DNA from: Roseomonas sp. HF4
GTDB taxonomy: Bacteria > Pseudomonadota > Alphaproteobacteria > Acetobacterales > Acetobacteraceae
Reading direction: 5' to 3'
DNA length: 64,000 nt
Assembly (NCBI RefSeq): GCF_005222755.1
Contig: NZ_STGD01000018.1
Coordinates: 1 to 64,000, forward strand
This document shows positions 1 to 64,000 of this stretch, one piece after another. Under the pieces are notes generated by a model, which was not told the origin of the DNA, made no database searches, and saw only the letters and a program-made list of their open reading frames with translations. A program made the position numbers and the translations under genes. Numbering within the stretch: the first letter of the stretch is position 1; each line of letters begins with the position of its first letter.

Positions 1-41
1 TGGCGCTTGAACTCGACGCTGTGCGATCGGTGTCTCGTCAT
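1..41 (-). CDS. Transposase N-terminus (IS3/IS66 OrfA type), cut by window edge
   Basis: Only the first 13 residues and part of the next codon are inside the window. The minus strand reads ATG then MTRHRSHSVEFKR. This is the typical opening of small helix-turn-helix transposase subunits (the RSHSxEFKR start seen in IS3/IS66-type OrfA proteins). The rest of the gene would lie to the left. The ATG is at 41-39. Too little is visible to name the IS family, and a remnant rather than an intact element is possible. The match is from memory of the family and rests on a short segment. Confidence 0.55.
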   Translation of the reverse strand, partial: MTRHRSHSVEFKR

Positions 42-307
42 CGGCTTCCATCCTTCGGAAGCCCAGCTCCCTGGTCAATTCGCGGCAGTCCGCCTGTCCG
101 CCTCCAGGGGCCCACTCCAATCGGGGGTCCCGTTTGCGTGCCGATTGACAGGATGATCGCAGTCATGCGGCGCCACGGCATCACGCCGGCACGGCCGTAG
201 GCCTTCAAGTGGCAGTGCCTGGCGCGCGACAGCCAACCTGAATTCACAGCGAGGTAGCTCGGTGCCAGATCTGGCGAGAGCGACCTTCCAGCATCTGGAA
301 GAACCGG
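42..307. other. Gene-free junction between transposase start and cupin gene
   Basis: No convincing gene is seen here. The open frames on the minus strand are low-complexity shadows without family features. If the left-edge gene belongs to an insertion sequence, its terminal inverted repeat and the element-chromosome junction should lie in this stretch. With the other end outside the window the repeat cannot be identified. The last bases before 308 hold a weak ribosome-binding site (GGAAG) for the cupin gene. Confidence 0.4.
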
Positions 308-649
308 ATGTTCCACGTCGTGAAGAAGAGCGATGCACCGCGAGGCGCCATCGCCGATGTTGCATTCGAGGGAGAACCTTACGATGCCGGCATCTCCTTC
401 TTCGAGGGTGATCTTCTGCACGGAATGGGGCCCGCCTTGCATCAGCACCCCTATCCGGAGATCTGCCTTGTTCGCGCCGGTCAGGCGGCAATCACCGTCG
501 ATGGACAGGAGGTTGTCGCCTGCGCCGGGAATATCGTCATCATCGGACCGAAGTCACCGCATTCGTTCACCGCCATTGGCTCCGAGCGGCTTGAGGCGGT
601 TTGCGTACACGCGGCGAGCCGCTTCGTTATCGAGTGGCTCGGCGACTGA
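308..649 (+). CDS. Small cupin-domain protein
   Basis: A 113-residue single-domain cupin. The first cupin motif is visible around residues 40-60 (HQHPYPEICLVRAGQA), with metal-ligand-like histidines and a glutamate. The second is around residues 76-86 (NIVIIGPKSPHSF), with the usual glycine/proline turn and final histidine. Such proteins often bind a metal and act as small oxygenases, isomerases or sensor domains, and the substrate cannot be told from sequence. GGAAG lies 9 bases before the ATG. It sits alone next to the transposase fragment and faces the formamidase gene. The function is unassigned, but the fold is fairly certain. Confidence 0.75.
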   Translation: MFHVVKKSDAPRGAIADVAFEGEPYDAGISFFEGDLLHGMGPALHQHPYPEICLVRAGQAAITVDGQEVVACAGNIVIIGPKSPHSFTAIGSERLEAVCVHAASRFVIEWLGD

Positions 650-723
650 CGAGGATCATTGCAAGGCCTTTCCTGCTTACGCGGTTTCCTCAGCCAGTTC
701 CCCCGCTCCCCGCCTGCGCCGCC

Positions 724-1695
724 TCAGAACAGCAGCCCCTTCCGCAGCATCCCGTGCACGCCCTTCTCCCCGTTCACCGTCTGCGTGACGCGGAAATCCA
801 CCGCGAGCGAGCAGAACTGGTAGGCGTCGGCGTCGCTCAGGTTGGTGCGGGAACAGATGAAGGCGATCATCTCTCGCAGCGCCTGCTTCATCGCGAGGTC
901 GAGGTCCTCGTTCATCCCCATGGTGATGTAGTGCGTGCGCGTCTCGGCGCGCGGGAACTTCAGCACCGGGTCGCGCGGCCCGCCGCCCTTGACGAGCGAC
1001 AGGCGGAAATGCCCGTTCAGGCAGATCTCGAGCGCGTTGATGCAGACCTCGCCGTCGCCCTGCACGCCGTGGCCGTCGCCGGCTGAGAACAGCGCGCCCT
1101 CGTTGAACACCGGCAGGAAGAGCGTGGTGCCCTCGGTCAGTTCCTTGTTGTCGAGGTTGCCGCCGATCGCGCGCGGTTCCTTCGTGTTGATCATTCCCCA
1201 GTCGGCCGGGGGCGCCACGCCCATCACGCCGAAGAAGGGCGCCAACGGCAGGTCCATGCCCCCCTCCTTCGGTCCGAAGGGCAGGCGGCAGGTCATGGCC
1301 GCCTTGTCCACCGGGATGTGCAGCGTGCGGCGATAGGGGAAGTCCTCCGGCAACGTGCCGAACAGCGGGCGGAAGCCGCAGAAGCCCCAGTCGGCGCCGA
1401 GCTCGATCTTCTCGATGTCGATGCGCAGCGCGTCGCCGGGCTCGGCGCCGCGCACCTCGACGGGGCCGGTGATGATGTGGGCGCCGAGGCGCGGCAGCTT
1501 CGCATGGACCTCCCGCAGCATGGCGGGCACTTCCATCATCTTCTCCTGCGGCGGCATCACCTCCGGCCCGCCGGAGAGGCACTGCAGCACCACGAGGTCG
1601 CCCGGGTTCACCGAAGCGACCGGCGGGAAGGACGCGTCGAAGGCCCCCCAGCGGCAATTCTTGAGCGAAGCATCGACGCGGACGGTCTCGTGCAT
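724..1695 (-). CDS. Acetamidase/formamidase family protein
   Basis: A 323-residue protein of the FmdA/AmdA family, which hydrolyses short-chain amides such as formamide or acetamide to acid and ammonia. Family features include the GPVEVRGAEPGDALRIDI segment near residue 78, the later DGHGVQGDGEVC segment (the conserved metal-site region) and the ETRTHYITMG motif near residue 255. The ATG at 1695 was preferred to an upstream start at 1797, because the extra 34 residues are low-complexity and run into the corA gene. The stop of corA lies 12 bases upstream, so the two may be cotranscribed. The natural substrate is uncertain. Confidence 0.85.
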   Translation of the reverse strand: MHETVRVDASLKNCRWGAFDASFPPVASVNPGDLVVLQCLSGGPEVMPPQEKMMEVPAMLREVHAKLPRLGAHIITGPVEVRGAEPGDALRIDIEKIELGADWGFCGFRPLFGTLPEDFPYRRTLHIPVDKAAMTCRLPFGPKEGGMDLPLAPFFGVMGVAPPADWGMINTKEPRAIGGNLDNKELTEGTTLFLPVFNEGALFSAGDGHGVQGDGEVCINALEICLNGHFRLSLVKGGGPRDPVLKFPRAETRTHYITMGMNEDLDLAMKQALREMIAFICSRTNLSDADAYQFCSLAVDFRVTQTVNGEKGVHGMLRKGLLF

Positions 1696-1706
1696 GCGGT
1701 GTCTTC

Positions 1707-2753
1707 CTAGAGCCAGCCTTTGCGGCGGAAATAGAGGACGGGAAGGATGGCGCTGACCACCATCATCAGCAAGGCTAGAGGATAGCCGAAGGCCCATTTG
1801 AGCTCGGGCATCGCCTCGTAGTTCATGCCGTAGATCGAGGCGATCAGGGTGGGCGGCATCAGCGCGACCGACGCCACGGTGAAGGTCTTGATGATGTTGT
1901 TCTGCTCCACGTTGATCACGCCGAGCACGGCGTCGAGCAGGAACTGCGCCTTGCCGTTCAGGAAGGTCGCGTGATCGACGATCGAGCGCACGTCGCGCAC
2001 CAGCGTCTTGATCAGCGGCTGGTTCTCCTTCCGCACGGCGGACGCCTTTTCGGCGCCCACGAAGGTCAGGATGCGCGTCAGGCCGATCAGCGTCTCGGTG
2101 CAGCGCGTCGTCACCTCGCCGACCTGGCCGAGGGTGATGAGCGTGTCCTTGAGTTGGTCGCCGCGGCCCTTCGCCTTGTCGTTGCCGCGGGCGGCGCGGA
2201 AGGTGCGCTGGCTGGCGCGGTCCATGTCGGCGCCGACGCGCTCCAGCACATCGGCGAGCCGGTCGACCACCTGTTCGAACAGGTGCAGCATGACGCCGTC
2301 GGCCGAGGCGAGCAGAGTCGTGGGCTGGCGGTGCACGCGCAGCCCGAAGGACGTGAAGGCCTTGGGCGTGGCGTGGCGGATGGTGATGAGCACCGAATTC
2401 GTCAGCACGAAGGAGATCGGCGTCGAACCGAATTCGCCGGTATCGACGCCGTAGAGGAAATTGGCCGTCAGGAACAGCGTCTCGCCCTCCCGGTACAGGC
2501 GGGACGAGCTTTCGATCTCCTGCATCTCCTCGCGCGTCGGGATGTCGATGGCGAGCGCGGCCTCGACGGCGCGCACTTCCTCGGGCGTCGGGTTCAGGAG
2601 GTCGATCCAGACGGCGCGGCTGAGCGTCGCGGGATCGGCCACCGCCCGCGCCGCGGCGCGGGCCTCGGGTGCCGGCAGCGCGTCGGTGAGGTCGGAGATG
2701 GCGCCTTCCCGCACGCGGCAGGCGCCGTCCTCGACCGACCAGGTCGTCAGCAT
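1707..2753 (-). CDS. corA: Magnesium/cobalt transporter CorA family protein
   Basis: A 348-residue divalent-cation channel of the inner membrane. The long acidic and helical cytoplasmic domain fills residues 1-285. Two C-terminal membrane segments follow (about residues 290-310 and 325-343), with the diagnostic YGMNY signature between them. The protein ends with a basic tail (YFRRKGWL), as usual for CorA. Length and topology match the family. The next gene on the strand, the formamidase, begins 12 bases downstream. Whether Mg, Co, Ni or Zn is the main substrate cannot be read from sequence. Confidence 0.93.
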   Translation of the reverse strand: MLTTWSVEDGACRVREGAISDLTDALPAPEARAAARAVADPATLSRAVWIDLLNPTPEEVRAVEAALAIDIPTREEMQEIESSSRLYREGETLFLTANFLYGVDTGEFGSTPISFVLTNSVLITIRHATPKAFTSFGLRVHRQPTTLLASADGVMLHLFEQVVDRLADVLERVGADMDRASQRTFRAARGNDKAKGRGDQLKDTLITLGQVGEVTTRCTETLIGLTRILTFVGAEKASAVRKENQPLIKTLVRDVRSIVDHATFLNGKAQFLLDAVLGVINVEQNNIIKTFTVASVALMPPTLIASIYGMNYEAMPELKWAFGYPLALLMMVVSAILPVLYFRRKGWL

Positions 2754-2827
2754 GGGCCGGCCTCCTGCACAGGGGTCATGGGCCTACCGGTTCTAGCGAT
2801 GCCGGCGGCGCGGCGCCACAGCCCTGC

Positions 2828-3526
2828 TCAGGCCGGGAAGGGCAGGCCGAAGCGGCGAGCGACGGCGGGGAAGTCGGGCGCTTCCGGATGCCGGCCGCTG
2901 GGCGCCGTGCCGTCGGCCGCGCGCACCAGTTGGCAGGTCCGCATCATTGCCGCTGCCGCGGCATCGAGTTCCTCCGGAACGTCGGACAGGAACAGGACCT
3001 CGCCCGCGGGCAGGCCCAGCGCTCCCGCGATGGCGGCGTAGGACGCAGCGTCGCGCTTGCCGCCGACGCGCGTGTCGAAGAAGCCGGCGAACAGCGGCAC
3101 GAGGTCGCCCGCCTCGCTGTGCCCGAACAGCAGGCGCTGCGCCTCGACCGAGCCCGAGGAATAGACCGCGAGCCGAGTTCCTGCTGCCGCCCAGGCCCGG
3201 AGGGAGGGCGCGACATCCGGCCAGAGATGCCCGAGCAGCCGCCCATCCGCGTAGCCGGCCTGCCACACCAGGCCCTGCAGCGCCTTGAGCGGCGTGACCT
3301 TGGCGTCCTCGGCCATCCAGCGGCGAAGCGCTGCGCGCGGCTCCTCCCCCGGCGCCGCATCACGGACATCGGCCAGGATGGCGGCGACCGTCGGGTCGTC
3401 GCCATGCGCGTCGAGGAAGCCGTCGAGTGCCGCCTGTGCGAAGGGAAACAGCGTGTCCTTCACGAAGGCGATGGCCGTCGTCGTGCCCTCGATGTCGGTC
3501 AGGACGCAGGCGGGCGACGGGGTCAA
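2828..3526 (-). CDS. mtnC: Acireductone synthase (enolase-phosphatase E1)
   Basis: A 232-residue HAD-superfamily enzyme of methionine salvage. It enolises and dephosphorylates 2,3-diketo-5-methylthiopentyl-1-phosphate to acireductone. The N-terminal nucleophile motif LTDIEGTT has Asp11 and Glu13. The SSGSVEAQ segment carries the second HAD motif, KRDAASY the conserved Lys, and FLSDVPEELDA the acidic motif. The TTG start at 3526-3524 was chosen because it lies just before the DIEGT motif and overlaps the mtnD stop (TTGA), as at the other junctions of this operon. No ATG or GTG gives a sensible N-terminus. Confidence 0.92.
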   Translation of the reverse strand: MTPSPACVLTDIEGTTTAIAFVKDTLFPFAQAALDGFLDAHGDDPTVAAILADVRDAAPGEEPRAALRRWMAEDAKVTPLKALQGLVWQAGYADGRLLGHLWPDVAPSLRAWAAAGTRLAVYSSGSVEAQRLLFGHSEAGDLVPLFAGFFDTRVGGKRDAASYAAIAGALGLPAGEVLFLSDVPEELDAAAAAMMRTCQLVRAADGTAPSGRHPEAPDFPAVARRFGLPFPA

Positions 3527-4062
3527 TCCACGGTCACCGGGATACGCGCGGCGATGTCGCTGCCGGTGTAGTGCGGCGTCCAGCCGGTCGTGTCGGTGAA
3601 GACGCGCAGCGCCGTGACGTGCGGCACCTCCCCGGCGTCGAACCAGTGCTTCGTGTTGGCGGGTACGGAGATCAGGTCGCCCTGCGTGCAAAGCGCGTCG
3701 TAGATCTTCCCGTCCACGTGCATGACGAAGTTGCCCGCGCCCTCGTGGAAGAAGCGGACCTCGTCCTCGGTGTGGATGTGCTCGCTCAGGAACTTCGCGC
3801 GGATCGCGTCCTTCTGCGGGTGGTCGGCGGTCAGGCGGATGACGTCTGCCGTGCCGGCGGCGGTCTCCTTCAGGAACGCATCGAGATGCGGGCGATAGGC
3901 GGCCAGCACGGCATCGGGCTCGGCGCCCGCCGGCAGGTCGGCGACGGGCCAGCGCTCGAAGCGCACGCCGATCGGCGCCAGCGCGGCGGCGATCCGCGCG
4001 GGGTCGTCGGTCCTGAGCGTCTCGGCGCCGGTCGCGGCGTCGCGGATCGTGAGCAGGCTCAT
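3523..4062 (-). CDS. mtnD: Acireductone dioxygenase
   Basis: A 179-residue metal cupin that oxidises acireductone. With Fe it yields the methionine keto-acid precursor plus formate, and with Ni the off-pathway products. The metal ligands are visible as His95, His97 and Glu101 (HIHTEDE) and His139 (NTKHWFD). The start ATG at 4062 overlaps the mtnB stop as ATGA. It is the third gene of a four-gene run (TRAP permease, mtnB, mtnD, mtnC), so it is probably translated by coupling. Length and motifs are as expected for bacterial ARD. Confidence 0.95.
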   Translation of the reverse strand: MSLLTIRDAATGAETLRTDDPARIAAALAPIGVRFERWPVADLPAGAEPDAVLAAYRPHLDAFLKETAAGTADVIRLTADHPQKDAIRAKFLSEHIHTEDEVRFFHEGAGNFVMHVDGKIYDALCTQGDLISVPANTKHWFDAGEVPHVTALRVFTDTTGWTPHYTGSDIAARIPVTVD

Positions 4063-4673
4063 GGCCTCAACCTCCCTTCCTCCAGGTGACAGAGCAGCAT
4101 GAATTCCAGGGCCTCCAGCCGGGCCATCGCCTGGTCCATGCCGGCGCCCCATACATAGACCCCGTGGCCCCGGATCAAATACCCCGGGGGCGCCGCCGGT
4201 GCGCGGTCCCATAGCGCGTCGAGCGCGGCCTGCAGGCGCGGGATGTCCTGGTCGTTGTCGAGCACCGGCAGGTCGGCCGCCGTGTTGTGCGTCGGCCCGC
4301 CGGGAAAAGCCTTGAGCAGTTCGTAGCCGGCCAGCCGGATCGCCGCGCCCGGCCGGCGGGACAGCACGGTGGCGGCGACCGAATGGCCGTGCAGGACCGC
4401 GCCCGCACCGGCGAAGCGGCGGTAGATGCCGCAATGGAGCAGCATCTCGTAGGATGGGCGTGCCGCCGGATCGAGCGCCGCGCCGTCCTCGTCCACCTCC
4501 ATCACGTCCGCCGCCGTGAGCAGCCCCTTGTGGCGGCCCGACCGGGTGATCGCGATGCGGCCGGGTGCCAGGCGCAGCGAGATGTTGCCCGCAGTCGCCG
4601 GCACCCATCCCATCGCGTCCATGCGCCGCCCGGCGGCCAGGATGGCTCCCGCCGCATCCTCCGGCAGGGTCAT
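4059..4673 (-). CDS. mtnB: Methylthioribulose-1-phosphate dehydratase
   Basis: A 204-residue class II aldolase-fold protein. MtnB dehydrates 5-methylthioribulose-1-phosphate in methionine salvage. The family features are TAGNIS (residues 27-32), the phosphate-binding SGRHKG (45-50), the zinc ligands in HGH (95-97) and a third histidine at 170 (IRGHGVYVWG). The two downstream partners, mtnD and mtnC, make this assignment firmer than for a general class II aldolase. The ATG at 4673 overlaps the stop of the upstream TRAP permease as ATGA. mtnA, mtnK and mtnP are not in the window. Confidence 0.93.
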   Translation of the reverse strand: MTLPEDAAGAILAAGRRMDAMGWVPATAGNISLRLAPGRIAITRSGRHKGLLTAADVMEVDEDGAALDPAARPSYEMLLHCGIYRRFAGAGAVLHGHSVAATVLSRRPGAAIRLAGYELLKAFPGGPTHNTAADLPVLDNDQDIPRLQAALDALWDRAPAAPPGYLIRGHGVYVWGAGMDQAMARLEALEFMLLCHLEEGRLRP

Positions 4674-6646
4674 GCCCGCGCTTCGGCCGGGAAGGACCGC
4701 CGCTGCCAGAGCACCAGGGCGATTCCGGCCGCGAGGCCCAACAGGTCGGTCCAGACTTCCGGCACCATCAGCGTCAGCCCGGCGGCTCCTGAGAGCAGCC
4801 GCAGCGGCTTCGCCAGCGGCCCGTTCAGCATCCACCCCTCGGTTGCGCAGGCGAGCAGCCAGACACCCAGCGACGCGGTGGCGAAGGCCTGCAGGATCTC
4901 GGGCAGCGGACCTTGCGCCAGCAGCGCGGGCGAAAGCCAGAACATGTAGGGCACGATGAAGGTGGCCAGCCCGAGCTTCACGGCGATCATGGAGGTGCGC
5001 CAGAGATCCGCCCCGCACATGCCCGCCGCGGCGAAGGAGGCGAGCGCCACCGGCGGCGTGATGGCCGACAGGATGGCGAAGTAGAAGATGAACATGTGCG
5101 CCGCCAGCGGGTCGACGCCCATGCGCGTGAGGCCCGGCGCGACCACCGCCGCAGCGATGGCGTAGGCGGCGGTGGTCGGCACGCCCATGCCGAGGATGAT
5201 GGCGACCACCATCGCGAAGCCCATGGCCAGGAGGGACGAGGTGCCCGCGATGTCGAGGAGCATGGTGGCGAAGCGGCCGCCCACGCCCGTCACGCCGATG
5301 GCGCCAGCGACGATGCCGGCGGCGGCGCAGACGGCGATGAGTTGCATCACCTCCTTAGCGCTGCCCTGCAGCGCCTGGTAGATGGCCACCAGCGTCTCCG
5401 CCACCGCAGCGACGAGCCCCGACACCGGATTCCGCCCCTGCATCACCACCTGATGCACGAGCGCGGTGCCGAGCATGATCGCGAGCGTCGCGCCGATGCC
5501 CCAGGCCGCGGCGCGGAAGGGCGAATAGCCCTCGAGCAGCATCCAGATCAGCAGGATGAGCGGCGACGCCATGTAGGAGCGCCGCGCGATCGTGATCCAG
5601 CGCGGCAGCTCGTCCGCGGTCATGCCGCGGATGCCGGCCTTGCGGGCGTTGAGGTCGCAGTGGATGTAGTTCGCGATGTAGAACAGCAGCGCGGGAATGA
5701 GGCCGGCCACCGCGATCTCGGTGTAGGGGCGGCCCAGCACCTCGGCCATGATGAAGGCGCCCGCGCCCATGACCGGCGGCGTGATCTGCCCGCCGGTCGA
5801 GGAGGTCGCTTCGACCGCCGCGGCGGTCTCCTTGTCGTAGCCGACGCGGCGCATCATCGGAATGGTGAATGTGCCCGAAGCGACGACGTTCGCGACCGCC
5901 GAGCCCGAGATGGTGCCGAACAGGATGCCCGAGATGACGGTCACCTTAGCCGGCCCGCCGCGCGCCCGCCCCACGCAGGCCAGCGCGAAGTCGTTGAAGT
6001 AGTCGCCCGCCTTCGACGCCTGCAGGAAGGCGGCGAAGGTGACGAACATGATGATGAAGGTCGACGATACCTGCACGATGGTGCCGAGCACGCCGAGATT
6101 GCCGAACAGCTCGACCAGCGCCTGGTCGAACGCGACGCCGCTGTGGTTCAGGATGCCGGGCATCCAGGGGCCGACGAAGCAGTAGGCGATGAAGCCGCAG
6201 GCGATCAGCGGCATCACGAAGCCCGCGGTCCGCCGAGCGAATTCCAGCACGATCAGGATGCCGACGCCGGCGGCCAGCAGGTCGCGCGTGTTCGGCCCCA
6301 TGAAGGACCGCATCTCGATCCCGTCGGGGTCGAGGATGTAGTGCAGCGGGATCAGCACGCAGGGCACCAGAAGCACCCAGTCGTACCAGGGTACCGAGGT
6401 GCCGGCAGCCCGCATCGTCGGCGCGAAGAGCGTGAAGCCGAGCCCGGCGCCGAGGAAGACGTGCACGGCGCGCGCGACGGTCGGGTCGGCCGGGATCACC
6501 AGCAGGATCAGCATGTGCCAGACGACGAAGGCAGCTGCCGCCGCGCGCCACGCGTGCCCCTGCCAGCCGGCGAGGTCGCGCCGCGCGGACGCGAATTCCA
6601 TGTCGTCGACCGGCATTGTCGCCGTGTCCCGGGCCTCGTTGGCCAT
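4670..6646 (-). CDS. TRAP transporter fused permease (4TM/12TM, TAXI type)
   Basis: A 658-residue inner-membrane protein in which the small (DctQ-like) and large (DctM-like) TRAP subunits are fused. The large-subunit hallmarks are SGILFGTISGSAVANVVASG and the STGGQITPPVMGAGAF motif. The C-terminal half repeats the pattern with GMGVPTTAAYAI and AITPPVALASFAAAG. The start at 6646 (MANEAR) has a GGGGAA site upstream; an in-frame GTG at 6718 would add 24 low-complexity residues. It is the first gene of a run into mtnB, mtnD and mtnC. No binding protein is adjacent, so a partner must be encoded elsewhere. The substrate may be a methylthio-sugar or related compound, by context only. Confidence 0.92.
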   Translation of the reverse strand: MANEARDTATMPVDDMEFASARRDLAGWQGHAWRAAAAAFVVWHMLILLVIPADPTVARAVHVFLGAGLGFTLFAPTMRAAGTSVPWYDWVLLVPCVLIPLHYILDPDGIEMRSFMGPNTRDLLAAGVGILIVLEFARRTAGFVMPLIACGFIAYCFVGPWMPGILNHSGVAFDQALVELFGNLGVLGTIVQVSSTFIIMFVTFAAFLQASKAGDYFNDFALACVGRARGGPAKVTVISGILFGTISGSAVANVVASGTFTIPMMRRVGYDKETAAAVEATSSTGGQITPPVMGAGAFIMAEVLGRPYTEIAVAGLIPALLFYIANYIHCDLNARKAGIRGMTADELPRWITIARRSYMASPLILLIWMLLEGYSPFRAAAWGIGATLAIMLGTALVHQVVMQGRNPVSGLVAAVAETLVAIYQALQGSAKEVMQLIAVCAAAGIVAGAIGVTGVGGRFATMLLDIAGTSSLLAMGFAMVVAIILGMGVPTTAAYAIAAAVVAPGLTRMGVDPLAAHMFIFYFAILSAITPPVALASFAAAGMCGADLWRTSMIAVKLGLATFIVPYMFWLSPALLAQGPLPEILQAFATASLGVWLLACATEGWMLNGPLAKPLRLLSGAAGLTLMVPEVWTDLLGLAAGIALVLWQRRSFPAEARA

Positions 6647-6786
6647 GCCTGTCGTTCCCCACCACGACCACGCGCCGGCCCGGAGGTCCGGGTCGGCGCG
6701 CGAATGCTTCCCTGTCACCGCCCACCCTTAGGGCGGGATGGTCGGGCGCTCAAGCGGGCGGTTGGGGCACCCGGCGCGCGATGGCG

Positions 6787-7062
6787 TCAGGCGGCCGGGC
6801 GGCTCTGGCCGGAAGCGCCCTCGGGCTGTGCCTGGGTGGCGCTCGCCTGGCCCTGCTGCGGCCCGGGGATGTTCCCGGCGGGCGGCTGCGGCGTGGCCTG
6901 CGCCTCCATGGAGGCGTCCTTCTCGTCTTCCTTGATGTTCTGCTTGAAGGACTTGATGCCCTTGGCCAGGTCGCCCATCAGGCCGCTGATCTTGCCGCTG
7001 CCGAACAGCAGCAGAACGACGAGCAGCACGACCAGCCAGTGCCAAATGCTGAACGAACCCAT
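6787..7062 (-). CDS. tatA: Sec-independent protein translocase subunit TatA
   Basis: A 91-residue protein with the TatA layout: an N-terminal membrane helix ([18 protein letters not shown]), the FGxxK hinge, an amphipathic helix ([17 protein letters not shown]) and a polar Gln/Pro-rich tail. TatA oligomers form the passage for folded proteins with twin-arginine signals. The ATG at 7062 was preferred to one at 7191, because the longer N-terminus would spoil the family topology; GAGG lies just upstream. tatB and tatC are not adjacent. The short length and FGSGK hinge favour TatA or TatE over TatB. Confidence 0.93.
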
Positions 7063-7256
7063 GGCGGAGCCTCGATTCCGTTGCGGCCGAGCCCTTCGGG
7101 CGATGGCCATAGACCGTATGAACGGGGCGCAACCTAGTGTCATGGCGGCGCCCATGCAAACCCACATGGTCCATCCGCGGCCGCATCGCAACGGGTCTTG
7201 ACACCAACCCGCCCACGAACCATCTGGCGCATCTGATCCGGGCCCCTCTGGCGGCC

Positions 7257-7348
7257 GCGTGCCTTCGTGGCCGCGTCCGCGATGTCGGATCGCGTGGGAA
7301 ATCGCGCGATCACGGCCCCTCTCTGCCCGTGTTCGCGCCAGAGAGGAG
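7257..7348 (+). promoter_or_regulatory. Structured 5' leader of terC, hairpin covering the ribosome-binding site
   Basis: Two perfect inverted repeats stand in a row. GATCGCG at 7288-7294 pairs with CGCGATC at 7305-7311. CCTCTCTG at 7318-7325 pairs with CAGAGAGG at 7339-7346. A looser GCGGCC/GGCCGC pair precedes them near 7257-7276. The second stem includes the GAGG of the best terC ribosome-binding site (GAGAGGAG, 7341-7348). Manganese-sensing yybP-ykoY leaders are known in front of some terC/alx genes, but I do not see their conserved loop sequences, so this is only called a structured leader. Confidence 0.4.
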
Positions 7349-7358
7349 TGTTTGGGGG

Positions 7359-8363
7359 ATGGAATTCTTTTCGGCCGAATGGCTCGGCAAGCCCATGTGG
7401 ATGTGGAAGGGCTTCCTGCTCGTTGTCGTCGTGCTGCTCGCCTTCGACCTCGGCGTGCTGAACCGCAAGGACAAGGAGATGGGGATCGCCCAGAGCCTCT
7501 GGCTCTCGGTCTTCTACATCAGCTTCGCCATCATCTACGGCGCCGGCATCTGGTGGGCCTACGAGGCGGGCGAGCTCACCACCAGCGACGGCGTCCACGC
7601 GGGCGTCGCCTTCTTCACGGGCTTCTTCATCGAGAAGGCGCTGTCGATCGACAACGTCTTCGTCATCAGCCTGATCTTCACCTACTTCGCGATCCCGAGG
7701 AAATACCAGTACCGGGCGCTGGTCTGGGGCATCATTGGCGTGATCGTGCTGCGCGGCCTGATGATTGGCCTCGGCGCGGCGCTGGTGCAGCAGTATTCCT
7801 GGGTGCTCTACATCTTCGGCGCCTTCCTCATCCTCACCGGCATCAAGATGCTGGTGGTTCCAGAGGGGGAACAGGACATCTCGAAGAACCCGGTCGTGAA
7901 GTTCATGCGCAAGCACATGCGCGTGTCGGACAACCTGCACGGCCAGAAATTCTTCGTGCGGGAGCCGGACCCGAAGACGGGAGCGATGGTGCGCGTGGCG
8001 ACGCCGCTGTTCCTGGCGCTGGTGGTGATCAACATCGCGGACCTGATCTTCGCGGTGGACAGCGTGCCGGCGATCTTTGCCATCACGACCGACACCTTCA
8101 TCGTCTATACCGCGAACATCATGGCCATCCTCGGCCTGCGCGCCCTCTACTTCGCGCTCGCGGCGATGGTGCACCGGTTCGAGTACCTGAAGTACGCGCT
8201 GGCGCTCGTGTTGGTGTTCATCGGCGGCAAGATCTTCTGGAACCAGATCGTGGGGAAGGTCGATCCGTCCATCTCGCTCGGCGTGACGCTCGCGATGATC
8301 CTCGGCGGCGTGCTCTTCTCCCTCTGGAAGACGCGCAAGGATACGCCCGTCGCGGCAGAGTGA
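7359..8363 (+). CDS. TerC family integral membrane protein
   Basis: A 334-residue inner-membrane protein of the TerC/Alx family. The two repeated family motifs are [15 protein letters not shown] (about residues 88-102) and [17 protein letters not shown] (about residues 225-241). Both carry the acidic residues inside membrane helices, and about nine hydrophobic segments are visible. Family members have been linked to tellurite resistance, manganese export and metal loading of exported proteins; the role here is not known. The ATG at 7359 follows GAGAGGAG at ten bases. A perfect hairpin follows the stop, and a stem in the leader may control translation. Confidence 0.9.
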
Positions 8364-8368
8364 CCGGT

Positions 8369-8392
8369 CGGGGGGAGGCGCGCCTCCCCCCG
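8369..8392. terminator. Perfect 24-bp G/C palindrome after terC
   Basis: CGGGGGGAGGCG is followed directly by its exact complement, giving a self-complementary block 5 bases after the terC stop. No T-run follows, so it is not a textbook intrinsic terminator. It belongs, more loosely than the others, to the G-rich intergenic hairpins at 9719, 9808, 11561 and 61535. It probably ends or stabilises the terC transcript. Confidence 0.5.
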
Positions 8393-8475
8393 TCCACCCT
8401 TTCGTGCCCGGCCTTGCCTAAGGTCGCGCCCGGCCCCATACCGCCCCCCGTTTTCCAGACCCTTGGGGGCGCCCG

Positions 8476-9711
8476 ATGCGCGTGAAGGACGTGAAGAAGG
8501 TCGTGCTCGCCTATTCCGGCGGGCTCGACACCAGCGTGATCCTGAAGTGGCTGCAGACCACCTATGGCTGCGAGGTGGTGACCTTCACCGCCGACCTCGG
8601 CCAGGGGGAGGAGCTGGGCCCGGCGCGGGACAAGGCCCTGCTGCTGGGCATCAAGCCCGAGAACATCTTCATCGACGACCTGCGCGAGACCTTCGTGAAG
8701 GACTTCGTCTTCCCGATGTTCCGTGCGAATGCGCTGTACGAGGGGATGTACCTGCTGGGAACCTCGATCGCCCGGCCGCTGATCGCGCAGCGCCAGATCG
8801 AGATCGCCGAAGCCGTCGGCGCCGACGCCGTGGCGCATGGCGCGACCGGCAAGGGCAACGACCAGGTCCGCTTCGAGATCGGCTACTACGCGCTCAAGCC
8901 CGACATCAAGATCATCGCGCCCTGGCGCGAATGGGACCTGGCCAGCCGCACCCGGCTGATCGAGTTCGCCGAGCAGCACCAGATCCCGATCGCCAAGGAC
9001 AAGCGCGGCGAGGCGCCCTTCAGCGTGGATGCGAACCTCCTGCACAGCAGCAGCGAAGGCAAGATCCTCGAGGAGCCCTGGGATTCGCCGGACGAGATGG
9101 TCTGGCAGCGCACCATCAGCCCCGAGGCCGCGCCCGACCGCGCGACCGAGATCACCATCGAGTTCGAGCGCGGCGACCCGGTCGGCATCAACGGTGAGCG
9201 ACTGTCACCCGCCACGCTGCTCACGCGCCTGAACGCGCTCGGCAAGGAGAACGGCATCGGGCGGCTCGACCTGGTCGAGAACCGCTTCGTCGGCATGAAG
9301 TCCCGCGGCTGCTACGAGACGCCGGGCGGCACCATCCTCTACGTCGCGCACCGCGCGATGGAATCCATCACGCTCGACCGCGAGGCCGCGCACCTGAAGG
9401 ATTCCCTCATGCCGCGCTATGCCGAGATCATCTACAACGGCTTCTGGTTCAGCCCGGAGCGCCGGATGCTCCAGGCGCTGATCGACGAAAGCCAGGCCAG
9501 CGTGACCGGCACGGTCCGGCTCAAGCTCTACAAGGGCAATACCATCGTCACGGGCCGGAAGTCGCCCAACAGCCTGTATTCCATGAAGCACGTGACCTTC
9601 GAGGACGACCAGGGCGCGTATGACCAATTCGATGCGCAGGGCTTCATCAAGCTGAACGCGCTGCGGCTGCGGCTGGGCGCGATGGCGGGGCGCAAGGGCG
9701 GCGCGCTGTAA
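8476..9711 (+). CDS. argG: Argininosuccinate synthase
   Basis: A 411-residue cytoplasmic enzyme. It joins citrulline and aspartate with ATP to form argininosuccinate, the next-to-last step of arginine synthesis. The PP-loop YSGGLDTS is at residues 13-20. [13 protein letters not shown] and the [17 protein letters not shown] segments of the synthase domain follow, then [14 protein letters not shown] of the C-terminal domain. Length and full-span similarity are as expected. It is flanked by hairpins on both sides and is probably a single-gene unit. The neighbouring genes have no arginine link. Confidence 0.97.
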
Positions 9712-9718
9712 GCCAGGG

Positions 9719-9760
9719 GCGGGGGAGCAGAACCTCCCCCGCGCTCCCTCCCTTCCTTGG
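9719..9760. repeat. G-rich hairpin element after argG
   Basis: GCGGGGGAG (9719-9727) pairs with CTCCCCCGC (9734-9742) across the loop CAGAAC, and CCTTCCTTGG follows at 9751-9760. Read on the minus strand, the order is CCAAGGAAGG, a G-rich spacer, then the hairpin. This is the same layout as the element at 61535-61579. It lies 8 bases after the argG stop and may act as its terminator. Confidence 0.5.
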
Positions 9761-9807
9761 CCATTTGGACCTGACAGAAGCGGGCGGCGCGGCGTGCCCG
9801 ACGACGG

Positions 9808-9838
9808 CGGGGGGAGGCAACTCCCCCCGACCTTCCCC
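9808..9838. repeat. G-rich hairpin element with GCAA loop at the 3' end of a Bug gene
   Basis: CGGGGGGAG (9808-9816) and CTCCCCCCG (9821-9829) form a nine-pair stem closed by GCAA, a stable tetraloop of the GNRA class. On the minus strand it is preceded by GGGGAAGG, which abuts the stop codon of the Bug gene. It stands between the convergent argG and Bug genes and could end transcription from both. Confidence 0.55.
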
Positions 9839-10794
9839 TACCCCGCCAGGCTCATCCCGGTTTCCGACACGAGGCGGCGCACCATCTCTGCGTCCCGCCG
9901 GATCACCGCCCCGAATTGCTCCGCCCCGGCGGTGACGGCGTCGTTCCCCGTCGCGGCCAGCCGGTCCCGCACGGCGGCGTCGGATGTCGCGGCGGCCGCC
10001 GCGGCTTCCAGCCGCGCGACCACGTCCCGCGGCGTGCCCGCCGGCGCGAAGATCCCGTTCCACGACGTGAGGTCGAAGCCGGGGAAGCCGCTCGCCGCGA
10101 TGGTCGGCAGATGCGCGAGACTGCCGCGCTGATCGGCGCTGGTCAGCGCGATGCCGCGGGCGCGACCGGCATCGACCACGGGCTTCAGGGAATTCGCCGT
10201 CCCGATGGCGCAGGGGAGGTTCCCCGCCGCCACGTCCCGCGCGGCTTCCGCCCCGCCGCGATAGGGCAGGTGTTCCAGCGCGACGCCGGCCCGATGCGCG
10301 AGCAGCGCGCCCGCCAGGTGCCCCGGCGTGCCGATGCCCGGCGTGCCGTAGGGAACGCCTTGTCGGCGCCGCGCCTCGGCCAGGAAGTCCGCGAGGTCGT
10401 TCGCCGGGAAGCCCCGCGTGACCACCAGCACGTAGGGCGCGGCGACGACCTGCGCGACGGGCGCGAAGGCGGTCGCGTAGTCGAAGGGCAGGCCGCGCTG
10501 GACCAGGGGCTGCACCACGAAGCCGAAGCTGTCGAAGAACAGCGTCGAGCCGTCGGGCGGGGCGGCGGCGACGACGCCCGCGCCGATCGCGCCGCCGGCG
10601 CCGGGGCGGTTCTCGACCACGATCGGCACGCCGAGATGCTCGGACATCTTCGGCTGAAGCAGGCGCATCACCGTGTCGGACTGCCCGCCGGGCGCGAAGG
10701 GCACGACGACACGGACCGGCCGGGCCTGCGCCGCGGCAACGCGCGGCGCGGCGAGCATCGCCGCGGCCCCGAGAACAAGGCGTCGGGTCTGCAT
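9838..10794 (-). CDS. Bug-family (TctC-like) extracytoplasmic solute receptor
   Basis: A 318-residue periplasmic binding protein of the tripartite tricarboxylate transporter type. A signal peptide with a TRRLVLG twin-arginine-like start and cleavage near AAAQ (about residue 23) leads into the family opening RPVRVVVPFAPGGQSDTVMR. PIVVENRPGAGGAIGAGVVA and the later HLPYRGGAEAARDV complete the signature. Receptors of this family bind carboxylates, amides or aromatic acids. No TctA/TctB membrane genes are nearby, so it is an orphan receptor, as is common for Bug proteins. The ligand is unknown. Confidence 0.93.
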   Translation of the reverse strand: MQTRRLVLGAAAMLAAPRVAAAQARPVRVVVPFAPGGQSDTVMRLLQPKMSEHLGVPIVVENRPGAGGAIGAGVVAAAPPDGSTLFFDSFGFVVQPLVQRGLPFDYATAFAPVAQVVAAPYVLVVTRGFPANDLADFLAEARRRQGVPYGTPGIGTPGHLAGALLAHRAGVALEHLPYRGGAEAARDVAAGNLPCAIGTANSLKPVVDAGRARGIALTSADQRGSLAHLPTIAASGFPGFDLTSWNGIFAPAGTPRDVVARLEAAAAAATSDAAVRDRLAATGNDAVTAGAEQFGAVIRRDAEMVRRLVSETGMSLAG

Positions 10795-10947
10795 TGGGGT
10801 CTCCGTGAGAGAGGTCCCGGCGGGCGGCAGGATTCCCGGGCGACCCGCCGTCGGTCAACACCATTCCGTCGCCCCACGGGGCCGTCCCAGGTTTGAGGCG
10901 TCGGCGAGGTGGTCTAGGTTCGGCCGGTGCTGTCGAAAGGAATCGTC

Positions 10948-11514
10948 ATGCCGGCCATCGCCTACAGGATCCTAGCCGCGGCGGCGGTCCTTATCGCCGG
11001 TGGACTGGCTGCGCCGGCCTCGGCCCAATCTCCCTGCCTCGGCCGGCTGTCCGCCAACGCCTTCGCCCCCGTGCCGCGCAATGCTGCCGTGGCGGTGCCG
11101 GACCGTGCGGGCACCGAGAACGAGCGCCGGCTGCGCGAGGCCGTGCTCGCGGCGCTGCGCACCAACGGCCGGCAGGTCAATGCGGAGGCGCCCTACATCC
11201 TGTCCTGGCGCGGCGGCATCTCGGCCGAGGGCGGCAGCCGCGGCGGCTTCTCGGACACGCTGCAGGACCGCACCTTCCGCGAGAGCGACGACCTGAGCTG
11301 GGCGCACGACCTGCCGCGCATGGGCGGGCGGCAGATGCCGACGCTGCGCGTCTCGGGCGTTGTGGAACTGCGGGAACGCGCCTCCGGCCGGGTGGTCTGG
11401 ACGGCGGTGCTGTCCTGCGAGCGGCACGGCACGGACGATGCCGCGCTGTTCGGCCACCTGGCGAATGCGGTGGCGCCCTGGATCGGGCAGCCGGTGGCTG
11501 GGCGGCCGTTCTGA
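10948..11514 (+). CDS. Exported protein of unknown function
   Basis: A 188-residue protein with a clear signal peptide (MPAIAYRILAAAAVLIAGG, cleavage near ASAQ). The mature part has one cysteine near the start and one in VLSCERHG, which could pair. There are no other recognisable domain motifs. The middle has an arginine/glycine-rich segment (GGSRGGFSDTLQDRTFRES), then beta-type stretches (TLRVSGVVELRERASGRVVWTAVLSC). The ATG at 10948 has AAAGGA upstream and gives the better signal peptide than a GTG at 10927. It is divergent from the Bug gene at 9838-10794. I do not recognise the family. Confidence 0.75.
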   Translation: MPAIAYRILAAAAVLIAGGLAAPASAQSPCLGRLSANAFAPVPRNAAVAVPDRAGTENERRLREAVLAALRTNGRQVNAEAPYILSWRGGISAEGGSRGGFSDTLQDRTFRESDDLSWAHDLPRMGGRQMPTLRVSGVVELRERASGRVVWTAVLSCERHGTDDAALFGHLANAVAPWIGQPVAGRPF

Positions 11515-11560
11515 CCTGAGGACGGCTGCGGGCCCGCAGCCCGCGCCGCCCCCGAATGAC

Positions 11561-11600
11561 AGGGAAGGTTGGGAGTCCGGGGGAAGTTCCCGTCCCCCGG
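11561..11600. repeat. G-rich hairpin element between convergent genes
   Basis: AGGGAAGGTT (11561-11570) is followed by a hairpin of CCGGGGGA (11577-11584) and TCCCCCGG (11593-11600). The segment matches the element at 61535-61579 in order and wording (GGAAGGTT, G-run, GGGGGAAGT, C-run). It separates the convergent exported-protein and Bug genes and may terminate both. Confidence 0.5.
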
Positions 11601-11607
11601 CCTTTCC

Positions 11608-12582
11608 TCAGCCTTCCGGCCGCAGCCCCAGCCGACGGATGATCCCGCCCCAGCGCTGCACGTCGCTGCGCAGCAGGGCCTGGAATGTCGCGGGGTCGCT
11701 GCCCACCACCACGAAGCCCGCGCGCTCCAGCGCCTGGCGCTGCTCCGGCACCGCCAGCGCGCGCGTGGCCTCGGCCGAGACGCGGGCAATGCGGTCCGCC
11801 GGTGTGCCGGCCGGGGCGAACAGCCCGATCCAGGCGACGGCCGGGTCGCTGTCGACGCCGCTCTCGCGCATGGTCGGCACGTTCGGCAGGGCGGAAAAGC
11901 GTTCCGGGCTGGTCACCGCAAGCGCGCGCACCTGGCCGCCCTGGACCTGGCCGAGCACACCGCCGGAGGCCGCGAAGAAGGCCTGGATGCGCCCGGCGAC
12001 AAGGTCGAGCACCGCCTGGCCCACCGCGCGATACGGCACGTGCACCGCCTGGAAGCCCTGCGTCGCCGCCAGGTCCTCCATCACGAGGTGCGACAACGTG
12101 CCCGGCCCGGTCGATGCGTAGGAGATCTTTCCCGGATTGGCCTTCGCATAGGCCACGAACTCGGCCGCCGTGTTCGCAGGCACCGAGGGATGCACCGCCA
12201 GCACGAAGGGCAGCCGCGCGAGCAGCGAGACGGGCATCAGGTCGGTCTCGGGGTCGTAGCCCAGCGCCGGGTTGAGGATCTTGCCCGTGCTGCCCGGCCC
12301 GCCGATGGAGACGCCGAAGGTGTGGCCGTCGGTCGCGCGGGCGATCTGCTCGGTGCCGATGTGGCCGCCGCCGCCGGCGCGGTTCTCGACCACCACGGGC
12401 TGTCCCAGCACCTGCTGAAGGTGAGCCGAGACGACGCGCGCCGCGAGGTCCGGCGTCGATCCGCCCGGGAAGGCCACGATGATGCGCACCGGCCGGTCGG
12501 GCCAGGGCGACTGCGCGCGCACGGCGGCGGGCAGCAGCGACAGGGCGGGCAGCGCGGCCAGGCCGCGGCGGGTGATGGTCAT
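11608..12582 (-). CDS. Bug-family (TctC-like) extracytoplasmic solute receptor
   Basis: A 324-residue periplasmic receptor. The signal peptide starts MTITRRGLAA (twin-arginine-like) and is cut near AVRAQ. Family segments are RPVRIIVAFPGGSTPDLAARV, QPVVVENRAGGGGHIGTEQIA and HVPYRAVGQAVLDLVAGRIQ, and the C-terminus keeps the FAPAGTPADRIARV motif. The ATG at 12582 has a strong GGAGGAG site eight bases away, so the longer frame to 12702 was not used. It is a second orphan receptor without membrane partners, distinct in sequence from the one at 9838. The ligand is unknown. Confidence 0.93.
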   Translation of the reverse strand: MTITRRGLAALPALSLLPAAVRAQSPWPDRPVRIIVAFPGGSTPDLAARVVSAHLQQVLGQPVVVENRAGGGGHIGTEQIARATDGHTFGVSIGGPGSTGKILNPALGYDPETDLMPVSLLARLPFVLAVHPSVPANTAAEFVAYAKANPGKISYASTGPGTLSHLVMEDLAATQGFQAVHVPYRAVGQAVLDLVAGRIQAFFAASGGVLGQVQGGQVRALAVTSPERFSALPNVPTMRESGVDSDPAVAWIGLFAPAGTPADRIARVSAEATRALAVPEQRQALERAGFVVVGSDPATFQALLRSDVQRWGGIIRRLGLRPEG

Positions 12583-12721
12583 GGTGTCTCCTCCGGCGGG
12601 CGGGTTGGTCCCGCGGCCTCCTCGAATCCGATGCGCCGCCTCCCTCGCGGCATGCGGCGCCGGCATTGCAGCGTTTGCAGCATGGCCTTGCTCCTGCGGC
12701 AAGACGCAGCCTGGCGGCGTT

Positions 12722-12749
12722 TTGCCATTTACAGTTGCATAAGGATTAT
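12722..12749 (+). promoter_or_regulatory. Possible sigma-70-type promoter for the lipoprotein gene
   Basis: An AT-rich island in otherwise GC-rich DNA spans about 12720-12765. TTGCCA (12722-12727) and GATTAT (12744-12749) are spaced by 16 bases and would start transcription some 30-35 bases before the GTG at 12791. The match is by eye and the register is uncertain. Confidence 0.3.
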
Positions 12750-12790
12750 GTGAACAATCTGGACGCGTTCGTCAGGCAGGAGCGCTATCC

Positions 12791-13450
12791 GTGAAGATTG
12801 TCTTGCGCGTGCTGGTCCTTGGCTGTGCGGTGGCCAGCCTGCCTGGGTGCGCGACCGTGGCGCTGAATGCCGCGCTCCGCGCCGCGCATCCGAGCCCGCC
12901 CTGGAACGGGGAGGTGGCGATCGCCTCCGAGCCCGCCGGTGCGCGCTGCACCGTCAACCGCGGCGACCGCGTGATGGCCGAGGTCGCGGCGACGCCCGGC
13001 ACGGTCCGCCTCGACCGCTCGCATGCGGAACTCGAGGTGCGCTGCACCGCGGATGGCCACCTCGCCGCCGCCGAGCCGATCCGCCCGCGCGACGACCCGG
13101 CCGTGTTCCGCATGGCGCCGAACGGGATCATCGGCGCGACGGCAACCGTGATCAGCCTCGCCGCCGCCCGGACCATGCGCTACCCGGGCGAGGTGACGGT
13201 CGCCCTGCCGCCCGTCGCCTTCCCCAGCGAGGCCGCGCGGGACGGCTGGTTCGCCGCGCGCCGCGACGCCATTCTCGCCCGCCGCGCGACCGACCTCGCG
13301 CAGGCCGAGGAACGCTGCACCGCGAACCCGGATTCCGGCTGCGATCCGGCACTTCTGGTGATGCGGGCGGAGCAGGAGGAAGACCTGCGGCGCCTCGCGG
13401 CCCTGCAGGACCAGGCTGGCGTCGCCACGCAGATGGCGGTCGCGCAGTAG
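12791..13450 (+). CDS. Predicted lipoprotein, PEGA-like
   Basis: A 219-residue protein starting with GTG. The N-terminus is a lipoprotein signal with the lipobox LPGC, so the mature protein begins at Cys20 and is membrane-anchored. Residues 40-100 (EVAIASEPAGARCTVNRGDRVMAEVAATPGTVRLDRS) look like a PEGA-type beta domain, which usually carries an SxPxGA-type motif. A short hydrophobic stretch (GIIGATATVISLAAA) and a charged helical C-terminus follow. The role is unknown; such lipoproteins are often envelope-structural. An AT-rich promoter-like island lies upstream. No operon partner is visible. Confidence 0.8.
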   Translation: MKIVLRVLVLGCAVASLPGCATVALNAALRAAHPSPPWNGEVAIASEPAGARCTVNRGDRVMAEVAATPGTVRLDRSHAELEVRCTADGHLAAAEPIRPRDDPAVFRMAPNGIIGATATVISLAAARTMRYPGEVTVALPPVAFPSEAARDGWFAARRDAILARRATDLAQAEERCTANPDSGCDPALLVMRAEQEEDLRRLAALQDQAGVATQMAVAQ

Positions 13451-13968
13451 CGCGCCGCCCGCCAATGCGAACGGCCTGCGCCTGCTGAAACATCCTTCCC
13501 GTCTTGCTTCGCGGTCGAGGCGTCGGATCGCGGCGGCGGGATGCTGGGACGTCGTGTGCGGGGCCAGGGTGAGTCGGCGTCTTCCGGCTCGCTGCGCGAC
13601 CTGATCCCGGACGACCACATCCTTCACGTGCGTCTTTGCCGCGCGGGATCGACGCGACCATACCCGCCGAGGCCGAGCAGCCCTCCCGGGTGCGGAACCC
13701 GTCCGGCGCGCCGCTTCAAGCAGGACGCGAAGCACCGCGCTGTCCGCCGCCCGCGGGGGACGGTCCCGCGCCGGCACGGCAACCCCGACAGTGGGGCGTT
13801 TCCAGGCCTGTCGCGACGGCATCACCGACTGCGAGTCCCGCCACCTGCGCGCAGAGGAACACCCGTCACCGCCTCCCGGCACCGCGCGGACAAAACCGAC
13901 GGCCCTGCGAGGCATCAAGCGCTCAGCGGTTGTTCCTCGACAGGCCCGTGCGGTTCGCATGGGCCACC
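13451..13968. other. Gene-poor stretch, nothing recognised
   Basis: About 520 bases separate the lipoprotein gene from the convergent ABC gene. Open frames exist on both strands, as expected in GC-rich DNA, but they are arginine/proline-rich and show no domain motif, signal peptide or credible ribosome-binding site. Neither a tRNA-like cloverleaf nor a long inverted repeat was seen. It may be decayed coding DNA or a structured 3' region. Confidence 0.4.
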
Positions 13969-15804
13969 TCAGCGCGCATCCTGCCCATGGCCGTAGCCGC
14001 GGCGCAGCCAGTCCACGAGCGGCAGCGGGCGCCGGCGCGGCGCCGAGGCCGCGCGACGCCGGGCAGCGACCTGCTGGAGGAGCACCAGGCCACCCGGCGC
14101 GCGCTGCAGCGTCAGGCGCCGGTCGAAGGCATCGACATCCCCCGGATGGTGCCCGATGAGCAGCACGCCTGCGTCCGGCACGACCTCGTCGAGCAGCGCG
14201 ATCATGGCGCCGGCCTCCTCGGGCTCGAGCGCGCCGGTCGTCGCGCCAAGCAGCACCCAGCCGGGCCGCTGCAGCGCGATGCGCGCGAAGGCCAGGCGCT
14301 GCATCTCCGAGACGCCGAGGTCATGGTCCCAGTTCGTCGCCTCCGCGAGGCGCGGCGCCAGGTAGCTGAGGCCCGCCTGCGCCAGCGCCTTCGCCATGGT
14401 CTCCGGCGGATGGGCAGCCTCCTCCTCCGGGAAGGCCAGGGCGGCGGCCAGGGTCCCCTCGGGCAGGTAGGGTCGCTCGCCGATCGAGAGCAGCCCGTCA
14501 TCCTCGGGCAGCAGCACGATGCCGCGCCCCCAGGGCCAGATCCCTGCCAGAACGCGGAACAGCGCCTGCGCGGCTTCGGCCTCGCCCTCGACCAGCACGC
14601 GCTCGCCGCGCACGACGGCGAGGTCGATGTCGGACAGCAGCGCCGTCCCGTCCGGGGCCGCGATGCAGAGGCCCCGCGCGCCGAGCCCGACCCCCGCCGC
14701 GCGATCGAAGACGATGGCGTCGGGGCCCGTGCGCGCGGCCTCCGCCGCCACGATGCGGATGCCGTCCTCGAGCGCCAGCACGCGCTCGACCGAGGCACGC
14801 CATTCGGCGATCTTCGCGAGGTTGTCGACCGGCCAGGACAGCGCCGCGGTCACCTGCTGGAAGGCCTGCGCCGTCTGCATCAGCCCGCCGAGCGACAGCG
14901 TGCCGACGATGTAACGCGGCGTCGCCACCAGGATCGGAAAGACGGGCGCGAGCGCGAGGTAGCCGGAGGAGAAGGCCATCAGCCGCGACAGCCCCTGCGT
15001 CTGCGCGCCCCAGGCCGCGCCGATCGTCGCGAAGGCGGTGGCGAGGCGGCCGCGCTCGCGCGCCTCTCCGCGCGCAAGGGCGAGCAGCTCGGCGGTCTCC
15101 CGCGCATGCACGAGGCCGAAGCGGAAATCGGCCTCCCGCGTCTGGCGCAGGTCGGTCGCGCGCACCAGCGGGCGGCCGAGCAGGAAGGCCACCGCCGACC
15201 CCGCCGCCGCATAGAGCACGGCCAGCGCCACCATGTGTCCCGGCAGGTCGAGTCCGAACACCTCGACGCGCCCGGACAGCGCCCACAGGATGCCGACGAA
15301 GGAGACCAGCAGCAGCACCGCGTAGATGAGGCTCTGCAGGAGGTCGAGCGCGTATTCCGTCGCGATCCGCACATCCTCGGCGATGCGCCCGTCCGGGTTG
15401 TCGGTGGGGCCGCCGATCTGCATCACCTGGAAGTGGCGCGCCTCGGCCAACCAGTCGCCGATCACGCGCGCCGTGACCCAGCGCCGCCAGGACAGCGCCA
15501 GGCGTCGCTTGACCACGATGTCGGCCGCGCCCGCCAGGACGGTGGCGCCGACGATCAGCGCGAAGATGCCGATCTGCACGAGGAAGCGGTCCATCGAGCG
15601 CCGCTCCAGCGCATCGAACAGGTCCGCGCTCCAGAGGTTGAGGCGGATCGCGAGCGCCACATGCGCCGCCGAGAGCAGCGTGAGCCCCGCGAGCAGCGCG
15701 CGCGCCCGCCACCGCTCCGGGCCGCCGCGCCAATAGCCGCCCGCAAGGCGCAGGAAGTCGCGGAAGAAACGCGCCTGGCCGGAATGTTCGGCCCCTGCGG
15801 TCAT
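13969..15804 (-). CDS. ABC permease-ATPase fusion (SbmA/YddA type) with degenerate ATPase motifs
   Basis: A 611-residue protein. Residues 1-345 form the membrane part typical of the SbmA/BacA/YddA group, including the family phrases NPDGRIAEDVRIATEYALDL (near 136-155) and the SWPVDNLAKIAEWRASVERV junction. Residues 360-590 align with an ABC ATPase, but key residues are gone. The Walker A position (405-416) reads VEGEAEAAQALF with no GxxGxGKS/T, and the Walker B end (516-521) reads WVLLGA instead of a hydrophobic run ending in Asp-Glu. The signature region reads LGVSEMQ. The H-loop His552 and the flanking GERPYLPEGTL remain. The frame is intact. The start ATG overlaps the upstream dehydrogenase stop (ATGA). 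Confidence 0.88.
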   Translation of the reverse strand: MTAGAEHSGQARFFRDFLRLAGGYWRGGPERWRARALLAGLTLLSAAHVALAIRLNLWSADLFDALERRSMDRFLVQIGIFALIVGATVLAGAADIVVKRRLALSWRRWVTARVIGDWLAEARHFQVMQIGGPTDNPDGRIAEDVRIATEYALDLLQSLIYAVLLLVSFVGILWALSGRVEVFGLDLPGHMVALAVLYAAAGSAVAFLLGRPLVRATDLRQTREADFRFGLVHARETAELLALARGEARERGRLATAFATIGAAWGAQTQGLSRLMAFSSGYLALAPVFPILVATPRYIVGTLSLGGLMQTAQAFQQVTAALSWPVDNLAKIAEWRASVERVLALEDGIRIVAAEAARTGPDAIVFDRAAGVGLGARGLCIAAPDGTALLSDIDLAVVRGERVLVEGEAEAAQALFRVLAGIWPWGRGIVLLPEDDGLLSIGERPYLPEGTLAAALAFPEEEAAHPPETMAKALAQAGLSYLAPRLAEATNWDHDLGVSEMQRLAFARIALQRPGWVLLGATTGALEPEEAGAMIALLDEVVPDAGVLLIGHHPGDVDAFDRRLTLQRAPGGLVLLQQVAARRRAASAPRRRPLPLVDWLRRGYGHGQDAR

Positions 15805-16643
15805 GGCCGCTCGAGGAAGGCGGCCAGGTCCGCGATCTCGACCGCGCCGCTCGGCCCGGCCAGGCGCTCGTAGAATGCCGCGGCGCCGCGGTAGATGGCC
15901 GCCGCCGCCGGGTCCTCGGCGACGAAGGCGGCGATCTCCTCCATCTCGCCGGACCAGCGATAGGCCTTGCCGTACATCGAGGGCACCATGCGCCCGAACC
16001 ACGCCGCGAGCGCCGGCTGGCTCGATGCGAGCTCGGCGCGCAGCGCCTCGGCCGCGCCTGCCCGCGTGGAGGCGAGCATCATGGCGGAGGCGATCGCGAC
16101 CAGCCCCTTCGTGATGCCGGCATAGGACATCTTGAGCGCGGAGGCTGCGCCGACCGCGCCCTCGACGATCCGGACATCGAGGCCGCGCCCATCGAGCAGC
16201 GCCGCGAGCAGCGGCGCATCGGCGCCCGAAACATAGAGGACCGGACCGGCATAGCCGTCCCGCGGCGGGCCGCCGATGATCCCGGCATCGACCAGGCGCA
16301 GCCCATAGACGCCGCACAGCGCCGCCATCCGGCGCATCGTCTCGGGGCTCACGGCGTTGCAGTCGGCGTAGAGCGGCTGCTGCGGTGCCGCCGCGAAGGC
16401 TGGCGCGAGCCGTTCGGCCGTGGCCAGCGCCTCGGCCGGCGGCAGGATGGAGAGGAAGGCGTCCGCCCCGGCCAGCGCAGCCTCGGCCACGGGCTCCATG
16501 CCGGCCGCGGCGGCCCGCGTCGCGCTTGCGGCGCTGCGGCCGTCGAGGCAGGTCAGGACGCGCACGCCATGGGACGACAATCGGGCGGCGATGCCTGCCC
16601 CCATTGCCCCTTGCGCCAGGATCGCCACCACGGGTTCGGTCAT
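15801..16643 (-). CDS. NAD(P)-dependent dehydrogenase with C-terminal DUF1932-like domain
   Basis: A 280-residue protein. The N-terminal Rossmann domain starts VVAILAQGAMGAGIAARLSSHG; the usual first GxGxxG glycine is replaced, and the motif reads GAMGAG. This fold is shared with 3-hydroxyisobutyrate dehydrogenases. DCNAVSPETMRRM and DAGIIGGPPRDGYAGPVLYVSG match the substrate region, and ALKMSYAGITKGLVAI carries the catalytic Lys of beta-hydroxyacid dehydrogenases. The C-terminal helical part fits DUF1932. The ATG at 16643 lies head-to-head with the TauD gene. Translation continues into the defective ABC gene by a 4-base overlap. The substrate is unknown. Confidence 0.85.
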   Translation of the reverse strand: MTEPVVAILAQGAMGAGIAARLSSHGVRVLTCLDGRSAASATRAAAAGMEPVAEAALAGADAFLSILPPAEALATAERLAPAFAAAPQQPLYADCNAVSPETMRRMAALCGVYGLRLVDAGIIGGPPRDGYAGPVLYVSGADAPLLAALLDGRGLDVRIVEGAVGAASALKMSYAGITKGLVAIASAMMLASTRAGAAEALRAELASSQPALAAWFGRMVPSMYGKAYRWSGEMEEIAAFVAEDPAAAAIYRGAAAFYERLAGPSGAVEIADLAAFLERP

Positions 16644-16872
16644 GCCGTCCCGTCTAGCGCAACGTGGTGCCTGCGGGCGAGCGGCACGATCGCGCACCGC
16701 GTCGGCGCGCAGCCGGGGTTGTCGCTCCGCCGATGCGGGCATAGCCTCGGCAAAACGGGACGCGTCATGTCCCGGCGGGAAGGAAATGTCGTCGAGATGC
16801 CGACCGCCTGAGCGTGGCGGGCGCCAGCATCCGTCTTCGCCTTCCCGCAACGGCAGGAAGGGAACGATCTGC

Positions 16873-17772
16873 ATGCCCATCATCACGCCGACCGGCGGGG
16901 TTCTCGGCGCCCGCGTCACAGGCATCGACCTGTCCCGGCCCATGGGCGCGGCGGATTTCGCGACGATCCTGCGCGCACTCGGGCGCCACGGGGTGCTGTG
17001 CTTTCCCGGCCAGCTGCTGGAACCCGCGGCGCTGCGCGACTTCTCGCTCCGCTTCGGCAGCATCCAGACCTCGCTGACGGGCAAGTTCCAGGACCCCGAG
17101 GTGCCCGAGGTCGGCATCCTGTCCAACATCGTCGAGAACGGGCAGCCCATCGGCCTGGCGGATGCCGGGCAGGACTGGCACACCGACATGTCGTACCGCG
17201 ACACGATGGGCTTCGTGAACGTGCTGAACGCGCACAAGGTGCCGCGGCGCGATGGGCGCGTGCTGGGCTCGACCGTCTTCGCCAACATGCACGCGGCATA
17301 TGAGGAGCTGGACCCGGCGCTGAAGAAGCGCCTGGAGAACGCAACCGCGACGCACGACTTCAACAAGTTCTGGGACATGATGGTCAAGCGCGGCACCAGC
17401 GGCCGTGCGCCGCTGACGCCCGAGCAGCGCGCCAAGCGCCCGCCTTCGGTCCACCCGGTGTTCCTCACGCACCCGATCACCGGGAAGAAGGTGCTCTACT
17501 GCAATCCAGGCTATGCCGTGCGCATCAACGAGCTGGACGAGGCCGAGAGCGACCGCGTGCTGGACGCGCTGTTCGAGCACCAGTTGCAGGAGCGCTTCCT
17601 GCACACCCATGTCTGGTCCGAAGGCGACCTGCTGATCTGGGACAACATCGGCACGCTGCACAACGCCATCCCCGACTACGGCCCGAACGAGCATCGGTTG
17701 ATGAAGCGCTGCCAGGTGATGGCGGACAAGGTGTTCCAGACGGACTTCATCCAGCGCGCGCTCGCCGCCTGA
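16873..17772 (+). CDS. TauD/TfdA-family Fe(II)/2-oxoglutarate dioxygenase
   Basis: A 299-residue cytoplasmic oxygenase that would hydroxylate a small substrate with oxygen and 2-oxoglutarate. The iron triad is visible as His103 and Asp105 (DWHTDMSY) and His263 (GTLHNAIPDY), with the 2-oxoglutarate-binding Arg in HRLMKRC. The ATG at 16873 follows AGGAAGGGAA; a longer open frame upstream is antisense to the neighbouring dehydrogenase. It leads an operon with an FAH-family protein, an Ldh-family dehydrogenase and a peptide-type binding protein. The substrate cannot be assigned; taurine is not implied. Confidence 0.92.
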   Translation: MPIITPTGGVLGARVTGIDLSRPMGAADFATILRALGRHGVLCFPGQLLEPAALRDFSLRFGSIQTSLTGKFQDPEVPEVGILSNIVENGQPIGLADAGQDWHTDMSYRDTMGFVNVLNAHKVPRRDGRVLGSTVFANMHAAYEELDPALKKRLENATATHDFNKFWDMMVKRGTSGRAPLTPEQRAKRPPSVHPVFLTHPITGKKVLYCNPGYAVRINELDEAESDRVLDALFEHQLQERFLHTHVWSEGDLLIWDNIGTLHNAIPDYGPNEHRLMKRCQVMADKVFQTDFIQRALAA

Positions 17773-18557
17773 TGCGCTGGATACGCTTCACGGCCGAGGG
17801 CCGCACGGCCTACGGCATCCTGGAAGGCGACCGCATCGCGGAAGTCGCGGGCGACCCGTTCCGCGGCCATGAGCCGACATCCCGCCGCCACGACCTCGCA
17901 GCCGTGAAGATCGAGGTGCCGGTGATTCCGCCGACCTTCTACTGCGCCGGCCTGAACTACGTGGAGCACGTGAAGGAAGGCGCGGCCAAGCGCGGCGAGG
18001 TGCCCAACATCCCGGCCAAGCCCGACATGGGCTACCGCGCTGCCAACGCGCTGATCGCGCATGGCGGGACCGTGGTCATCCCGGCCGACGCCACCGAGAA
18101 GGTGCACTACGAGGGCGAACTGGTGGCCGTGGTGGGCAGGACGGCCAAGCACCTGAGCGAGGAGGAGGCGCTGTCCTGCCTGCTCGGCTGGACCATCGGC
18201 AACGACGTCAGCGAACGCACCTGGCAGAAATCCGACCGCACCTTCTGGCGCTCCAAGAACACCGACACCTTCAAGCCGATGGGGCCGTGGATCGAGACCG
18301 ACCTCGACCTCGACGCGGCGGTCACGACAGTCCGGCTGAACGGGGAGGTGCGGACGCAGTTCCACACCAACCACATGCTGTTCGGCGTGGCGAAGTTCAT
18401 CGCGACCATGACGCGCTACCTGACGCTGCATCCGGGCGACATCATCTGGATGGGCACCGATGGCGTCTCCCCCGACCTCAAGCACGGGGATGTGGTGGAC
18501 ATCGAGATCACGGGCATCGGCCACCTGACCAACCCCTTCATCCGCGAAGGGGCGTAG
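17772..18557 (+). CDS. Fumarylacetoacetate hydrolase family protein
   Basis: A 261-residue enzyme of the FAH superfamily (hydrolases, decarboxylases and isomerases of oxo-acids). The N-terminal cap is followed by PTFYCAGLNYVEHVKE. The metal site HYEGELVAVVG supplies the Glu ligands, and GNDVSERTWQ and KPMGPWI are the usual active-site segments. The C-terminus has HPGDIIWMGTDGVSP. Its ATG overlaps the TauD stop (TGATG), so the two proteins are made together. It probably acts on a product of the oxygenase or dehydrogenase of the same operon. Confidence 0.92.
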   Translation: MRWIRFTAEGRTAYGILEGDRIAEVAGDPFRGHEPTSRRHDLAAVKIEVPVIPPTFYCAGLNYVEHVKEGAAKRGEVPNIPAKPDMGYRAANALIAHGGTVVIPADATEKVHYEGELVAVVGRTAKHLSEEEALSCLLGWTIGNDVSERTWQKSDRTFWRSKNTDTFKPMGPWIETDLDLDAAVTTVRLNGEVRTQFHTNHMLFGVAKFIATMTRYLTLHPGDIIWMGTDGVSPDLKHGDVVDIEITGIGHLTNPFIREGA

Positions 18558-18561
18558 ACCG

Positions 18562-19644
18562 ATGAACGTTCCGCACGAGAAGGTGCGCGCACAGATCCAC
18601 GCCATCCTGACCGCCTGGGGGATGGAGACGGACCTTGCCGACACCACCACCGAGGCGATGGCCGAGACCGACCTGTTCGGCGTCGACAGCCACGGCATCT
18701 CGATGCTGATGACCTACGAGAAGCGCGTGCAGGAAGGGAAGCTGAAGCTCAACGCCCGCCCGCGCATCGAGAAGCAGAACGCCTGCACCGCCCTTGTCGA
18801 TGCCGGCGCCGGGCTCGGCCATCCGGTCTCGGCCTTCGCGATGAACCTCGCGGTGGACAAGGCGAAGGAGGCGGGCGTCGCGGTGGTGGGGGTGCGCAAT
18901 TCCCACCATTTCGGCGCCGCCGGCGTCTATGCGCGCATGGCCGCGCGGCGCGGCGCAATCGGCATGGTCACCAGCGCGACCCGCGGTGTCGCGATGGTGC
19001 CCACGCGCGGCGCGATGCCGGTTCTCGGCACCAACCCGATCGCCTTTGCCGCGCCGGCGAAGCGCAACCTGCCCTTCGTGCTCGACATGGCGACGACGAC
19101 GACAGCCGCGGGCAAGGTCAAGGTCTACGACCTCAACGACCGCACGCTGCCCGCGGGCTGGGTGCTGGATGGCAAGGGCCAGCCGGTCACCGACCCGAAG
19201 CGGGCCTTCCAGGTTACCTTCGAGGAACCGGAGGGCGGGCTCTCGCCGCTCGGCGGCTCGCCCGAGATGGCGAGCCACAAGGGCTACGGCCTGGCGATGA
19301 TGGTGCACATCCTGGGCGGCACGCTGGTCGGCTCCTCCTTCTCGCCCATCCGCAACCGGACCCAGAAGCCCGGGGACCCGGACGACATCGGCCATTTCTT
19401 TTTGGCGATCGACCCCAATGCCTTCCGCACGCCCGGCGCCTTCGAGGACGACCTCGACGATGCGATCGACGTGCTGCACGCGACGCCGGCCGCGGACTCC
19501 GCGAAGCCGGTGCTGGTCGCGGGCGAACCCGAGGAGGCCGAGCGGCGCCGGCGGCTGAGGGAGGGCATCCCCGTCCCCGCCTCGCTCGACGCGCTGATCC
19601 GGGGCATCTGCCAAAGGTCGGGGGCCGCCTACCTGCTCGGCTGA
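18562..19644 (+). CDS. Ldh family (malate/L-lactate dehydrogenase-like) oxidoreductase
   Basis: A 360-residue NAD(P)-dependent enzyme of the Ldh2/MDG1 family, a fold unrelated to classical lactate dehydrogenases. GVDSHGISML (about residues 40-49), VRNSHHFGAAGVYA with the active-site His, and GTNPIAFAAP are family segments. HKGYGLAMMVHILGGTLVG near the C-terminus is also typical. Known members reduce or oxidise malate, lactate, ureidoglycolate, sulfolactate or imine acids. It starts 4 bases after the FAH gene, third in the operon. The substrate is unassigned. Confidence 0.92.
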   Translation: MNVPHEKVRAQIHAILTAWGMETDLADTTTEAMAETDLFGVDSHGISMLMTYEKRVQEGKLKLNARPRIEKQNACTALVDAGAGLGHPVSAFAMNLAVDKAKEAGVAVVGVRNSHHFGAAGVYARMAARRGAIGMVTSATRGVAMVPTRGAMPVLGTNPIAFAAPAKRNLPFVLDMATTTTAAGKVKVYDLNDRTLPAGWVLDGKGQPVTDPKRAFQVTFEEPEGGLSPLGGSPEMASHKGYGLAMMVHILGGTLVGSSFSPIRNRTQKPGDPDDIGHFFLAIDPNAFRTPGAFEDDLDDAIDVLHATPAADSAKPVLVAGEPEEAERRRRLREGIPVPASLDALIRGICQRSGAAYLLG

Positions 19645-19671
19645 AACAACACGACAAGGGAGGACCGGGAC

Positions 19672-21246
19672 ATGAAGAAGACCCTGATGGGCGCGGCTGC
19701 GGCGGCGGCCGCGTTGCTCGCTGCGGGTGCCGAGGCGCAGACGCTGCGCATGGGCGTCGGCGCGCAGATCACCTCGACCGATCCGCACTTCCACAATATC
19801 TCACCCAACAACGCCTTCGCCTCGATGGTGTTCGACAACCTGATCGAGACGGACGCGAATGCGCGCCTGGTCGCGCGGCTGGCGGAATCCTGGCGCCCGG
19901 TGGGCCAGGATGCCTGGGAGTTCAAGCTGCGCCGGGGCGTGCGCTTCCACAACGGCCAGGACTTCACCGCCGAGGACGTGGTCTTTACCTTCGAGCGCAT
20001 CCCCCGCGTGGTGAACAGCCCGGGCTCCTTCCGCACCTACACGCAGGGCGTGCAGTCGATCGAGGTGGTGGATTCCCACACGATCCGATTCCGCACCGGC
20101 GGCCCCTTCCCGCTGCTGCCGGTCAACCTCGCGCAGGTGCCGATGCTCGACCGGCAGACGCACGAGGGCGCGGCGACGGAGGACTTCAACTCGGGCCGCG
20201 TCGCGATCGGCACCGGCCCCTTCCGCATGGCCGCGCACCGGCCGGGCGAACGCATCGACCTCGAACGCTTCGACGGCCATTGGGGAGACCGGCCCCATTG
20301 GCAGCGCGTGGACTACCGGATGATCACCAACGATACCTCGCGCACGGCGGCGCTGCTCGCGGGCGATGTCGACTTCATCGACCAGGTGCCGACCACGGAC
20401 ATCGAGCGCCTGCGCCACGACCAGCGCGTGCGGCTGACCGAGATCGACAGCCTGCGCTTCATCTACTTCGCCATGGACCACATGCGCGACGGGCCATCGC
20501 CCTTCATCACGGACAATGACGGCCGGCCGCTGCCGCGCAATCCGCTGAAGGACATCCGGGTGCGCCAGGCGCTGACCCTGGCGATCGACCGGCACGCCAT
20601 CGTCGCGCGCGTGATGGAGGGCGTGGCCTCGCCGACCACGCAGCTGATGCCCGAGGGCGCCTTCGGCTACGTGCCTGACCTGGTAGCCCCGCGCGCCGAC
20701 CCCGAGCGTGCGCGTGCGCTGCTCGCCGAGGCCGGCTATCCGAACGGCTTCCGCATCACCCTGCACGGTCCGAACGACCGCTACCCGAACGATGCGCGCA
20801 TCGCCCAGGCGGTCGGGCAGATGTGGACGCGGGTCGGCGTGCGGACGCAGGTCGACGTGGCGCCCTTCGCCTCCTTCGTCGCGCGGGCGTCGCGGCAGGA
20901 GTATTCGGCCTTCCTGGTGTCCTGGGGCAGTTCCACCGGCGAGCCCTCCTCCGGCCTGCGTTCGGTCATCGCGAGCTATGACCGCGCGCGGGGCACCGGT
21001 TCGGTGAACCGCGGCCGCTACTCGAACCCCCAATTCGACGAAACGCTCGCGCGCGCCATGCGTGAGCTCGATGACGGGCGGCGCGAGGCGCTGATGCAGG
21101 AAGCGACGCGCGTCGCGATCAACGACGTCGGGATCATCCCGACCCACCTGCAGCGCAATGTCTGGGCGATGCGCCAGGGCTTCGCCCATACCCCGCGGGT
21201 GGACGAGCGCACCCGGGCGCAGGACGTCCGGCCCGCCGGAAACTGA
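19672..21246 (+). CDS. Peptide/nickel-type ABC transporter substrate-binding protein
   Basis: A 524-residue family 5 extracellular solute-binding protein. The signal peptide (MKKTLMGAAAAAAALLAAG, cut near AEAQ) is followed by the family opening DNLIETDANARLVARLAESW, then LRRGVRFHNGQDFTAEDVVFTFE and IGTGPFRM. No permease or ATPase genes lie next to it, so it must use a transporter encoded elsewhere or serve as an orphan receptor. As last gene of the operon with the TauD, FAH and Ldh proteins, it likely captures their substrate or a precursor. A strong hairpin follows its stop. Confidence 0.93.
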   Translation: MKKTLMGAAAAAAALLAAGAEAQTLRMGVGAQITSTDPHFHNISPNNAFASMVFDNLIETDANARLVARLAESWRPVGQDAWEFKLRRGVRFHNGQDFTAEDVVFTFERIPRVVNSPGSFRTYTQGVQSIEVVDSHTIRFRTGGPFPLLPVNLAQVPMLDRQTHEGAATEDFNSGRVAIGTGPFRMAAHRPGERIDLERFDGHWGDRPHWQRVDYRMITNDTSRTAALLAGDVDFIDQVPTTDIERLRHDQRVRLTEIDSLRFIYFAMDHMRDGPSPFITDNDGRPLPRNPLKDIRVRQALTLAIDRHAIVARVMEGVASPTTQLMPEGAFGYVPDLVAPRADPERARALLAEAGYPNGFRITLHGPNDRYPNDARIAQAVGQMWTRVGVRTQVDVAPFASFVARASRQEYSAFLVSWGSSTGEPSSGLRSVIASYDRARGTGSVNRGRYSNPQFDETLARAMRELDDGRREALMQEATRVAINDVGIIPTHLQRNVWAMRQGFAHTPRVDERTRAQDVRPAGN

Positions 21247-21249
21247 GCC

Positions 21250-21284
21250 CGGTGCCGGGACGGCACGGGGCCGTCCCGGCACCG
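21250..21284 (+). terminator. Strong 14-pair hairpin after the peptide-binding-protein gene
   Basis: CGGTGCCGGGACGG (21250-21263) pairs perfectly with CCGTCCCGGCACCG (21271-21284) around a seven-base loop, just after the stop codon. The sequence beyond (ACATGAAAGG) has no T-run, so release may need Rho. It separates the catabolic operon from the three-gene unit beginning at 21358. Confidence 0.7.
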
Positions 21285-21357
21285 ACATGAAAGGCTGACT
21301 CGCGCCGCCCCTCCGCGCTATGAGTGCCCCGTCAGACGACGCCAGGAGACCGACCGG

Positions 21358-22548
21358 ATGAGCGAGACTGCAGTCACCGTGCAGCCCATGCGCTACCTCG
21401 ACAAGGCGATGGGCGCGCTTCGCGACCTCGGCCTTTCCCTGCCGGAGGCCTCGGCCGAGGAAAGCCCGATCACCGGCCTGCTGTCCAAGATCATGGTCGT
21501 GGACCAGGACCGCGTGACGCTGATCGCCCGCGTCCTGAACCAGGCCAGCACCTTCAACGAGGTGGTGCGCGAGCAGATCAAGGCGATGGAGGTCGGCCAG
21601 CGCTACGAGACGATCACCGAGGCCTTCAATTCCATCCGCGACGACGCCCGCGGCATGGTCGCCCAGATGGAGGACGGCCGGATCTCCACCATGGAGCGGC
21701 TGACGAACGTCTGGCAGAAGGCGACGCGCGGCGACATCGCCTCCCGCTTCAACAAGATCCGCGACACCTACCTGGAGGTGTCGAAGGACACGAAGGAGAA
21801 CATCGACCGCGAGCACGCGATCCTGGAGGCCTACCGCGACTTCCGCGGCGCGATGAAGCAGGCCGAGGTACTGGCGCTCGAGGTGCTCAAGACCGCCGAG
21901 GGCCGCCTCAACGCCGCGAAGGACGCGACCGACGCCGCGGTGAAGGCCGCGGAGGGCGCCGGCGCGCTGGAGCCCGCCGAACGCGCCAAGCTGGAACTCG
22001 CCCGCGACGAGGCGCTGCGCCACCTGCAGCTCGAGGAAGGCAAGTACCAGATCGCCAAGGACCTGTCGGACAACCTCACGGTCTCCTACAACACGTCCGA
22101 GGTCATCATGGCCCGCCTGGTGCAGATCACCACGGCCAAGGAGCGCGTCTACCAGCAGTCGGTGTCCTTCTTCTCGACCAACGAGGCGGTGCTGACGGCG
22201 CTCACCGCCTCCTTCACCGGCATGCACGGGCTGCACGAGAGCACCCGTACGCTCGAGAACATGAAGGCCGGCGTGAACCAGTCCCTGGAAGTGCTGGCCG
22301 AGATCGGCGGCAAGGTCCAGGAAGCCGCGCTGCGCGCCGGCTACGGCCCGACCATCCAGGCCGACGCGGTGAAGAAGCTGGTCGAGAGCGTGGTGTCCTA
22401 CCAGGAGCACTCGCGCGAGATCATCGAGGAGATGCGCGACGCCGCGACGCGCAACAGCGACGAGATCCGGCGCTCGGTCGAGGAAGCGAAACAGCGCATG
22501 GCGCGGCTGCAGCAGCGCGCCGCGACCGTCGTCGCGACGAATGCCTGA
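21358..22548 (+). CDS. Large alpha-helical protein of unknown function, first gene of a coupled trio
   Basis: A 396-residue protein without signal peptide or membrane segment. It is almost entirely helical, rich in Ala, Glu, Lys and Arg, with heptad-like runs at about residues 130-260 and 300-385. An N-terminal block (SPITGLLSKIMVVDQDRVTLIARVL) precedes the long helices. It looks like a cytoplasmic scaffold, recalling PspA-like or chemoreceptor-like helical bundles in composition only. I considered TelA (toxic anion resistance) but do not see its conserved core. Its stop overlaps the start of the next gene by 8 bases. The cluster context is discussed under findings. Function unknown. Confidence 0.85.
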   Translation: MSETAVTVQPMRYLDKAMGALRDLGLSLPEASAEESPITGLLSKIMVVDQDRVTLIARVLNQASTFNEVVREQIKAMEVGQRYETITEAFNSIRDDARGMVAQMEDGRISTMERLTNVWQKATRGDIASRFNKIRDTYLEVSKDTKENIDREHAILEAYRDFRGAMKQAEVLALEVLKTAEGRLNAAKDATDAAVKAAEGAGALEPAERAKLELARDEALRHLQLEEGKYQIAKDLSDNLTVSYNTSEVIMARLVQITTAKERVYQQSVSFFSTNEAVLTALTASFTGMHGLHESTRTLENMKAGVNQSLEVLAEIGGKVQEAALRAGYGPTIQADAVKKLVESVVSYQEHSREIIEEMRDAATRNSDEIRRSVEEAKQRMARLQQRAATVVATNA

Positions 22549-23476
22549 CACCTCGGCGCGGGCGCCCGCGCTCGACGAGACCATGATGGCGATGGACGTG
22601 GTGGACACGATCCGCCACGCCGACCGCCTGGTCGAGCGCGAGCTGCTGGGCGCCGACCGCCAGGTCCGGCTGCGCGAGCGGCTGCGCGAGATCTACACCT
22701 CCCAGGGGATCGAGGTCGCGGACCATGTCCTCGACCAGGGCATCCTGGCGCTCGAGGAGAAGCGCTTCGCCTATGCGCCGAAGGGGGAGGGCTGGCGCCG
22801 CTCCCTCGCGGTCGCCTGGGCGACGCGGGGGCGGTGGGGCAGGTTCGCTGCCGCCGGCCTCGGCGCGCTGGTGCTGCTCTACGGCGCCTACTGGTTCACC
22901 GTGGTCGCGCCGCAGAACCGCGAGGCGGCCGCCATCGCGCGCGAATTGCAGCAGGACCTGCCGCGCGCGCTGCGCGCCGAGTACGACCGGGTGCTCGTCG
23001 GCACGCAGGAAGCGCCGCCGCGCGCCGAGGCCGCGCGGCTGCTGGCCGAGGGCGAGGCCGCGGCCCGGGCCGGGCGCCTTGCCGACGCGCGCGCGCGACG
23101 CGATGCGCTGGCGGATCTCGCCGCGCGCCTTGCCGCCGCCTACAGCGTGCGCATCGTCAACCGTCCGGGCGAGGCCTCGGCGGTGTGGCGCGTGCCCGCC
23201 GCCAATCCGCGCGCACGCAACTACTACCTGGTCGTCGAGGCGGTGGACCGCGACGGGCGGCCGGTCGAGGTGCCCATCACGAGCGAGGAGGATGGCCGCG
23301 TCGCGCGCGTCTCCCGCTGGGGCCAGCGCGTCCCGGAGGCGGTGTTCGAACGCGTCCGCCAGGACAAGCTGGCCGACGGCATCATCGACCAGCCGGTGAT
23401 CGGCCAGAAGGCGGCGGGGTCGATGGATACGCGCTGGACGGTCGAGACGAGCGGAGGGGCGATCCTGGCATGGTAA
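22541..23476 (+). CDS. Single-pass membrane protein, DUF6384-like, second gene of the trio
   Basis: A 311-residue protein. Residues 1-100 are soluble and helical, opening with LDETMMAMDVVDTIRHADRLV. One membrane helix (about 102-122, FAAAGLGALVLLYGAYWFTVV) follows. A charged coiled coil occupies about 125-205, and a beta-rich C-terminal domain (about 205-311) ends at GGAILAW. The opening fits my recollection of the DUF6384 family, which has no described function; that link is unverified. The ATG at 22541 lies inside the 3' end of the previous gene and the stop overlaps the next start. The topology suggests it anchors its partners at the membrane. Confidence 0.85.
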   Translation: MPDTSARAPALDETMMAMDVVDTIRHADRLVERELLGADRQVRLRERLREIYTSQGIEVADHVLDQGILALEEKRFAYAPKGEGWRRSLAVAWATRGRWGRFAAAGLGALVLLYGAYWFTVVAPQNREAAAIARELQQDLPRALRAEYDRVLVGTQEAPPRAEAARLLAEGEAAARAGRLADARARRDALADLAARLAAAYSVRIVNRPGEASAVWRVPAANPRARNYYLVVEAVDRDGRPVEVPITSEEDGRVARVSRWGQRVPEAVFERVRQDKLADGIIDQPVIGQKAAGSMDTRWTVETSGGAILAW

Positions 23477-25017
23477 GCGGCGCGACCGTCCTGCAGGAGA
23501 TGGATGGCCGCATGGCCGAGGCGCAGCGCGAGCTGTCCGCCGCGCAGACCGAGGCCGACCGCCTGGCCGCCCGCCGCGACGGCCTGCGCGCCGAGGAGGC
23601 GGACGCGCTGCGCGACCTCGCGCGGCTGCGCGTGCAGGAGATCACGGAGGGCAAGGCCGCGCTCGACGCGCTCGACACCGCGGGCGCCCGCGTGCGGGAG
23701 AGTCTGCGGCGCCGCGCCGAGGGGCTGGAGGCGGCGCAGCGCGCGCTCCTCGATGCGCGCGACGCGCTCTCGGCCGCCGAGGCGCGCCGCGACGCCGAGG
23801 CCGCGAAGCTCAGGGCGGAGGAGGATGCGGAGGCCGCATTGCTGCGCGACGCCGAGGCCCGCGCCGCCGAGGATGCCGACTACCGGCGGATCGCGACCGC
23901 GGCGGAGGAGGCCGAGCGAACCGCGCAGCACGCCGAGCAGAAGGCCGGCTTCGCGCAGCGCGACTTCGAGGAGAAAGGCGCGCCCTACCGCGCCGATCCG
24001 CTCTTTGCCTACCTTTGGGATCGCGGCTGGGGCACCGGGCGCTATCGCGCCATGCCGATCGTCCGCATGCTGGATGGCTGGGTGGCGCGGCTGATCGAGT
24101 TCGAGCCGGCACGCCGATCCTATGCGCTGCTCGCCGACCTCCCGGGCCACATGACGGCCCACGCGCAGCGCATGCGGGCGAACGCCGATGCCGCCGTGCG
24201 CGCCATGGTCGAACGCCGCCGCGCCATCGCGGGGCTTCCGGCGGAACGGAAGCCCTCCACCGGCGCGCTGGAGGCGGCCGAGGATGCGGTGGACGCCGCC
24301 GAGGCGGCGCTCGCGCAGGCCGAGGCGCGGCGCAGCGCGCTCGCCGCCGGCGACGACCCGGATTCGCAGGCGGCGATCCAGGCGCTGGAAGCGGCGATCG
24401 GCGCGCGGTCGCTGCGCACGCTGCGGGAGGAAGCCGCGCGAACGCCGACACGGGAGGACGATGCCATCGTCGCGCGGCTCGAGATCGCGGCGGCCGAGCG
24501 CGGCCGCGTCGAGACCGCGCATGCGGAGGCGGCCGTCCAGGCGGAAGCCGCGCGACGGCGCATGTCCGAACTGCAGTCGCTGCGGCAGGACCTGCGCAGC
24601 CGCGGCGTCGAGCACGGGCAATGGGGCTTCGCTTCCGGCGCCGCAGTGGGCCTGCTGCTCGGGGAGGTGCTGCGCGGAACGCTGTCGCGCGACGGCTTCT
24701 GGGACCGCATGGAACGCCAGCGCATGCCGGGTACGATGCAGGGTTCGAGCAGGCCCGGACCCTGGAACCGTCCGCTGCCAGGCCCCTGGGACAAGCCGGC
24801 CGCCAAGCCGGGGCCCTGGTCGGACGGCGGCAAGGACAATGGCTGGTGGGGCGGCGAGCCGGCCGGCACGCCCTGGAGCAAGCCTGCGAAGCCGCTGCCG
24901 GATGCCCCCGGGGCCAAGGGCGGCGACTGGCAGGGTGGCGGAGACGGCGGGGGCGGCTTCTCCACGGGCGGGCGAAGCGACCGTGGCGGCGGCTTCCGCA
25001 CCGGCGGATCGGTCTGA
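23470..25017 (+). CDS. Coiled-coil protein with Gly/Pro/Trp-rich tail, third gene of the trio
   Basis: A 515-residue protein. Residues 1-170 are a long Ala/Arg/Glu coiled coil. The segment YRADPLFAYLWDRGWGTGRYRAM (around 175-200) is the most ordered-looking, non-repetitive part. A second coiled coil runs to about 380. A short hydrophobic stretch (GFASGAAVGLLLGEVL, about 386-401) is followed by a tail of about 100 residues with three PGPW repeats, WW and GGGGF/GGGF blocks. The start ATG at 23470 overlaps the previous stop. The tail resembles in style the glycine-rich ends of YgcG/TPM-type membrane proteins. Function unknown. Confidence 0.85.
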   Translation: MVSGATVLQEMDGRMAEAQRELSAAQTEADRLAARRDGLRAEEADALRDLARLRVQEITEGKAALDALDTAGARVRESLRRRAEGLEAAQRALLDARDALSAAEARRDAEAAKLRAEEDAEAALLRDAEARAAEDADYRRIATAAEEAERTAQHAEQKAGFAQRDFEEKGAPYRADPLFAYLWDRGWGTGRYRAMPIVRMLDGWVARLIEFEPARRSYALLADLPGHMTAHAQRMRANADAAVRAMVERRRAIAGLPAERKPSTGALEAAEDAVDAAEAALAQAEARRSALAAGDDPDSQAAIQALEAAIGARSLRTLREEAARTPTREDDAIVARLEIAAAERGRVETAHAEAAVQAEAARRRMSELQSLRQDLRSRGVEHGQWGFASGAAVGLLLGEVLRGTLSRDGFWDRMERQRMPGTMQGSSRPGPWNRPLPGPWDKPAAKPGPWSDGGKDNGWWGGEPAGTPWSKPAKPLPDAPGAKGGDWQGGGDGGGGFSTGGRSDRGGGFRTGGSV

Positions 25018-25088
25018 CCCGGCCGCGGGTTCGCAGGGGCGTCATTCTGCTCTAGGTTCGGAACCCTGTTCCACCGGGGAGACGCACC

Positions 25089-26102
25089 ATGACATTCCGT
25101 CGTTCCATCCTGGTCGCCGCGACGGCGGCCGCCTTCGCCGCGCCGGGCCTGGCGCTCGCGCAGGCGCCGTCCTTCTTCCGCATCGGCACCGGCAGCGCCG
25201 GCGGCACCTACTACCCGATCGGCGGCATCGTCGCGAACGCCCTGTCCTGCCCGCCTGGCGCGGCATGCAACACGGCCGGCGCGACCGACGGCATCCCCGG
25301 CATGGTCGCGGTGGCGCAGGCGACCCAGGGCAGCGTGCAGAACGTGGCCATGGTGCAGGGCGGCAACGCCGAGGCCGGCTTCGCGCAGTCCGACGTGACG
25401 CACTGGGCCTACACGGCCACCGGCCTGTTCCAGGGCCGCCCGGCGGCGGACCGCATCCGCTTCGTCGCGCACCTGTTCCCCGAGCACATCCACGCCGCGG
25501 TTCGCCGCGACAGCCCGATCCAGTCCTTCAACGATCTGCGCGGCAAGCGCATCGCGATCGGGCTGCAGGCCTCGGGTGCGCGCATCGGCTCGGAGCTCAT
25601 CCTCGGCGCCTATGGCCTCCAGGCCGGCCGCGAATTCACGGCCGAATACCTGAACCAGGCCCAGGGCACCGAGCGCATGCAGGACCGCGGGCTGGATGCG
25701 ACCATCACCGTGGTCGGCTACCCTGCCGCCGCCTTCGTGGAATTCTGCAGCCGCACCGGCTGCCGCTTCCTGCCGGTGCCGGAGGCCGAGGCGAACCGCG
25801 TGATCGAGCGCGCGCCCTTCTACGGCCGCGGCGTCATTCCCCGCACCGCCTATGAGGGGCTCGAGGCGGACGTGCCGACGCTGACCGTGGGCGCGGTGCT
25901 GATCGTGCGCGACAGCCTGCCGGACGACCTCGTCTACAACATCACGCGCGCGCTGTGGTCGCAGACGACGCGCGGCCTGCTCGACCGCGGCCATGCCAAG
26001 GGGCGCGAGATCGTGCGGGAGAACGCGCTGAGCGGCCGCGGCGTCGTGCCGTTCCATCCGGGCGCCGAGCGCTTCTATCGCGAAGCCGGCCTGCTGCGCT
26101 GA
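25089..26102 (+). CDS. TAXI-family TRAP transporter solute-binding protein
   Basis: A 337-residue periplasmic receptor. The signal peptide is cut near ALAQA (about residue 25). The TAXI hallmark FRIGTGSAGGTYYPIGGIVANAL follows at once. SFNDLRGKRIAIGLQASGARI and the C-terminal GVVPFHPGAERFYREAGL (FHPGAxxYxxE-type) complete the signature. Two cysteine pairs (SCPPGAAC; CSRTGC) may form disulphides. It is followed 16 bases later by a fused TRAP permease, so the pair is a complete importer. TAXI receptors often take glutamate-like or other carboxylates; the ligand here is unknown. Confidence 0.95.
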   Translation: MTFRRSILVAATAAAFAAPGLALAQAPSFFRIGTGSAGGTYYPIGGIVANALSCPPGAACNTAGATDGIPGMVAVAQATQGSVQNVAMVQGGNAEAGFAQSDVTHWAYTATGLFQGRPAADRIRFVAHLFPEHIHAAVRRDSPIQSFNDLRGKRIAIGLQASGARIGSELILGAYGLQAGREFTAEYLNQAQGTERMQDRGLDATITVVGYPAAAFVEFCSRTGCRFLPVPEAEANRVIERAPFYGRGVIPRTAYEGLEADVPTLTVGAVLIVRDSLPDDLVYNITRALWSQTTRGLLDRGHAKGREIVRENALSGRGVVPFHPGAERFYREAGLLR

Positions 26103-26118
26103 CCTGAAAGGTACGGCC

Positions 26119-28152
26119 GTGTCCGCAAACCATTCGCGCGGCACGGCCGCATCGGCGCCGAACAGGCTCGACCTCGACGCCGCCGCCGAGCTCGAGAAGA
26201 AGTACGACAGCGAGGTCAGCTTCCGCGAACTGCGCGGCGTCACGGCGGCGATCGTCTCGACGCTGCTGGTCGCGCTGTCGGCCTTCCACTACTACACGGC
26301 CGGCTTCGGCATCCTGACCGAGCACTGGCACAAGTCGATCCACCTGGCCGCGGTGCTCGGCCTGATCTTCATCATGTTCCCGACCAGGCTCGACGGCCTG
26401 CCCAGGATCGGCGGCGTGCCGGTGCACGACTGGCTGCTCGCGCTGCTGGTCGCCGCCGCCTGCTTCTACCTGCCGATCGTCTTCGACGAGCTCACCTTCC
26501 GCATCGGCATGCCCAACAGCTGGGACATGGTGATGGGCACCGTCATGATCGTGCTGGTGCTGGAGGCAACGCGCCGGGCCATGGGCTGGGTGCTGCCCGC
26601 GATCGTGGTCATCTTCATCCTCTATGGCCTGTTCGGGAACCATCTCTCGGGCGTGCTGGCGCATCCCGGCTCGAACTGGGAAGGCTTCCTGAGCCATGTC
26701 TACCTGACGCAGGAAGGCATCTTCGGCATCCCGGTGAAGGTGGTCGCGACCTTCGTCTTCCACTTCGTGCTGTTCGGCGTGCTCGCGACGCGGATGGGGC
26801 TCGGGCAGTTCTTCATCGACATCGCCTCGATCATCGCGGGGCGCTATGCCGGCGGGCCTGCGAAGGTCGCGGTGGTGTCGTCCGCCCTGTTCGGGTCGAT
26901 CAGCGGGTCCTCCATCGCGAACACCGTGACGACGGGCTCGCTCACCATCCCGGCGATGAAGCGGATCGGCTACAAGCCGCATTTCGCGGGCGCGGTCGAG
27001 GCCGCGGCCAGCGCGGGCGGCCAGATCACGCCGCCGATCATGGGGGCCGCCGCCTTCGTGATGATCGAGTTCCTCGAGATATCGCTCACGACCCTGCTGA
27101 TCGCCGCCGCCGTCCCCGCCGCGATGCATTTCTGGGGCGTCTTCGTGCAGGTGCATTTCGAGGCCAAGCGCCTCGGCCTGCGCGGGCTCGACGAGGATGA
27201 GATCCCGAAGCTCTGGCCGACCATCCGGGACGGCTGGCCGACCGTGATCCCGCTGGTGCTGCTGGTCTATGTCATCGTGCAGGGCTACACGCCCTATCTC
27301 GCGGCCTTCACGGGCATCTCGGCCTGCATCGTGGTCGGCTTCCTGAACCCGCGGAACAGGCTCACGATCAAGGATCTCTGGGACGCCTTCGACCTCGGCT
27401 CGCGCTACGCGCTCGCGGTCGGCGCGGCGGCCGCGGCGGTCGGCATCGTGGTGGGCGTCGTCACGCTGACCGGCGCGGGCTTCCGCATCGGCTTCATCGT
27501 GACGCAGGCGGCGGTGCAGACGGCGGAAGTCTTCCGCCCCATCGTCGAGGCCCTGCCGGCCGGCTTCGGCTCCATGGAGGGGCTGACGCTGTTCATGACG
27601 CTGCTCTTCGTGGCGCTCGTCTGCATCGCGATGGGCGCCGGCATCCCGACGACGGCGCTCTACATCGTGCTCGCGGCCATCGCGGCGCCCGCCGTTCAGC
27701 AGCTCGGCGTGCCGCCGATCGCGGCGCATCTGTTCATCCTCTACTACGGGATCCTGGCGGACCTGACGCCGCCGGTCTGCGTCTCCGCCTATGCCGCTGC
27801 CGGGATCGCGGGGTCGAACCCGTTCCGCACCGGGATCACCGCCTTCCGCCTCGGCATGGCGAAGGCAACCGTGCCCTTCGTCTTCGCCTATGCGCCTGTG
27901 ATGCTGATCGTGGTGCCGGACTTCACCTGGGGGGCGTTCCTGTTCACCGTCGGCACCTGCGCGGTGGGCGTGCTGATCCTCGGTATCGGCATGACGGGCT
28001 ACGCCTTCACGCATATGGGCCTGATGTCGCAGGCCGTGCTGGTGGTGGGGTCGCTGCTGATGATCTCGCCCTCGGGGCCGATGACAGCCGTGGGCGCGGC
28101 GATCGCGGCGCCTGTGCTGGCGTGGAATTTCCTGCGGGCCCGCCGAACATGA
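26119..28152 (+). CDS. TRAP transporter fused permease (4TM/12TM)
   Basis: A 677-residue inner-membrane protein starting with GTG after GAAAGG. It fuses the small and large TRAP subunits. SALFGSISGSSIANTVTTGSLTIPAMKR and AAASAGGQITPPIMGAAAFVM are the large-subunit motifs. The second half has GAGIPTTALYIVLAAIAAPA and ADLTPPVCVSAYAAAGIAG. It works with the TAXI receptor just upstream, driven by an ion gradient. It is a close architectural relative of the permease at 4670-6646 but differs throughout in sequence. Confidence 0.95.
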   Translation: MSANHSRGTAASAPNRLDLDAAAELEKKYDSEVSFRELRGVTAAIVSTLLVALSAFHYYTAGFGILTEHWHKSIHLAAVLGLIFIMFPTRLDGLPRIGGVPVHDWLLALLVAAACFYLPIVFDELTFRIGMPNSWDMVMGTVMIVLVLEATRRAMGWVLPAIVVIFILYGLFGNHLSGVLAHPGSNWEGFLSHVYLTQEGIFGIPVKVVATFVFHFVLFGVLATRMGLGQFFIDIASIIAGRYAGGPAKVAVVSSALFGSISGSSIANTVTTGSLTIPAMKRIGYKPHFAGAVEAAASAGGQITPPIMGAAAFVMIEFLEISLTTLLIAAAVPAAMHFWGVFVQVHFEAKRLGLRGLDEDEIPKLWPTIRDGWPTVIPLVLLVYVIVQGYTPYLAAFTGISACIVVGFLNPRNRLTIKDLWDAFDLGSRYALAVGAAAAAVGIVVGVVTLTGAGFRIGFIVTQAAVQTAEVFRPIVEALPAGFGSMEGLTLFMTLLFVALVCIAMGAGIPTTALYIVLAAIAAPAVQQLGVPPIAAHLFILYYGILADLTPPVCVSAYAAAGIAGSNPFRTGITAFRLGMAKATVPFVFAYAPVMLIVVPDFTWGAFLFTVGTCAVGVLILGIGMTGYAFTHMGLMSQAVLVVGSLLMISPSGPMTAVGAAIAAPVLAWNFLRARRT

Positions 28153-28292
28153 CGGGTCCGTGCGGGGACGAAGGCAGCGCGACCTCTCGCCGCCCCAGCC
28201 TGCGCCACTGATCGCGAAGCGCCGGGCGCGGGGCCTCGGCGACCGGACCGCGAACGGCTAGTCTCGGGCGATCGGGCGGAGCGGGGGCATCG

Positions 28293-29306
28293 ATGGACTG
28301 GCCGGTTCAGGAAGGCGTGTTCGAAGCCGGCGACCTCGCGCTTCATCGCGGCGGCGTGCTGCCCGATGCGCGCATCGCCTGGCGCGCGCATGGCACGCTT
28401 GCCGCCGCACGCGACAATGTCGTGCTCTATCCGACCAGCTACGGCGCGCAGCATCAGGACATCGAATGGCTGATCGGGCCCGGGGGCGTGCTCGACCCGA
28501 CGCGCTGGTTCGTCGTGGTGCCCAACATGTTCGGCAACGGGCTGTCCTCCTCGCCGAGCAACGCCGCGCCCTGGCCCCGCCTGGTGACAGCCTGGGACAA
28601 TGTCGCGGCGCAACGCCGGCTTCTGCGGGAGGTGTTCGGCGTCACGCGCCTGCACGCCGTCTATGGCTGGTCGATGGGCGCGCAGCAGGCCTACCACTGG
28701 GCGGCCGCCTTCCCGGAGGCCGTGCAGCGCATCGTCGTGAACTGCGGCAGCGCGCGGACCAGCGTGCACAACCGTGTTTTCCTGAAGGGCATGATGGCGG
28801 TGCTGGAGGCGGCGCCGGAGTATGACGGCATCGCGCTGTTCGCGACCGAGCCCGCCGCCGCGCTGCGCGCTTTCGGCCGCCTCTATGCCGGCTGGGCGCT
28901 GAGCCAGGATTTCTATCGCACGGGGCTTCACCTCTCGGCGCTTGGCGCGCCGGATCTCGACACCTTCCTGCGCACGGACTGGGAGGAACGCTTCGCGCGC
29001 CGCGCGGCGGCCGACCTGCTGGCGCAGCTGCGCTGCTGGGACGCCGGCGACATCGCCGACCACCCGCACCACGGCGGCGACCTGGCGCGCGCGTTGGCGT
29101 CGATCGACGCACGGGTGCTGCTGATGCCCTCGGCGACCGATCTCTATTTCCGCGTCGCCGACAACGAGGCGGAATTGCCGCACCTCCGCCACGGGACGCT
29201 GCTGCCGATCCCCTCGATCTGGGGCCATCGCGCGGGCAATCCCGTGGCCAATGCCGTGGACGCGGCCTTCCTGCGCCGCCATGTCCGCGCCTTCCTGGAG
29301 GCGTGA
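28293..29306 (+). CDS. Alpha/beta-fold hydrolase, homoserine-acetyltransferase-like
   Basis: A 337-residue protein with the MetX-like fold. The nucleophile elbow YGWSMGAQQAYHWA is at about residues 128-141. The acidic member is likely Asp in MPSATDLYF and the general base His in SIWGHRAGNP. The typical N-terminal phrase NVVLYPTSYGAQHQD matches hydrolases of this group. True MetX enzymes have GGSMGG, so acetyl transfer to homoserine is not implied and hydrolysis is more likely. It lies 1 base before the D-aminopeptidase-like gene, and the two may process the same substrate. The ATG at 28293 was taken because the frame has no better start. Confidence 0.85.
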   Translation: MDWPVQEGVFEAGDLALHRGGVLPDARIAWRAHGTLAAARDNVVLYPTSYGAQHQDIEWLIGPGGVLDPTRWFVVVPNMFGNGLSSSPSNAAPWPRLVTAWDNVAAQRRLLREVFGVTRLHAVYGWSMGAQQAYHWAAAFPEAVQRIVVNCGSARTSVHNRVFLKGMMAVLEAAPEYDGIALFATEPAAALRAFGRLYAGWALSQDFYRTGLHLSALGAPDLDTFLRTDWEERFARRAAADLLAQLRCWDAGDIADHPHHGGDLARALASIDARVLLMPSATDLYFRVADNEAELPHLRHGTLLPIPSIWGHRAGNPVANAVDAAFLRRHVRAFLEA

Positions 29307-29307
29307 C

Positions 29308-30861
29308 ATGACCGATGCGCTGGAGCGCGCCGTCACAGCGCTCGCCGACGCCTATCCCGGCCCGGGCGGCGCCGTGGCGGTCCTGCGCGAAGGGGAGGTG
29401 CTGGCCCGGCACGCCTGGGGCTACGCGAACGCCGAGCGGCGCATCCCCTTCACGCCGCGCACGCTGTTCCGCATGTGCTCCATCACGAAGCAGTTCACCT
29501 GCGCGGCGCTGCTGGATGCCTTCCCCGACCCTTCGGTGCTGGACGACGATCTGCGCGCGCGGCTGCCACTGCTGGAGGGACCCGCACCGGGCACGCTCCA
29601 CCTCTGCCACAACCAGTCGGGGCTGCGCGACTACTGGGCCGTCGCGATGCTGCACGGCTCGCCGGTCGAGGCGCCCTTCGGCGATGCCGAGGCGGCGCGC
29701 CTCATCGGCGGCACGCGCAGCCTGCACTTCGCGCCGGGCACGCGGTATTCCTACGTGAACCAGAATTTCCGCCTGCTGTCCGACATGCTCGAGGCGCGGG
29801 CCGGGCGCGGCTTCGCGGAGGTGCTGCGCGCGCGCGTCCTCGACCGTGCGGGGATGGCAAGCGCCTTCCTTGCCGTCGACACGCGCGCCATGCCCGATGG
29901 GACCGAGGGCTACGAGGGCAGCCTCGCCACGGGCTTCCGCGCGGCGGAGAACCGCATCCTCTGGACGGGCGATGCCGGCCTCGGCGCCTCGCTCGACGAC
30001 ATGATCGCCTGGGAACGGCACATCGACGCGACGCGCGACGATGCGGATTCGCTGCACGGGCGGCTGCTGCGCCCGGCGAATTTCGCCGACGGCGCGCCGG
30101 CGCCCTACGCCTTCGGGCTGCGCGCCGGAGAGGAGTTCGGGCGCCGCGCCATCGGCCATGGCGGGGCGCTGCGCGGCTGGCGCAGCCACCGCATGGTGCT
30201 GCCGGCCGAGCGGGTCTCGGTCGTCGTGCTGTTCAACCACCTGTCGGATGCGTATGCGGCGTCGCTCGACATCCTCGGCGCGCTGTTCGGCGAGCCGCGG
30301 CAAAGGGCCGCAGCGGACCACCCCCCGCCAGCCTGGCTCGGCGCCTGGTTCGAGCCGGAGACCGCGCTGGCCGCGCGCATCGACGCCGCGGAGCCGGGTC
30401 GTATCCGCCTGCGCTTCGGGCACTCCGCCGAACGGCTCGACCTGCAGGCGGACGGCAGCGCGACGAACGGGGCGACCACCATCCGGATGTCGCCGGAGGG
30501 CCTGCGGATGGACCGGCCGCACGAGAACCAGTCGGTCATCCTGCTGCCGCGGCGTGGCGTGCCTGCCCGTGACATCGCGGGGCGCTACGCCTGCGCCGAG
30601 CTGGGCGCGGAGCTGACTGTCGAGGATGCCGGCGGGGCGGTCTATGGCGGGTTTTCCGGCATGCTCGGCCAGGGCCGGATGGAGCGGCTGGAGCCGATCG
30701 CGGAAGACCTCTGGGCGCTGCCCTGCCCCCGCGCGCTGGACCACACGCCGCCCGGCGACTGGACGCTCGCGGTCGAGCGCGAAGCCGGGCGCCCGCGCGC
30801 GATCCGCCTCGGCTGCTGGCTGGCGCGCGGGCTGCGCTACGAGCGGCAGCCCGCCGGTTGA
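29308..30861 (+). CDS. D-aminopeptidase-like serine hydrolase (S12/beta-lactamase fold)
   Basis: A 517-residue protein, close to the 520 residues of Ochrobactrum D-aminopeptidase. The penicillin-binding fold motifs are SITK (Ser58, Lys61), YVN (Tyr149 to Asn151) and HGG in AIGHGGALRGW near residue 287. GLRDYWAV matches the DAP family. The C-terminal third (from about 330) fits the two extra beta-barrel domains of DAP. Such enzymes release N-terminal D-residues from peptides or D-amino acid amides. There is no signal peptide, so it acts in the cytoplasm. It follows the hydrolase gene by one base and the TAXI importer by a kilobase. Confidence 0.88.
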   Translation: MTDALERAVTALADAYPGPGGAVAVLREGEVLARHAWGYANAERRIPFTPRTLFRMCSITKQFTCAALLDAFPDPSVLDDDLRARLPLLEGPAPGTLHLCHNQSGLRDYWAVAMLHGSPVEAPFGDAEAARLIGGTRSLHFAPGTRYSYVNQNFRLLSDMLEARAGRGFAEVLRARVLDRAGMASAFLAVDTRAMPDGTEGYEGSLATGFRAAENRILWTGDAGLGASLDDMIAWERHIDATRDDADSLHGRLLRPANFADGAPAPYAFGLRAGEEFGRRAIGHGGALRGWRSHRMVLPAERVSVVVLFNHLSDAYAASLDILGALFGEPRQRAAADHPPPAWLGAWFEPETALAARIDAAEPGRIRLRFGHSAERLDLQADGSATNGATTIRMSPEGLRMDRPHENQSVILLPRRGVPARDIAGRYACAELGAELTVEDAGGAVYGGFSGMLGQGRMERLEPIAEDLWALPCPRALDHTPPGDWTLAVEREAGRPRAIRLGCWLARGLRYERQPAG

Positions 30862-30865
30862 TCCG

Positions 30866-33199
30866 TCAGGCCGCCTTCGCGCCGGCCAGGGCCTTCCACA
30901 CCGCCTCGGGCGTCGCCGGCATGTCGATCTGCGTCACGCCGGCATCGGCCAGAGCATCCACCAGGGCGTTGATGACAGCGGGTGGGCTGCCGACCGCGCC
31001 GGCCTCCCCCGCGCCCTTCACGCCGAGCGGATTGGTCTCGCAGGGCACCTCGATCAGGTCCACGTCGATCGGCGGCAGGTCGTCCGCCCGCGGCAGCGCG
31101 TAGTCCATGAAGGAGGCGCTGACCAGCTGGCCGCTCTCCGCATCGTAGGCGGTGCGTTCCAGCAGCGCCTGGCCGATGCCCTGCGTCACGCCGCCATGCA
31201 CCTGGCCGCGCACGATCAGCGGATTCAGCGCATGGCCGACATCGTCCACCACGATGTAGCGCGGGATCGCGACGATGCCGGTCTCGGGGTCGACCTCGAC
31301 CTCGGCCACGTGGCAGCCGTTCGGGAAGGTGTGGGACTTGATCTCGGCGGTCTCCTGCGCGTCGAGCAGCGTCGCCTCGATGCCGGCGGCGGCCTTCTTC
31401 CGCTGCGCGGCGGCGAGTTCGAGGATGCCGACGGCGCGGTCCGTGCCGACCACGCCGAAGCTGCCGCCCTTCGGCGTGAACTCGATGTCGGCGACCGAGG
31501 CCTCGAGGTGTTCCGAGGCTGCGATCTTGCCCTTCTCGACCACGCTCGCGGTGGTCACGAGGATCGCCTGGCCTTCCGAATAGAGGCTGCGCGCGCCGCC
31601 CGTGCCGCCGCCATCCGGCAGGCTGTCGGAATCGCCCTGCTGGATGCGGATCTTCTCGATCGGGATGCCGAGCTCGTGGCTCGTCATCATCGCATAGGCG
31701 GTCTCATGGCCCTGGCCGGTGGACTGCGTGCCGACATAGACGTCAACGAAGCCGTCATCGGCGAAGCGCACGGCCGCGTTCTCGGTCGGCGAGCCGCCGG
31801 TCGCCTCCAGGTAGTAGGCGAGGCCGATGCCGCGCTTCCTGCCGCGCTTCGCCGCCTCCGCCTTCCGGGCGGGGAAGCCGGCCCAGTCGATCTTCTGCAG
31901 CGCGCTGTCCATGAGCCTGGCGAATTCGCCGGAATCGTAGCGCTGCCCCATCGCCGAGACGTAGGGCATGCGCGACGACGGGACCATGTTGCGGCGCCGG
32001 ATCTCGATCCGGTCGATGCCCATCTCGCGCGCCGCGGTGTCGATCAGGCGCTCGACCAGGTAGTTGCTCTCGGGCCGCCCGGCGCCGCGATAGGCGTCGA
32101 CCGGCACCGTGTTGGTGACGACGCCGATGACCTGCGCGTGGATCGCCTGGAAGTCGTACACGCTCGCTAGGACCTTGGTGCCCGCGCCGGTCGGGATGAA
32201 GGGCGCGAAGGTGTTGAGGTAGGCACCCATCCCCGCCCAGTTCTTGGTGCGCAGCGCCAGGAACTTCCCGTCCTTGTCGAGCGCCAACTCGCCGATCGTG
32301 ATGTTGTCGCGCCCGTGCGTGTCGGACTGGAAGGCCTCGGTGCGTTCGGAGGTCCACTTCACCGCGCGCTTCAACTCCCGCGCCGCGAAGCAGGTCAGCA
32401 CGTGCTCGGGGTAGAGGAAGATCTTCATCCCGAAGCCGCCGCCGACATCGGGCGTGACCACGCGGAAGCTCTCGGACGGCTGCTCGAAGATGTTGCTCGC
32501 CAGCAGGTTGCGCAGCAGCCAGGAGCCCTGGGTGTTTGTGGTCAGCGTCCAGTGGTTCCGCCCCGCGTCGTACTCGGCCAGCGCGGCGCGCGCCTCCATC
32601 GAGGCGACGACGACGCGGTTGTTCACGACGCGCAGCCGCGCGACATGGGCGGCGGAGGCGATCAGGTCATCGGCCTTGGCGGCGTCGCCGACATGCCAGT
32701 CGAAGCAGGTGTTGGCGGGGGCGGCGGGCCACACCTGCGGCTGTCCGGGGTCGGTCGCGGTGGCGAGGTCGGTCGCGGCGGGCAGGACCTCGTAGTCGAC
32801 CTCGATGGCCTCGGCGGCGTCGCGGGCCTGCTCGATGGTCTCGGCGACGACGAAGGCGACGGGGTCGCCGACGTGGCGCACGGTGCCCTCGGCCAAGGCA
32901 GGGCGCGGGGTCTCGGCGCTGCGGCTGCCGTCGCGGTTCTTCAGCGGCGTCAGGCAGGGCAGCGGGCCGATGCCGGCCGCGGCCAGGTCGGCCCCGGTCC
33001 AGATGCCGAGTACGCCCGGCATTGACTTGGCCGCGGTGGCCGAGATGCCCGTGATGCGGGCATGCGCATGCGGGCTGCGCAGTACGTAGCCCTGCGCCTG
33101 GCCAGGGACGGCAAAATCGTCGGTGTAGCGCCCGGCGCCCTTGAGCAGGCGCGGATCCTCGACGCGGCGGATGGACTGGCTGAGGCCGAACTTCGCCAT
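30866..33199 (-). CDS. Molybdenum hydroxylase large subunit (xanthine/CO dehydrogenase family), orphan
   Basis: A 777-residue protein with the CoxL/XdhA large-subunit architecture. The opening SQSIRRVEDPRLLKGAGRYTDD, VGGGFGMKIFLYPEHVLTC, and AYRGAGRPESNYLVERLID of the substrate channel are present, and the C-terminal GVKGAGEAGAVGSPPAVINA carries the catalytic Glu. True CO dehydrogenases have a Cys-bearing AYRCSFR loop; here it is AYRGAGR, so CO oxidation is unlikely. The FAD and 2Fe-2S subunits usually encoded alongside are absent, on both sides. It is convergent with the D-aminopeptidase gene (4 bases apart). The substrate is unknown. Confidence 0.92.
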   Translation of the reverse strand: MAKFGLSQSIRRVEDPRLLKGAGRYTDDFAVPGQAQGYVLRSPHAHARITGISATAAKSMPGVLGIWTGADLAAAGIGPLPCLTPLKNRDGSRSAETPRPALAEGTVRHVGDPVAFVVAETIEQARDAAEAIEVDYEVLPAATDLATATDPGQPQVWPAAPANTCFDWHVGDAAKADDLIASAAHVARLRVVNNRVVVASMEARAALAEYDAGRNHWTLTTNTQGSWLLRNLLASNIFEQPSESFRVVTPDVGGGFGMKIFLYPEHVLTCFAARELKRAVKWTSERTEAFQSDTHGRDNITIGELALDKDGKFLALRTKNWAGMGAYLNTFAPFIPTGAGTKVLASVYDFQAIHAQVIGVVTNTVPVDAYRGAGRPESNYLVERLIDTAAREMGIDRIEIRRRNMVPSSRMPYVSAMGQRYDSGEFARLMDSALQKIDWAGFPARKAEAAKRGRKRGIGLAYYLEATGGSPTENAAVRFADDGFVDVYVGTQSTGQGHETAYAMMTSHELGIPIEKIRIQQGDSDSLPDGGGTGGARSLYSEGQAILVTTASVVEKGKIAASEHLEASVADIEFTPKGGSFGVVGTDRAVGILELAAAQRKKAAAGIEATLLDAQETAEIKSHTFPNGCHVAEVEVDPETGIVAIPRYIVVDDVGHALNPLIVRGQVHGGVTQGIGQALLERTAYDAESGQLVSASFMDYALPRADDLPPIDVDLIEVPCETNPLGVKGAGEAGAVGSPPAVINALVDALADAGVTQIDMPATPEAVWKALAGAKAA

Positions 33200-33265
33200 G
33201 CGCGGGGTCTCCCTTGGTTCGTCGCCCCCATCATCTGCGATGCCGCCCCGGGATGGGAAGGGGGG

Positions 33266-36200
33266 TCAGGTGTCCCGGCCGAACATCCGCTTCGCCCTTT
33301 CCCGCAGCGACTGGAACACCACGTAAAGCATGGGAATGACGAAGATGCCGACGATGGCGGCCGCCAGCATGCCGCCGAAGACCGCCGTGCCGACCGCCCG
33401 GCGGGACATCATGGCGGCCCCCTGCGCGGTGATGAGCGGCACCAGACCCAGGATGAAGGCGATCGAGGTCATCATCACGGCGCGGAACCGCAGCCGCGCG
33501 CCCATGACGGCGGCATCGCGGATCGCCAACCCTTCCTCCCGCTTCTCCTTCGCGAATTCCACGATCAGGATGCCGTTCTTGGCGGCCAGCGCGATCAGCA
33601 CGACCAGGCCGATCTGCGCGTAGATGTCGAGCGGCAGGCGCGTGACCATCAGCGCCAGGAAGGCGCCGACGACGCCCACCGCGACCGAGAGCAGCACCGG
33701 GATCGGGATCACCCAGGACTCGTACAGCGCGACCAGGAACAGGTAGGCGAAGGCGACGGCGAGCGCGAGGATGAAGCCGGTCTGCCCCGCCGCGCGCTGT
33801 TCCTGGAACGCCGTGCCGGTCCATTCGAAGCCGTAGCCGGCCGGCAGGACACGGCGCGACAGGCTCTCCATCGCCGCGAGCCCGTCCCCGGACGACATGC
33901 CCGGCCGCGGCGCGCCCTGGATCGAGATGGCGCGATAGTTGTTGTAGCGGAAGATCGTCTGCGGCCCGACGCGCGGCTGCGTCTCGGCCACGGCGCGGAG
34001 CGGCACCATCTCGCCCCGCGCGTTGCGCACATGGATGCGCCAGATGTCGTCGATCTCGTCGCGGTCGGTCGCCTCGGCCTGCAGGTTCACCTGCCAGGTG
34101 CGGCCGAACAGGTTGAAGTCATTCACGTAGAAGCCGCCGAGCGTCGCCTGCAGCGCCTGGAACACGTCGGAGATGCGCAGGCCCAGCGCCTGCGCCTTGT
34201 CGCGGTCCACGTCCAGGAACAGCGTCGGGTTGGTGGCGTTGAAGGTCGAGAAGACCGCCGCCAGGCGCGGATCCTGGTTCGCCTGCACGATCAGGCCGAG
34301 CATGGTCGCGCCGAGTTCCGCCGGCGGTCGTCCCTGGTAGTCCTGCAGGATGTATTCGAAGCCGCCGCCGGTGCCGAGGCCGATGATCGGCGGCAGGTTG
34401 AAGGCGAAGACATTCGCCGTGCGCACCGCCTGACCGGCGCCGAAGACGCGGCCGATGGCGGCCTGCACGGACATCTCGGCCGTCGTGCGCTCGGCGAAGG
34501 GCTTGAGGCGGCCGACCAGGAAGGCGGAATTCGACTGCGCGCCGCCGTCGATCAGCGAGAAGCCGACGATGGCGAGCGTGCCCTGCACCGAGGGGATGGA
34601 ACGCAGGATCTCCTCGACCTGGATCACCGCCTCCCGCGTGCGGGCGACCGAGGCGCCTTGCGGAAGCTGCACCTGCACGAAGAAGGCACCCTGGTCCTCC
34701 TGCGGCAGGAAGCCCGAGGGCGTGCGCAGCGACAATTGCCAAATGCCCGCCGCGAACCCCGCCGTCAGCAGGATCGAGAGGGAGGAGACGCGCACGAGGC
34801 GCGAGACCGTCCCGGCATAGCGGTCGCGCGTCCAGTCGATACCCCGCAGCCAGCGCCCCATGATCCCCTTGCGCGGTCCATGATGCGGCCGGAGGAACAT
34901 GGCGCAGAGCGCGGGCGAGAGCGACAGCGCGTTGATCGCGCTGATCACCATGGCCGCGCTGATCGTGACCGCGAACTGCCGGAACAACTCGCCGGACAGG
35001 CCCGGGATGAAGCCGATCGGCACGAAGACCGACAGCAGCACGAGCGTAATGGCGATGATCGGCGCGGTGATCTGCGCCATCGCCTTCTTGGTCGCCTCGG
35101 CGGGCGTGAGGTGCGGCTCCTCCGCCATCACCCGCTCGACGTTCTCAACCACCACGATGGCGTCGTCGACCACGATGCCGATGGCCAGCACCATCGCCAG
35201 CAACGAGATGGTGTTGGCCGAGTAGCCGAGCGCCAGCAGGATGACGAAGGTGCCGATCAGGCTGACCGGCACCGCGATTGTCGGGATGATCGTCGCCCGC
35301 ATGTTGCCCAGGAACAGGAACACGACGATCACGACCAGGAGGAAGGCCTCGATCAGGGTCTTGATCACTTCCCGGATCGTGTCGGTCACGAAGTCGGAGG
35401 TATCGAAGAAGACCTGGTGGTTGACGCCCGCCGGGTAGCGCGTGCGCATCTCGTCGAGCGTGGCGCGCACCGCCGCTGCTGCGGTCACGGCATTGGCGCC
35501 GGGGGCGAGGTAGATGCCGAAGGTCACGGCAGGGCGGCCGTTGAAACGGCTTTCCGTATCCATGCTGGCGGCGCCGAGCTCGACCCGCGCGACGTCGCGC
35601 ACGCGGAGCGAGGAGCCGTCAGGGTTGGCGCGGATCAGGATGTCGCCGAATTCCTCGGGCGTGGTCAGGCGGCCGCGCGTCTCGAGGTTGATCTGGAACT
35701 GCTGCTCGTCCGGTATCGGGCGCGCGCCGATCCGCCCGACCGGCGCCTGCACGTTCTGCGCCTGGATCGCCTGCACCACGTCGGCCGGCGTGAGGTTCAG
35801 GCTGATCAGCCGGTCCACCTCGAACCAGATGCGCATGGAGTAGTCCATGGCGCCGAACAGCGTGACCTGGCCGACCCCGGGGACGCGCGCCACGCGGTCG
35901 AGGATGTTGATGGTCGTGTAGTTCGAGAGGAACAGCGGCGTGTGCTCGCCGGTCTCGGAGAACAGGAAGACGAACTGCAGGATGGCCGAGGATTGCTTGC
36001 GGACGGTCACGCCCTGGCGCTGTACCTCCTGCGGCAGCCGTGCCAGCGCCGCCTGCACGCGGTTGTTGACGTTGACCGTCGCGATGTCCGGGTTGGTGCC
36101 GAGCTCGAATGAGATGTTGAGGTTGTAGGACCCGTCATTGGCGCTGTTCGAACGCATGTAGATCATGCGGTCGACGCCGTTGACGCTCGCCTCGATCACC

Positions 36201-36391
36201 TGCGCGACGGTCTGCTCCACGACGGCGGCCGAGGCGCCCGGGAAGCGCGTGGTGACCGAGACCTGCGGCGGCACGATGTTGGGCAGCTGCGAGACCGGCA
36301 GCCGCGTCACGGCCAGCAGCCCGGCGAGCGTCGTCAGGATGGCGATGACGATCGCGAGCCGCGGCCTGTCGACGAAGACGGCGGACAGCAT
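33266..36391 (-). CDS. RND efflux pump inner-membrane permease (HAE-1/AcrB type)
   Basis: A 1041-residue protein with the full RND layout of twelve membrane helices and two large periplasmic loops. The start is typical ([19 protein letters not shown]), as is [19 protein letters not shown]. The proton-relay pair is in TM4 ([16 protein letters not shown], Asp-Asp). The second half repeats the pattern ([15 protein letters not shown] and [19 protein letters not shown]), including the conserved Lys in AAKNGI. It follows the adaptor gene by 6 bases in the same operon. An outer-membrane channel gene is not in the window. The exported compounds cannot be predicted. Confidence 0.96.
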
Positions 36392-36397
36392 CCGCGC

Positions 36398-37564
36398 TCA
36401 GCCCCGGCCTGGCGGGCGGGCGGGCGACGCGCCCGCCGGCGCGGGGTTCACTGGCTGGCCGGGGCGGACGCGCTGCACGCCCTCGACCACCACGGTCTCG
36501 CCGCCCGAGAGCCCGTCCTCGATGACCGCCGTGGCCGCGTTGTTCGACCGGCCCATCTTCACGTCGCGGCGTTCGGCCCTGTTCTCCTGGCCTACGACAA
36601 AGACGAAGGATCCCTGCTGGTCCTGCAGGATGGCCGATCGCGGCAGCGTGATGGTCATGACCGGCTCGGCGCCTTCGACGGTCACGCTGACGAACTGCCC
36701 GTCCACGAGCTCGCGCGGCGCGACGGTCGCTGCCTGGCCGTCCACCTGGCGGATTGGGTTCGCGATCAGCGCGCGCACCAGGATGGTGTCGGTGTTGCGG
36801 TCGATCTGGTTGTCCACGAAGTCGACGCGGCCGACTTCCGGGTAGAGCCGCCCGTCGGCTGTGCGGATGCGCACGCGCACGGCATCGGGACCGCCCCGCC
36901 CCTCGAATCGGTTGCGCAGCTCGAGCGCGGTGCGCTGGCTGACGGCGAAGGCGACGCGCATCGGGTCCTGGCTGACGATGGTTGCAAGGATGCCCGCATC
37001 CGGCCCGACGACATTGCCGACCGCAAGGTTCGCCCGCCCGATCTGGCCTGCGATCGGCGCCGTGACCTCGGTATAGCCGAGGTTGATCTCGGCGACGCGC
37101 ACCGCGGCCTCGGCGCCGAGCACGTTGGCGGCGGCGGTGCGCTCCAGCGCCTGCGCGTTGTCCAGCGCGACCTGCGTGCCGGCGCCGGTCTGGCGAAGTT
37201 CGCGCGCGCGCGCCAGCGCCACCCGCGCGTTCTCCAGCGTTGCCGTGGCGCCGGCCAGGTTCGCGCGCGCCTGCGCCATCTGCGCCTCGAAGGGCGCGCG
37301 CTCGAGACGGAACAGCACCTCACCCTGGGCGACGTCGGCGCCTTCGCGGAACAGGCGTTCCTGCAGGAAGCCGGTGACGCGCGCGCGGATGTTGACGCGG
37401 TCGGTCGCCTCGGCGCGCCCGACGAACTCGATCGTCTCCGTGACCGGGCGCCGTTCGGCGGTCAGCACGCCGACGGCGGGCGGTCCCTGCGGTCCGAACT
37501 GGGCGGCGGCGGGAAGGGTGGCGGCGAGCAGCAACAGCAGCGCGCCGGCAAGACTGCGCGGCAT
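36398..37564 (-). CDS. RND efflux pump periplasmic adaptor (membrane fusion protein)
   Basis: A 388-residue MexA/AcrA-type adaptor. The signal peptide (MPRSLAGALLLLLAATLPAAAQ) is cut at about residue 22. GRAEATDRVNIRARVTGFLQE starts the lipoyl domain, and the helical hairpin runs at about residues 95-165. NLGYTEVTAPIAGQIGRA follows, the typical end of the lipoyl half. It lacks a lipobox cysteine, so it is likely soluble or anchored otherwise. It is the upstream gene of the pump operon. The C-terminal PAGASPARPPGRG tail is low-complexity. Confidence 0.95.
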   Translation of the reverse strand: MPRSLAGALLLLLAATLPAAAQFGPQGPPAVGVLTAERRPVTETIEFVGRAEATDRVNIRARVTGFLQERLFREGADVAQGEVLFRLERAPFEAQMAQARANLAGATATLENARVALARARELRQTGAGTQVALDNAQALERTAAANVLGAEAAVRVAEINLGYTEVTAPIAGQIGRANLAVGNVVGPDAGILATIVSQDPMRVAFAVSQRTALELRNRFEGRGGPDAVRVRIRTADGRLYPEVGRVDFVDNQIDRNTDTILVRALIANPIRQVDGQAATVAPRELVDGQFVSVTVEGAEPVMTITLPRSAILQDQQGSFVFVVGQENRAERRDVKMGRSNNAATAVIEDGLSGGETVVVEGVQRVRPGQPVNPAPAGASPARPPGRG

Positions 37565-37670
37565 CGGCAGGCATCCGACTGTGTCGTCAGGTCATGTCGC
37601 GCCAAGCGGCGTCACGTCAAGGAAAGGCTCGCGCGGCCCTGCGCGGCGCGCATGGAGCGATGCGCGTCGG

Positions 37671-38504
37671 TCAGTGCGCGACGAAGACCGGGCAGGGGGC
37701 CGACAGCAGCAGCCGGCGCGTCGCCGATCCGGTGAACAGCGTGCGCAGCCCGGAATGCTCGTAGGCGCCCATGACCAGCAGGCGCGCCGGCATGGCTGCA
37801 GCCTCCGCGACCAGCGCGTCGACCGGGTGGCTGCCCTCGACGCCGACCGCCTCGACGTCGAAGTCGTGGTTGCGGAGGTAGCCGGCGGCAATCTCCGCCA
37901 TCTGCGTCGCATCGGCGCGCGTCGCGGCCACCGATATCACGCGCAGTTGAAGATCGAGCCCGAGGCCGAGCAGCGCAAACAACTGGACGGCCCGCATCGC
38001 CGGGATCGAGCCGTCATAGGCGACCAGGACCTTGCCGGTCACCGGCGCCGGGCCGGGCGGCACCACCAGCAGGGGCCGGGCGCCGTCGTGCAGCAGCGCC
38101 TCGATCACCGGCGCCAGGCCGTCCGGGCAGTCCTCGAGCCCCAGGGTCGAGTCGCGGCCGATGACCACGATGTCGTGCGCGGCGCCGGCCGCGAGCAGCG
38201 CGGGTTCCGGCGCATCCACCAGGCGCAGGCGGGTGAAGGGCGTGTTGCCGGCGGCGGCGGCGCAGGCGGCGAAGGCGGCCTCGGCCTCCTCCTCCAGGCG
38301 CTTGGACCGGGCGGCGTCGCGGCGTTCCTTGAAGGCGGCGGCGCCGGGCGGCACGGCTTCGTGCGCGTCCCGGGCATGCGGCCAGTCCAGGAATGTCGCC
38401 ATGGTGAGCGCCGCGCCGGTGTGCCGCGCGAAGGCGATGGCGAGGTCGCGGGCGCGCTGCGCCCCCTCGGTATCGTCGAGCGCGACCAGGATGCTGCGGA
38501 TCAT
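37671..38504 (-). CDS. Tandem universal stress protein
   Basis: A 277-residue cytoplasmic protein with two Usp domains. The first starts IRSILVALDDTEGAQRARD and contains HDIVVIGRDSTLGLED. The second starts GKVLVAYDGSIPAMRAVQ and ends VMGAYEHSGLRTLFTGSATRRLL, which has the G-x2-G-x9-G-S/T pattern typical of ATP-binding Usp proteins. The first domain's nucleotide motif is degenerate. Such tandem proteins support survival under starvation, hypoxia or stress. It is a separate unit between the pump and the PhnE genes. Confidence 0.92.
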   Translation of the reverse strand: MIRSILVALDDTEGAQRARDLAIAFARHTGAALTMATFLDWPHARDAHEAVPPGAAAFKERRDAARSKRLEEEAEAAFAACAAAAGNTPFTRLRLVDAPEPALLAAGAAHDIVVIGRDSTLGLEDCPDGLAPVIEALLHDGARPLLVVPPGPAPVTGKVLVAYDGSIPAMRAVQLFALLGLGLDLQLRVISVAATRADATQMAEIAAGYLRNHDFDVEAVGVEGSHPVDALVAEAAAMPARLLVMGAYEHSGLRTLFTGSATRRLLLSAPCPVFVAH

Positions 38505-38556
38505 GCGCCTGTCCCTCCGGGGCCCTGTCTAGACCGGAATCCGCGGAAGGCGGAAG

Positions 38557-39324
38557 TCAGGCGCGGATGAGGCGCAGGCGGATGGTCCGGCTGAACAGGT
38601 CGATCGCCGCGACCATGGCCAGGATCATGAGCACGATGAAGGCCGCTTCGTCCCAGTTGTTGATGCGGATCCGGTCGGACAGCGCAAGCCCGATGCCGCC
38701 CGCACCTACGATGCCGAGAACCGTGGAGGACCGGGCATTGGATTCGAGCGTGTACAGGACCTGGGAAAGCATCACCGGAGCGACCTGCGGCAACAGGCCG
38801 AGGCGGACGGCGAGCATCCGCCCGGCGCCCGCTGCGCGCACCGCCTCGACCTGGCGGCGGTCCGCCCCTTCCAGCGCCTCGCTGAACAGCTTCGCCAGCG
38901 TTCCGGTATCCGGCACGGCGAGCGCGAGGATGCCGGCGAATGGCCCCATCCCGACCGCCGAGACGAAGACCAGCGCCCAGATCAGCGTGTCGATGCCGCG
39001 CAGCCCGTCGAAGACGCGCCGGGCGGAGAAGCGCAGGATAGCGCTGCCGACGACGTTGCCGGCGCCGAGCAGTGCGAGCGGCAGGGCGGCCGCCGCCGCC
39101 AGCACGGTGCCGAGGAAGGCCATCGCCAGGCTTTCGGCCAGGCCTTGCAGCAGTTCGCCCAGCGCCCCGCCGGGGGAAGGCGGCCACATCAGCGCGAACA
39201 GCCAGCCGAGGCGCGAAAGCCCGTTCCAGATGCGCTCCGGCGAGGCATCCACGCGCCACAGCGCCGCGACCAGCAGTACTGCGCCGACGGCGAACAGCAG
39301 CGGCGTCCCCGCCATCCGCCTCAT
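38557..39324 (-). CDS. Phosphonate/phosphite-type ABC transporter permease (PhnE-like), second copy
   Basis: A 255-residue inner-membrane permease. It has about six hydrophobic segments and the EAA-type loop QVEAVRAAGAGRMLAVRLGLLPQVAP, followed by SSTVLGIVGAGGIGLAL, a phrase typical of PhnE. The start ATG at 39324 overlaps the stop of the upstream PhnE (ATGA). The two permeases differ in sequence, so they probably form a heterodimer, as in other PhnE1E2 systems. An ATPase is not encoded next to it. Confidence 0.9.
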   Translation of the reverse strand: MRRMAGTPLLFAVGAVLLVAALWRVDASPERIWNGLSRLGWLFALMWPPSPGGALGELLQGLAESLAMAFLGTVLAAAAALPLALLGAGNVVGSAILRFSARRVFDGLRGIDTLIWALVFVSAVGMGPFAGILALAVPDTGTLAKLFSEALEGADRRQVEAVRAAGAGRMLAVRLGLLPQVAPVMLSQVLYTLESNARSSTVLGIVGAGGIGLALSDRIRINNWDEAAFIVLMILAMVAAIDLFSRTIRLRLIRA

Positions 39325-40178
39325 GCCGCGCGCGTCCCGAGCACACGCGCCCGCAGCCGGCCGCAGAGCAGGTCGATGGCCGCGACGGTCAGCAGGATCA
39401 GCACCAGGATCGCGGAGATGTCCTGGTATTCGAACTGGCGCACGGCGAGATACAACTCCTCCCCGATCCCACCGGCGCCGACGATGCCGAGGACCGAGGC
39501 CTCGCGCACGTTGATCTCGAAGCGCAGCAGGCCATAGCTCAACACGCCCGGCAGGGACTGCGGCAGCACGCCGAAGCGCATCTGCGCGGGCCAGGAGGCG
39601 CCGGTGGCGCGCACGGCCTCGACCGGGCCGGGGGCGGTGTTCTCGTGCTCCTCGGCGAACAGCTTGCCGAGGGCGCCAGCGGAATGCAGCGCGATGGCGA
39701 ACACGCCGGCAAGCGCGCCAAGACCGAAGGCATAGACGAAGACCAGCGCGAGGACGAGCGTCGGCACGGTGCGCATGACCTCGAGCGTGCGGCGTGCCGC
39801 GGCGACGGCCCAGCCGGGCGCGAGCGTCGCCGCGGCGGGAAAGGACAGCAGCAGCGCCGCCGCGGCGCCGAGCACGGTGCCGGCATAGGCCATCAGCAGC
39901 GTATCGCCGAGCAAGGTGACCCAGTGGCCGAAGCCCCACATCCAATACGCGATATCCGCCCCGAGCGTGGCGGCGCTCAGGTCCGGCAGGGTGCGGTGGA
40001 TATAGTCCCAGGCCAGCGGCAGCCCGCGCGCCAGGCGCCCGGGGCTTACCTCCCCCACCCAGGCCGCGGCCAGCACCGCAAGGAGGAAGGCGCCGCCGCC
40101 GACCGCCAGCCCCCGGCGCCGCCGGGCGCGTGCGTCGCGCCAGCGTCCCTCGGCGGCCAGGACCGCGGCGGCGCCCAA
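39321..40178 (-). CDS. Phosphonate/phosphite-type ABC transporter permease (PhnE-like), first copy
   Basis: A 285-residue permease with hydrophobic segments from residue 25 on. The EAA loop reads VEAVRATGASWPAQMRFGVLPQSLPG, followed by REASVLGIVGAGGIGEEL. The TTG at 40178-40176 is the best start seen, 2 bases after the PhnD stop, but it has no clear ribosome-binding site and the true start may be slightly different. The N-terminal 24 residues are charged. It is coupled to the next permease by ATGA. Confidence 0.88.
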   Translation of the reverse strand: MGAAAVLAAEGRWRDARARRRRGLAVGGGAFLLAVLAAAWVGEVSPGRLARGLPLAWDYIHRTLPDLSAATLGADIAYWMWGFGHWVTLLGDTLLMAYAGTVLGAAAALLLSFPAAATLAPGWAVAAARRTLEVMRTVPTLVLALVFVYAFGLGALAGVFAIALHSAGALGKLFAEEHENTAPGPVEAVRATGASWPAQMRFGVLPQSLPGVLSYGLLRFEINVREASVLGIVGAGGIGEELYLAVRQFEYQDISAILVLILLTVAAIDLLCGRLRARVLGTRAA

Positions 40179-40180
40179 GG

Positions 40181-41092
40181 TCAGGAGCGCCGTTCGCGGC
40201 GGCGCTGCGCGTTCTCCTCGAGGATCGCCATGATGTCGAGGTAGTCCTCGTGCGTCGCGGGCGCGAGGCCCTGCGCGTTGGATGACATCTGGCGGAAGCC
40301 CTCGGGGTCGCGCTCGGGCATTGCGGCAAAGGCGGCGGTGACGTCGCGGCGGAACGCCGCGGGCAGGTCCGTGCGGATCACGATCGGGCTGTTCGGGATC
40401 AGCGGCGAACGCCAGATCACGCGCACCGAATTCGCCGGAATCATGCCCTTCTCGACCATGCGCTGGAAGGTGTTCCGCGCGTCGTTGGAATAGGCCACGA
40501 CGGCGGCGTCGTAGGTGCCGTTGATGACGGCGACGACGCTCTGCTCATGGCTGCCGCTGAAGCCCGTGCGTGTGAAGAAGTTCGCGGGGTCCATGCCCTG
40601 GCGGCGCAGGAACCAGCCGGGAACCTGAAAGCCGGAGGTGGAGTTCGGGTCGCTGAAGGCCAGCGTGCGGCCGCGCATCTCCTCCAGCCGCTGCACCGGG
40701 CTGTCGGCCTTCACGATCATGACGCTGTGGTAGCCCTCGAGCCCCGCATTGTCGCGGTAGCGGAAGATCGGCGCGACGCGCTCCCCCATCACCCGGCGCG
40801 CCAGGCCGTAGGAGGCCGGGCCGAGATAGGCGAGTTCCGAATGGCCGGACCGCATCGCCTCGACCACCGCGGCATAGTCGGAGCCGCGGAAGACGCGGAA
40901 CGGGACCCGCAATTCGCGCGTCATGTAGCCCTGCAGGCCCTGCAGGCGGGTGATCGCGTCGCGCTCGTTCTCGACCGAGATCATGCCGTAGCGGACCTCG
41001 CGCAGCGACGTGCGCCAGTCGGTCTCAGCGCCGGCGCCGCGCGGCAGCAGCGCAAGGGCGGGCAGGGCAAGGGCAGTGCGGCGGAGGATCAT
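40181..41092 (-). CDS. PhnD-like substrate-binding protein (phosphate/phosphite/phosphonate type)
   Basis: A 303-residue periplasmic protein. The signal peptide (MILRRTALALPALALLPRG) begins with an LRRTALA twin-arginine-like motif. RYGMISVENERDAITRLQGLQGYM opens the PhnD domain, and the FRGSDYAAVVEAMRSGHSELAYLGPASYG block binds the ligand in family members. FSDPNSTSGFQVPGWFL and NGTYDAAVVAYSND are further family phrases. The ATG at 41092 has AGGAG upstream. It is the first gene of phnD-phnE-phnE. Ligands of this family include phosphonates, phosphite and others, and none is certain here. Confidence 0.9.
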   Translation of the reverse strand: MILRRTALALPALALLPRGAGAETDWRTSLREVRYGMISVENERDAITRLQGLQGYMTRELRVPFRVFRGSDYAAVVEAMRSGHSELAYLGPASYGLARRVMGERVAPIFRYRDNAGLEGYHSVMIVKADSPVQRLEEMRGRTLAFSDPNSTSGFQVPGWFLRRQGMDPANFFTRTGFSGSHEQSVVAVINGTYDAAVVAYSNDARNTFQRMVEKGMIPANSVRVIWRSPLIPNSPIVIRTDLPAAFRRDVTAAFAAMPERDPEGFRQMSSNAQGLAPATHEDYLDIMAILEENAQRRRERRS

Positions 41093-41212
41093 CGGCGGCT
41101 CCTGTTCGCTGAAGGCCGGGCGATGCCATGCCCACCGCGATGCCACGATGACAGCCCGATGAAGAAGCCGTGACGCCCGCCCCGCTTGCGGACAAGCCGC
41201 GCAGGCATCCTT

Positions 41213-42394
41213 TCAGCGTGGCCCCGGCAGCCGCAGGAAAGCCAGGGTGCAGGCGACGAGCGCGACGGCGAAGACCGCCAGCGCCGCGCCGACGCCCCCC
41301 ACCGAGGCCGCGGCGCCGGAGACCGCCTGCAGCACCGCCGCGCCGCCGAAGAAGGATATGTTCATGGCCGAGAGCGCACGCCCCACCTGGGCCGGCGGCA
41401 CCGCCGCGCGCACCAGCGCGAAGCAGATCACCTGCAGCGAGATTAGCAGCCCGAAGGCGGCCAGCAGCGCCGCATCGGCCACGACGCCCCAGCCCAGTGC
41501 GCCGCCGGCCACCAGCAGCAGGATCGCAGCCGCCGCGCCAAGGTGCCCCGCAACCAGCAGCGCCCGTCGATGCGCCTGGAGGCGCCGCTCCAGCAGCCCG
41601 GCGATGGCGGGCCCGGCGATCAGCGCGAAGGTGCAGGCCAGCAGCACGTGGCCGGCCGCGACGCGCGAGAGGTCCTTGACCTCCATCAGCCATGGCCCGC
41701 CCCAGAGGCCGCGCACGCCGAGGACCGCGGCGAAGGAGGCGAAGGCGATGACGACCGGGCCGCGGATCGCCCGCGACAGGCCTAGGCTCACGACCTCCCG
41801 CGCATCCTCGGCCAGGCTGCGCGTCGGGCCGGCGGACGGGCGCGCCTCCCGCACCACCAGCGCGACGGCGGCGGCGGCCCCGATGGCCAGCAGCGCCGAG
41901 GCCACGTAGCCCGCGCGCCAGCCGGCGGTCTCGACCAGCAGCGCGAGCGGGCTCGCGGACAGCAGCATGCCGGTATTGCCGAAGGCCTGGATCACGCCGC
42001 CCCAAAGCCCGAATTTCTGCGGCGGCAGGGTCTTGGCCGCATAGGTCACGGGGCACATCAGCATGCCCGAGCACCCGAGCCCGAGCACCACCTGCCCCGC
42101 GAGCATGGTCCAGGGCCCCGTCGCCGCCGCCGCGAGCAGCGACCCCGCCGCGCCGACCGCCATCAGCGCAAGCGCCGTGGGCTTCACGCCCCAGCGGTCG
42201 AGCGCCACGCCGACCGGCAGCATCGCCAGCGCGAAGGCGGCCGGGAAGGCCCCGGTCAGCCCCGCCAGCCCATCCGCCGTGAGGCCGAGGTCGCGCTGCA
42301 GCACATCCGCCGCCATCGCCGGGATGGTGCGCACGGCGTTGGAGAACACATGGCCGAGCGCCAGCGCCAGGACGGAGAGGCCGAGCAGGTTCAA
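41213..42394 (-). CDS. MFS transporter
   Basis: A 393-residue major-facilitator protein with twelve predicted membrane segments. DRWGVKPTAL after TM2 is the DRxGxR/K-type loop, and the central loop (REARPSAGPTRSLAEDAREV) is charged. It begins with TTG at 42394, 4 bases after the stop of the GlcD-like gene, so it is in an operon with it and with the deiminase-fold protein. It likely moves an organic acid or amino acid linked to those enzymes. The substrate is unknown. Confidence 0.87.
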   Translation of the reverse strand: MNLLGLSVLALALGHVFSNAVRTIPAMAADVLQRDLGLTADGLAGLTGAFPAAFALAMLPVGVALDRWGVKPTALALMAVGAAGSLLAAAATGPWTMLAGQVVLGLGCSGMLMCPVTYAAKTLPPQKFGLWGGVIQAFGNTGMLLSASPLALLVETAGWRAGYVASALLAIGAAAAVALVVREARPSAGPTRSLAEDAREVVSLGLSRAIRGPVVIAFASFAAVLGVRGLWGGPWLMEVKDLSRVAAGHVLLACTFALIAGPAIAGLLERRLQAHRRALLVAGHLGAAAAILLLVAGGALGWGVVADAALLAAFGLLISLQVICFALVRAAVPPAQVGRALSAMNISFFGGAAVLQAVSGAAASVGGVGAALAVFAVALVACTLAFLRLPGPR

Positions 42395-42398
42395 GCCG

Positions 42399-43787
42399 TC
42401 AGTTCCGGAACATCTTTCCCGGGTTCAGGATGCCGCGCGGATCGAGCGCCGACTTGACGCTGCGCATCACCGCCAGCGCCTCGGCCCCGTGTTCCTGTTC
42501 CAGGAATTCCCGCTTGCCGAGGCCGATACCGTGTTCGCCCGAACAGGTGCCGCCCAGCGCCAGCCCCTGCGCGACGATGGCGCGGTCGAGCGCCCAGGCC
42601 CGTTCCAGCGCCGCCTGGTCGCCGTCCGGGAACAGGATCAGGCAGTGGTAGTTGCCGTCGCCCACATGGCCGACGATGCAGGATGTGAGGCCCGAGGCCC
42701 GCGCCGTCTCCTTGGCGCTCACCACGGCTTCCGCCAGGCGCGAGATCGGCACGCAGACATCGGTCGTGATGCCACGATGCCCGGGCTTCAGCGCTACCGC
42801 CGCCCAGTACGCATCGTGTCGCGCCTGCCACAGCCGGTTGCGCGCTTGTGCATCGGTCGCCCAGGCGAAGCCGCGCGCGCCGTATTCGCCCGCGATGGCC
42901 TCCACCGTCTCGGCCTGTTCCTTCACCGACGCATCCGTGCCGTGGAATTCAAGGAACAAGGTCGGCAGCGCATCGAAGCCTTCCAGCTTCGAGTACCGGA
43001 TGCAGGCCTCCATCTGGTCCTCGTCCAGCAGTTCAATGCGCGCGACGGGAATGCCGGACTGCATCACGGCGATGACGGTCTCGATTGCGGCGGTCAGCGT
43101 CGGGAACTGGCAGACGGCGGCGCTCATCGCCTCAGGGATGCCGTGCAGGCGGAGCCGCACCTTCGTGACGACGCCGAGCGTCCCCTCGCTACCGATGAAC
43201 AGCCGGGTCAGGTCGTAGCCGTTCGATGCCTTGCGCGTGCGCCCGCCGGTCTCGATCACGCGGCCATCGGCGAGCACCACCTCGAGCCCCAGCACGTTCT
43301 CGCGGATGGTGCCGTAGCGCACGGCGTTGGTGCCGGAGGCGCGCGTCGCGCACATCCCGCCGATCGTCGCGTGGCTGCCGGGATCGACCGGGAAGAACAG
43401 TCCGCGGTCGCGCAGGAAGGCATTGAGTTCCTGCCGCGTCACGCCGGGCTCGATCAGGCAGTCCATGTCGTCCTCGTTCACCTCCAGCACCGCCTTCATG
43501 CGGGAGAGGTCGAGCGAGATCCCGGCGCGCACCGGGTTCACATGGCCTTCAAGCGAGGTGCCGGCGCCGAAGGGCGTCACCGCCACGCCGTGCTGGTGGC
43601 AGAGCGCGAGCAGGCGGCTCACTTCCTCGGTCGTCTCCACGAAGGCGACGGCGTCGGGCAGCGTCGGAATCGTGGTGTCCTCGCCGCGGCTGTGCTGCTC
43701 GCGCACCGCGCGGTTGACGCTGAGGCGTTCGCCGAGGAAGCCTCTTGCGGCGGCGATCACGGCCTCGGTGCCGGGTGTGGTGGTCAT
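42399..43787 (-). CDS. FAD-binding oxidoreductase (GlcD / D-lactate dehydrogenase type)
   Basis: A 462-residue flavoenzyme of the vanillyl-alcohol-oxidase fold. TPFGAGTSLEGH (near residues 70-81) is the FAD pyrophosphate loop. DPGSHATIGGMCATRASGTNAVRYGT continues the flavin site, and IVGHVGDGNYHCLILF and CSGEHGIGLGKREFL form the C-terminal substrate/metal site. Members oxidise D-lactate, glycolate or D-2-hydroxyglutarate and pass electrons to quinone or cytochrome. The ATG at 43787 lies 5 bases after the stop of the deiminase-fold gene. There is no Fe-S partner (glcF). The substrate is open. Confidence 0.93.
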   Translation of the reverse strand: MTTTPGTEAVIAAARGFLGERLSVNRAVREQHSRGEDTTIPTLPDAVAFVETTEEVSRLLALCHQHGVAVTPFGAGTSLEGHVNPVRAGISLDLSRMKAVLEVNEDDMDCLIEPGVTRQELNAFLRDRGLFFPVDPGSHATIGGMCATRASGTNAVRYGTIRENVLGLEVVLADGRVIETGGRTRKASNGYDLTRLFIGSEGTLGVVTKVRLRLHGIPEAMSAAVCQFPTLTAAIETVIAVMQSGIPVARIELLDEDQMEACIRYSKLEGFDALPTLFLEFHGTDASVKEQAETVEAIAGEYGARGFAWATDAQARNRLWQARHDAYWAAVALKPGHRGITTDVCVPISRLAEAVVSAKETARASGLTSCIVGHVGDGNYHCLILFPDGDQAALERAWALDRAIVAQGLALGGTCSGEHGIGLGKREFLEQEHGAEALAVMRSVKSALDPRGILNPGKMFRN

Positions 43788-43792
43788 GGCGA

Positions 43793-44641
43793 TCACTCCT
43801 CCCGCCCCAGCGGACAGGTCAGGCAATGGGGTCCGCCGCCGCCGGCGGTGAAGAGCGACAGGTCGGGGTCGAGCACCGCGAGCCCCTCGGCGCGCAGAAG
43901 GGCATTGAGCCGTGCCGACCCGCGCGCCGAGACCACCGTCCCGCCGCCGAGCGCCAGGATGTTGCACCCGAGCGCCATGGCATCGCGGTAGGGCACGTCG
44001 AGGCACCGGATGCCGTGCCCCGCGAGCCAGGCGACGAAGTCCGCATCCAGCACGTCGAGGCATCCGACAGCGAGCCCCGGCGCCGCCATGCAGAACAGCA
44101 CGTCGAGATGGAGGAAATGCTCGTCGAAGGGCTCGATCCGCACCTCCCAGCCCTCGGCGCGAAGCCATCCCGCGAATTGCTCGGCGCCCACGAGGTCCGT
44201 GCGCCCGCCCGAGGCGCCGACCACCGCGACACCAGGCTTCAGGATGTGGATGTCGCCGCCCTCCAGCGTGCCGGCGCTCGACTTGCGCCAGAAGGCGCCG
44301 CCGTGGAAATCCGTCACGCCGGCATATTCGCCGCGCCGCTGCGGGCGTTCCAACTGGCACAGGACCGCGCCCCAGGGCGTCACCACCGCGGAATCACGCG
44401 TGTAGACCATGTAGGGCAGGTGCGGCTCGGGCGGCAGCACATGCACCCGCGCGCCGCCCTGCCGGAGCGCGTGCACGAGTTCGCCATGCTGCGCCGCCAG
44501 CGCCAGGGCCGAGGGCTGCTGCGCACCGGCCAGCGTGCGGCGCACGATGCTGTTGGTCGGGATCCAGCGGTAATGGTCGGGCGGGCAGACCAGCACGTCG
44601 GTCAGCGCGCCGGTCTCGGAGGCAACGGTCCAGGGGGCCAT
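43793..44641 (-). CDS. Arginine-deiminase/DDAH-fold enzyme (guanidino-modifying family)
   Basis: A 282-residue protein of the amidinotransferase fold. Catalytic features are the EGGD motif (127-130), His178 in HFLHLD, and a Cys near the C-terminus (Cys273 in GGGGPHCLTCPL). DSAVVTPWGAVL is the usual loop before the active site. These residues fit dimethylarginine dimethylaminohydrolase or arginine-deiminase-like hydrolases that cleave guanidino groups; the exact substrate is unclear. It is the first gene of an operon with a GlcD-like oxidase and an MFS carrier. The start is the ATG at 44641. Confidence 0.85.
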   Translation of the reverse strand: MAPWTVASETGALTDVLVCPPDHYRWIPTNSIVRRTLAGAQQPSALALAAQHGELVHALRQGGARVHVLPPEPHLPYMVYTRDSAVVTPWGAVLCQLERPQRRGEYAGVTDFHGGAFWRKSSAGTLEGGDIHILKPGVAVVGASGGRTDLVGAEQFAGWLRAEGWEVRIEPFDEHFLHLDVLFCMAAPGLAVGCLDVLDADFVAWLAGHGIRCLDVPYRDAMALGCNILALGGGTVVSARGSARLNALLRAEGLAVLDPDLSLFTAGGGGPHCLTCPLGREE

Positions 44642-44752
44642 GCGCGGCACCCTGCCGCGCGCATGCCTGCCCGTCCAGCGGCGCGTTTGACGGGTCCGGG
44701 ACCCCGTCCTAGCGTCCCTGCCATAGCAGCCAGCACGAGAGGAAACGGCGCC

Positions 44753-45511
44753 ATGGCGAATGCGGTCAAGGAAGCGTGGAAGGCCGGCAAGGCCGTGGTC
44801 AACGGGTGGCTCGCCATCCCGAATGCCTTCAGCGCCGAGATGTATTCCAAGTGCGGCTGGGACAGCGTGACCGTCGACATGCAGCACGGCGTGCAGGACT
44901 ACCTGTCCTGCGTCGCCTGCTTCCAGGGCATGCAGCCCTCGGGCGTGGTGCCGATGGTGCGCGTGCCGTGGAACGAGCCGGGCATCGTCGGAAAGGTGCT
45001 CGACGCGGGTGCGATGGGCGTGATCTGCCCGATGGTGAACACGCCCGACGAAGCCCGCGCGCTGGTGCAGTACTGCAAGTACCCGCCCGCCGGCACGCGC
45101 TCCAACGGCCCGATCCGCGCCGGCGCCTACGGATCTTCGGGAAACTACCAGAAGACCGCGAACGACGAGATCCTGGTCATCCCGATGATCGAGACGAAGA
45201 CCGCGATCGAGAACATCGAGAAGATCCTCGACGTTCCTGGCATCGACGGCATCTACGTGGGCCCGTCGGACCTGTCCTTTTCCTACGGCAAGGAGCCGAA
45301 GCTGGACGTGGAGGACCCCGAGATCCTCGCCATCTACGACAAGCTGCTGGCCGAGACCGCCAAGCGCGGCATCGCCGCCGGCCTGCACAACGGCACCGCC
45401 ACCTACGCGAACAAGATGATCAAGAAGGGCTTCAAGCTCGTGACCATCGCCAACGAGGTCGGGCTGATGTGCCAGGCCGCAACGGCGGCGGTGAAGACGG
45501 CGCGGGGCTGA
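44753..45511 (+). CDS. HpcH/HpaI-family aldolase
   Basis: A 252-residue metal-dependent pyruvate aldolase of the HpaI type. It would split a 4-hydroxy-2-oxo-acid to pyruvate (or run in reverse). VTVDMQHG, VRVPWNEPG (substrate Arg) and the metal-binding region IPMIETKTAIENIEKIL...GIDGIYVGPSDLS with Glu and Asp are visible. The ATG at 44753 follows GAGAGGA. It is divergent from the deiminase-fold gene and followed 2 bases after its stop by a thioesterase. The pathway is unknown. Confidence 0.93.
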   Translation: MANAVKEAWKAGKAVVNGWLAIPNAFSAEMYSKCGWDSVTVDMQHGVQDYLSCVACFQGMQPSGVVPMVRVPWNEPGIVGKVLDAGAMGVICPMVNTPDEARALVQYCKYPPAGTRSNGPIRAGAYGSSGNYQKTANDEILVIPMIETKTAIENIEKILDVPGIDGIYVGPSDLSFSYGKEPKLDVEDPEILAIYDKLLAETAKRGIAAGLHNGTATYANKMIKKGFKLVTIANEVGLMCQAATAAVKTARG

Positions 45512-45513
45512 GC

Positions 45514-45972
45514 ATGGACGGCGCGGCGAAGGCGCTGCCCTCCCGCGCCGATTTCCGCTTCTTCCGCCCGCACACGGTGCGCTACGTCGAACTCGACACC
45601 CAGGGCATCGTCTTCAACGCGCATTACCTCACCTGGTACGACGAGGCGGTGTCTGACTACCTCCGCGCCGCCGGCTGGGACTACCAGGGCGAAGTGAAGG
45701 CGAGCGGCGCGGATTTCCACGTCGTGCGCGGCCTGGTCGAATATCGGGTCGCGATCGGCCGCGCGCAGCGGATCGAGGTCGCGGCGCGCGCCACGCGCAT
45801 CGGGCGGTCCTCGATCACCTTCGTGCCGGCCGTCTTCCCGGCGGCGGAGGACACGCTGCTCGCGACCGGGGAGATCGTCTGGGTCCTGACCGACCAGGCC
45901 AGCCGCCGGCCCGTGCCCGTGCCGGACCGGCTGCGCGCGCTGCTTGCCGCGCACGAGGGCCGCGCCTTCTGA
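45514..45972 (+). CDS. 4HBT-type acyl-CoA thioesterase
   Basis: A 152-residue hot-dog-fold thioesterase. HTVRYVELDTQGIVFNAHYLTWYDEA is the family signature with the catalytic Asp (ELDTQG) and Tyr/His positions. It hydrolyses an acyl-CoA to acid and CoA; chain preference cannot be judged. It sits 2 bases after the HpcH/HpaI gene stop, so the two are cotranscribed. It is convergent with the peptide-importer operon. Confidence 0.9.
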   Translation: MDGAAKALPSRADFRFFRPHTVRYVELDTQGIVFNAHYLTWYDEAVSDYLRAAGWDYQGEVKASGADFHVVRGLVEYRVAIGRAQRIEVAARATRIGRSSITFVPAVFPAAEDTLLATGEIVWVLTDQASRRPVPVPDRLRALLAAHEGRAF

Positions 45973-46019
45973 TCGCTGTCGGTCCTGCTGATCGAAGCCG
46001 AGCCGCGCTGCCTCGCGCG

Positions 46020-46973
46020 CTACCCCGCGAAGTGGCACGCCACCGTGGACCCCGCCTGCTTCGATTCCAGCGCCGGCGGCGTCGTGGCGCAGACGTCCTG
46101 CGCGACCGGGCAGCGCGGATGGAACGGGCAGCCGGGGGGCGGGTCGAGCGGGTTCGGGAAGCTGCCCTTGAGTGGCGCGCCCGGCAGGCCGCGCCCGGGC
46201 TTGGGCGTCGGCACTGCCGAGAGCAGCGCCTGCGTGTAGGGATGGTCCGGCGCCGTCAGCACGGTCTCCGCCTGGCCAACTTCCACCAGCCGGCCGAGAT
46301 ACATCACCGCGACGCGCGTCGCGATCAGGTAGACCACCGCCAGGTTGTGGCTGATGAACAGGTAGGACAGGCCGAGCTTCGCTTGCAGCTCCGCGAGCAG
46401 GTTCAGGATCTGCGCCTGCACCGAGACGTCGAGCGCGCTGGTCGGTTCGTCGCACACCACCAGCGACGGGCGCAGGATCAGCGCGCGCGCGATCGCGACC
46501 CGCTGCCGCTGCCCGCCCGAGAGCTGGTTCGGATAGGCCGCCGCATGCCGTTCCGCGAGGCCGACGAGCGCCAGCATCTCGGCCACGCGCGTGCGGCGTT
46601 CCGGCGCCGTGCCCTCGCCATGCACGTCGAGCGGCTGGCCCACGATGGCGGCGACGGTGCGGCGCGGATTGAGCGAGGAATAGGGATCCTGGAAGACCGG
46701 CTGCACCAGGCGGGCGCGTTCCAGTCGGCCGAGCGAGGCGACGGGGCGGCCATCGACCAGGATCTCGCCCTCGGTCGGCGTCTCGAGGCCGAGCACCATC
46801 TTGGCCAGCGTGCTCTTGCCGCAGCCGGACTCGCCCACCAGGCCTAGCACCTCGCCGCGCGGCAGCGTGGCCGAGACGCCGGCCACCGCCATCAGGCTGC
46901 GCTTCGGCTCGAACATGCCGCGGCGCACCGAATAGCGCTTGGTCACGCCCCGGATCTCGAGGATCGGCGTCAT
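46020..46973 (-). CDS. Peptide ABC transporter ATP-binding protein (DppF/OppF type)
   Basis: A 317-residue ATPase. [11 protein letters not shown] is Walker [16 protein letters not shown] the signature and [11 protein letters not shown] Walker B. The C-terminal [15 protein letters not shown] is the cysteine-rich Opp-type tail. The ATG at 46973 was chosen over 47045 because it overlaps the stop of the DppD-type gene (ATGA) and gives a standard N-terminus. It is the last gene of the five-gene importer operon. It couples ATP hydrolysis to uptake. Confidence 0.95.
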
Positions 46974-47947
46974 GCCGGCACGTCCTCCAGCACGCAGCGC
47001 CAGCGATGCGGCCCGTCGTCCTTCACCGGCACGGTGCGCGCGCAATCCTCGCGCGCGAAGGCGCAGCGGTCGCGGAAGGCGCAGCCCTCGATGCCGCCGA
47101 CCAGGCTCGGCACCGTGCCTGGGATGGTGCCGAGCGGCTGGCCGCGCGGCGTCTCGCCCGGGATCGGGATGCAGGACAGCAGGCCGCGCGTGTAGGGGTG
47201 GCGGGGGGCGGCGAACACGGCTTCAGTCGTGCCTTCCTCCACCACCTCCCCGGCGTACATGACCGCGACGCGGTCGGCGACCGAGGCGACGATGCCGAGG
47301 TCGTGCGTCACCAGCAGCAGCGCCATGCCGAATTCGCGCTGCAGGTCGGCCAGCAGGCGCAGGATCTCGGCCTGGATCGTGACATCGAGCGCGGTGGTGG
47401 GCTCGTCCGCCAGCAGCAGGTCGGGGCCGCACATCAGCGCCATGGCGATCATCACGCGCTGGCGGAGCCCGCCCGAGAGCTCATGCGGATACTGCGCGAG
47501 GCGGCTGCCGGCGGCGGCGATGCCGACGCGCTCCAGCAGCTCCACCGCGCGCGCCTCGGCAGCGCGGCGGTTGCCCTTGCCGTGATACAGGAAGGGCTCC
47601 ATCAGCTGTTCCCCGATCGTCCAGGCCGGGTTCAGGCTGGTCATGGGCTCCTGGAAGATCATCGCCATGCGGTCGCCGCGCAGCGCGCGCATCCGCGCGG
47701 GCTTCGCGCGCAGCAGGTCTTCGCCTTCGAAGGCGAGACGCTCGGCGGTGCGGACGGCGGTGGGCGGCAGCAGCCCCATGGTCGCGAGCGAGGTGAGCGA
47801 CTTGCCGCAGCCGCTCTCGCCGACGACGCAGAGCGTCTCCCCCCGATGGATGTTCAGCGACACGTCGCGCACCGCATGCAGCGGCCCGTCCGCGACCGGG
47901 ATCCGCACCGCGAGGTGGCGGATGTCGAGCAGCGCGTCGCCTGCCAT
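46970..47947 (-). CDS. Peptide ABC transporter ATP-binding protein (DppD/OppD type)
   Basis: A 325-residue ATPase. [13 protein letters not shown] is Walker A, LSGGLRQRVMIAMAL the signature and LLADEPTTALD Walker B. The C-terminal GCAFRDRCAFAREDC is again the Opp-type cysteine tail. The ATG at 47947 has the better spacing to GGAGGGGAGG; a GTG at 47950 also overlaps the upstream stop and cannot be excluded. It pairs with the DppF-type protein. Confidence 0.95.
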   Translation of the reverse strand: MAGDALLDIRHLAVRIPVADGPLHAVRDVSLNIHRGETLCVVGESGCGKSLTSLATMGLLPPTAVRTAERLAFEGEDLLRAKPARMRALRGDRMAMIFQEPMTSLNPAWTIGEQLMEPFLYHGKGNRRAAEARAVELLERVGIAAAGSRLAQYPHELSGGLRQRVMIAMALMCGPDLLLADEPTTALDVTIQAEILRLLADLQREFGMALLLVTHDLGIVASVADRVAVMYAGEVVEEGTTEAVFAAPRHPYTRGLLSCIPIPGETPRGQPLGTIPGTVPSLVGGIEGCAFRDRCAFAREDCARTVPVKDDGPHRWRCVLEDVPA

Positions 47948-48825
47948 CACCTCCCCTCCGGCGCCGTCGCGTCGCGGATGCCGTCACCCAGCAGGTTGAT
48001 CGCGAGCACCAGGATACAGATGGCGAGGCCGGGCAGCAGGATCATCCAGGGTTCGAACAGCATGAATTCCTTGGCTTCGGCCACCATCAGCCCCCAGGAG
48101 GGCAGCGGCGGCTGCACGCCGAGGCCGAGGAAGGACAGCGCCGCTTCCAGCAGGATCGCCTGCGCCATTTCGTAGGAGGCGACGACGACGAGCGGCGAGA
48201 CGAGGTTGGGCAGGATCTCGGAGAGCAGGACGCGCGGCGTCGAGGCGCCGATGGCGCGCGCGGCCGCCACGTAGTCGAGGCTGCGCAGCTGCATCGTCGC
48301 GCTGCGCATCACGACCGCGAAACGGTCCCAGAGCAGCAGCCCCAGCACAAGCACCACCACCTGCAGCGACCCGCCCGCGATGGCGACGACGGCGAGCGCC
48401 ACCATCACCACCGGCAGCGACAGCCGCGTGGTCACGAGGAAGGACACGACCGTATCGACGCGCCCACCGAAATATCCGGCCGCAACACCCATCGCCGTGC
48501 CGATCACGCCCGAGACAAGCATGGTCAGGAAGCCGATCAGCAGCGAGATGCGCGCCCCGTAGATCAGCCGCGAGAGATAGTCGCGCCCGAGATTGTCGGT
48601 GCCGAGCAGGTAGCGCGGGTCGGCCAGTTCCGCGTCGATGAAGGCGGGCGGGATCAGCCGGTCGTCCAGGATCTGCGCGTAGGGGTCGTAGGGCGCGAAC
48701 AAGGGCGCGAAGACCGCCATGATGACGATCGCGCCGAGTACGACGGCCGAGACGATCAGCCCCGGATTGCCGAGGACGCGCCCGCGGCGCTTGCCGACCT
48801 TGGGGCCGGCGGCGGTGGCGGCCAT
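47947..48825 (-). CDS. Peptide ABC transporter permease (DppC/OppC type)
   Basis: A 292-residue permease. APYDPYAQILDDRLIPP and GTDNLGRDYLSRLIYGARISL are classic DppC phrases at about residues 45-95. The EAA loop is YVAAARAIGASTPRVLLSEILPN, and the end segment (GDGIRDA) is typical. The ATG at 48825 lies 4 bases after the DppB stop. Confidence 0.95.
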   Translation of the reverse strand: MAATAAGPKVGKRRGRVLGNPGLIVSAVVLGAIVIMAVFAPLFAPYDPYAQILDDRLIPPAFIDAELADPRYLLGTDNLGRDYLSRLIYGARISLLIGFLTMLVSGVIGTAMGVAAGYFGGRVDTVVSFLVTTRLSLPVVMVALAVVAIAGGSLQVVVLVLGLLLWDRFAVVMRSATMQLRSLDYVAAARAIGASTPRVLLSEILPNLVSPLVVVASYEMAQAILLEAALSFLGLGVQPPLPSWGLMVAEAKEFMLFEPWMILLPGLAICILVLAINLLGDGIRDATAPEGR

Positions 48826-48829
48826 CGCC

Positions 48830-49747
48830 TCAGCCCCTCCGGATCCGCGGGTCGAGCCACGCATTCGCGAGGTCCGCGAGCAGCGTCAGCACAACGTAGA
48901 ACAGCGCAACCATCAGCAGGATGCCCTGCACGACGGGGAAGTCACGGCGCGAGATCGCCTCCCATGCGAGATACCCGATGCCCTGCAGCGCGAAGACCGT
49001 CTCGATCACGACCGAGCCCGACAGCATGTTGCCGAACTGCACGGAGGACAGCGCCACCACCGGCACGATCGCGTTGCGCAGCGCGTGCTTGAACAGCACG
49101 ACGCGCACCGGCAGCCCCTTGGCATGCGCGGTGCGGATGTAGTCGGACTGCAGCACCTCGACCATGCCGCCGCGCGTGAGGCGCATCAGCACCGGCGCGG
49201 CGAACCAGCCGAGCGTCACCGCGGGAAGGACGAAGTGGCGCAGCGTGTCCGAGCCCGACACCGGCAGCCAGCCGAGCGTCAGCCCGAACAGGAAGATCAT
49301 CAGCAGCCCGAACCAGAAATTCGGCATCGCCTGGCCGAGCACCGCGAGGCCGAGCGCGGAGCGGTCCACCCAGGTGTTGCGCTTGAGCGCCGCCAGCACG
49401 CCAAGCGGGATCGAGATGCCGAGTGCGATGACGAGCCCGAGCCCCGCCAGCGTCAGCGTGTTCGGCAGCCGCGTCAGGATCAGCACCGACACGCTCTCGG
49501 GGTAGAACAGGGAGCGGCCGAGGTCGGCCTGCAGGGCCTTGAACAGCCATTCCAGGTATTGCACCACCAGCGGCCGGTCGAGGCCGAATTCGCGGCGGAT
49601 GCGCTCGACATCCGCCGCCGAGGCATCCTCGCCGGCCAGCGCCGCGGCCAGGTCGCCCGAGACGCGCAGCAGCATGAAGGCGATGGCCGAGACGGCCACC
49701 CCCACCACGATCGCGAGCGCGAGCCGCTTCAGGCCGAAGCGCAGCAC
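48830..49747 (-). CDS. Peptide ABC transporter permease (DppB/OppB type)
   Basis: A 305-residue permease starting with GTG. The EAA loop reads YIRTAHAKGLPVRVVLFKHALRN, and the upstream LGQAMPNFWFGLLMIF and the ETVFALQGIGYL segment are typical of DppB. It starts 3 bases after the stop of the binding-protein gene. Confidence 0.95.
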   Translation of the reverse strand: MLRFGLKRLALAIVVGVAVSAIAFMLLRVSGDLAAALAGEDASAADVERIRREFGLDRPLVVQYLEWLFKALQADLGRSLFYPESVSVLILTRLPNTLTLAGLGLVIALGISIPLGVLAALKRNTWVDRSALGLAVLGQAMPNFWFGLLMIFLFGLTLGWLPVSGSDTLRHFVLPAVTLGWFAAPVLMRLTRGGMVEVLQSDYIRTAHAKGLPVRVVLFKHALRNAIVPVVALSSVQFGNMLSGSVVIETVFALQGIGYLAWEAISRRDFPVVQGILLMVALFYVVLTLLADLANAWLDPRIRRG

Positions 49748-49750
49748 GCC

Positions 49751-51280
49751 TTAGGGCTTCCAGCGCGCGCGGTAGAAGCGCGGCACCTCGTCCGCCGCCG
49801 GCGTGAACTCCAGCTGCGAATTGAACCCGTAGGTCAGCGGGAAGGTCCAGAGCGGCACCCAGAAGGCCTGCTCCGAGATCCGGCGCATCGCCTGGCCGTA
49901 GGCCTCGCGCCGCACCGCCGGGTCGGTCGAGCCGTCGGCGCGCTCGAGCGCTGCGATCACCTCAGGGTCGCGGTTGAGGTCGTCCGGCGATCCGCCGAAG
50001 AAGTAGGAGGTCGAGGCCGCCGCGTCATAGAGCGACGTCGAGCCCCAGGATCCATAGGCAAGGCGCACCTGGCCCTGCCGCACGCGGCTCTGGAAGGCGT
50101 CGTACTGCGTCCAGTTCAGGTTCACGCGGATGCCGACGGCGCGGAGGTTGCCGATGATCGCCTCGCCCCAGGGGCGTTCGCGATAGGCAGCCATGTCGAC
50201 CTCGAAGCCATTCGGGAAGCCGGCCTCGGCCAGCAGGGCGCGGGCGCGGTCGGGGTCGTAGGCGTATTGCGTGACACCGTCCTGCACGCAGCCGAACTGC
50301 TCGGGGTGGCAGGGCGTGTGCAGCGGGTCGGCGCCCTCGCCCACCAGGTTGCGCACGATGCCGGCACGGTCGATCGCGTGGTTCATCGCGCGGCGCACGC
50401 GGATGTCGCGGAAGGGGTTGGCTTCCGTGCCGGTTCGCCCGGCGCTGTCCATCTGCAGGTAGTGGAAGCGGATGGTGCCGCCGCTGACGATGGTGACGCC
50501 GCGTCGGCGCTGCAGGTTGCGCGCCTGGTCGGGCGGGATGCGCCAGATCCAGTCGACGCCGCCGGTCAGCAGCTCAGCCACGCGGGTGTTCTGTTCCGGC
50601 ACGCGGCGGAACACGAGGCGCGCGATCTGCGCCTGGCCCTTGGCGCCGCCGAAGTAGCGGTCGAAGCGTTCCATCACGATCTGCCGGCCGGGCGCGACCT
50701 CGGTCACGCGATACGGGCCGGTGCCGACCGGATGGCGGCCGAGCTCGTCGCCCCCCGTGCCGGTGAGCGTGCCGCGCGGCATGATCAGCAGCGAGGTCAG
50801 GTATTCCTGCCACGGCCCGAAATTCGGCGTCATGCGCAGCCGCACGGTACGGTTGTCCACCAGCTCCGAGCCCTGCACCCAGCTCACGCGGTTGAGGGAG
50901 ACGACGCGGTTCGCGGAATTCGTCATGTACTGGACGGTGGCGTGCACGTCGCGCGCATCGACCGTCTCGCCGTTATGCGCGACGATGCCTTCGCGCATGC
51001 GGATCTCGATGGTCTGGTTGTCGACCAGTCGCACGGATTCCGCGAGGTGCGGGCGGTATTCGCCGGTCGCGGGGTCGCGGTAGGTCGGCGCGTCCCAGAC
51101 ATGGAAGCCGAGGATCACGCCTTCGCGCAGCGCGTTGTAGTACGGGTTCGGGTTCGCGGGCTCGCTGTCCGAGACCCAGCGCAGCGTGTTGGACGCCGGC
51201 TGGGCGAGGGCGGGCGCGCCGGCCATGCAGATCGCGGCGAGCGCGGCGATGCCGCCGCCGATGCGGGCGATGCGTGTCAT
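49751..51280 (-). CDS. Peptide-type ABC transporter substrate-binding protein (family 5)
   Basis: A 509-residue periplasmic protein. The signal peptide is cut near ALAQPAS (about residue 24). REGIVAHNGETVDARDVHATVQY, VGTGPYRVTEVAPG and FRDIRVRRAMNHAIDRAGIV are family segments. It leads a complete operon (binding protein, two permeases, two ATPases), so the transporter is self-contained. The ligand could be oligopeptides or other compounds moved by this family (opines, nickel chelates, glutathione). Divergent to the Bug-hyu operon at 51447. Confidence 0.94.
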   Translation of the reverse strand: MTRIARIGGGIAALAAICMAGAPALAQPASNTLRWVSDSEPANPNPYYNALREGVILGFHVWDAPTYRDPATGEYRPHLAESVRLVDNQTIEIRMREGIVAHNGETVDARDVHATVQYMTNSANRVVSLNRVSWVQGSELVDNRTVRLRMTPNFGPWQEYLTSLLIMPRGTLTGTGGDELGRHPVGTGPYRVTEVAPGRQIVMERFDRYFGGAKGQAQIARLVFRRVPEQNTRVAELLTGGVDWIWRIPPDQARNLQRRRGVTIVSGGTIRFHYLQMDSAGRTGTEANPFRDIRVRRAMNHAIDRAGIVRNLVGEGADPLHTPCHPEQFGCVQDGVTQYAYDPDRARALLAEAGFPNGFEVDMAAYRERPWGEAIIGNLRAVGIRVNLNWTQYDAFQSRVRQGQVRLAYGSWGSTSLYDAAASTSYFFGGSPDDLNRDPEVIAALERADGSTDPAVRREAYGQAMRRISEQAFWVPLWTFPLTYGFNSQLEFTPAADEVPRFYRARWKP

Positions 51281-51446
51281 CCTTCTGGACCTCCCGGTTT
51301 GTCCCGGCACGCTAGTCACGCAGCCGCGTCGTGCCAAGCCCGGGTTCCCTGAACGGCCGTGTATTGCATGATGGCGTCGAAGGTTCTTTGCTGTGCGGAA
51401 CGCGACCGGTTCAGTCATCGGCTCATTGCACGGGAGACTACGGACC

Positions 51447-52418
51447 ATGCGCCTTTCCCTCACGCGGCGGCATCTCGGGCAGGCGGTGCTCGGCGCCGGA
51501 ACCCTCGCGGCACCGGGGCTGCGCGCGCAATCCTGGCCGTCGCGACCGATCCGCCTCGTCGTGCCCTTCCCGCCCGGCGGCGGCGTGGACGCGGTCGGGC
51601 GCATCCTGGCCGAGCCGCTCGGCGCCGCGCTCGGACAGCCCGTGGTGGTCGAGAACCGCGCCGGCGCGGGCGGCGCGATCGGCGTCGATTCCGTCGCCAA
51701 GGCCGTGCCCGACGGCCACACGCTCGCGATGGTCAGCCCCGGGAACATGACCGCGGGGCCGGTGGTACGCGCGACACCCTACGACCCCGAGGCACTCGGC
51801 TTCGTCACCATGGTGGCGCGCAGCCCGCTGCTGCTGGTCTGCCGCAATTCGCTGCCGGCGCCGGACCTCGCCGCCTTCGTAGCGCTGGTCAAGCGCCAGC
51901 CGGATGCGATCCGCTTCGCCTCCGGTGGCGTTGGCACCGGCACGCATCTCGCGGGCGAGTTGATGAACCTGCGCCTCGGCGTGCGCATGGTGCACGTGCC
52001 CTATCGCGGCACGGCGCCGGCGTTGACCGACCTCATCGCCAACAACGTCGACATCTTCTTCAGCGACGCCTCCGCCTGGCCGATGGCACAGCAGGGGCAG
52101 CTGCGCCTGCTTGCCGTCTCATCCGCCGCGCGCTGGCCGACCTCGCCCGACACGCCCCCGGTCGGCAGCGTCGTGCCCGATTTCGACGTGTCGAACTGGT
52201 ACGGCATGGTGGCGCCGCCCGGCACGCCCGGGCCCATCCGCGACCGCATCGCGGCCGAGGTGGCGCGCATCCTCGCGGGCGAGGCGGCCGCGACGCCGCT
52301 CCGCCGTCTCGGCTTCGAGCCTGTGGCCATGACGCCCGCCGCCTTCGCAGCCCATGTGCGTGCCGAGACCGCCACCTGGCGCGGCGTGGTGCAGGCGGCC
52401 AACATCCGCGTCGAGTGA
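51447..52418 (+). CDS. Bug-family (TctC-like) extracytoplasmic solute receptor
   Basis: A 323-residue receptor. The signal peptide starts MRLSLTRRHLGQAVLGAG (twin-arginine-like) and is cut near LRAQ. RPIRLVVPFPPGGGVDAVGR, QPVVVENRAGAGGAIGVDSVA and HVPYRGTAPALTDLIANN are family features. The ATG at 51447 has GGGAGA upstream; a longer frame to 51393 is possible. It lies 31 bases before hyuA and is most likely cotranscribed with hyuA and hyuB, which suggests a cyclic amide, hydantoin or 5-oxoproline as ligand (inference). Confidence 0.93.
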   Translation: MRLSLTRRHLGQAVLGAGTLAAPGLRAQSWPSRPIRLVVPFPPGGGVDAVGRILAEPLGAALGQPVVVENRAGAGGAIGVDSVAKAVPDGHTLAMVSPGNMTAGPVVRATPYDPEALGFVTMVARSPLLLVCRNSLPAPDLAAFVALVKRQPDAIRFASGGVGTGTHLAGELMNLRLGVRMVHVPYRGTAPALTDLIANNVDIFFSDASAWPMAQQGQLRLLAVSSAARWPTSPDTPPVGSVVPDFDVSNWYGMVAPPGTPGPIRDRIAAEVARILAGEAAATPLRRLGFEPVAMTPAAFAAHVRAETATWRGVVQAANIRVE

Positions 52419-52449
52419 TGCGGCGGCGACCACACGCCGGAAGGAGAGC

Positions 52450-54528
52450 ATGAGCAGCACCGCACGCCTGGCCGTCGACATCGGCGGCACATTCACCGAT
52501 CTCGTGCTCGCGGTCCCGGGCCGGTCCCTTTCCGCCAAGCTGCTCACGACGCACGACGCGCCGGAACGCGCGGTGCTGGAGGGCACGGCGGCGATCCTGG
52601 CCGAGGTCGGCATCGCGGCCACCGACCTCGCGCACGTCATCCACGGCACGACGCTGGCCACCAATGCGCTGATCGAACGCAAGGGCGCGGCCACCGCGCT
52701 GGTCACGACCGAAGGCTTCCGCGATTCGCTCGAGATGGCCTACGAGCACCGCTTCGAGCAGTACGACCTGTACATGGAGCGCCCCGCGCCGCTGGTGCCG
52801 CGCCCCTGGCGCTTCGAGGTGCCGGAGCGCATCGCAGCCGACGGCGAGGTGCTGTTGCCGATGGAGGAAGCCGCGCTCGCGCGCATCGGCGCCGCCATCC
52901 GCACGGAAGGCATCCGCGCCGTCGCCGTCTGCTTCCTGCATGCCTACCAGAACGACGCGCACGAACGCCGTGCGCGCGAGATCCTGGCGCGTTTCCTGCC
53001 CGAGGAAGTGATCGCCCTGTCGTCCGAAGTCTGCCCGGAGATCCGCGAATACGAGCGCGCCTCGACCACTGTCGCCAACGCCTACGTATTGCCGCTGATG
53101 GAACGCTACCTCGGCGGGCTCGAGGACGGGTTGCGGGCGATGGGCTGCGCGGGGCCGCTGCTGCTGATGATGTCCTCGGGCGGCATCACCACGGTCGGCA
53201 CGGCGCGCCGCTTCCCGATTCGGCTGGTCGAGAGCGGGCCGGCGGGCGGCGCCATCCTGGCGCAGATCCTGGCCGCCGAGAACGGCATCGGGCGCGCGCT
53301 GGCCTTCGACATGGGCGGCACCACGGCCAAGATCACGCTGATCGACGACATGAAGCCGCAGCAGGCGCGGCACTTCGAGATCGCGCGCGCGGCGCGCTTC
53401 GTGAAGGGCAGCGGCATCCCGGTGCGCATCCCGGTCATCGACATGGTGGAGATCGGCGCCGGCGGCGGCTCGATCGCGCGCGTCGATGGCCTGAAGCGCA
53501 TCACGGTCGGGCCGGACAGCGCGGGCTCCATGCCGGGGCCGGCCTGCTACGGGCGCGGCGGCACGCTGCCGACCGTGACGGATGCCGACCTTGTGCTCGC
53601 CTGGATCGACCCCGCGCGCTTCGCGGGCGGGCAGATCACGCTCGACGCGCCGGCGGCGGGCGCGGCGGTGGTGGCCGCGGTCGCGGCGCCGCTCGGCATG
53701 GCGCCCGATGCCGCCGCGCTCGGCATCACCGAGATCGTGACCGAGACGATGGCAAGTGCTGCCCGCGTCCACGCCGTCGAGAACGGCAAGGAGACCGCCG
53801 GGCGCACCATGATCGCCTTCGGCGGCGCGGCGCCGCTGCACGCGGCGCGCATGGCGCAGAAGCTCGGCATGGATCGGGTGCTGGTGCCGGTCGGCGCCGG
53901 CGTCGGCTCGGCGCACGGCTTCCTCGCCGCGCCGATCGGCTACGAGGTGGTGCGCACGCGCCTCGTGCCGCTGGCGTCCTTCGACGCCGCGCTCGTGAAC
54001 GGGCTGTTCGACGCCATGCGGGGGGAGGCGGAGGCGGTGGTGCGGCTCGGCGCGCCCGGGGCCGTGCTGCGCGAGGAACGCACCGCCTTCATGCGCTATC
54101 GCGGCCAGGGCCACGAGGTCGCGGTCGCGTTGCCCGACGGCCCTTATGGAGGGAACGGCGCAGCCATGCTGAAGGCGGCGTTCGAGGCGACCTACCACGC
54201 GCTCTATGGCCGCACGATCCCGAAGCTGGAGATCGAGGCGCTGACCTGGACGCTGGCGCTCTCCGAGGCCAGGCCGCTGCCCGCGCGCCTGGCCGATGCG
54301 CCGCCCGCCGCCGCGCCGGCACCGTCCGGCAGGCGCCGCATCATCGACCCCGGCACGGGGGAGGCGGCCGAGGCCGCGCTGTATGACCGCGCCGCCCTGC
54401 CCCCCGGGGCGCGGATCGACGGCCCGGCGGTGATCCTGGAAGCCGAGACCTCCACGCTGGTGCCGGCGGGCTTCCGCGCCGGGCCCAACGCAGCCGGCCA
54501 CATCCTGATCGAGAGGATCGCGACATGA
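52450..54528 (+). CDS. Hydantoinase/oxoprolinase subunit A
   Basis: A 692-residue HyuA-type subunit. The N-terminal DIGGTFTDLVL (near residue 10) and the mid-protein DMGGTTAKITL are ATP-site phosphate loops of the ASKHA-like fold, and HGTTLATNALIERKG is a family phrase. GRTMIAFGGAAPLHAA follows. With HyuB it hydrolyses a cyclic amide (hydantoin, N-methylhydantoin or 5-oxoproline) using ATP. AAGGAG lies before the ATG. The end overlaps the hyuB start (ATGA). Confidence 0.95.
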   Translation: MSSTARLAVDIGGTFTDLVLAVPGRSLSAKLLTTHDAPERAVLEGTAAILAEVGIAATDLAHVIHGTTLATNALIERKGAATALVTTEGFRDSLEMAYEHRFEQYDLYMERPAPLVPRPWRFEVPERIAADGEVLLPMEEAALARIGAAIRTEGIRAVAVCFLHAYQNDAHERRAREILARFLPEEVIALSSEVCPEIREYERASTTVANAYVLPLMERYLGGLEDGLRAMGCAGPLLLMMSSGGITTVGTARRFPIRLVESGPAGGAILAQILAAENGIGRALAFDMGGTTAKITLIDDMKPQQARHFEIARAARFVKGSGIPVRIPVIDMVEIGAGGGSIARVDGLKRITVGPDSAGSMPGPACYGRGGTLPTVTDADLVLAWIDPARFAGGQITLDAPAAGAAVVAAVAAPLGMAPDAAALGITEIVTETMASAARVHAVENGKETAGRTMIAFGGAAPLHAARMAQKLGMDRVLVPVGAGVGSAHGFLAAPIGYEVVRTRLVPLASFDAALVNGLFDAMRGEAEAVVRLGAPGAVLREERTAFMRYRGQGHEVAVALPDGPYGGNGAAMLKAAFEATYHALYGRTIPKLEIEALTWTLALSEARPLPARLADAPPAAAPAPSGRRRIIDPGTGEAAEAALYDRAALPPGARIDGPAVILEAETSTLVPAGFRAGPNAAGHILIERIAT

Positions 54529-56237
54529 GCCGCCCGCTCAACGAGATCGAGGTCCAGATCCTCTGGAACCGCCTGCTCTCGGTCGTCGAGGAACAGGCGC
54601 AGACGCTGGTGCGCACGGCCTTCAGCACCGCGGCGCGCGAGGCGGGCGACATCTCGGCCGGCGTCTTTGACATGCGGGGGCGGATGCTCGCGCAGGCGGT
54701 CACGGGCACGCCAGGACACATCAATTCCATGGCGCGCTCGGTCGTGCATTTCCTCGATGCCTTCCCGGCGGAGACGCTGAAGGACGGGGATGTCCTCATC
54801 ACCAACGACCCCTGGAAGGGCACGGGGCACCTGTTCGACCTGACGGTGGTGACGCCGATCTTCCTGGACGGCGTCCCCGTCGCGCTGTTCGCCTCGACGA
54901 CCCATGTGGTCGACATCGGCGGGCTCGGCGTCAGCGCCGAAGGGCGGCAAGTGTACCATGAGGGCCTTTACATCCCGCTGATGTACCTGGCGCGGGAAGG
55001 GCAGATGAACGATGACCTGCTCGGCATGGTGCGCGCCAATGTGCGGGAGCCCGTGCAGGTGGTGGGCGACATCTACGCGCTGGTCGCCTGCAACGCGACC
55101 GGCGGCCGGCGGCTGCTCGAGATGATGCGCGACTTCCGCCTCGCGGATCTCGGCCTGCTGGGGGAGGAGATCATCTCCCGCAGCCGCCGCGGCATGGCGG
55201 AGGTGATCGCGAAACTGCCGCAGGGGACGTGGTCGGCATCCATGACGATCGACGGCTTCGAGGCGCCGGTCACGCTGGCCGCGACGCTCACCATCGCGGC
55301 CGACCGCGTGCTGGTGGACTACGCGGGCACCTCGGGCCTGTCGCGCTACGCCATCAACTGCCCGATCTGCTACACGGAAGCCTATACCAGCTTCGGCGTG
55401 AAGGCGGCGCTGGCGCCCTGGATCCCGAACAACACCGGCACGCTCGATGCCGTGGTCGTGACGGCGCCGGAGAACACCATCGTCAACGCGCCGCATCCGG
55501 CCGCGGTCTATGCGCGGTCGGTCATCGGCCACATGCTGCCCGACGTCGTCTATGGCTGCCTCGACCAGGCGCTGCCCGACACCGTGCCGGCGGAGGGCAC
55601 CTCGAGCCTCTGGAACCTCAGCCTGCTGGCCGGGCACGGGCTGACGGGCACCGAGGGCAGCGCGGTGCGCGCCTTCAACGTCACCACCTTCCATTCCGGC
55701 GGCGCGGGCGCGCGGCCGCGGCAGGACGGGCTCTCGGCCACGCCCTTCCCGTCGGGCGTGCGCAACGTGCCGGTCGAGATCACGGAAGCGATCACGCCGC
55801 TCGTGGTCTGGCGGAAGGAATTGCGCGCGGGGTCGGGCGGCGCGGGGCGGCAGCGCGGCGGGCTCGGCCAGCGGATGGAGATCGCGAACCGCGACGCCGC
55901 CGCCTTCGGCATCCAGGCGCGGTTCGAGCGCGGCGTCTATCCGGCCCGTGGGCGGAGTGGCGGCGCGCCGGGGGCGAAAGGTCGGCTGTCGCTGGCCTCG
56001 GGCGCCGCGTTGCCGATCAAAGGGCTGCAGATCGTGCCCCCTGGCGACCGCCTGGTGGTCGAGATGCCGGGCGGCGGGGGCTATGGCGACCCGCTGGCGC
56101 GCGACCCGGCCGAGGTCGCGCGCGACGTGCGCTACGGCCTGATCGCCCCCGAACAGGCGGCGGCCGATTACGGCGTCGTGCTGACCGCGGCAGGCGAGGT
56201 GGACGCCGCCGCCACCGCGCGGCGCCGGGGCGCTTGA
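54525..56237 (+). CDS. Hydantoinase B / oxoprolinase subunit B
   Basis: A 570-residue HyuB. It starts NEIEVQILWNRLLSVVEEQAQTLVRTAFST, with the family phrases VLITNDPWKGTGHLFDLTVVTPIF, TTHVVDIGGLG and the EMPGGGGYGDPLARDPAEVARDV C-terminus. It works with HyuA, whose stop overlaps its start. A 20-base inverted repeat lies soon after its stop, at the front of the next operon. Confidence 0.95.
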   Translation: MSRPLNEIEVQILWNRLLSVVEEQAQTLVRTAFSTAAREAGDISAGVFDMRGRMLAQAVTGTPGHINSMARSVVHFLDAFPAETLKDGDVLITNDPWKGTGHLFDLTVVTPIFLDGVPVALFASTTHVVDIGGLGVSAEGRQVYHEGLYIPLMYLAREGQMNDDLLGMVRANVREPVQVVGDIYALVACNATGGRRLLEMMRDFRLADLGLLGEEIISRSRRGMAEVIAKLPQGTWSASMTIDGFEAPVTLAATLTIAADRVLVDYAGTSGLSRYAINCPICYTEAYTSFGVKAALAPWIPNNTGTLDAVVVTAPENTIVNAPHPAAVYARSVIGHMLPDVVYGCLDQALPDTVPAEGTSSLWNLSLLAGHGLTGTEGSAVRAFNVTTFHSGGAGARPRQDGLSATPFPSGVRNVPVEITEAITPLVVWRKELRAGSGGAGRQRGGLGQRMEIANRDAAAFGIQARFERGVYPARGRSGGAPGAKGRLSLASGAALPIKGLQIVPPGDRLVVEMPGGGGYGDPLARDPAEVARDVRYGLIAPEQAAADYGVVLTAAGEVDAAATARRRGA

Positions 56238-56257
56238 CCTCCGGCCTGCCGCCGCGT

Positions 56258-56277
56258 AAGTAACCAGGTAGTTACTT
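56258..56277 (+). promoter_or_regulatory. Perfect inverted repeat, candidate operator before the DHDPS-like operon
   Basis: AAGTAAC (56258-56264) and GTTACTT (56271-56277) are exact inverted copies with the six-base centre CAGGTA. The AT-rich block stands out from its surroundings, lies 15 bases before the TTG start and just before GGGAGAGAAG. It suits a dimeric repressor of the MarR, HxlR or TetR type acting on the operon promoter. No regulator gene is adjacent. The class of regulator is a guess. Confidence 0.5.
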
Positions 56278-56292
56278 CGCGGGAGAGAAGCG

Positions 56293-57372
56293 TTGGGTCT
56301 GCGCTGGCAGGATTGGCCGGACGGCCTTGCCGCACGCCTCAGGGGCGGCTGCGCCATCCCCGCGCATCCTCTGGCGCTGCATGCCGACCGCACGCTGGAC
56401 GCGCGGCGGCAGCGGGCCCTGTCGCGCTACTACCTCGATGCCGGCGCGGGCGGGCTCGCGGTCGGCGTGCACACCACGCAATTCGCGATCCGGTACCGCG
56501 GCCTCTACGAGCCGGTGCTGCGCATCGCGGCGGAAGCCGCGTCCGCACATGCGTCGGCGGAAGCGGCGGCGGCGCAGCCGCGCACGCCGATCCTCGTGGC
56601 CGGCGCGATCGGGCGCACGGCGCAGGCGGTAGCCGAGGCGCGGGTCGCGCGCGGGCTCGGCTATCATGCGGTCCTGTTGTCGCTGGCCGCCTGGAAGGGC
56701 GCGTCCGAGGACGAGATCGTCGCGCATTGCGCGGCCGTCGCGGTCGAGATGCCGCTCTTCGGCTTCTACCTCCAGCCCGCGGTGGGCGGCGTGGCGCTGC
56801 CGGCGTCGTTCTGGCGGCGCTTCGCGGCGATCGACAACGTCGTCGCCATCAAGATCGCGCCCTTCAACCGGTATGCAACGCTCGACGTGCTGCGCGGCGT
56901 GCTGGAGGCGGGCGCGGCCGACCGCATCGCGCTCTACACCGGCAATGACGACCATATCGTGGCCGACCTGCTGACACCTTTCACGCTGGCGCATGGCGGG
57001 CACGCCACGACGCTGCGCATCGTCGGCGGGCTGCTCGGGCACTGGTCGGTCTGGACGCGCGCGGCGGTGGAGTTGCAGGCACGCTGCCGCGCCGTGGCCG
57101 GCGACATTCCCGCCGACCTGCTCGCGCTCGACGCCGCGGTGACCGAGATGAACGCCGCCGTCTTCGACGTCGCGCACGATTTCCACGGCGTCATCGCCGG
57201 CTGCCACGAGGTGCTGCACCGCCAGGGCCTGCTCGAAGGCATATGGTGCCTGGACGAGCACGAGGCGCTCTCGCCCGGCCAGGCCGACCTGCTCACCGCG
57301 GTGGTCGAACGCTACCCGCAGCTGACGGACGACGCCTTCGTCCGCGACAACCTGCATCGCTGGCTTTCCTAG
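56293..57372 (+). CDS. Dihydrodipicolinate-synthase-family (Schiff-base aldolase-like) protein
   Basis: A 359-residue protein starting with TTG after GGGAGAGAAGCG. The Schiff-base Lys is probably Lys187 in DNVVAIKIAPFNRY, and GFYLQPAVGGVALP holds the usual Tyr-containing segment. The PILVAGAIGRTAQAVAEA loop and the ALHADRTLDARRQRALSRYYLDAGAGGLAVG stretch fit the (beta/alpha)8 fold of DHDPS/NAL enzymes. It is longer than the usual 290-300 residues. It is the first gene of an operon behind a candidate operator. It may split or make a 2-oxo-acid, substrate unknown. Confidence 0.8.
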   Translation: MGLRWQDWPDGLAARLRGGCAIPAHPLALHADRTLDARRQRALSRYYLDAGAGGLAVGVHTTQFAIRYRGLYEPVLRIAAEAASAHASAEAAAAQPRTPILVAGAIGRTAQAVAEARVARGLGYHAVLLSLAAWKGASEDEIVAHCAAVAVEMPLFGFYLQPAVGGVALPASFWRRFAAIDNVVAIKIAPFNRYATLDVLRGVLEAGAADRIALYTGNDDHIVADLLTPFTLAHGGHATTLRIVGGLLGHWSVWTRAAVELQARCRAVAGDIPADLLALDAAVTEMNAAVFDVAHDFHGVIAGCHEVLHRQGLLEGIWCLDEHEALSPGQADLLTAVVERYPQLTDDAFVRDNLHRWLS

Positions 57373-57384
57373 GGAACACGACAC

Positions 57385-58539
57385 ATGGCGGAACGCCGCA
57401 TCGGCCTCATCATGAATGGCGTCACCGGCCGGATGGGGATGAACCAGCACCTGATCCGATCCGTCGCCGCGATCCGCGCGGATGGCGGCGTGAAGCTGCC
57501 CAACGGCGACACCATCATGCCGGACCCGGTGATCGTCGGGCGCAACCGCGCGAAGCTGGAACAGCTCGCGAAGGCGCACGGCATCGCCCGCGTCTCCACC
57601 GACCTCGACGCCTGCCTGGCCGACCCGAAGGACGGGGTATTCTTCGACGCCGCCACCACGCAGATGCGCGCCGGCCTGCTGCGCCGCGCGATCGCCGCCG
57701 GCAAGCACATCTATTGCGAGAAGCCGACGGCGGACAACCTGGCCGATGCGCTGGACGTCGCGCGGCTGGCCAAGGCCGCGGGCATCAAGAACGGCGTGGT
57801 GCAGGACAAGCTGTTCCTGCCCGGGCTGCGCAAGCTCAAGATGGTGATCGACAGCGGCTTCCTCGGGCGCATCTGCAGCGTGAAGGGCGAGTTCGGCTAC
57901 TGGGTGTTCGAGGGCGACCTGCAGCCCGCGCAGCGGCCGTCCTGGAACTACAAGAAGGCGGAAGGCGGCGGCATCATCCTCGATATGCTCTGCCACTGGC
58001 GCTACGTGCTGGACAACCTGTTCGGCAACGTGGAGGCGGTCTCCTGCCTCGGCGCCGTGCACATCCCCGAACGGATCGGGGAGGACGGCAAGCCCTACAA
58101 GGCCGATGCCGACGACGCGGCCTACGCGACCTTCCAGCTGGAAGGCGGCGTCATCGCGCACATCAACTCCTCCTGGGTCACGCGGGTACGGCGCGACGAC
58201 CTGGTGACCTTCCAGGTGGACGGCACGCACGGGTCCGCCATCTGCGGCCTGCACAAATGCTGGACGCAGTCGCGCGTCGCGACGCCCAAGCCCGTCTGGA
58301 ATCCCGACCAGCCGCAGACCATCGACTTCTTCGCCGGCTGGCAGGAGGTGCCGACGACGCAGGACTTCCCGAACGGCTTCCGCGTACAGTGGGAGGAATT
58401 CCTCAAGCACGTTGCCGGCGAGCGCCCCGACTATCCCTGGGACCTGCTGGCCGGCGCGCGCGGCGTGCAGCTCGCGGAAGCGGGGCTGAAATCCTGGGCC
58501 GAGCGTCGCTGGATCGACCTGCCGAAGCTGGAGGCGTGA
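57385..58539 (+). CDS. Gfo/Idh/MocA family oxidoreductase
   Basis: A 384-residue NAD(P)-dependent enzyme. The N-terminal Rossmann part (LIMNGVTGRMGMNQHL) and the catalytic-site motif CEKPTADNL with Lys113 are clear. The C-terminal alpha/beta domain includes EGGGIILDMLCHWRYVLDNLFG. Members of this family oxidise sugar or polyol hydroxyls. It starts 12 bases after the aldolase-like gene and precedes DUF993 and an isomerase/epimerase-fold protein, a set typical of unusual sugar or cyclitol breakdown. Confidence 0.93.
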   Translation: MAERRIGLIMNGVTGRMGMNQHLIRSVAAIRADGGVKLPNGDTIMPDPVIVGRNRAKLEQLAKAHGIARVSTDLDACLADPKDGVFFDAATTQMRAGLLRRAIAAGKHIYCEKPTADNLADALDVARLAKAAGIKNGVVQDKLFLPGLRKLKMVIDSGFLGRICSVKGEFGYWVFEGDLQPAQRPSWNYKKAEGGGIILDMLCHWRYVLDNLFGNVEAVSCLGAVHIPERIGEDGKPYKADADDAAYATFQLEGGVIAHINSSWVTRVRRDDLVTFQVDGTHGSAICGLHKCWTQSRVATPKPVWNPDQPQTIDFFAGWQEVPTTQDFPNGFRVQWEEFLKHVAGERPDYPWDLLAGARGVQLAEAGLKSWAERRWIDLPKLEA

Positions 58540-58544
58540 CGCAG

Positions 58545-59702
58545 ATGCCGGTGATCAACCTGCCTCATGGCAGCGCCATCGAACCCTTCACGACCAGCCC
58601 GCCCCGCGACTTCGCGCGCGCCACGCCGCCCTTCCCGCGCGTCGCACTCGCCGCGGCGCATGTCGTGGCGGACCCGCTGGCGGAACAGGACCCCTGGCTC
58701 GACGTGAAGATCGACTGGGACCGCACCATCGCCTTCCGCCGGCACCTCTGGTCGCTCGGCCTCGGCGTGGCGGAGGCGATGGACACGGCGCAGCGCGGCA
58801 TGGGCCTCGACTGGACGGGCGCGCAGGAACTCATCCGCCGGTCGCTCGACGCCATGAAGGACGTGCCGGGCGCGGTCATGGCCTCCGGCGCCGGCACGGA
58901 CCACCTGACGCCCGGCCCGGACGTGACCGTGGACGACGTGATCCGCGCCTATGAGGAACAATGCGCTGCCGTGGAAGCCATGGGCGGGCGCATCATCCTC
59001 ATGGCGTCCCGCGCGCTGGCCAAGGCCGCGCGCAGCCCGGCCGACTACGAACGCGTCTACGCCCGCATCCTGTCCCAGGTGAAGCAGCCGGTCATCATCC
59101 ACTGGCTGGGCGAGATGTTCGACCCCGCGCTCGAAGGCTACTGGGGCAATCACGACCACATGGCGGCAATGGAGACCGCGCTCGCCGTCATCCACGCGCA
59201 TGCCGACAAGGTCGATGGCGTGAAGATCTCCCTGCTGGACGACAGGAAGGAGATCGCGATGCGCCGACGCCTGCCGAAGGGCGTGCGCATGTACACCGGC
59301 GACGACTTCAACTACGCGGAACTCATCGCCGGCGACGACCAGGGATATTCCGACGCGCTGCTCGGCATCTTCGATCCCATCGCCCCGGCGGTGGGCGGCG
59401 CGCTGGCGGCGCTGTCGCGCAACGACCTCTCGACCTTCCACGACATCCTGGCGCCGACGGTGCCGCTGAGCCGTCACATCTTCAGGGCGCCCACGCGCTT
59501 CTACAAGACGGGCGTCGTTTTCATGGCCTGGCTGAACGGGCACCAGGATCACTTCGTCATGGTCGGCGGGCAGCAATCGACGCGCTCCATCCGGCACTTC
59601 AGCGACCTCTTCCGCCTCGCCGACAAGGCGGGGCTGCTGCGGGACCCGGAGATGGCCGTGGCGCGGATGCGCGCGCTGCTCGCGCTGCACGGGGTCGCAT
59701 GA
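58545..59702 (+). CDS. DUF993 (dihydrodipicolinate-synthase-like) protein
   Basis: A 385-residue protein of the DUF993 family, which has a TIM-barrel fold related to DHDPS. QPVIIHWLGEMFDPALEGYWG and KVDGVKISLLDDRKE, which likely holds the active-site Lys, are characteristic phrases, as is PKGVRMYTGDDFNYAELI. Function unestablished for the family as far as I recall. It starts 5 bases after the Gfo gene stop and overlaps the next gene by 4 bases. Two Schiff-base aldolase-like proteins in one operon is notable. Confidence 0.88.
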   Translation: MPVINLPHGSAIEPFTTSPPRDFARATPPFPRVALAAAHVVADPLAEQDPWLDVKIDWDRTIAFRRHLWSLGLGVAEAMDTAQRGMGLDWTGAQELIRRSLDAMKDVPGAVMASGAGTDHLTPGPDVTVDDVIRAYEEQCAAVEAMGGRIILMASRALAKAARSPADYERVYARILSQVKQPVIIHWLGEMFDPALEGYWGNHDHMAAMETALAVIHAHADKVDGVKISLLDDRKEIAMRRRLPKGVRMYTGDDFNYAELIAGDDQGYSDALLGIFDPIAPAVGGALAALSRNDLSTFHDILAPTVPLSRHIFRAPTRFYKTGVVFMAWLNGHQDHFVMVGGQQSTRSIRHFSDLFRLADKAGLLRDPEMAVARMRALLALHGVA

Positions 59703-60502
59703 AGCCCGCCGGCCCGCTGTCGCTGAACACCGTCACGGTGAAGCCGCTGACGCTCGCCCAGGCCATCGAGGCCTGCGCCCGCCACGGCATCCCCGGCATC
59801 TCCCCTTGGCGCGACGTTCTGCAGGCCATGGGCGTGGAGGCCGCCGCGAAGCACATCCGCGACGCCGGCCTCAAGGTCACGGGCCTGTGCCGCGGCGGCA
59901 TGTTCACGGTCGGCAACCGCGCCGATGCGCTGGACGACAACCGCCGCGCCATCGCGGAAGCCCACGCGATCGGGGCCGATTGCCTGGTGATGGTCTGCGG
60001 CGGCCTGCCGCAGGGGTCGAAGGACCTGCCCGCGGCGCGCGGGATCGTGCGGGACGGCCTGCAGGCCATCCTGCCCGAAGCCCGCGCCGCCGGCGTGACC
60101 ATCGCGCTCGAACCCCTGCACCCGATGACCTGCGCGGACCGATCGGTGCTGTCCACGCTCGGCCAGGCGCTCGACCTGTGCGACGAGCTCGGCGCCGGCA
60201 CCGGCGTGGCCGTCGATGTCTACCATGTCTGGTGGGACCCCGACCTCGCGCGACAGATGGCGCGCGCGAAGGGGCGCATCGCCGGCTTCCACGTGTGCGA
60301 CTGGAAGGTGCCGACCACCGACCTGGTCTTTGACCGCGGGCTGCCGGGCGAGGGCGTCATCGACATTCCCGCCATCCGCGCCATGGCCGAGGCGGCCGGC
60401 TGGGCCGGCGGCGTCGAGGTGGAGATCCTGTCCCACCACTGGTGGTCGCAGGACCCCGAGGCGGTCATCCGCGAGGTCAAGGCACGCCACGCCTTCTGCT
60501 GA
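59699..60502 (+). CDS. Sugar phosphate isomerase/epimerase-fold protein (AP endonuclease 2 family)
   Basis: A 267-residue TIM-barrel protein of the IolE/xylose-isomerase-like group. VTIALEPLHP (metal Glu), VAVDVYHVWWDP, GFHVCDW and GGVEVEILSHHWW are typical. Members act as epimerases, isomerases or dehydratases on sugars and inositols. The ATG overlaps the DUF993 stop. It closes the enzyme part of the operon. The substrate is unknown. Confidence 0.9.
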   Translation: MKPAGPLSLNTVTVKPLTLAQAIEACARHGIPGISPWRDVLQAMGVEAAAKHIRDAGLKVTGLCRGGMFTVGNRADALDDNRRAIAEAHAIGADCLVMVCGGLPQGSKDLPAARGIVRDGLQAILPEARAAGVTIALEPLHPMTCADRSVLSTLGQALDLCDELGAGTGVAVDVYHVWWDPDLARQMARAKGRIAGFHVCDWKVPTTDLVFDRGLPGEGVIDIPAIRAMAEAAGWAGGVEVEILSHHWWSQDPEAVIREVKARHAFC

Positions 60503-60524
60503 AGAACGAACCGGGAGAACCGCC

Positions 60525-61493
60525 ATGATACCGACACGCCGCGCCGTGCTTGCCGCCACCCTCCTTGCCCCCGGCCTCGCGCGCGCGCAGCCCTGGGCGC
60601 CGACGCGCCCGGTGCGCTTCGTCGTGCCCTTCCCGGCCGGCGGCGCGACCGACGTCGTGGCCCGCGTGCTGGGCGAACGCATGCAGGAAGCCCTCGGCCA
60701 GCCTGTGGTGGTCGAGAACCGCGCCGGCGCCGGCGGCAACATCGGCGTCGAGGCCGTGGTGCGCAGCCCGGCCGACGGCTCCACCATCCTGATGGGCACC
60801 ACCGGCACGCTCACGGTGAACCCGCACCTCTATGCGACGCTTGGCTTCGATCCGCTGCGTGACCTCTCGCCCGTCTCGATGGCCTTCACGACCGACCACG
60901 TGCTGGTGGTGAACCCCGCCGTCGCCGCCAATACGGCGCAGGACTTCCTGGCGCTGGCCCGCGCGCAGCCGGGGCGGCTGTCCTACGGCTCGGCCGGCGC
61001 GGGGTCCTCCACGCACACGGTCGCGGAGCTGTTCAAGCTGGCTGCACAGGTGGACATCACCCACGTCCCCTATCGCGGCAGCGCGCCGGCGATGAACGAC
61101 CTGGTCGCGGGCACCGTGCAGGCGATGCTCGACCAGCTGCCCTCCGCGATCGGGCAGATCCGCGGTGGGCGCGTGCGCGCGCTGGCAGTGACGGGCCCGC
61201 GGCGTTCCGCCCTGCTGCCCGACGTGCCGACCATGGCCGAGATCGGCCTGCCCGACGCGCAGGCGACCTCCTGGGGCGCCGTGATGGCGCCGGCCGGCCT
61301 GCCGGCGCCGGCGGTCGCGCGCTTCAATGCGGCGATCCGCGACGCGCTGGACCAGCAGGCGGTGAAGGCGCGGCTGGCCGCGGCGGGGGCCGAGGGCGCG
61401 TCCTCGAGCGCCGAGGAGCTCGGCGCCTTCCTGCGCGCCGAATCCGCGAAATGGGCACGGGTGGTGCGGGATGCGCGCATCACGGTGAACTGA
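60525..61493 (+). CDS. Bug-family (TctC-like) extracytoplasmic solute receptor
   Basis: A 322-residue receptor. The signal peptide MIPTRRAVLAATLLAPG has a TRRAVLA twin-arginine-like start and is cut near ARAQ. RPVRFVVPFPAGGATDVVAR, QPVVVENRAGAGGNIGVEAVV and HVPYRGSAPAMNDLVAGT are family phrases. It lies 22 bases after the isomerase gene, so it most likely supplies the operon's substrate at the periplasmic side. Membrane partners are not in the window. Confidence 0.94.
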   Translation: MIPTRRAVLAATLLAPGLARAQPWAPTRPVRFVVPFPAGGATDVVARVLGERMQEALGQPVVVENRAGAGGNIGVEAVVRSPADGSTILMGTTGTLTVNPHLYATLGFDPLRDLSPVSMAFTTDHVLVVNPAVAANTAQDFLALARAQPGRLSYGSAGAGSSTHTVAELFKLAAQVDITHVPYRGSAPAMNDLVAGTVQAMLDQLPSAIGQIRGGRVRALAVTGPRRSALLPDVPTMAEIGLPDAQATSWGAVMAPAGLPAPAVARFNAAIRDALDQQAVKARLAAAGAEGASSSAEELGAFLRAESAKWARVVRDARITVN

Positions 61494-61534
61494 AGCCGGG
61501 GGGGGAGCCCCTCCCGCCTCCGGCGCCAGGTGCC

Positions 61535-61579
61535 AAGGAAGGTTGGGGGGCGCGGGGGGAAGTGCCCTTCCCCCCCCCC
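61535..61579. repeat. G-rich hairpin element between two Bug genes
   Basis: AAGGAAGGTT (61535-61544) then GGGGGGAAG (61554-61562) paired with CTTCCCCCC (61567-61575) across the loop TGCC, with C continuing to 61579. It has the same layout as the element at 11561-11600. Another short hairpin (GGGAG/CTCCC, 61503-61515) precedes it. It may uncouple the downstream genes from the operon. Confidence 0.5.
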
Positions 61580-61615
61580 TTCGCCGGGTGCAGCATCGCC
61601 GCGGAGGAAACCGCC

Positions 61616-62569
61616 ATGCTCCGCCGCGCCGTCCTGGCCGCGGCGCTGCTCCCCGCGCCCGCGCTTCGCGCCCAGCAGCGTCCGCTCCGCATCATCACCC
61701 CCTTCGCCGCGGGCGGCGCCACGGATGCGCTGGCGCGGCTGGTCGGCGCGCGCGTCACCGCGCTGACCGGCCAGGCGGTGGTGGTGGAACCCAAGCCCGG
61801 CGCCGGTGGCGACATCGCCATGCAGGCCGGCGTCGCCGCCGAGCCCGATGGCCATACGCTGATCCTCGGCAGCGATTCTTCGCTGGTGCGCAACCCGATG
61901 CTGCGCCCCGCCATCCCCTACGACCCCGAGCGCGACTTCGCGCCGATCGCCCGCCTCGTGATCTCCTGGTACGCCTTCGCCGTGCATTCCAGCGTGCCGG
62001 CGCAGAGCCTCGCGGAGTTCGTCGCCTGGGCGCGCGCCCATCCCGGCCAGGTGAACTACGGATCGGCCGGCCCGGGCACGCTGGCGCATGTCATCGGCGC
62101 CATGATGGCCCAGGGGCTCGGGCTCGACATCCAGCACATCCCCTATCGCGGTGCGAACCCGGCGCTGCAGGACCTGGTGGCGGGGCGGCTGCAGTTCTAC
62201 GCGGTCTCTGCCGGCGGACTGCTGGGGCTGCTGCGGGAACCCGCCGTGCGCGTCATCGCCGTGACCGGCGCCGCGCGGCGGCCGGAGCTGCCCGCGGTCG
62301 CGACCGTGGCCGAGGCAGGCTTCCCGCAGCTCGACCACAACGCCTTCTATTCGCTGGCGGCCTCCGCGCGCGTCGCGCCAGGCTTCGTGGACCAGACCGG
62401 CGCGCTGCTCGGCCGAATCATGGCCGAAGCCGACACGACGGCGCGCCTGCGCGCCCTCGGCTTCGACCCGGCCTTCCTGGGCCCGGTAGAATTCCGCGCC
62501 TTCCTGGCGGCGGAGCGCGTGCGCTGGCGCGACATCATCGCCCGCACCGGGCTGAGGCTGGAGGGTTGA
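61616..62569 (+). CDS. Bug-family (TctC-like) extracytoplasmic solute receptor
   Basis: A 317-residue receptor. The signal peptide starts MLRRAVLAAALLPAP (LRRAVLA) and is cut near LRAQ. RPLRIITPFAAGGATDALAR, QAVVVEPKPGAGGDIAMQAGVA (family VENR replaced by VEPK) and HIPYRGANPALQDLVAGR are present. GGAGGAAA lies before the ATG. It is the second Bug gene in a row but clearly not a recent copy of the first. Two small proteins follow immediately. Confidence 0.93.
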   Translation: MLRRAVLAAALLPAPALRAQQRPLRIITPFAAGGATDALARLVGARVTALTGQAVVVEPKPGAGGDIAMQAGVAAEPDGHTLILGSDSSLVRNPMLRPAIPYDPERDFAPIARLVISWYAFAVHSSVPAQSLAEFVAWARAHPGQVNYGSAGPGTLAHVIGAMMAQGLGLDIQHIPYRGANPALQDLVAGRLQFYAVSAGGLLGLLREPAVRVIAVTGAARRPELPAVATVAEAGFPQLDHNAFYSLAASARVAPGFVDQTGALLGRIMAEADTTARLRALGFDPAFLGPVEFRAFLAAERVRWRDIIARTGLRLEG

Positions 62570-62574
62570 GCGCC

Positions 62575-63174
62575 ATGACGCTGCTGCGCTTCGAGGAATT
62601 CACCGCCCACCCCCGCCGCGCCGCCGCCCTGCAGGGACGGCTCGGTGAGGTCCCGGGCGGGCGGATGTTCGGCCTGTGGCGGGCGCAGATCGGTCCGTCG
62701 ATGAACCTCGTCACGCGTGCCTCGCTCTGGCCGGGCGAACCGCCGCCAGCGCCGGAGGCCGCGGACCCGGACGTCGCCGCGCTGAGCACGCGCGTGCTGA
62801 CCATCCTGACACGTGGTGAAACGCCGCCCGACCCCGCGCGCGGCGGGATCGTGACGCACCGCTGGTTCGTTCTGCCCGCCGATCGCGTGGCCGAGATGGT
62901 CGCCATCACGACCGAGGCCTGGACCGGCTTCGAGGGCGACACCGGTTCCGAGCCGCTCGGCCTCTGGCAGGACCGCGCCGAGGCCGGTCCGGCGCATGTG
63001 CTGCTGATGACCTGGTACCCCTCGCTCGCGTCCTGGGAGGGCAGCCGCTTCTGGCAGGCGGCGCCGGGCTCGGACCAGCAGGCGCAGCGGGCGACATGGG
63101 GCGCGCTGTTCGCCCGCCGGCGCGACATGCTGCTCGACACCTGGGTCACAGTGCACGGAGCGTCGTCGACATGA
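62575..63174 (+). CDS. Small protein, possibly NIPSNAP/dimeric ferredoxin-like fold
   Basis: A 199-residue protein without signal or membrane segment. It contains repeated strand/helix patterns (FGLWRAQIGPSMNLVTRASLWPG; HVLLMTWYPSLASWEGSRFW) that recall NIPSNAP-type dimeric alpha/beta barrels. The assignment is weak. It starts 3 bases after the Bug stop and overlaps the next gene by 4 bases. No catalytic residue can be named. Confidence 0.65.
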   Translation: MTLLRFEEFTAHPRRAAALQGRLGEVPGGRMFGLWRAQIGPSMNLVTRASLWPGEPPPAPEAADPDVAALSTRVLTILTRGETPPDPARGGIVTHRWFVLPADRVAEMVAITTEAWTGFEGDTGSEPLGLWQDRAEAGPAHVLLMTWYPSLASWEGSRFWQAAPGSDQQAQRATWGALFARRRDMLLDTWVTVHGASST

Positions 63175-63560
63175 CCGAAACCGAGGACGTCGCCGCCGCC
63201 CGCGCGGTCATGGACGGCTTCATGGGAGCCTTCAGCGCCGAGGATGCGGAAGCGATCCGCACCCGCTGGTACCACTTCCCGCATGTCCGCTTCCACAGCG
63301 GCCAGGTCACGATCTTCGAGAAGCCCGAGGATTTCCGCAGCCGCGTCTTCGAGCGGCTCGGGCAGTCGCGGGACTGGGCGCGCAGCGCGTGGGACTACGT
63401 TGAACTGGTCGACGCCGGCCCCGGCAAGGTGCATTTCCGCGTGCAGTTCAGCCGCTTCCGCGCCGATGGCAGCGTGATCGGATCGTACCGATCATTCTAC
63501 ATCGTGACCTTCAAGGACGGGCGCTGGGGCATCCAGGGCCGGTCCTCCTGGGCGGAATAG
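63171..63560 (+). CDS. NTF2/SnoaL-like small protein
   Basis: A 129-residue protein with the NTF2-like layout: an N-terminal helix (ARAVMDGFMGAFSAEDAEAIRTRWYHFP), then strand-rich segments ending in SFYIVTFKDGRWGIQGRSSW. Members act as ketosteroid-isomerase-like enzymes, dehydratases or binding proteins. The ATG overlaps the previous stop (ATGA). It is the last gene of the plus-strand operon and faces cmk. Confidence 0.8.
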   Translation: MTETEDVAAARAVMDGFMGAFSAEDAEAIRTRWYHFPHVRFHSGQVTIFEKPEDFRSRVFERLGQSRDWARSAWDYVELVDAGPGKVHFRVQFSRFRADGSVIGSYRSFYIVTFKDGRWGIQGRSSWAE

Positions 63561-63569
63561 GCGCCGCCT

Positions 63570-64000
63570 TCAGCCCTTCGCCGCCAGCCTGTCCCGCACC
63601 ACCGCCATCGCCGCCGCGAAGGCGGCCTCGGCGTCGAGCGCGGTGGTGTCGAGCGTCACGGCGTCCGCCGCCGGCCTGAGCGGCGCGATCGGCCGGTTCG
63701 CGTCCTGCGCGTCGCGGTCGCGGATCTCGGCCGCCACCTGCGCCGGGTCGGCGGCGACGCCGCGGCCGCGCAGCTCCAGGAAGCGGCGGCGGGCACGTTC
63801 CTCGACGCTCGCGGTCACGAACAGTTTCACCCGCGCTGCGGGAAAGACCACCGTGCCGATGTCGCGCCCGTCCAGCACCGCGCCGTGCTCGGCTCCGAAG
63901 CGCCGCTGGAAGTCCAGCAGCGCGGCGCGCACGGCCGGGATCGCGGCGACCGCGCTCGCCGCCATGTCGGCCATCGGCCCGCGCAAATCCGCCCGGTCGA
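63570..64000 (-). CDS. cmk: Cytidylate kinase, N-terminus outside window
   Basis: The C-terminal part of cytidylate kinase, which phosphorylates CMP and d[24 protein letters not shown] (CMP-binding and central strand), [15 protein letters not shown] and [27 protein letters not shown] are family segments. The frame stays open to the window edge (reading ...DRADLRGP), so the gene continues to the right; the ATP P-loop is not visible. The internal TTG at 63986 is not the start. It is convergent with the NTF2-like gene. Confidence 0.93.

What the first reader, a model, noticed from the sequence alone, without database searches (positions are those of the whole stretch)
21358..25017. Coupled three-gene unit of helical, membrane and Gly/Trp-tailed proteins with no known function
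Three genes overlap by 8 and 7 bases and are fenced off by a strong hairpin upstream. They encode a 396-residue all-helical soluble protein, a 311-residue single-pass protein (DUF6384-like from memory) with a beta domain beyond the membrane, and a 515-residue coiled-coil protein with a hydrophobic patch and a Gly/Pro/Trp tail. The coupling implies a fixed-ratio complex, plausibly a membrane-attached scaffold or envelope-stress device. I know of no described system with this set. This is my first candidate for the undescribed system.
Basis: partly seen in the sequence, partly recalled or inferred. Interest (0 to 1): 0.75.

Follow-up and report, generated by a model that had tools for sequence, protein, structure and literature searches.

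The report
Mobile three-gene membrane module, undescribed
Three neighbouring bacterial genes of unknown function travel together as one cassette on chromosomes, on giant plasmids and in one giant phage, and probably build a device attached to the inner membrane; no paper we could search mentions its one named family, and what it does is still untested.

Summary
Window 21358-22548, 22541-23476 and 23470-25017 encode A (396 aa), B (311 aa, Pfam DUF6384, E 8e-112) and C (515 aa), overlapping by 8 and 7 bases behind a very strong hairpin. A and C match no Pfam, NCBIfam, PADLOC or PDB sequence family. The trio is a real unit. A-B-C occur in this order in 74 of 81 loci found through B alone, and 5 of the other 7 are contig ends. 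The same holds on all ten megaplasmids examined (Pseudomonas, Rhizobiales; A down to 37% identity). Yersinia jumbo phage phiR1-37 carries g190 (A), g191 (B) and g192 (C-like). Flanking genes share no recurrent family, so the cassette is self-contained. The base overlaps, however, are a local feature.

AlphaFold gives A as long helices, and B as a cytosolic head, one membrane helix and a periplasmic helix-plus-beta domain. C ends in a conserved GGFxTGGGF tail. The two Devosia loci that lost A also lost that tail, which hints that the tail binds A. Sequence tests do not make A a TelA or a pore toxin; weak structural echoes of both remain. Best guess: a membrane-anchored module protecting the envelope, function inferred only.

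The parts
21246..21284 (+). Strong hairpin between the upstream gene and the trio (probable 3' end of the upstream transcript)
   Evidence: RNA fold -39.9 kcal/mol, z -6.0; no T run, not called as a terminator
21358..22548 (+). Gene A: 396-aa soluble all-helical protein, the most conserved of the three (mean pairwise identity 66% in the chromosomal set; 40% to the phage copy)
   Evidence: no Pfam/NCBIfam/PDB sequence family
22541..23476 (+). Gene B: 311-aa DUF6384 protein; cytosolic helical head, one membrane helix (about 102-124), periplasmic helical hairpin and beta domain (201-311), conserved C-terminal Trp
   Evidence: Pfam PF19911 E 7.9e-112; AlphaFold pLDDT 85; hydropathy; alignment; C-terminal W in 99 of 108 closed B ORFs
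23470..25017 (+). Gene C: 515-aa coiled-coil protein with a conserved core (PYRxDPLFxYLW...D...), an amphipathic patch at residues 387-405 and a Gly-rich tail
   Evidence: only SMC-type coiled-coil background in family scans
24946..25014 (+). C-terminal tail of C with the GGGFxTGG repeat, ending GGGFRTGGSV in this genome (GGFxTGGGF in most relatives)
   Evidence: 80 of 88 closed C ORFs keep the terminal motif; the two loci without A have lost it

Best explanation
The three genes are one self-contained, horizontally mobile module. Shown here: the fixed gene set and order, co-inheritance, and B's predicted topology. Inferred: B sits in the inner membrane with its N-terminal helical head in the cytosol and its helix-plus-beta domain in the periplasm. 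C is a cytosolic coiled-coil adaptor that goes with B, since the B-C pair can exist without A. C's Gly/Phe tail recruits A, a long-helix protein, to the membrane. The assembly then shields or repairs the inner membrane when the envelope is disturbed. That would make it work like, but without being, the TelA/XpaC or phage-shock systems: a membrane anchor plus a peripheral helical protein. On megaplasmids and in the jumbo phage the same device would keep the host envelope usable for the element. Joint physical unit: likely (about 0.8). Envelope protection as its task: the confidence given below.
For: Synteny and order in 74 of 81 loci found through B only; 5 of the 7 exceptions are contig ends. 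tblastn searches with A and with B hit the same 11 plasmids, and all ten fetched plasmids carry A, B and C. Phage phiR1-37 carries g190 = A (E 2e-134), g191 = B (E 1e-40) and g192 in C's place, ending FSSSDSF like the Pseudomonas Cs. The A, B and C trees agree across chromosomes, plasmids and phage, r 0.83-0.92 against a permutation maximum of 0.49. Two complete copies sit in one genome. No recurrent neighbour family among 92 flanking proteins. B topology. Joint loss of A and of C's tail motif in two Devosia MAGs. Pseudomonas megaplasmids L135 and L136 carry a StiP-PELOTA 'tellurite-like stress' gene about 2.4-2.5 kb upstream of the trio. In the window's genus, TelA (with an XpaC-like neighbour) is found only where the trio is missing: 9 against 13 of 23, never both.
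Against: No physical contact was tested. The TelA/trio exclusion is one event on an rpoB tree, and in the wider set TelA is only weakly depleted (1 of 50 against 31 of 289, Fisher p 0.06). No homology of A to TelA by profile comparison (probability 11-21%). StiP linkage holds on two plasmids only. The joint loss of A and the tail is seen in two related MAGs, probably one event, and the Dfl-JY45 pair keeps ...VTGGGF without A. Nothing in the sequence demonstrates a stress role.
Confidence: 0.38

Rival explanations
1. Membrane-tethered cytoskeletal or organising scaffold: A and C are long-helix and coiled-coil proteins that assemble along the inner membrane from B and organise large elements or cell architecture, rather than answering stress. 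This would suit giant plasmids and a jumbo phage.
For: Carriers outside chromosomes are large replicons (0.32-1.39 Mb plasmids, 262 kb phage). C has only SMC/MukB-like coiled-coil background. In the record Dfl-JY45 the B-C pair stands beside a DUF3584 (MksB/JetC-type) gene and an MksE gene. A is strongly conserved (66% mean identity), as scaffolds often are.
Against: Most copies found are chromosomal; no partition or SMC gene recurs beside the chromosomal trios. Coiled-coil similarity is not specific, and B's periplasmic domain is unexplained.
Confidence: 0.2
2. Anti-phage or inter-element defence module: B senses or marks the membrane and A permeabilises it, killing or protecting the cell.
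For: Mobile and patchy distribution (2 of 289 alphaproteobacterial genomes; 2 of 398 in the phylum, not counting two weak partial matches); phage and plasmid carriage; structural echo of A to ClyA-type helical pore formers (XaxA Z 14.6 over 281 residues; 15 of the first 16 rows).
Against: No PADLOC match of any weight. A evolves slowly, unlike toxins or defence effectors. No defence-island neighbours. Helical models commonly reach Z about 14 by chance (note).
Confidence: 0.15
3. A is a far-diverged TelA and the trio is a TelA system with new partners (toxic-anion or cell-wall-antibiotic tolerance).
For: Same size and helical make-up; TelA of phage ctHip2 is among the best TM-scores in the viral library (0.35; rank 40 by E); mutual exclusion with XpaC-TelA inside the genus; weak co-linear hhalign match of A 24-100 with TelA 47-111.
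Against: No PF05816 match; probability 11-21% only; reciprocal HMM searches find nothing; the exclusion is a single clade-level event; no XpaC gene in the trio.
Confidence: 0.17
4. Unrelated genes kept together by chance or by a shared regulator, without forming a complex.
For: The base overlaps vary between clades; no contact was computed.
Against: Order survives transfer to megaplasmids and a jumbo phage with very different base composition (GC 32-71%), and the trees agree.
Confidence: 0.08

Closest known systems
Pfam PF19911 DUF6384 (family of unknown function)
   Same: B is a full-length member (E 7.9e-112)
   Different: The family has no function; its fixed partners A and C have no family of their own in Pfam or NCBIfam
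TelA (PF05816) with XpaC, toxic-anion / cell-wall-antibiotic tolerance (Listeria lmo1966-1967, PMC12791056)
   Same: A soluble helical protein of similar size in an operon with a small membrane protein; TelA/XpaC occupies the genomes of the genus that lack the trio
   Different: No sequence homology shown; no XpaC; extra coiled-coil gene; B has a periplasmic beta domain
ClyA-type alpha-helical pore formers (XaxA/YaxA, AhlB, SmhB, MakA)
   Same: Similar long-helix arrangement in the predicted model of A (Z 13-14.6, 230-280 residues aligned)
   Different: No family match by sequence; slow evolution; partners are not of that fold; model confidence only 69
Phage-shock (PspA) envelope response
   Same: Idea of a membrane protein recruiting a peripheral helical protein
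   Different: No PspA match for A; PspA was not searched for elsewhere in these genomes; resemblance is conceptual

Membership tests
DUF6384 (PF19911) | Full-length match above the curated cut-off | tested here: met
   373.8 bits against a cut-off of 25, residues 6-311
TelA (PF05816) | Profile match of A to PF05816 | tested here: not met
   No hit at E<=1; own genome has no PF05816 match; hhalign probability 11-21%; reciprocal HMM searches negative
TelA (PF05816) | Same helical fold | tested here: inconclusive
   No solved TelA structure; one viral TelA model at TM 0.35 in the BFVD search; model pLDDT 69
TelA (PF05816) | XpaC-type partner gene | tested here: not met
   Neither B nor C matches XpaC or any family but DUF6384
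ClyA-type alpha pore-forming proteins | Sequence match to a known family of the group | tested here: not met
   No such hit in Pfam, NCBIfam or the PDB sequence search with the A1 profile
ClyA-type alpha pore-forming proteins | Fold | tested here: inconclusive
   15 of the first 16 VIA rows, Z 11.6-14.6, but the background for helical models reaches about 14
ClyA-type alpha pore-forming proteins | Pore formation | not testable with these tools
   Needs purified protein
Phage-shock protein (PspA/IM30) | PspA domain in A | tested here: not met
   No Pfam match
Known anti-phage defence systems | PADLOC model match | tested here: not met
   Only E 0.016 or weaker, coiled-coil type
Ter/StiP stress cluster | Linkage to Ter/StiP genes | tested here: inconclusive
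   StiP-PELOTA upstream on two megaplasmids; nothing recurrent on chromosomes

The most novel reading that the evidence does not exclude
A hitherto undescribed three-component inner-membrane machine, shared by chromosomes, megaplasmids and a jumbo phage. A Gly/Phe C-terminal tail on the coiled-coil adaptor (C) captures the long-helix protein (A), which then inserts into or remodels the membrane from the cytosolic side under control of B's periplasmic beta domain. It belongs to no known stress, defence or secretion system.
Probability: 0.3. Interest if true: 0.85.

Novelty: categorically new. Interest (0 to 1): 0.62.

Why it matters
A gene set kept in order on chromosomes, megaplasmids and a jumbo phage must do something that very different replicons need. 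None of its proteins has a characterised relative, so it cannot be inferred from known biology. It gives DUF6384 a defined context (A before it in nearly all loci, C after it), supplies sharp predictions (C's tail binds A; B and C are the minimal pair), and offers a phage-encoded copy and tractable non-pathogenic hosts for testing. 'Categorically new' is used in that sense only: no part could be placed in a known system. If A proves to be a distant TelA, it would become a new variant of a known kind.

Tried and rejected
TelA homology of A: the ungapped resemblance seen by eye around A 230-267 did not survive hhalign or reciprocal HMM searches. TelA/trio exclusion as strong evidence: a rpoB tree shows it is one clade-level event (a first tree was spoiled by wrong-frame ORFs and discarded). 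Neighbour enrichment: 92 flanking proteins from 24 loci share no family beyond transporters and housekeeping genes. All-against-all clustering of flanking ORFs returned mostly antisense shadows of A and C. Fold searches: B's beta domain found nothing, as the matches fill only the helical hairpin 112-199; A gave no Foldseek hit below E 0.001 in the PDB or BFVD. PHROGs gave nothing. More phage copies: six scans of viral contigs and the phage collection returned only phiR1-37 for A. Literature on DUF6384 and on the RefSeq name 'merozoite surface protein 3b' in Pseudomonas plasmids: zero papers.
Full report
WHAT IS THERE. The window is an alphaproteobacterial chromosome of the Neoroseomonas/Roseomonas group; the nearest relatives with the same genes are Neoroseomonas. 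Three + strand genes lie at 21358-22548 (A, 396 aa), 22541-23476 (B, 311 aa) and 23470-25017 (C, 515 aa), overlapping by 8 and 7 bases. A and C have good ribosome-binding sequences; B has none. A very stable hairpin (-39.9 kcal/mol, z -6.0) follows the stop codon of the upstream substrate-binding-protein gene and separates it from the trio. Downstream, at 25089, begins a substrate-binding-protein gene of the TAXI type (name from memory). The flanking transport genes are not shared by relatives and are not part of the finding.

FAMILIES. B is a full-length DUF6384 protein (PF19911, E 7.9e-112). A and C match nothing of weight in Pfam, NCBIfam, PADLOC or PHROGs, and the proteins match no solved structure by sequence, alone (A, B) or as profiles (A, B, C). 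No held paper mentions DUF6384. RefSeq names of A such as 'cell surface protein' or 'merozoite surface protein 3b' look like coiled-coil annotation artefacts.

THE TRIO IS A UNIT. I searched 85,000 species genomes with B alone and asked independently whether A and C were there. 74 of 81 loci have A-B-C in that order and strand; five of the other seven are cut by a contig end. The range covers Acetobacteraceae, Devosiaceae, Stappiaceae, Hyphomonadaceae, Salinarimonas, Rhodomicrobium and several Gammaproteobacteria. In PLSDB, separate searches with A and B hit the same 11 plasmids, at A identities down to 37%. All ten that I fetched carry C as well. They include Pseudomonas plasmids of 0.34-1.17 Mb (pMPPla107 among them) and plasmids of Microvirga, Bradyrhizobium, Rhizobium and Methylorubrum. 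Yersinia jumbo phage phiR1-37 (262 kb) carries g190 (A, 40% identity, HMM E 2e-134), g191 (B, E 1e-40) and g192. g192 has no significant match to the C profile, but it has C's place, size, coiled coil and terminal motif (...GGGFSSSDSF, as in the Pseudomonas Cs). Trees of the three proteins agree across all these carriers (pairwise-distance correlations 0.83-0.92; permutation maximum 0.49), and the phage copy of A groups with Pseudomonas megaplasmid copies. One alphaproteobacterium has two complete trios. The trio is rare: 2 of 289 genomes of the class, and 2 of 398 of the phylum apart from two weak partial matches. Its neighbours share no recurrent family (92 flanking proteins). So it is a self-contained, mobile cassette. 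What is not conserved is the base overlap: A and B are usually 30-230 bases apart, while B and C stay close.

ANATOMY. A is the slowest-evolving protein (mean pairwise identity 66% in my chromosomal set, against 44% for B and 32% for C). Its AlphaFold model is all long helices (pLDDT 69; two helices of 73 and 82 residues, a poorly predicted Gly-containing stretch 286-333 that is highly conserved, then a 61-residue helix). B (pLDDT 85) has a cytosolic three-helix head, one membrane helix near 102-124 with positive charges on the N-terminal side, a periplasmic helical hairpin and a beta domain at 201-311, and ends in Trp in 99 of 108 closed ORFs. The Pseudomonas-plasmid and phage Bs are longer (440-500 aa) because of extra sequence between membrane helix and beta domain. 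C is a coiled coil with a conserved core, an amphipathic patch and a Gly-rich tail that repeats GGGFxTGG and ends GGFxTGGGF (FSTSDSF in Pseudomonas); 80 of 88 closed C ORFs keep it.

A CLUE TO THE WIRING. Two Devosia MAGs (L079, L080) have B and C at the usual Devosia locus but no A there or anywhere in the assembly. Exactly these two Cs stop just before the terminal motif, with no frame-shifted remnant behind. The record Dfl-JY45 also has B-C without A, with a partly altered tail (...VTGGGF). B-C is therefore the minimal pair, and the tail of C is the best candidate for the site that holds A. This rests on probably one loss event in two incomplete genomes and is a prediction, not a result.

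WHAT IT MAY WORK LIKE. (i) Envelope-protection module: suggested by B's topology, by a StiP-PELOTA 'tellurite-like stress' gene beside the trio on two megaplasmids, and by the fact that in the window's genus genomes carry either the trio (13) or TelA with an XpaC-like neighbour (9), never both (the XpaC name is from memory of the family, read off the neighbouring ORF). A Listeria TelA mutant is more sensitive to nisin and tellurite, and lmo1966-1967 is an XpaC-TelA operon (PMC12791056). The exclusion is a single clade-level event on an rpoB tree, and TelA depletion in a wider set is weak (1 of 50 against 31 of 289, p 0.06). (ii) Membrane-active helical protein: a VIA comparison of A's model puts ClyA-type pore formers in 15 of the first 16 rows (XaxA Z 14.6, 281 residues, rmsd 4.5), but helical models reach such values by chance, the model is of middling confidence and no sequence relation exists. 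(iii) TelA: hhalign probabilities 11-21%, reciprocal HMM searches negative, one viral TelA model at TM 0.35. I therefore do not file A under TelA or under the pore formers.

VERDICT. The function is open. I favour a membrane-anchored complex (B anchor, C adaptor, A effector) that protects the envelope, at about 0.38, with scaffold, defence and distant-TelA readings as live rivals.

Noticed in passing
L079:7950-10275; L080:1761-4122: Two Devosia MAGs keep B-C at the usual locus but lack A in the whole assembly, and their C proteins lack the GGFxTGGGF tail.
   Followed up: partly
L143:5978-13891 (Dolichospermum phage record Dfl-JY45): B-C pair without A stands beside a DUF3584 (MksB/JetC-like) gene and an MksE gene. 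The stretch is 66% GC, odd for a phage of a cyanobacterium whose GC I recall as about 38%, so the record may be mislabelled.
   Followed up: partly
L134, L135, L136 downstream of C: A dCTP deaminase gene (dcd) lies 0.2-2.6 kb downstream of the trio on three Pseudomonas megaplasmids.
   Followed up: no
L135:5492-6562; L136:5618-6685: A StiP cysteine protease (PELOTA domain found in the L136 copy) and a peptidyl-tRNA-hydrolase-like gene lie upstream of the trio on two Pseudomonas megaplasmids.
   Followed up: partly
L132:17806-18852: Type IV CRISPR gene csf2 lies about 5 kb downstream of the trio on the P. aeruginosa PA83 plasmid.
   Followed up: no
L082, L086 and same-genus genomes: One clade of the window's genus carries TelA with an XpaC-like gene instead of the trio, at a different locus.
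   Followed up: yes
L139:10129-11172: B on the Methylorubrum extorquens AM1 megaplasmid aligns in two pieces and has lost the usual end; it may be frame-shifted.
   Followed up: no
L132, L133 (RefSeq annotation): A is named 'merozoite surface protein 3b' in Pseudomonas plasmids, evidently a coiled-coil annotation artefact.
   Followed up: no
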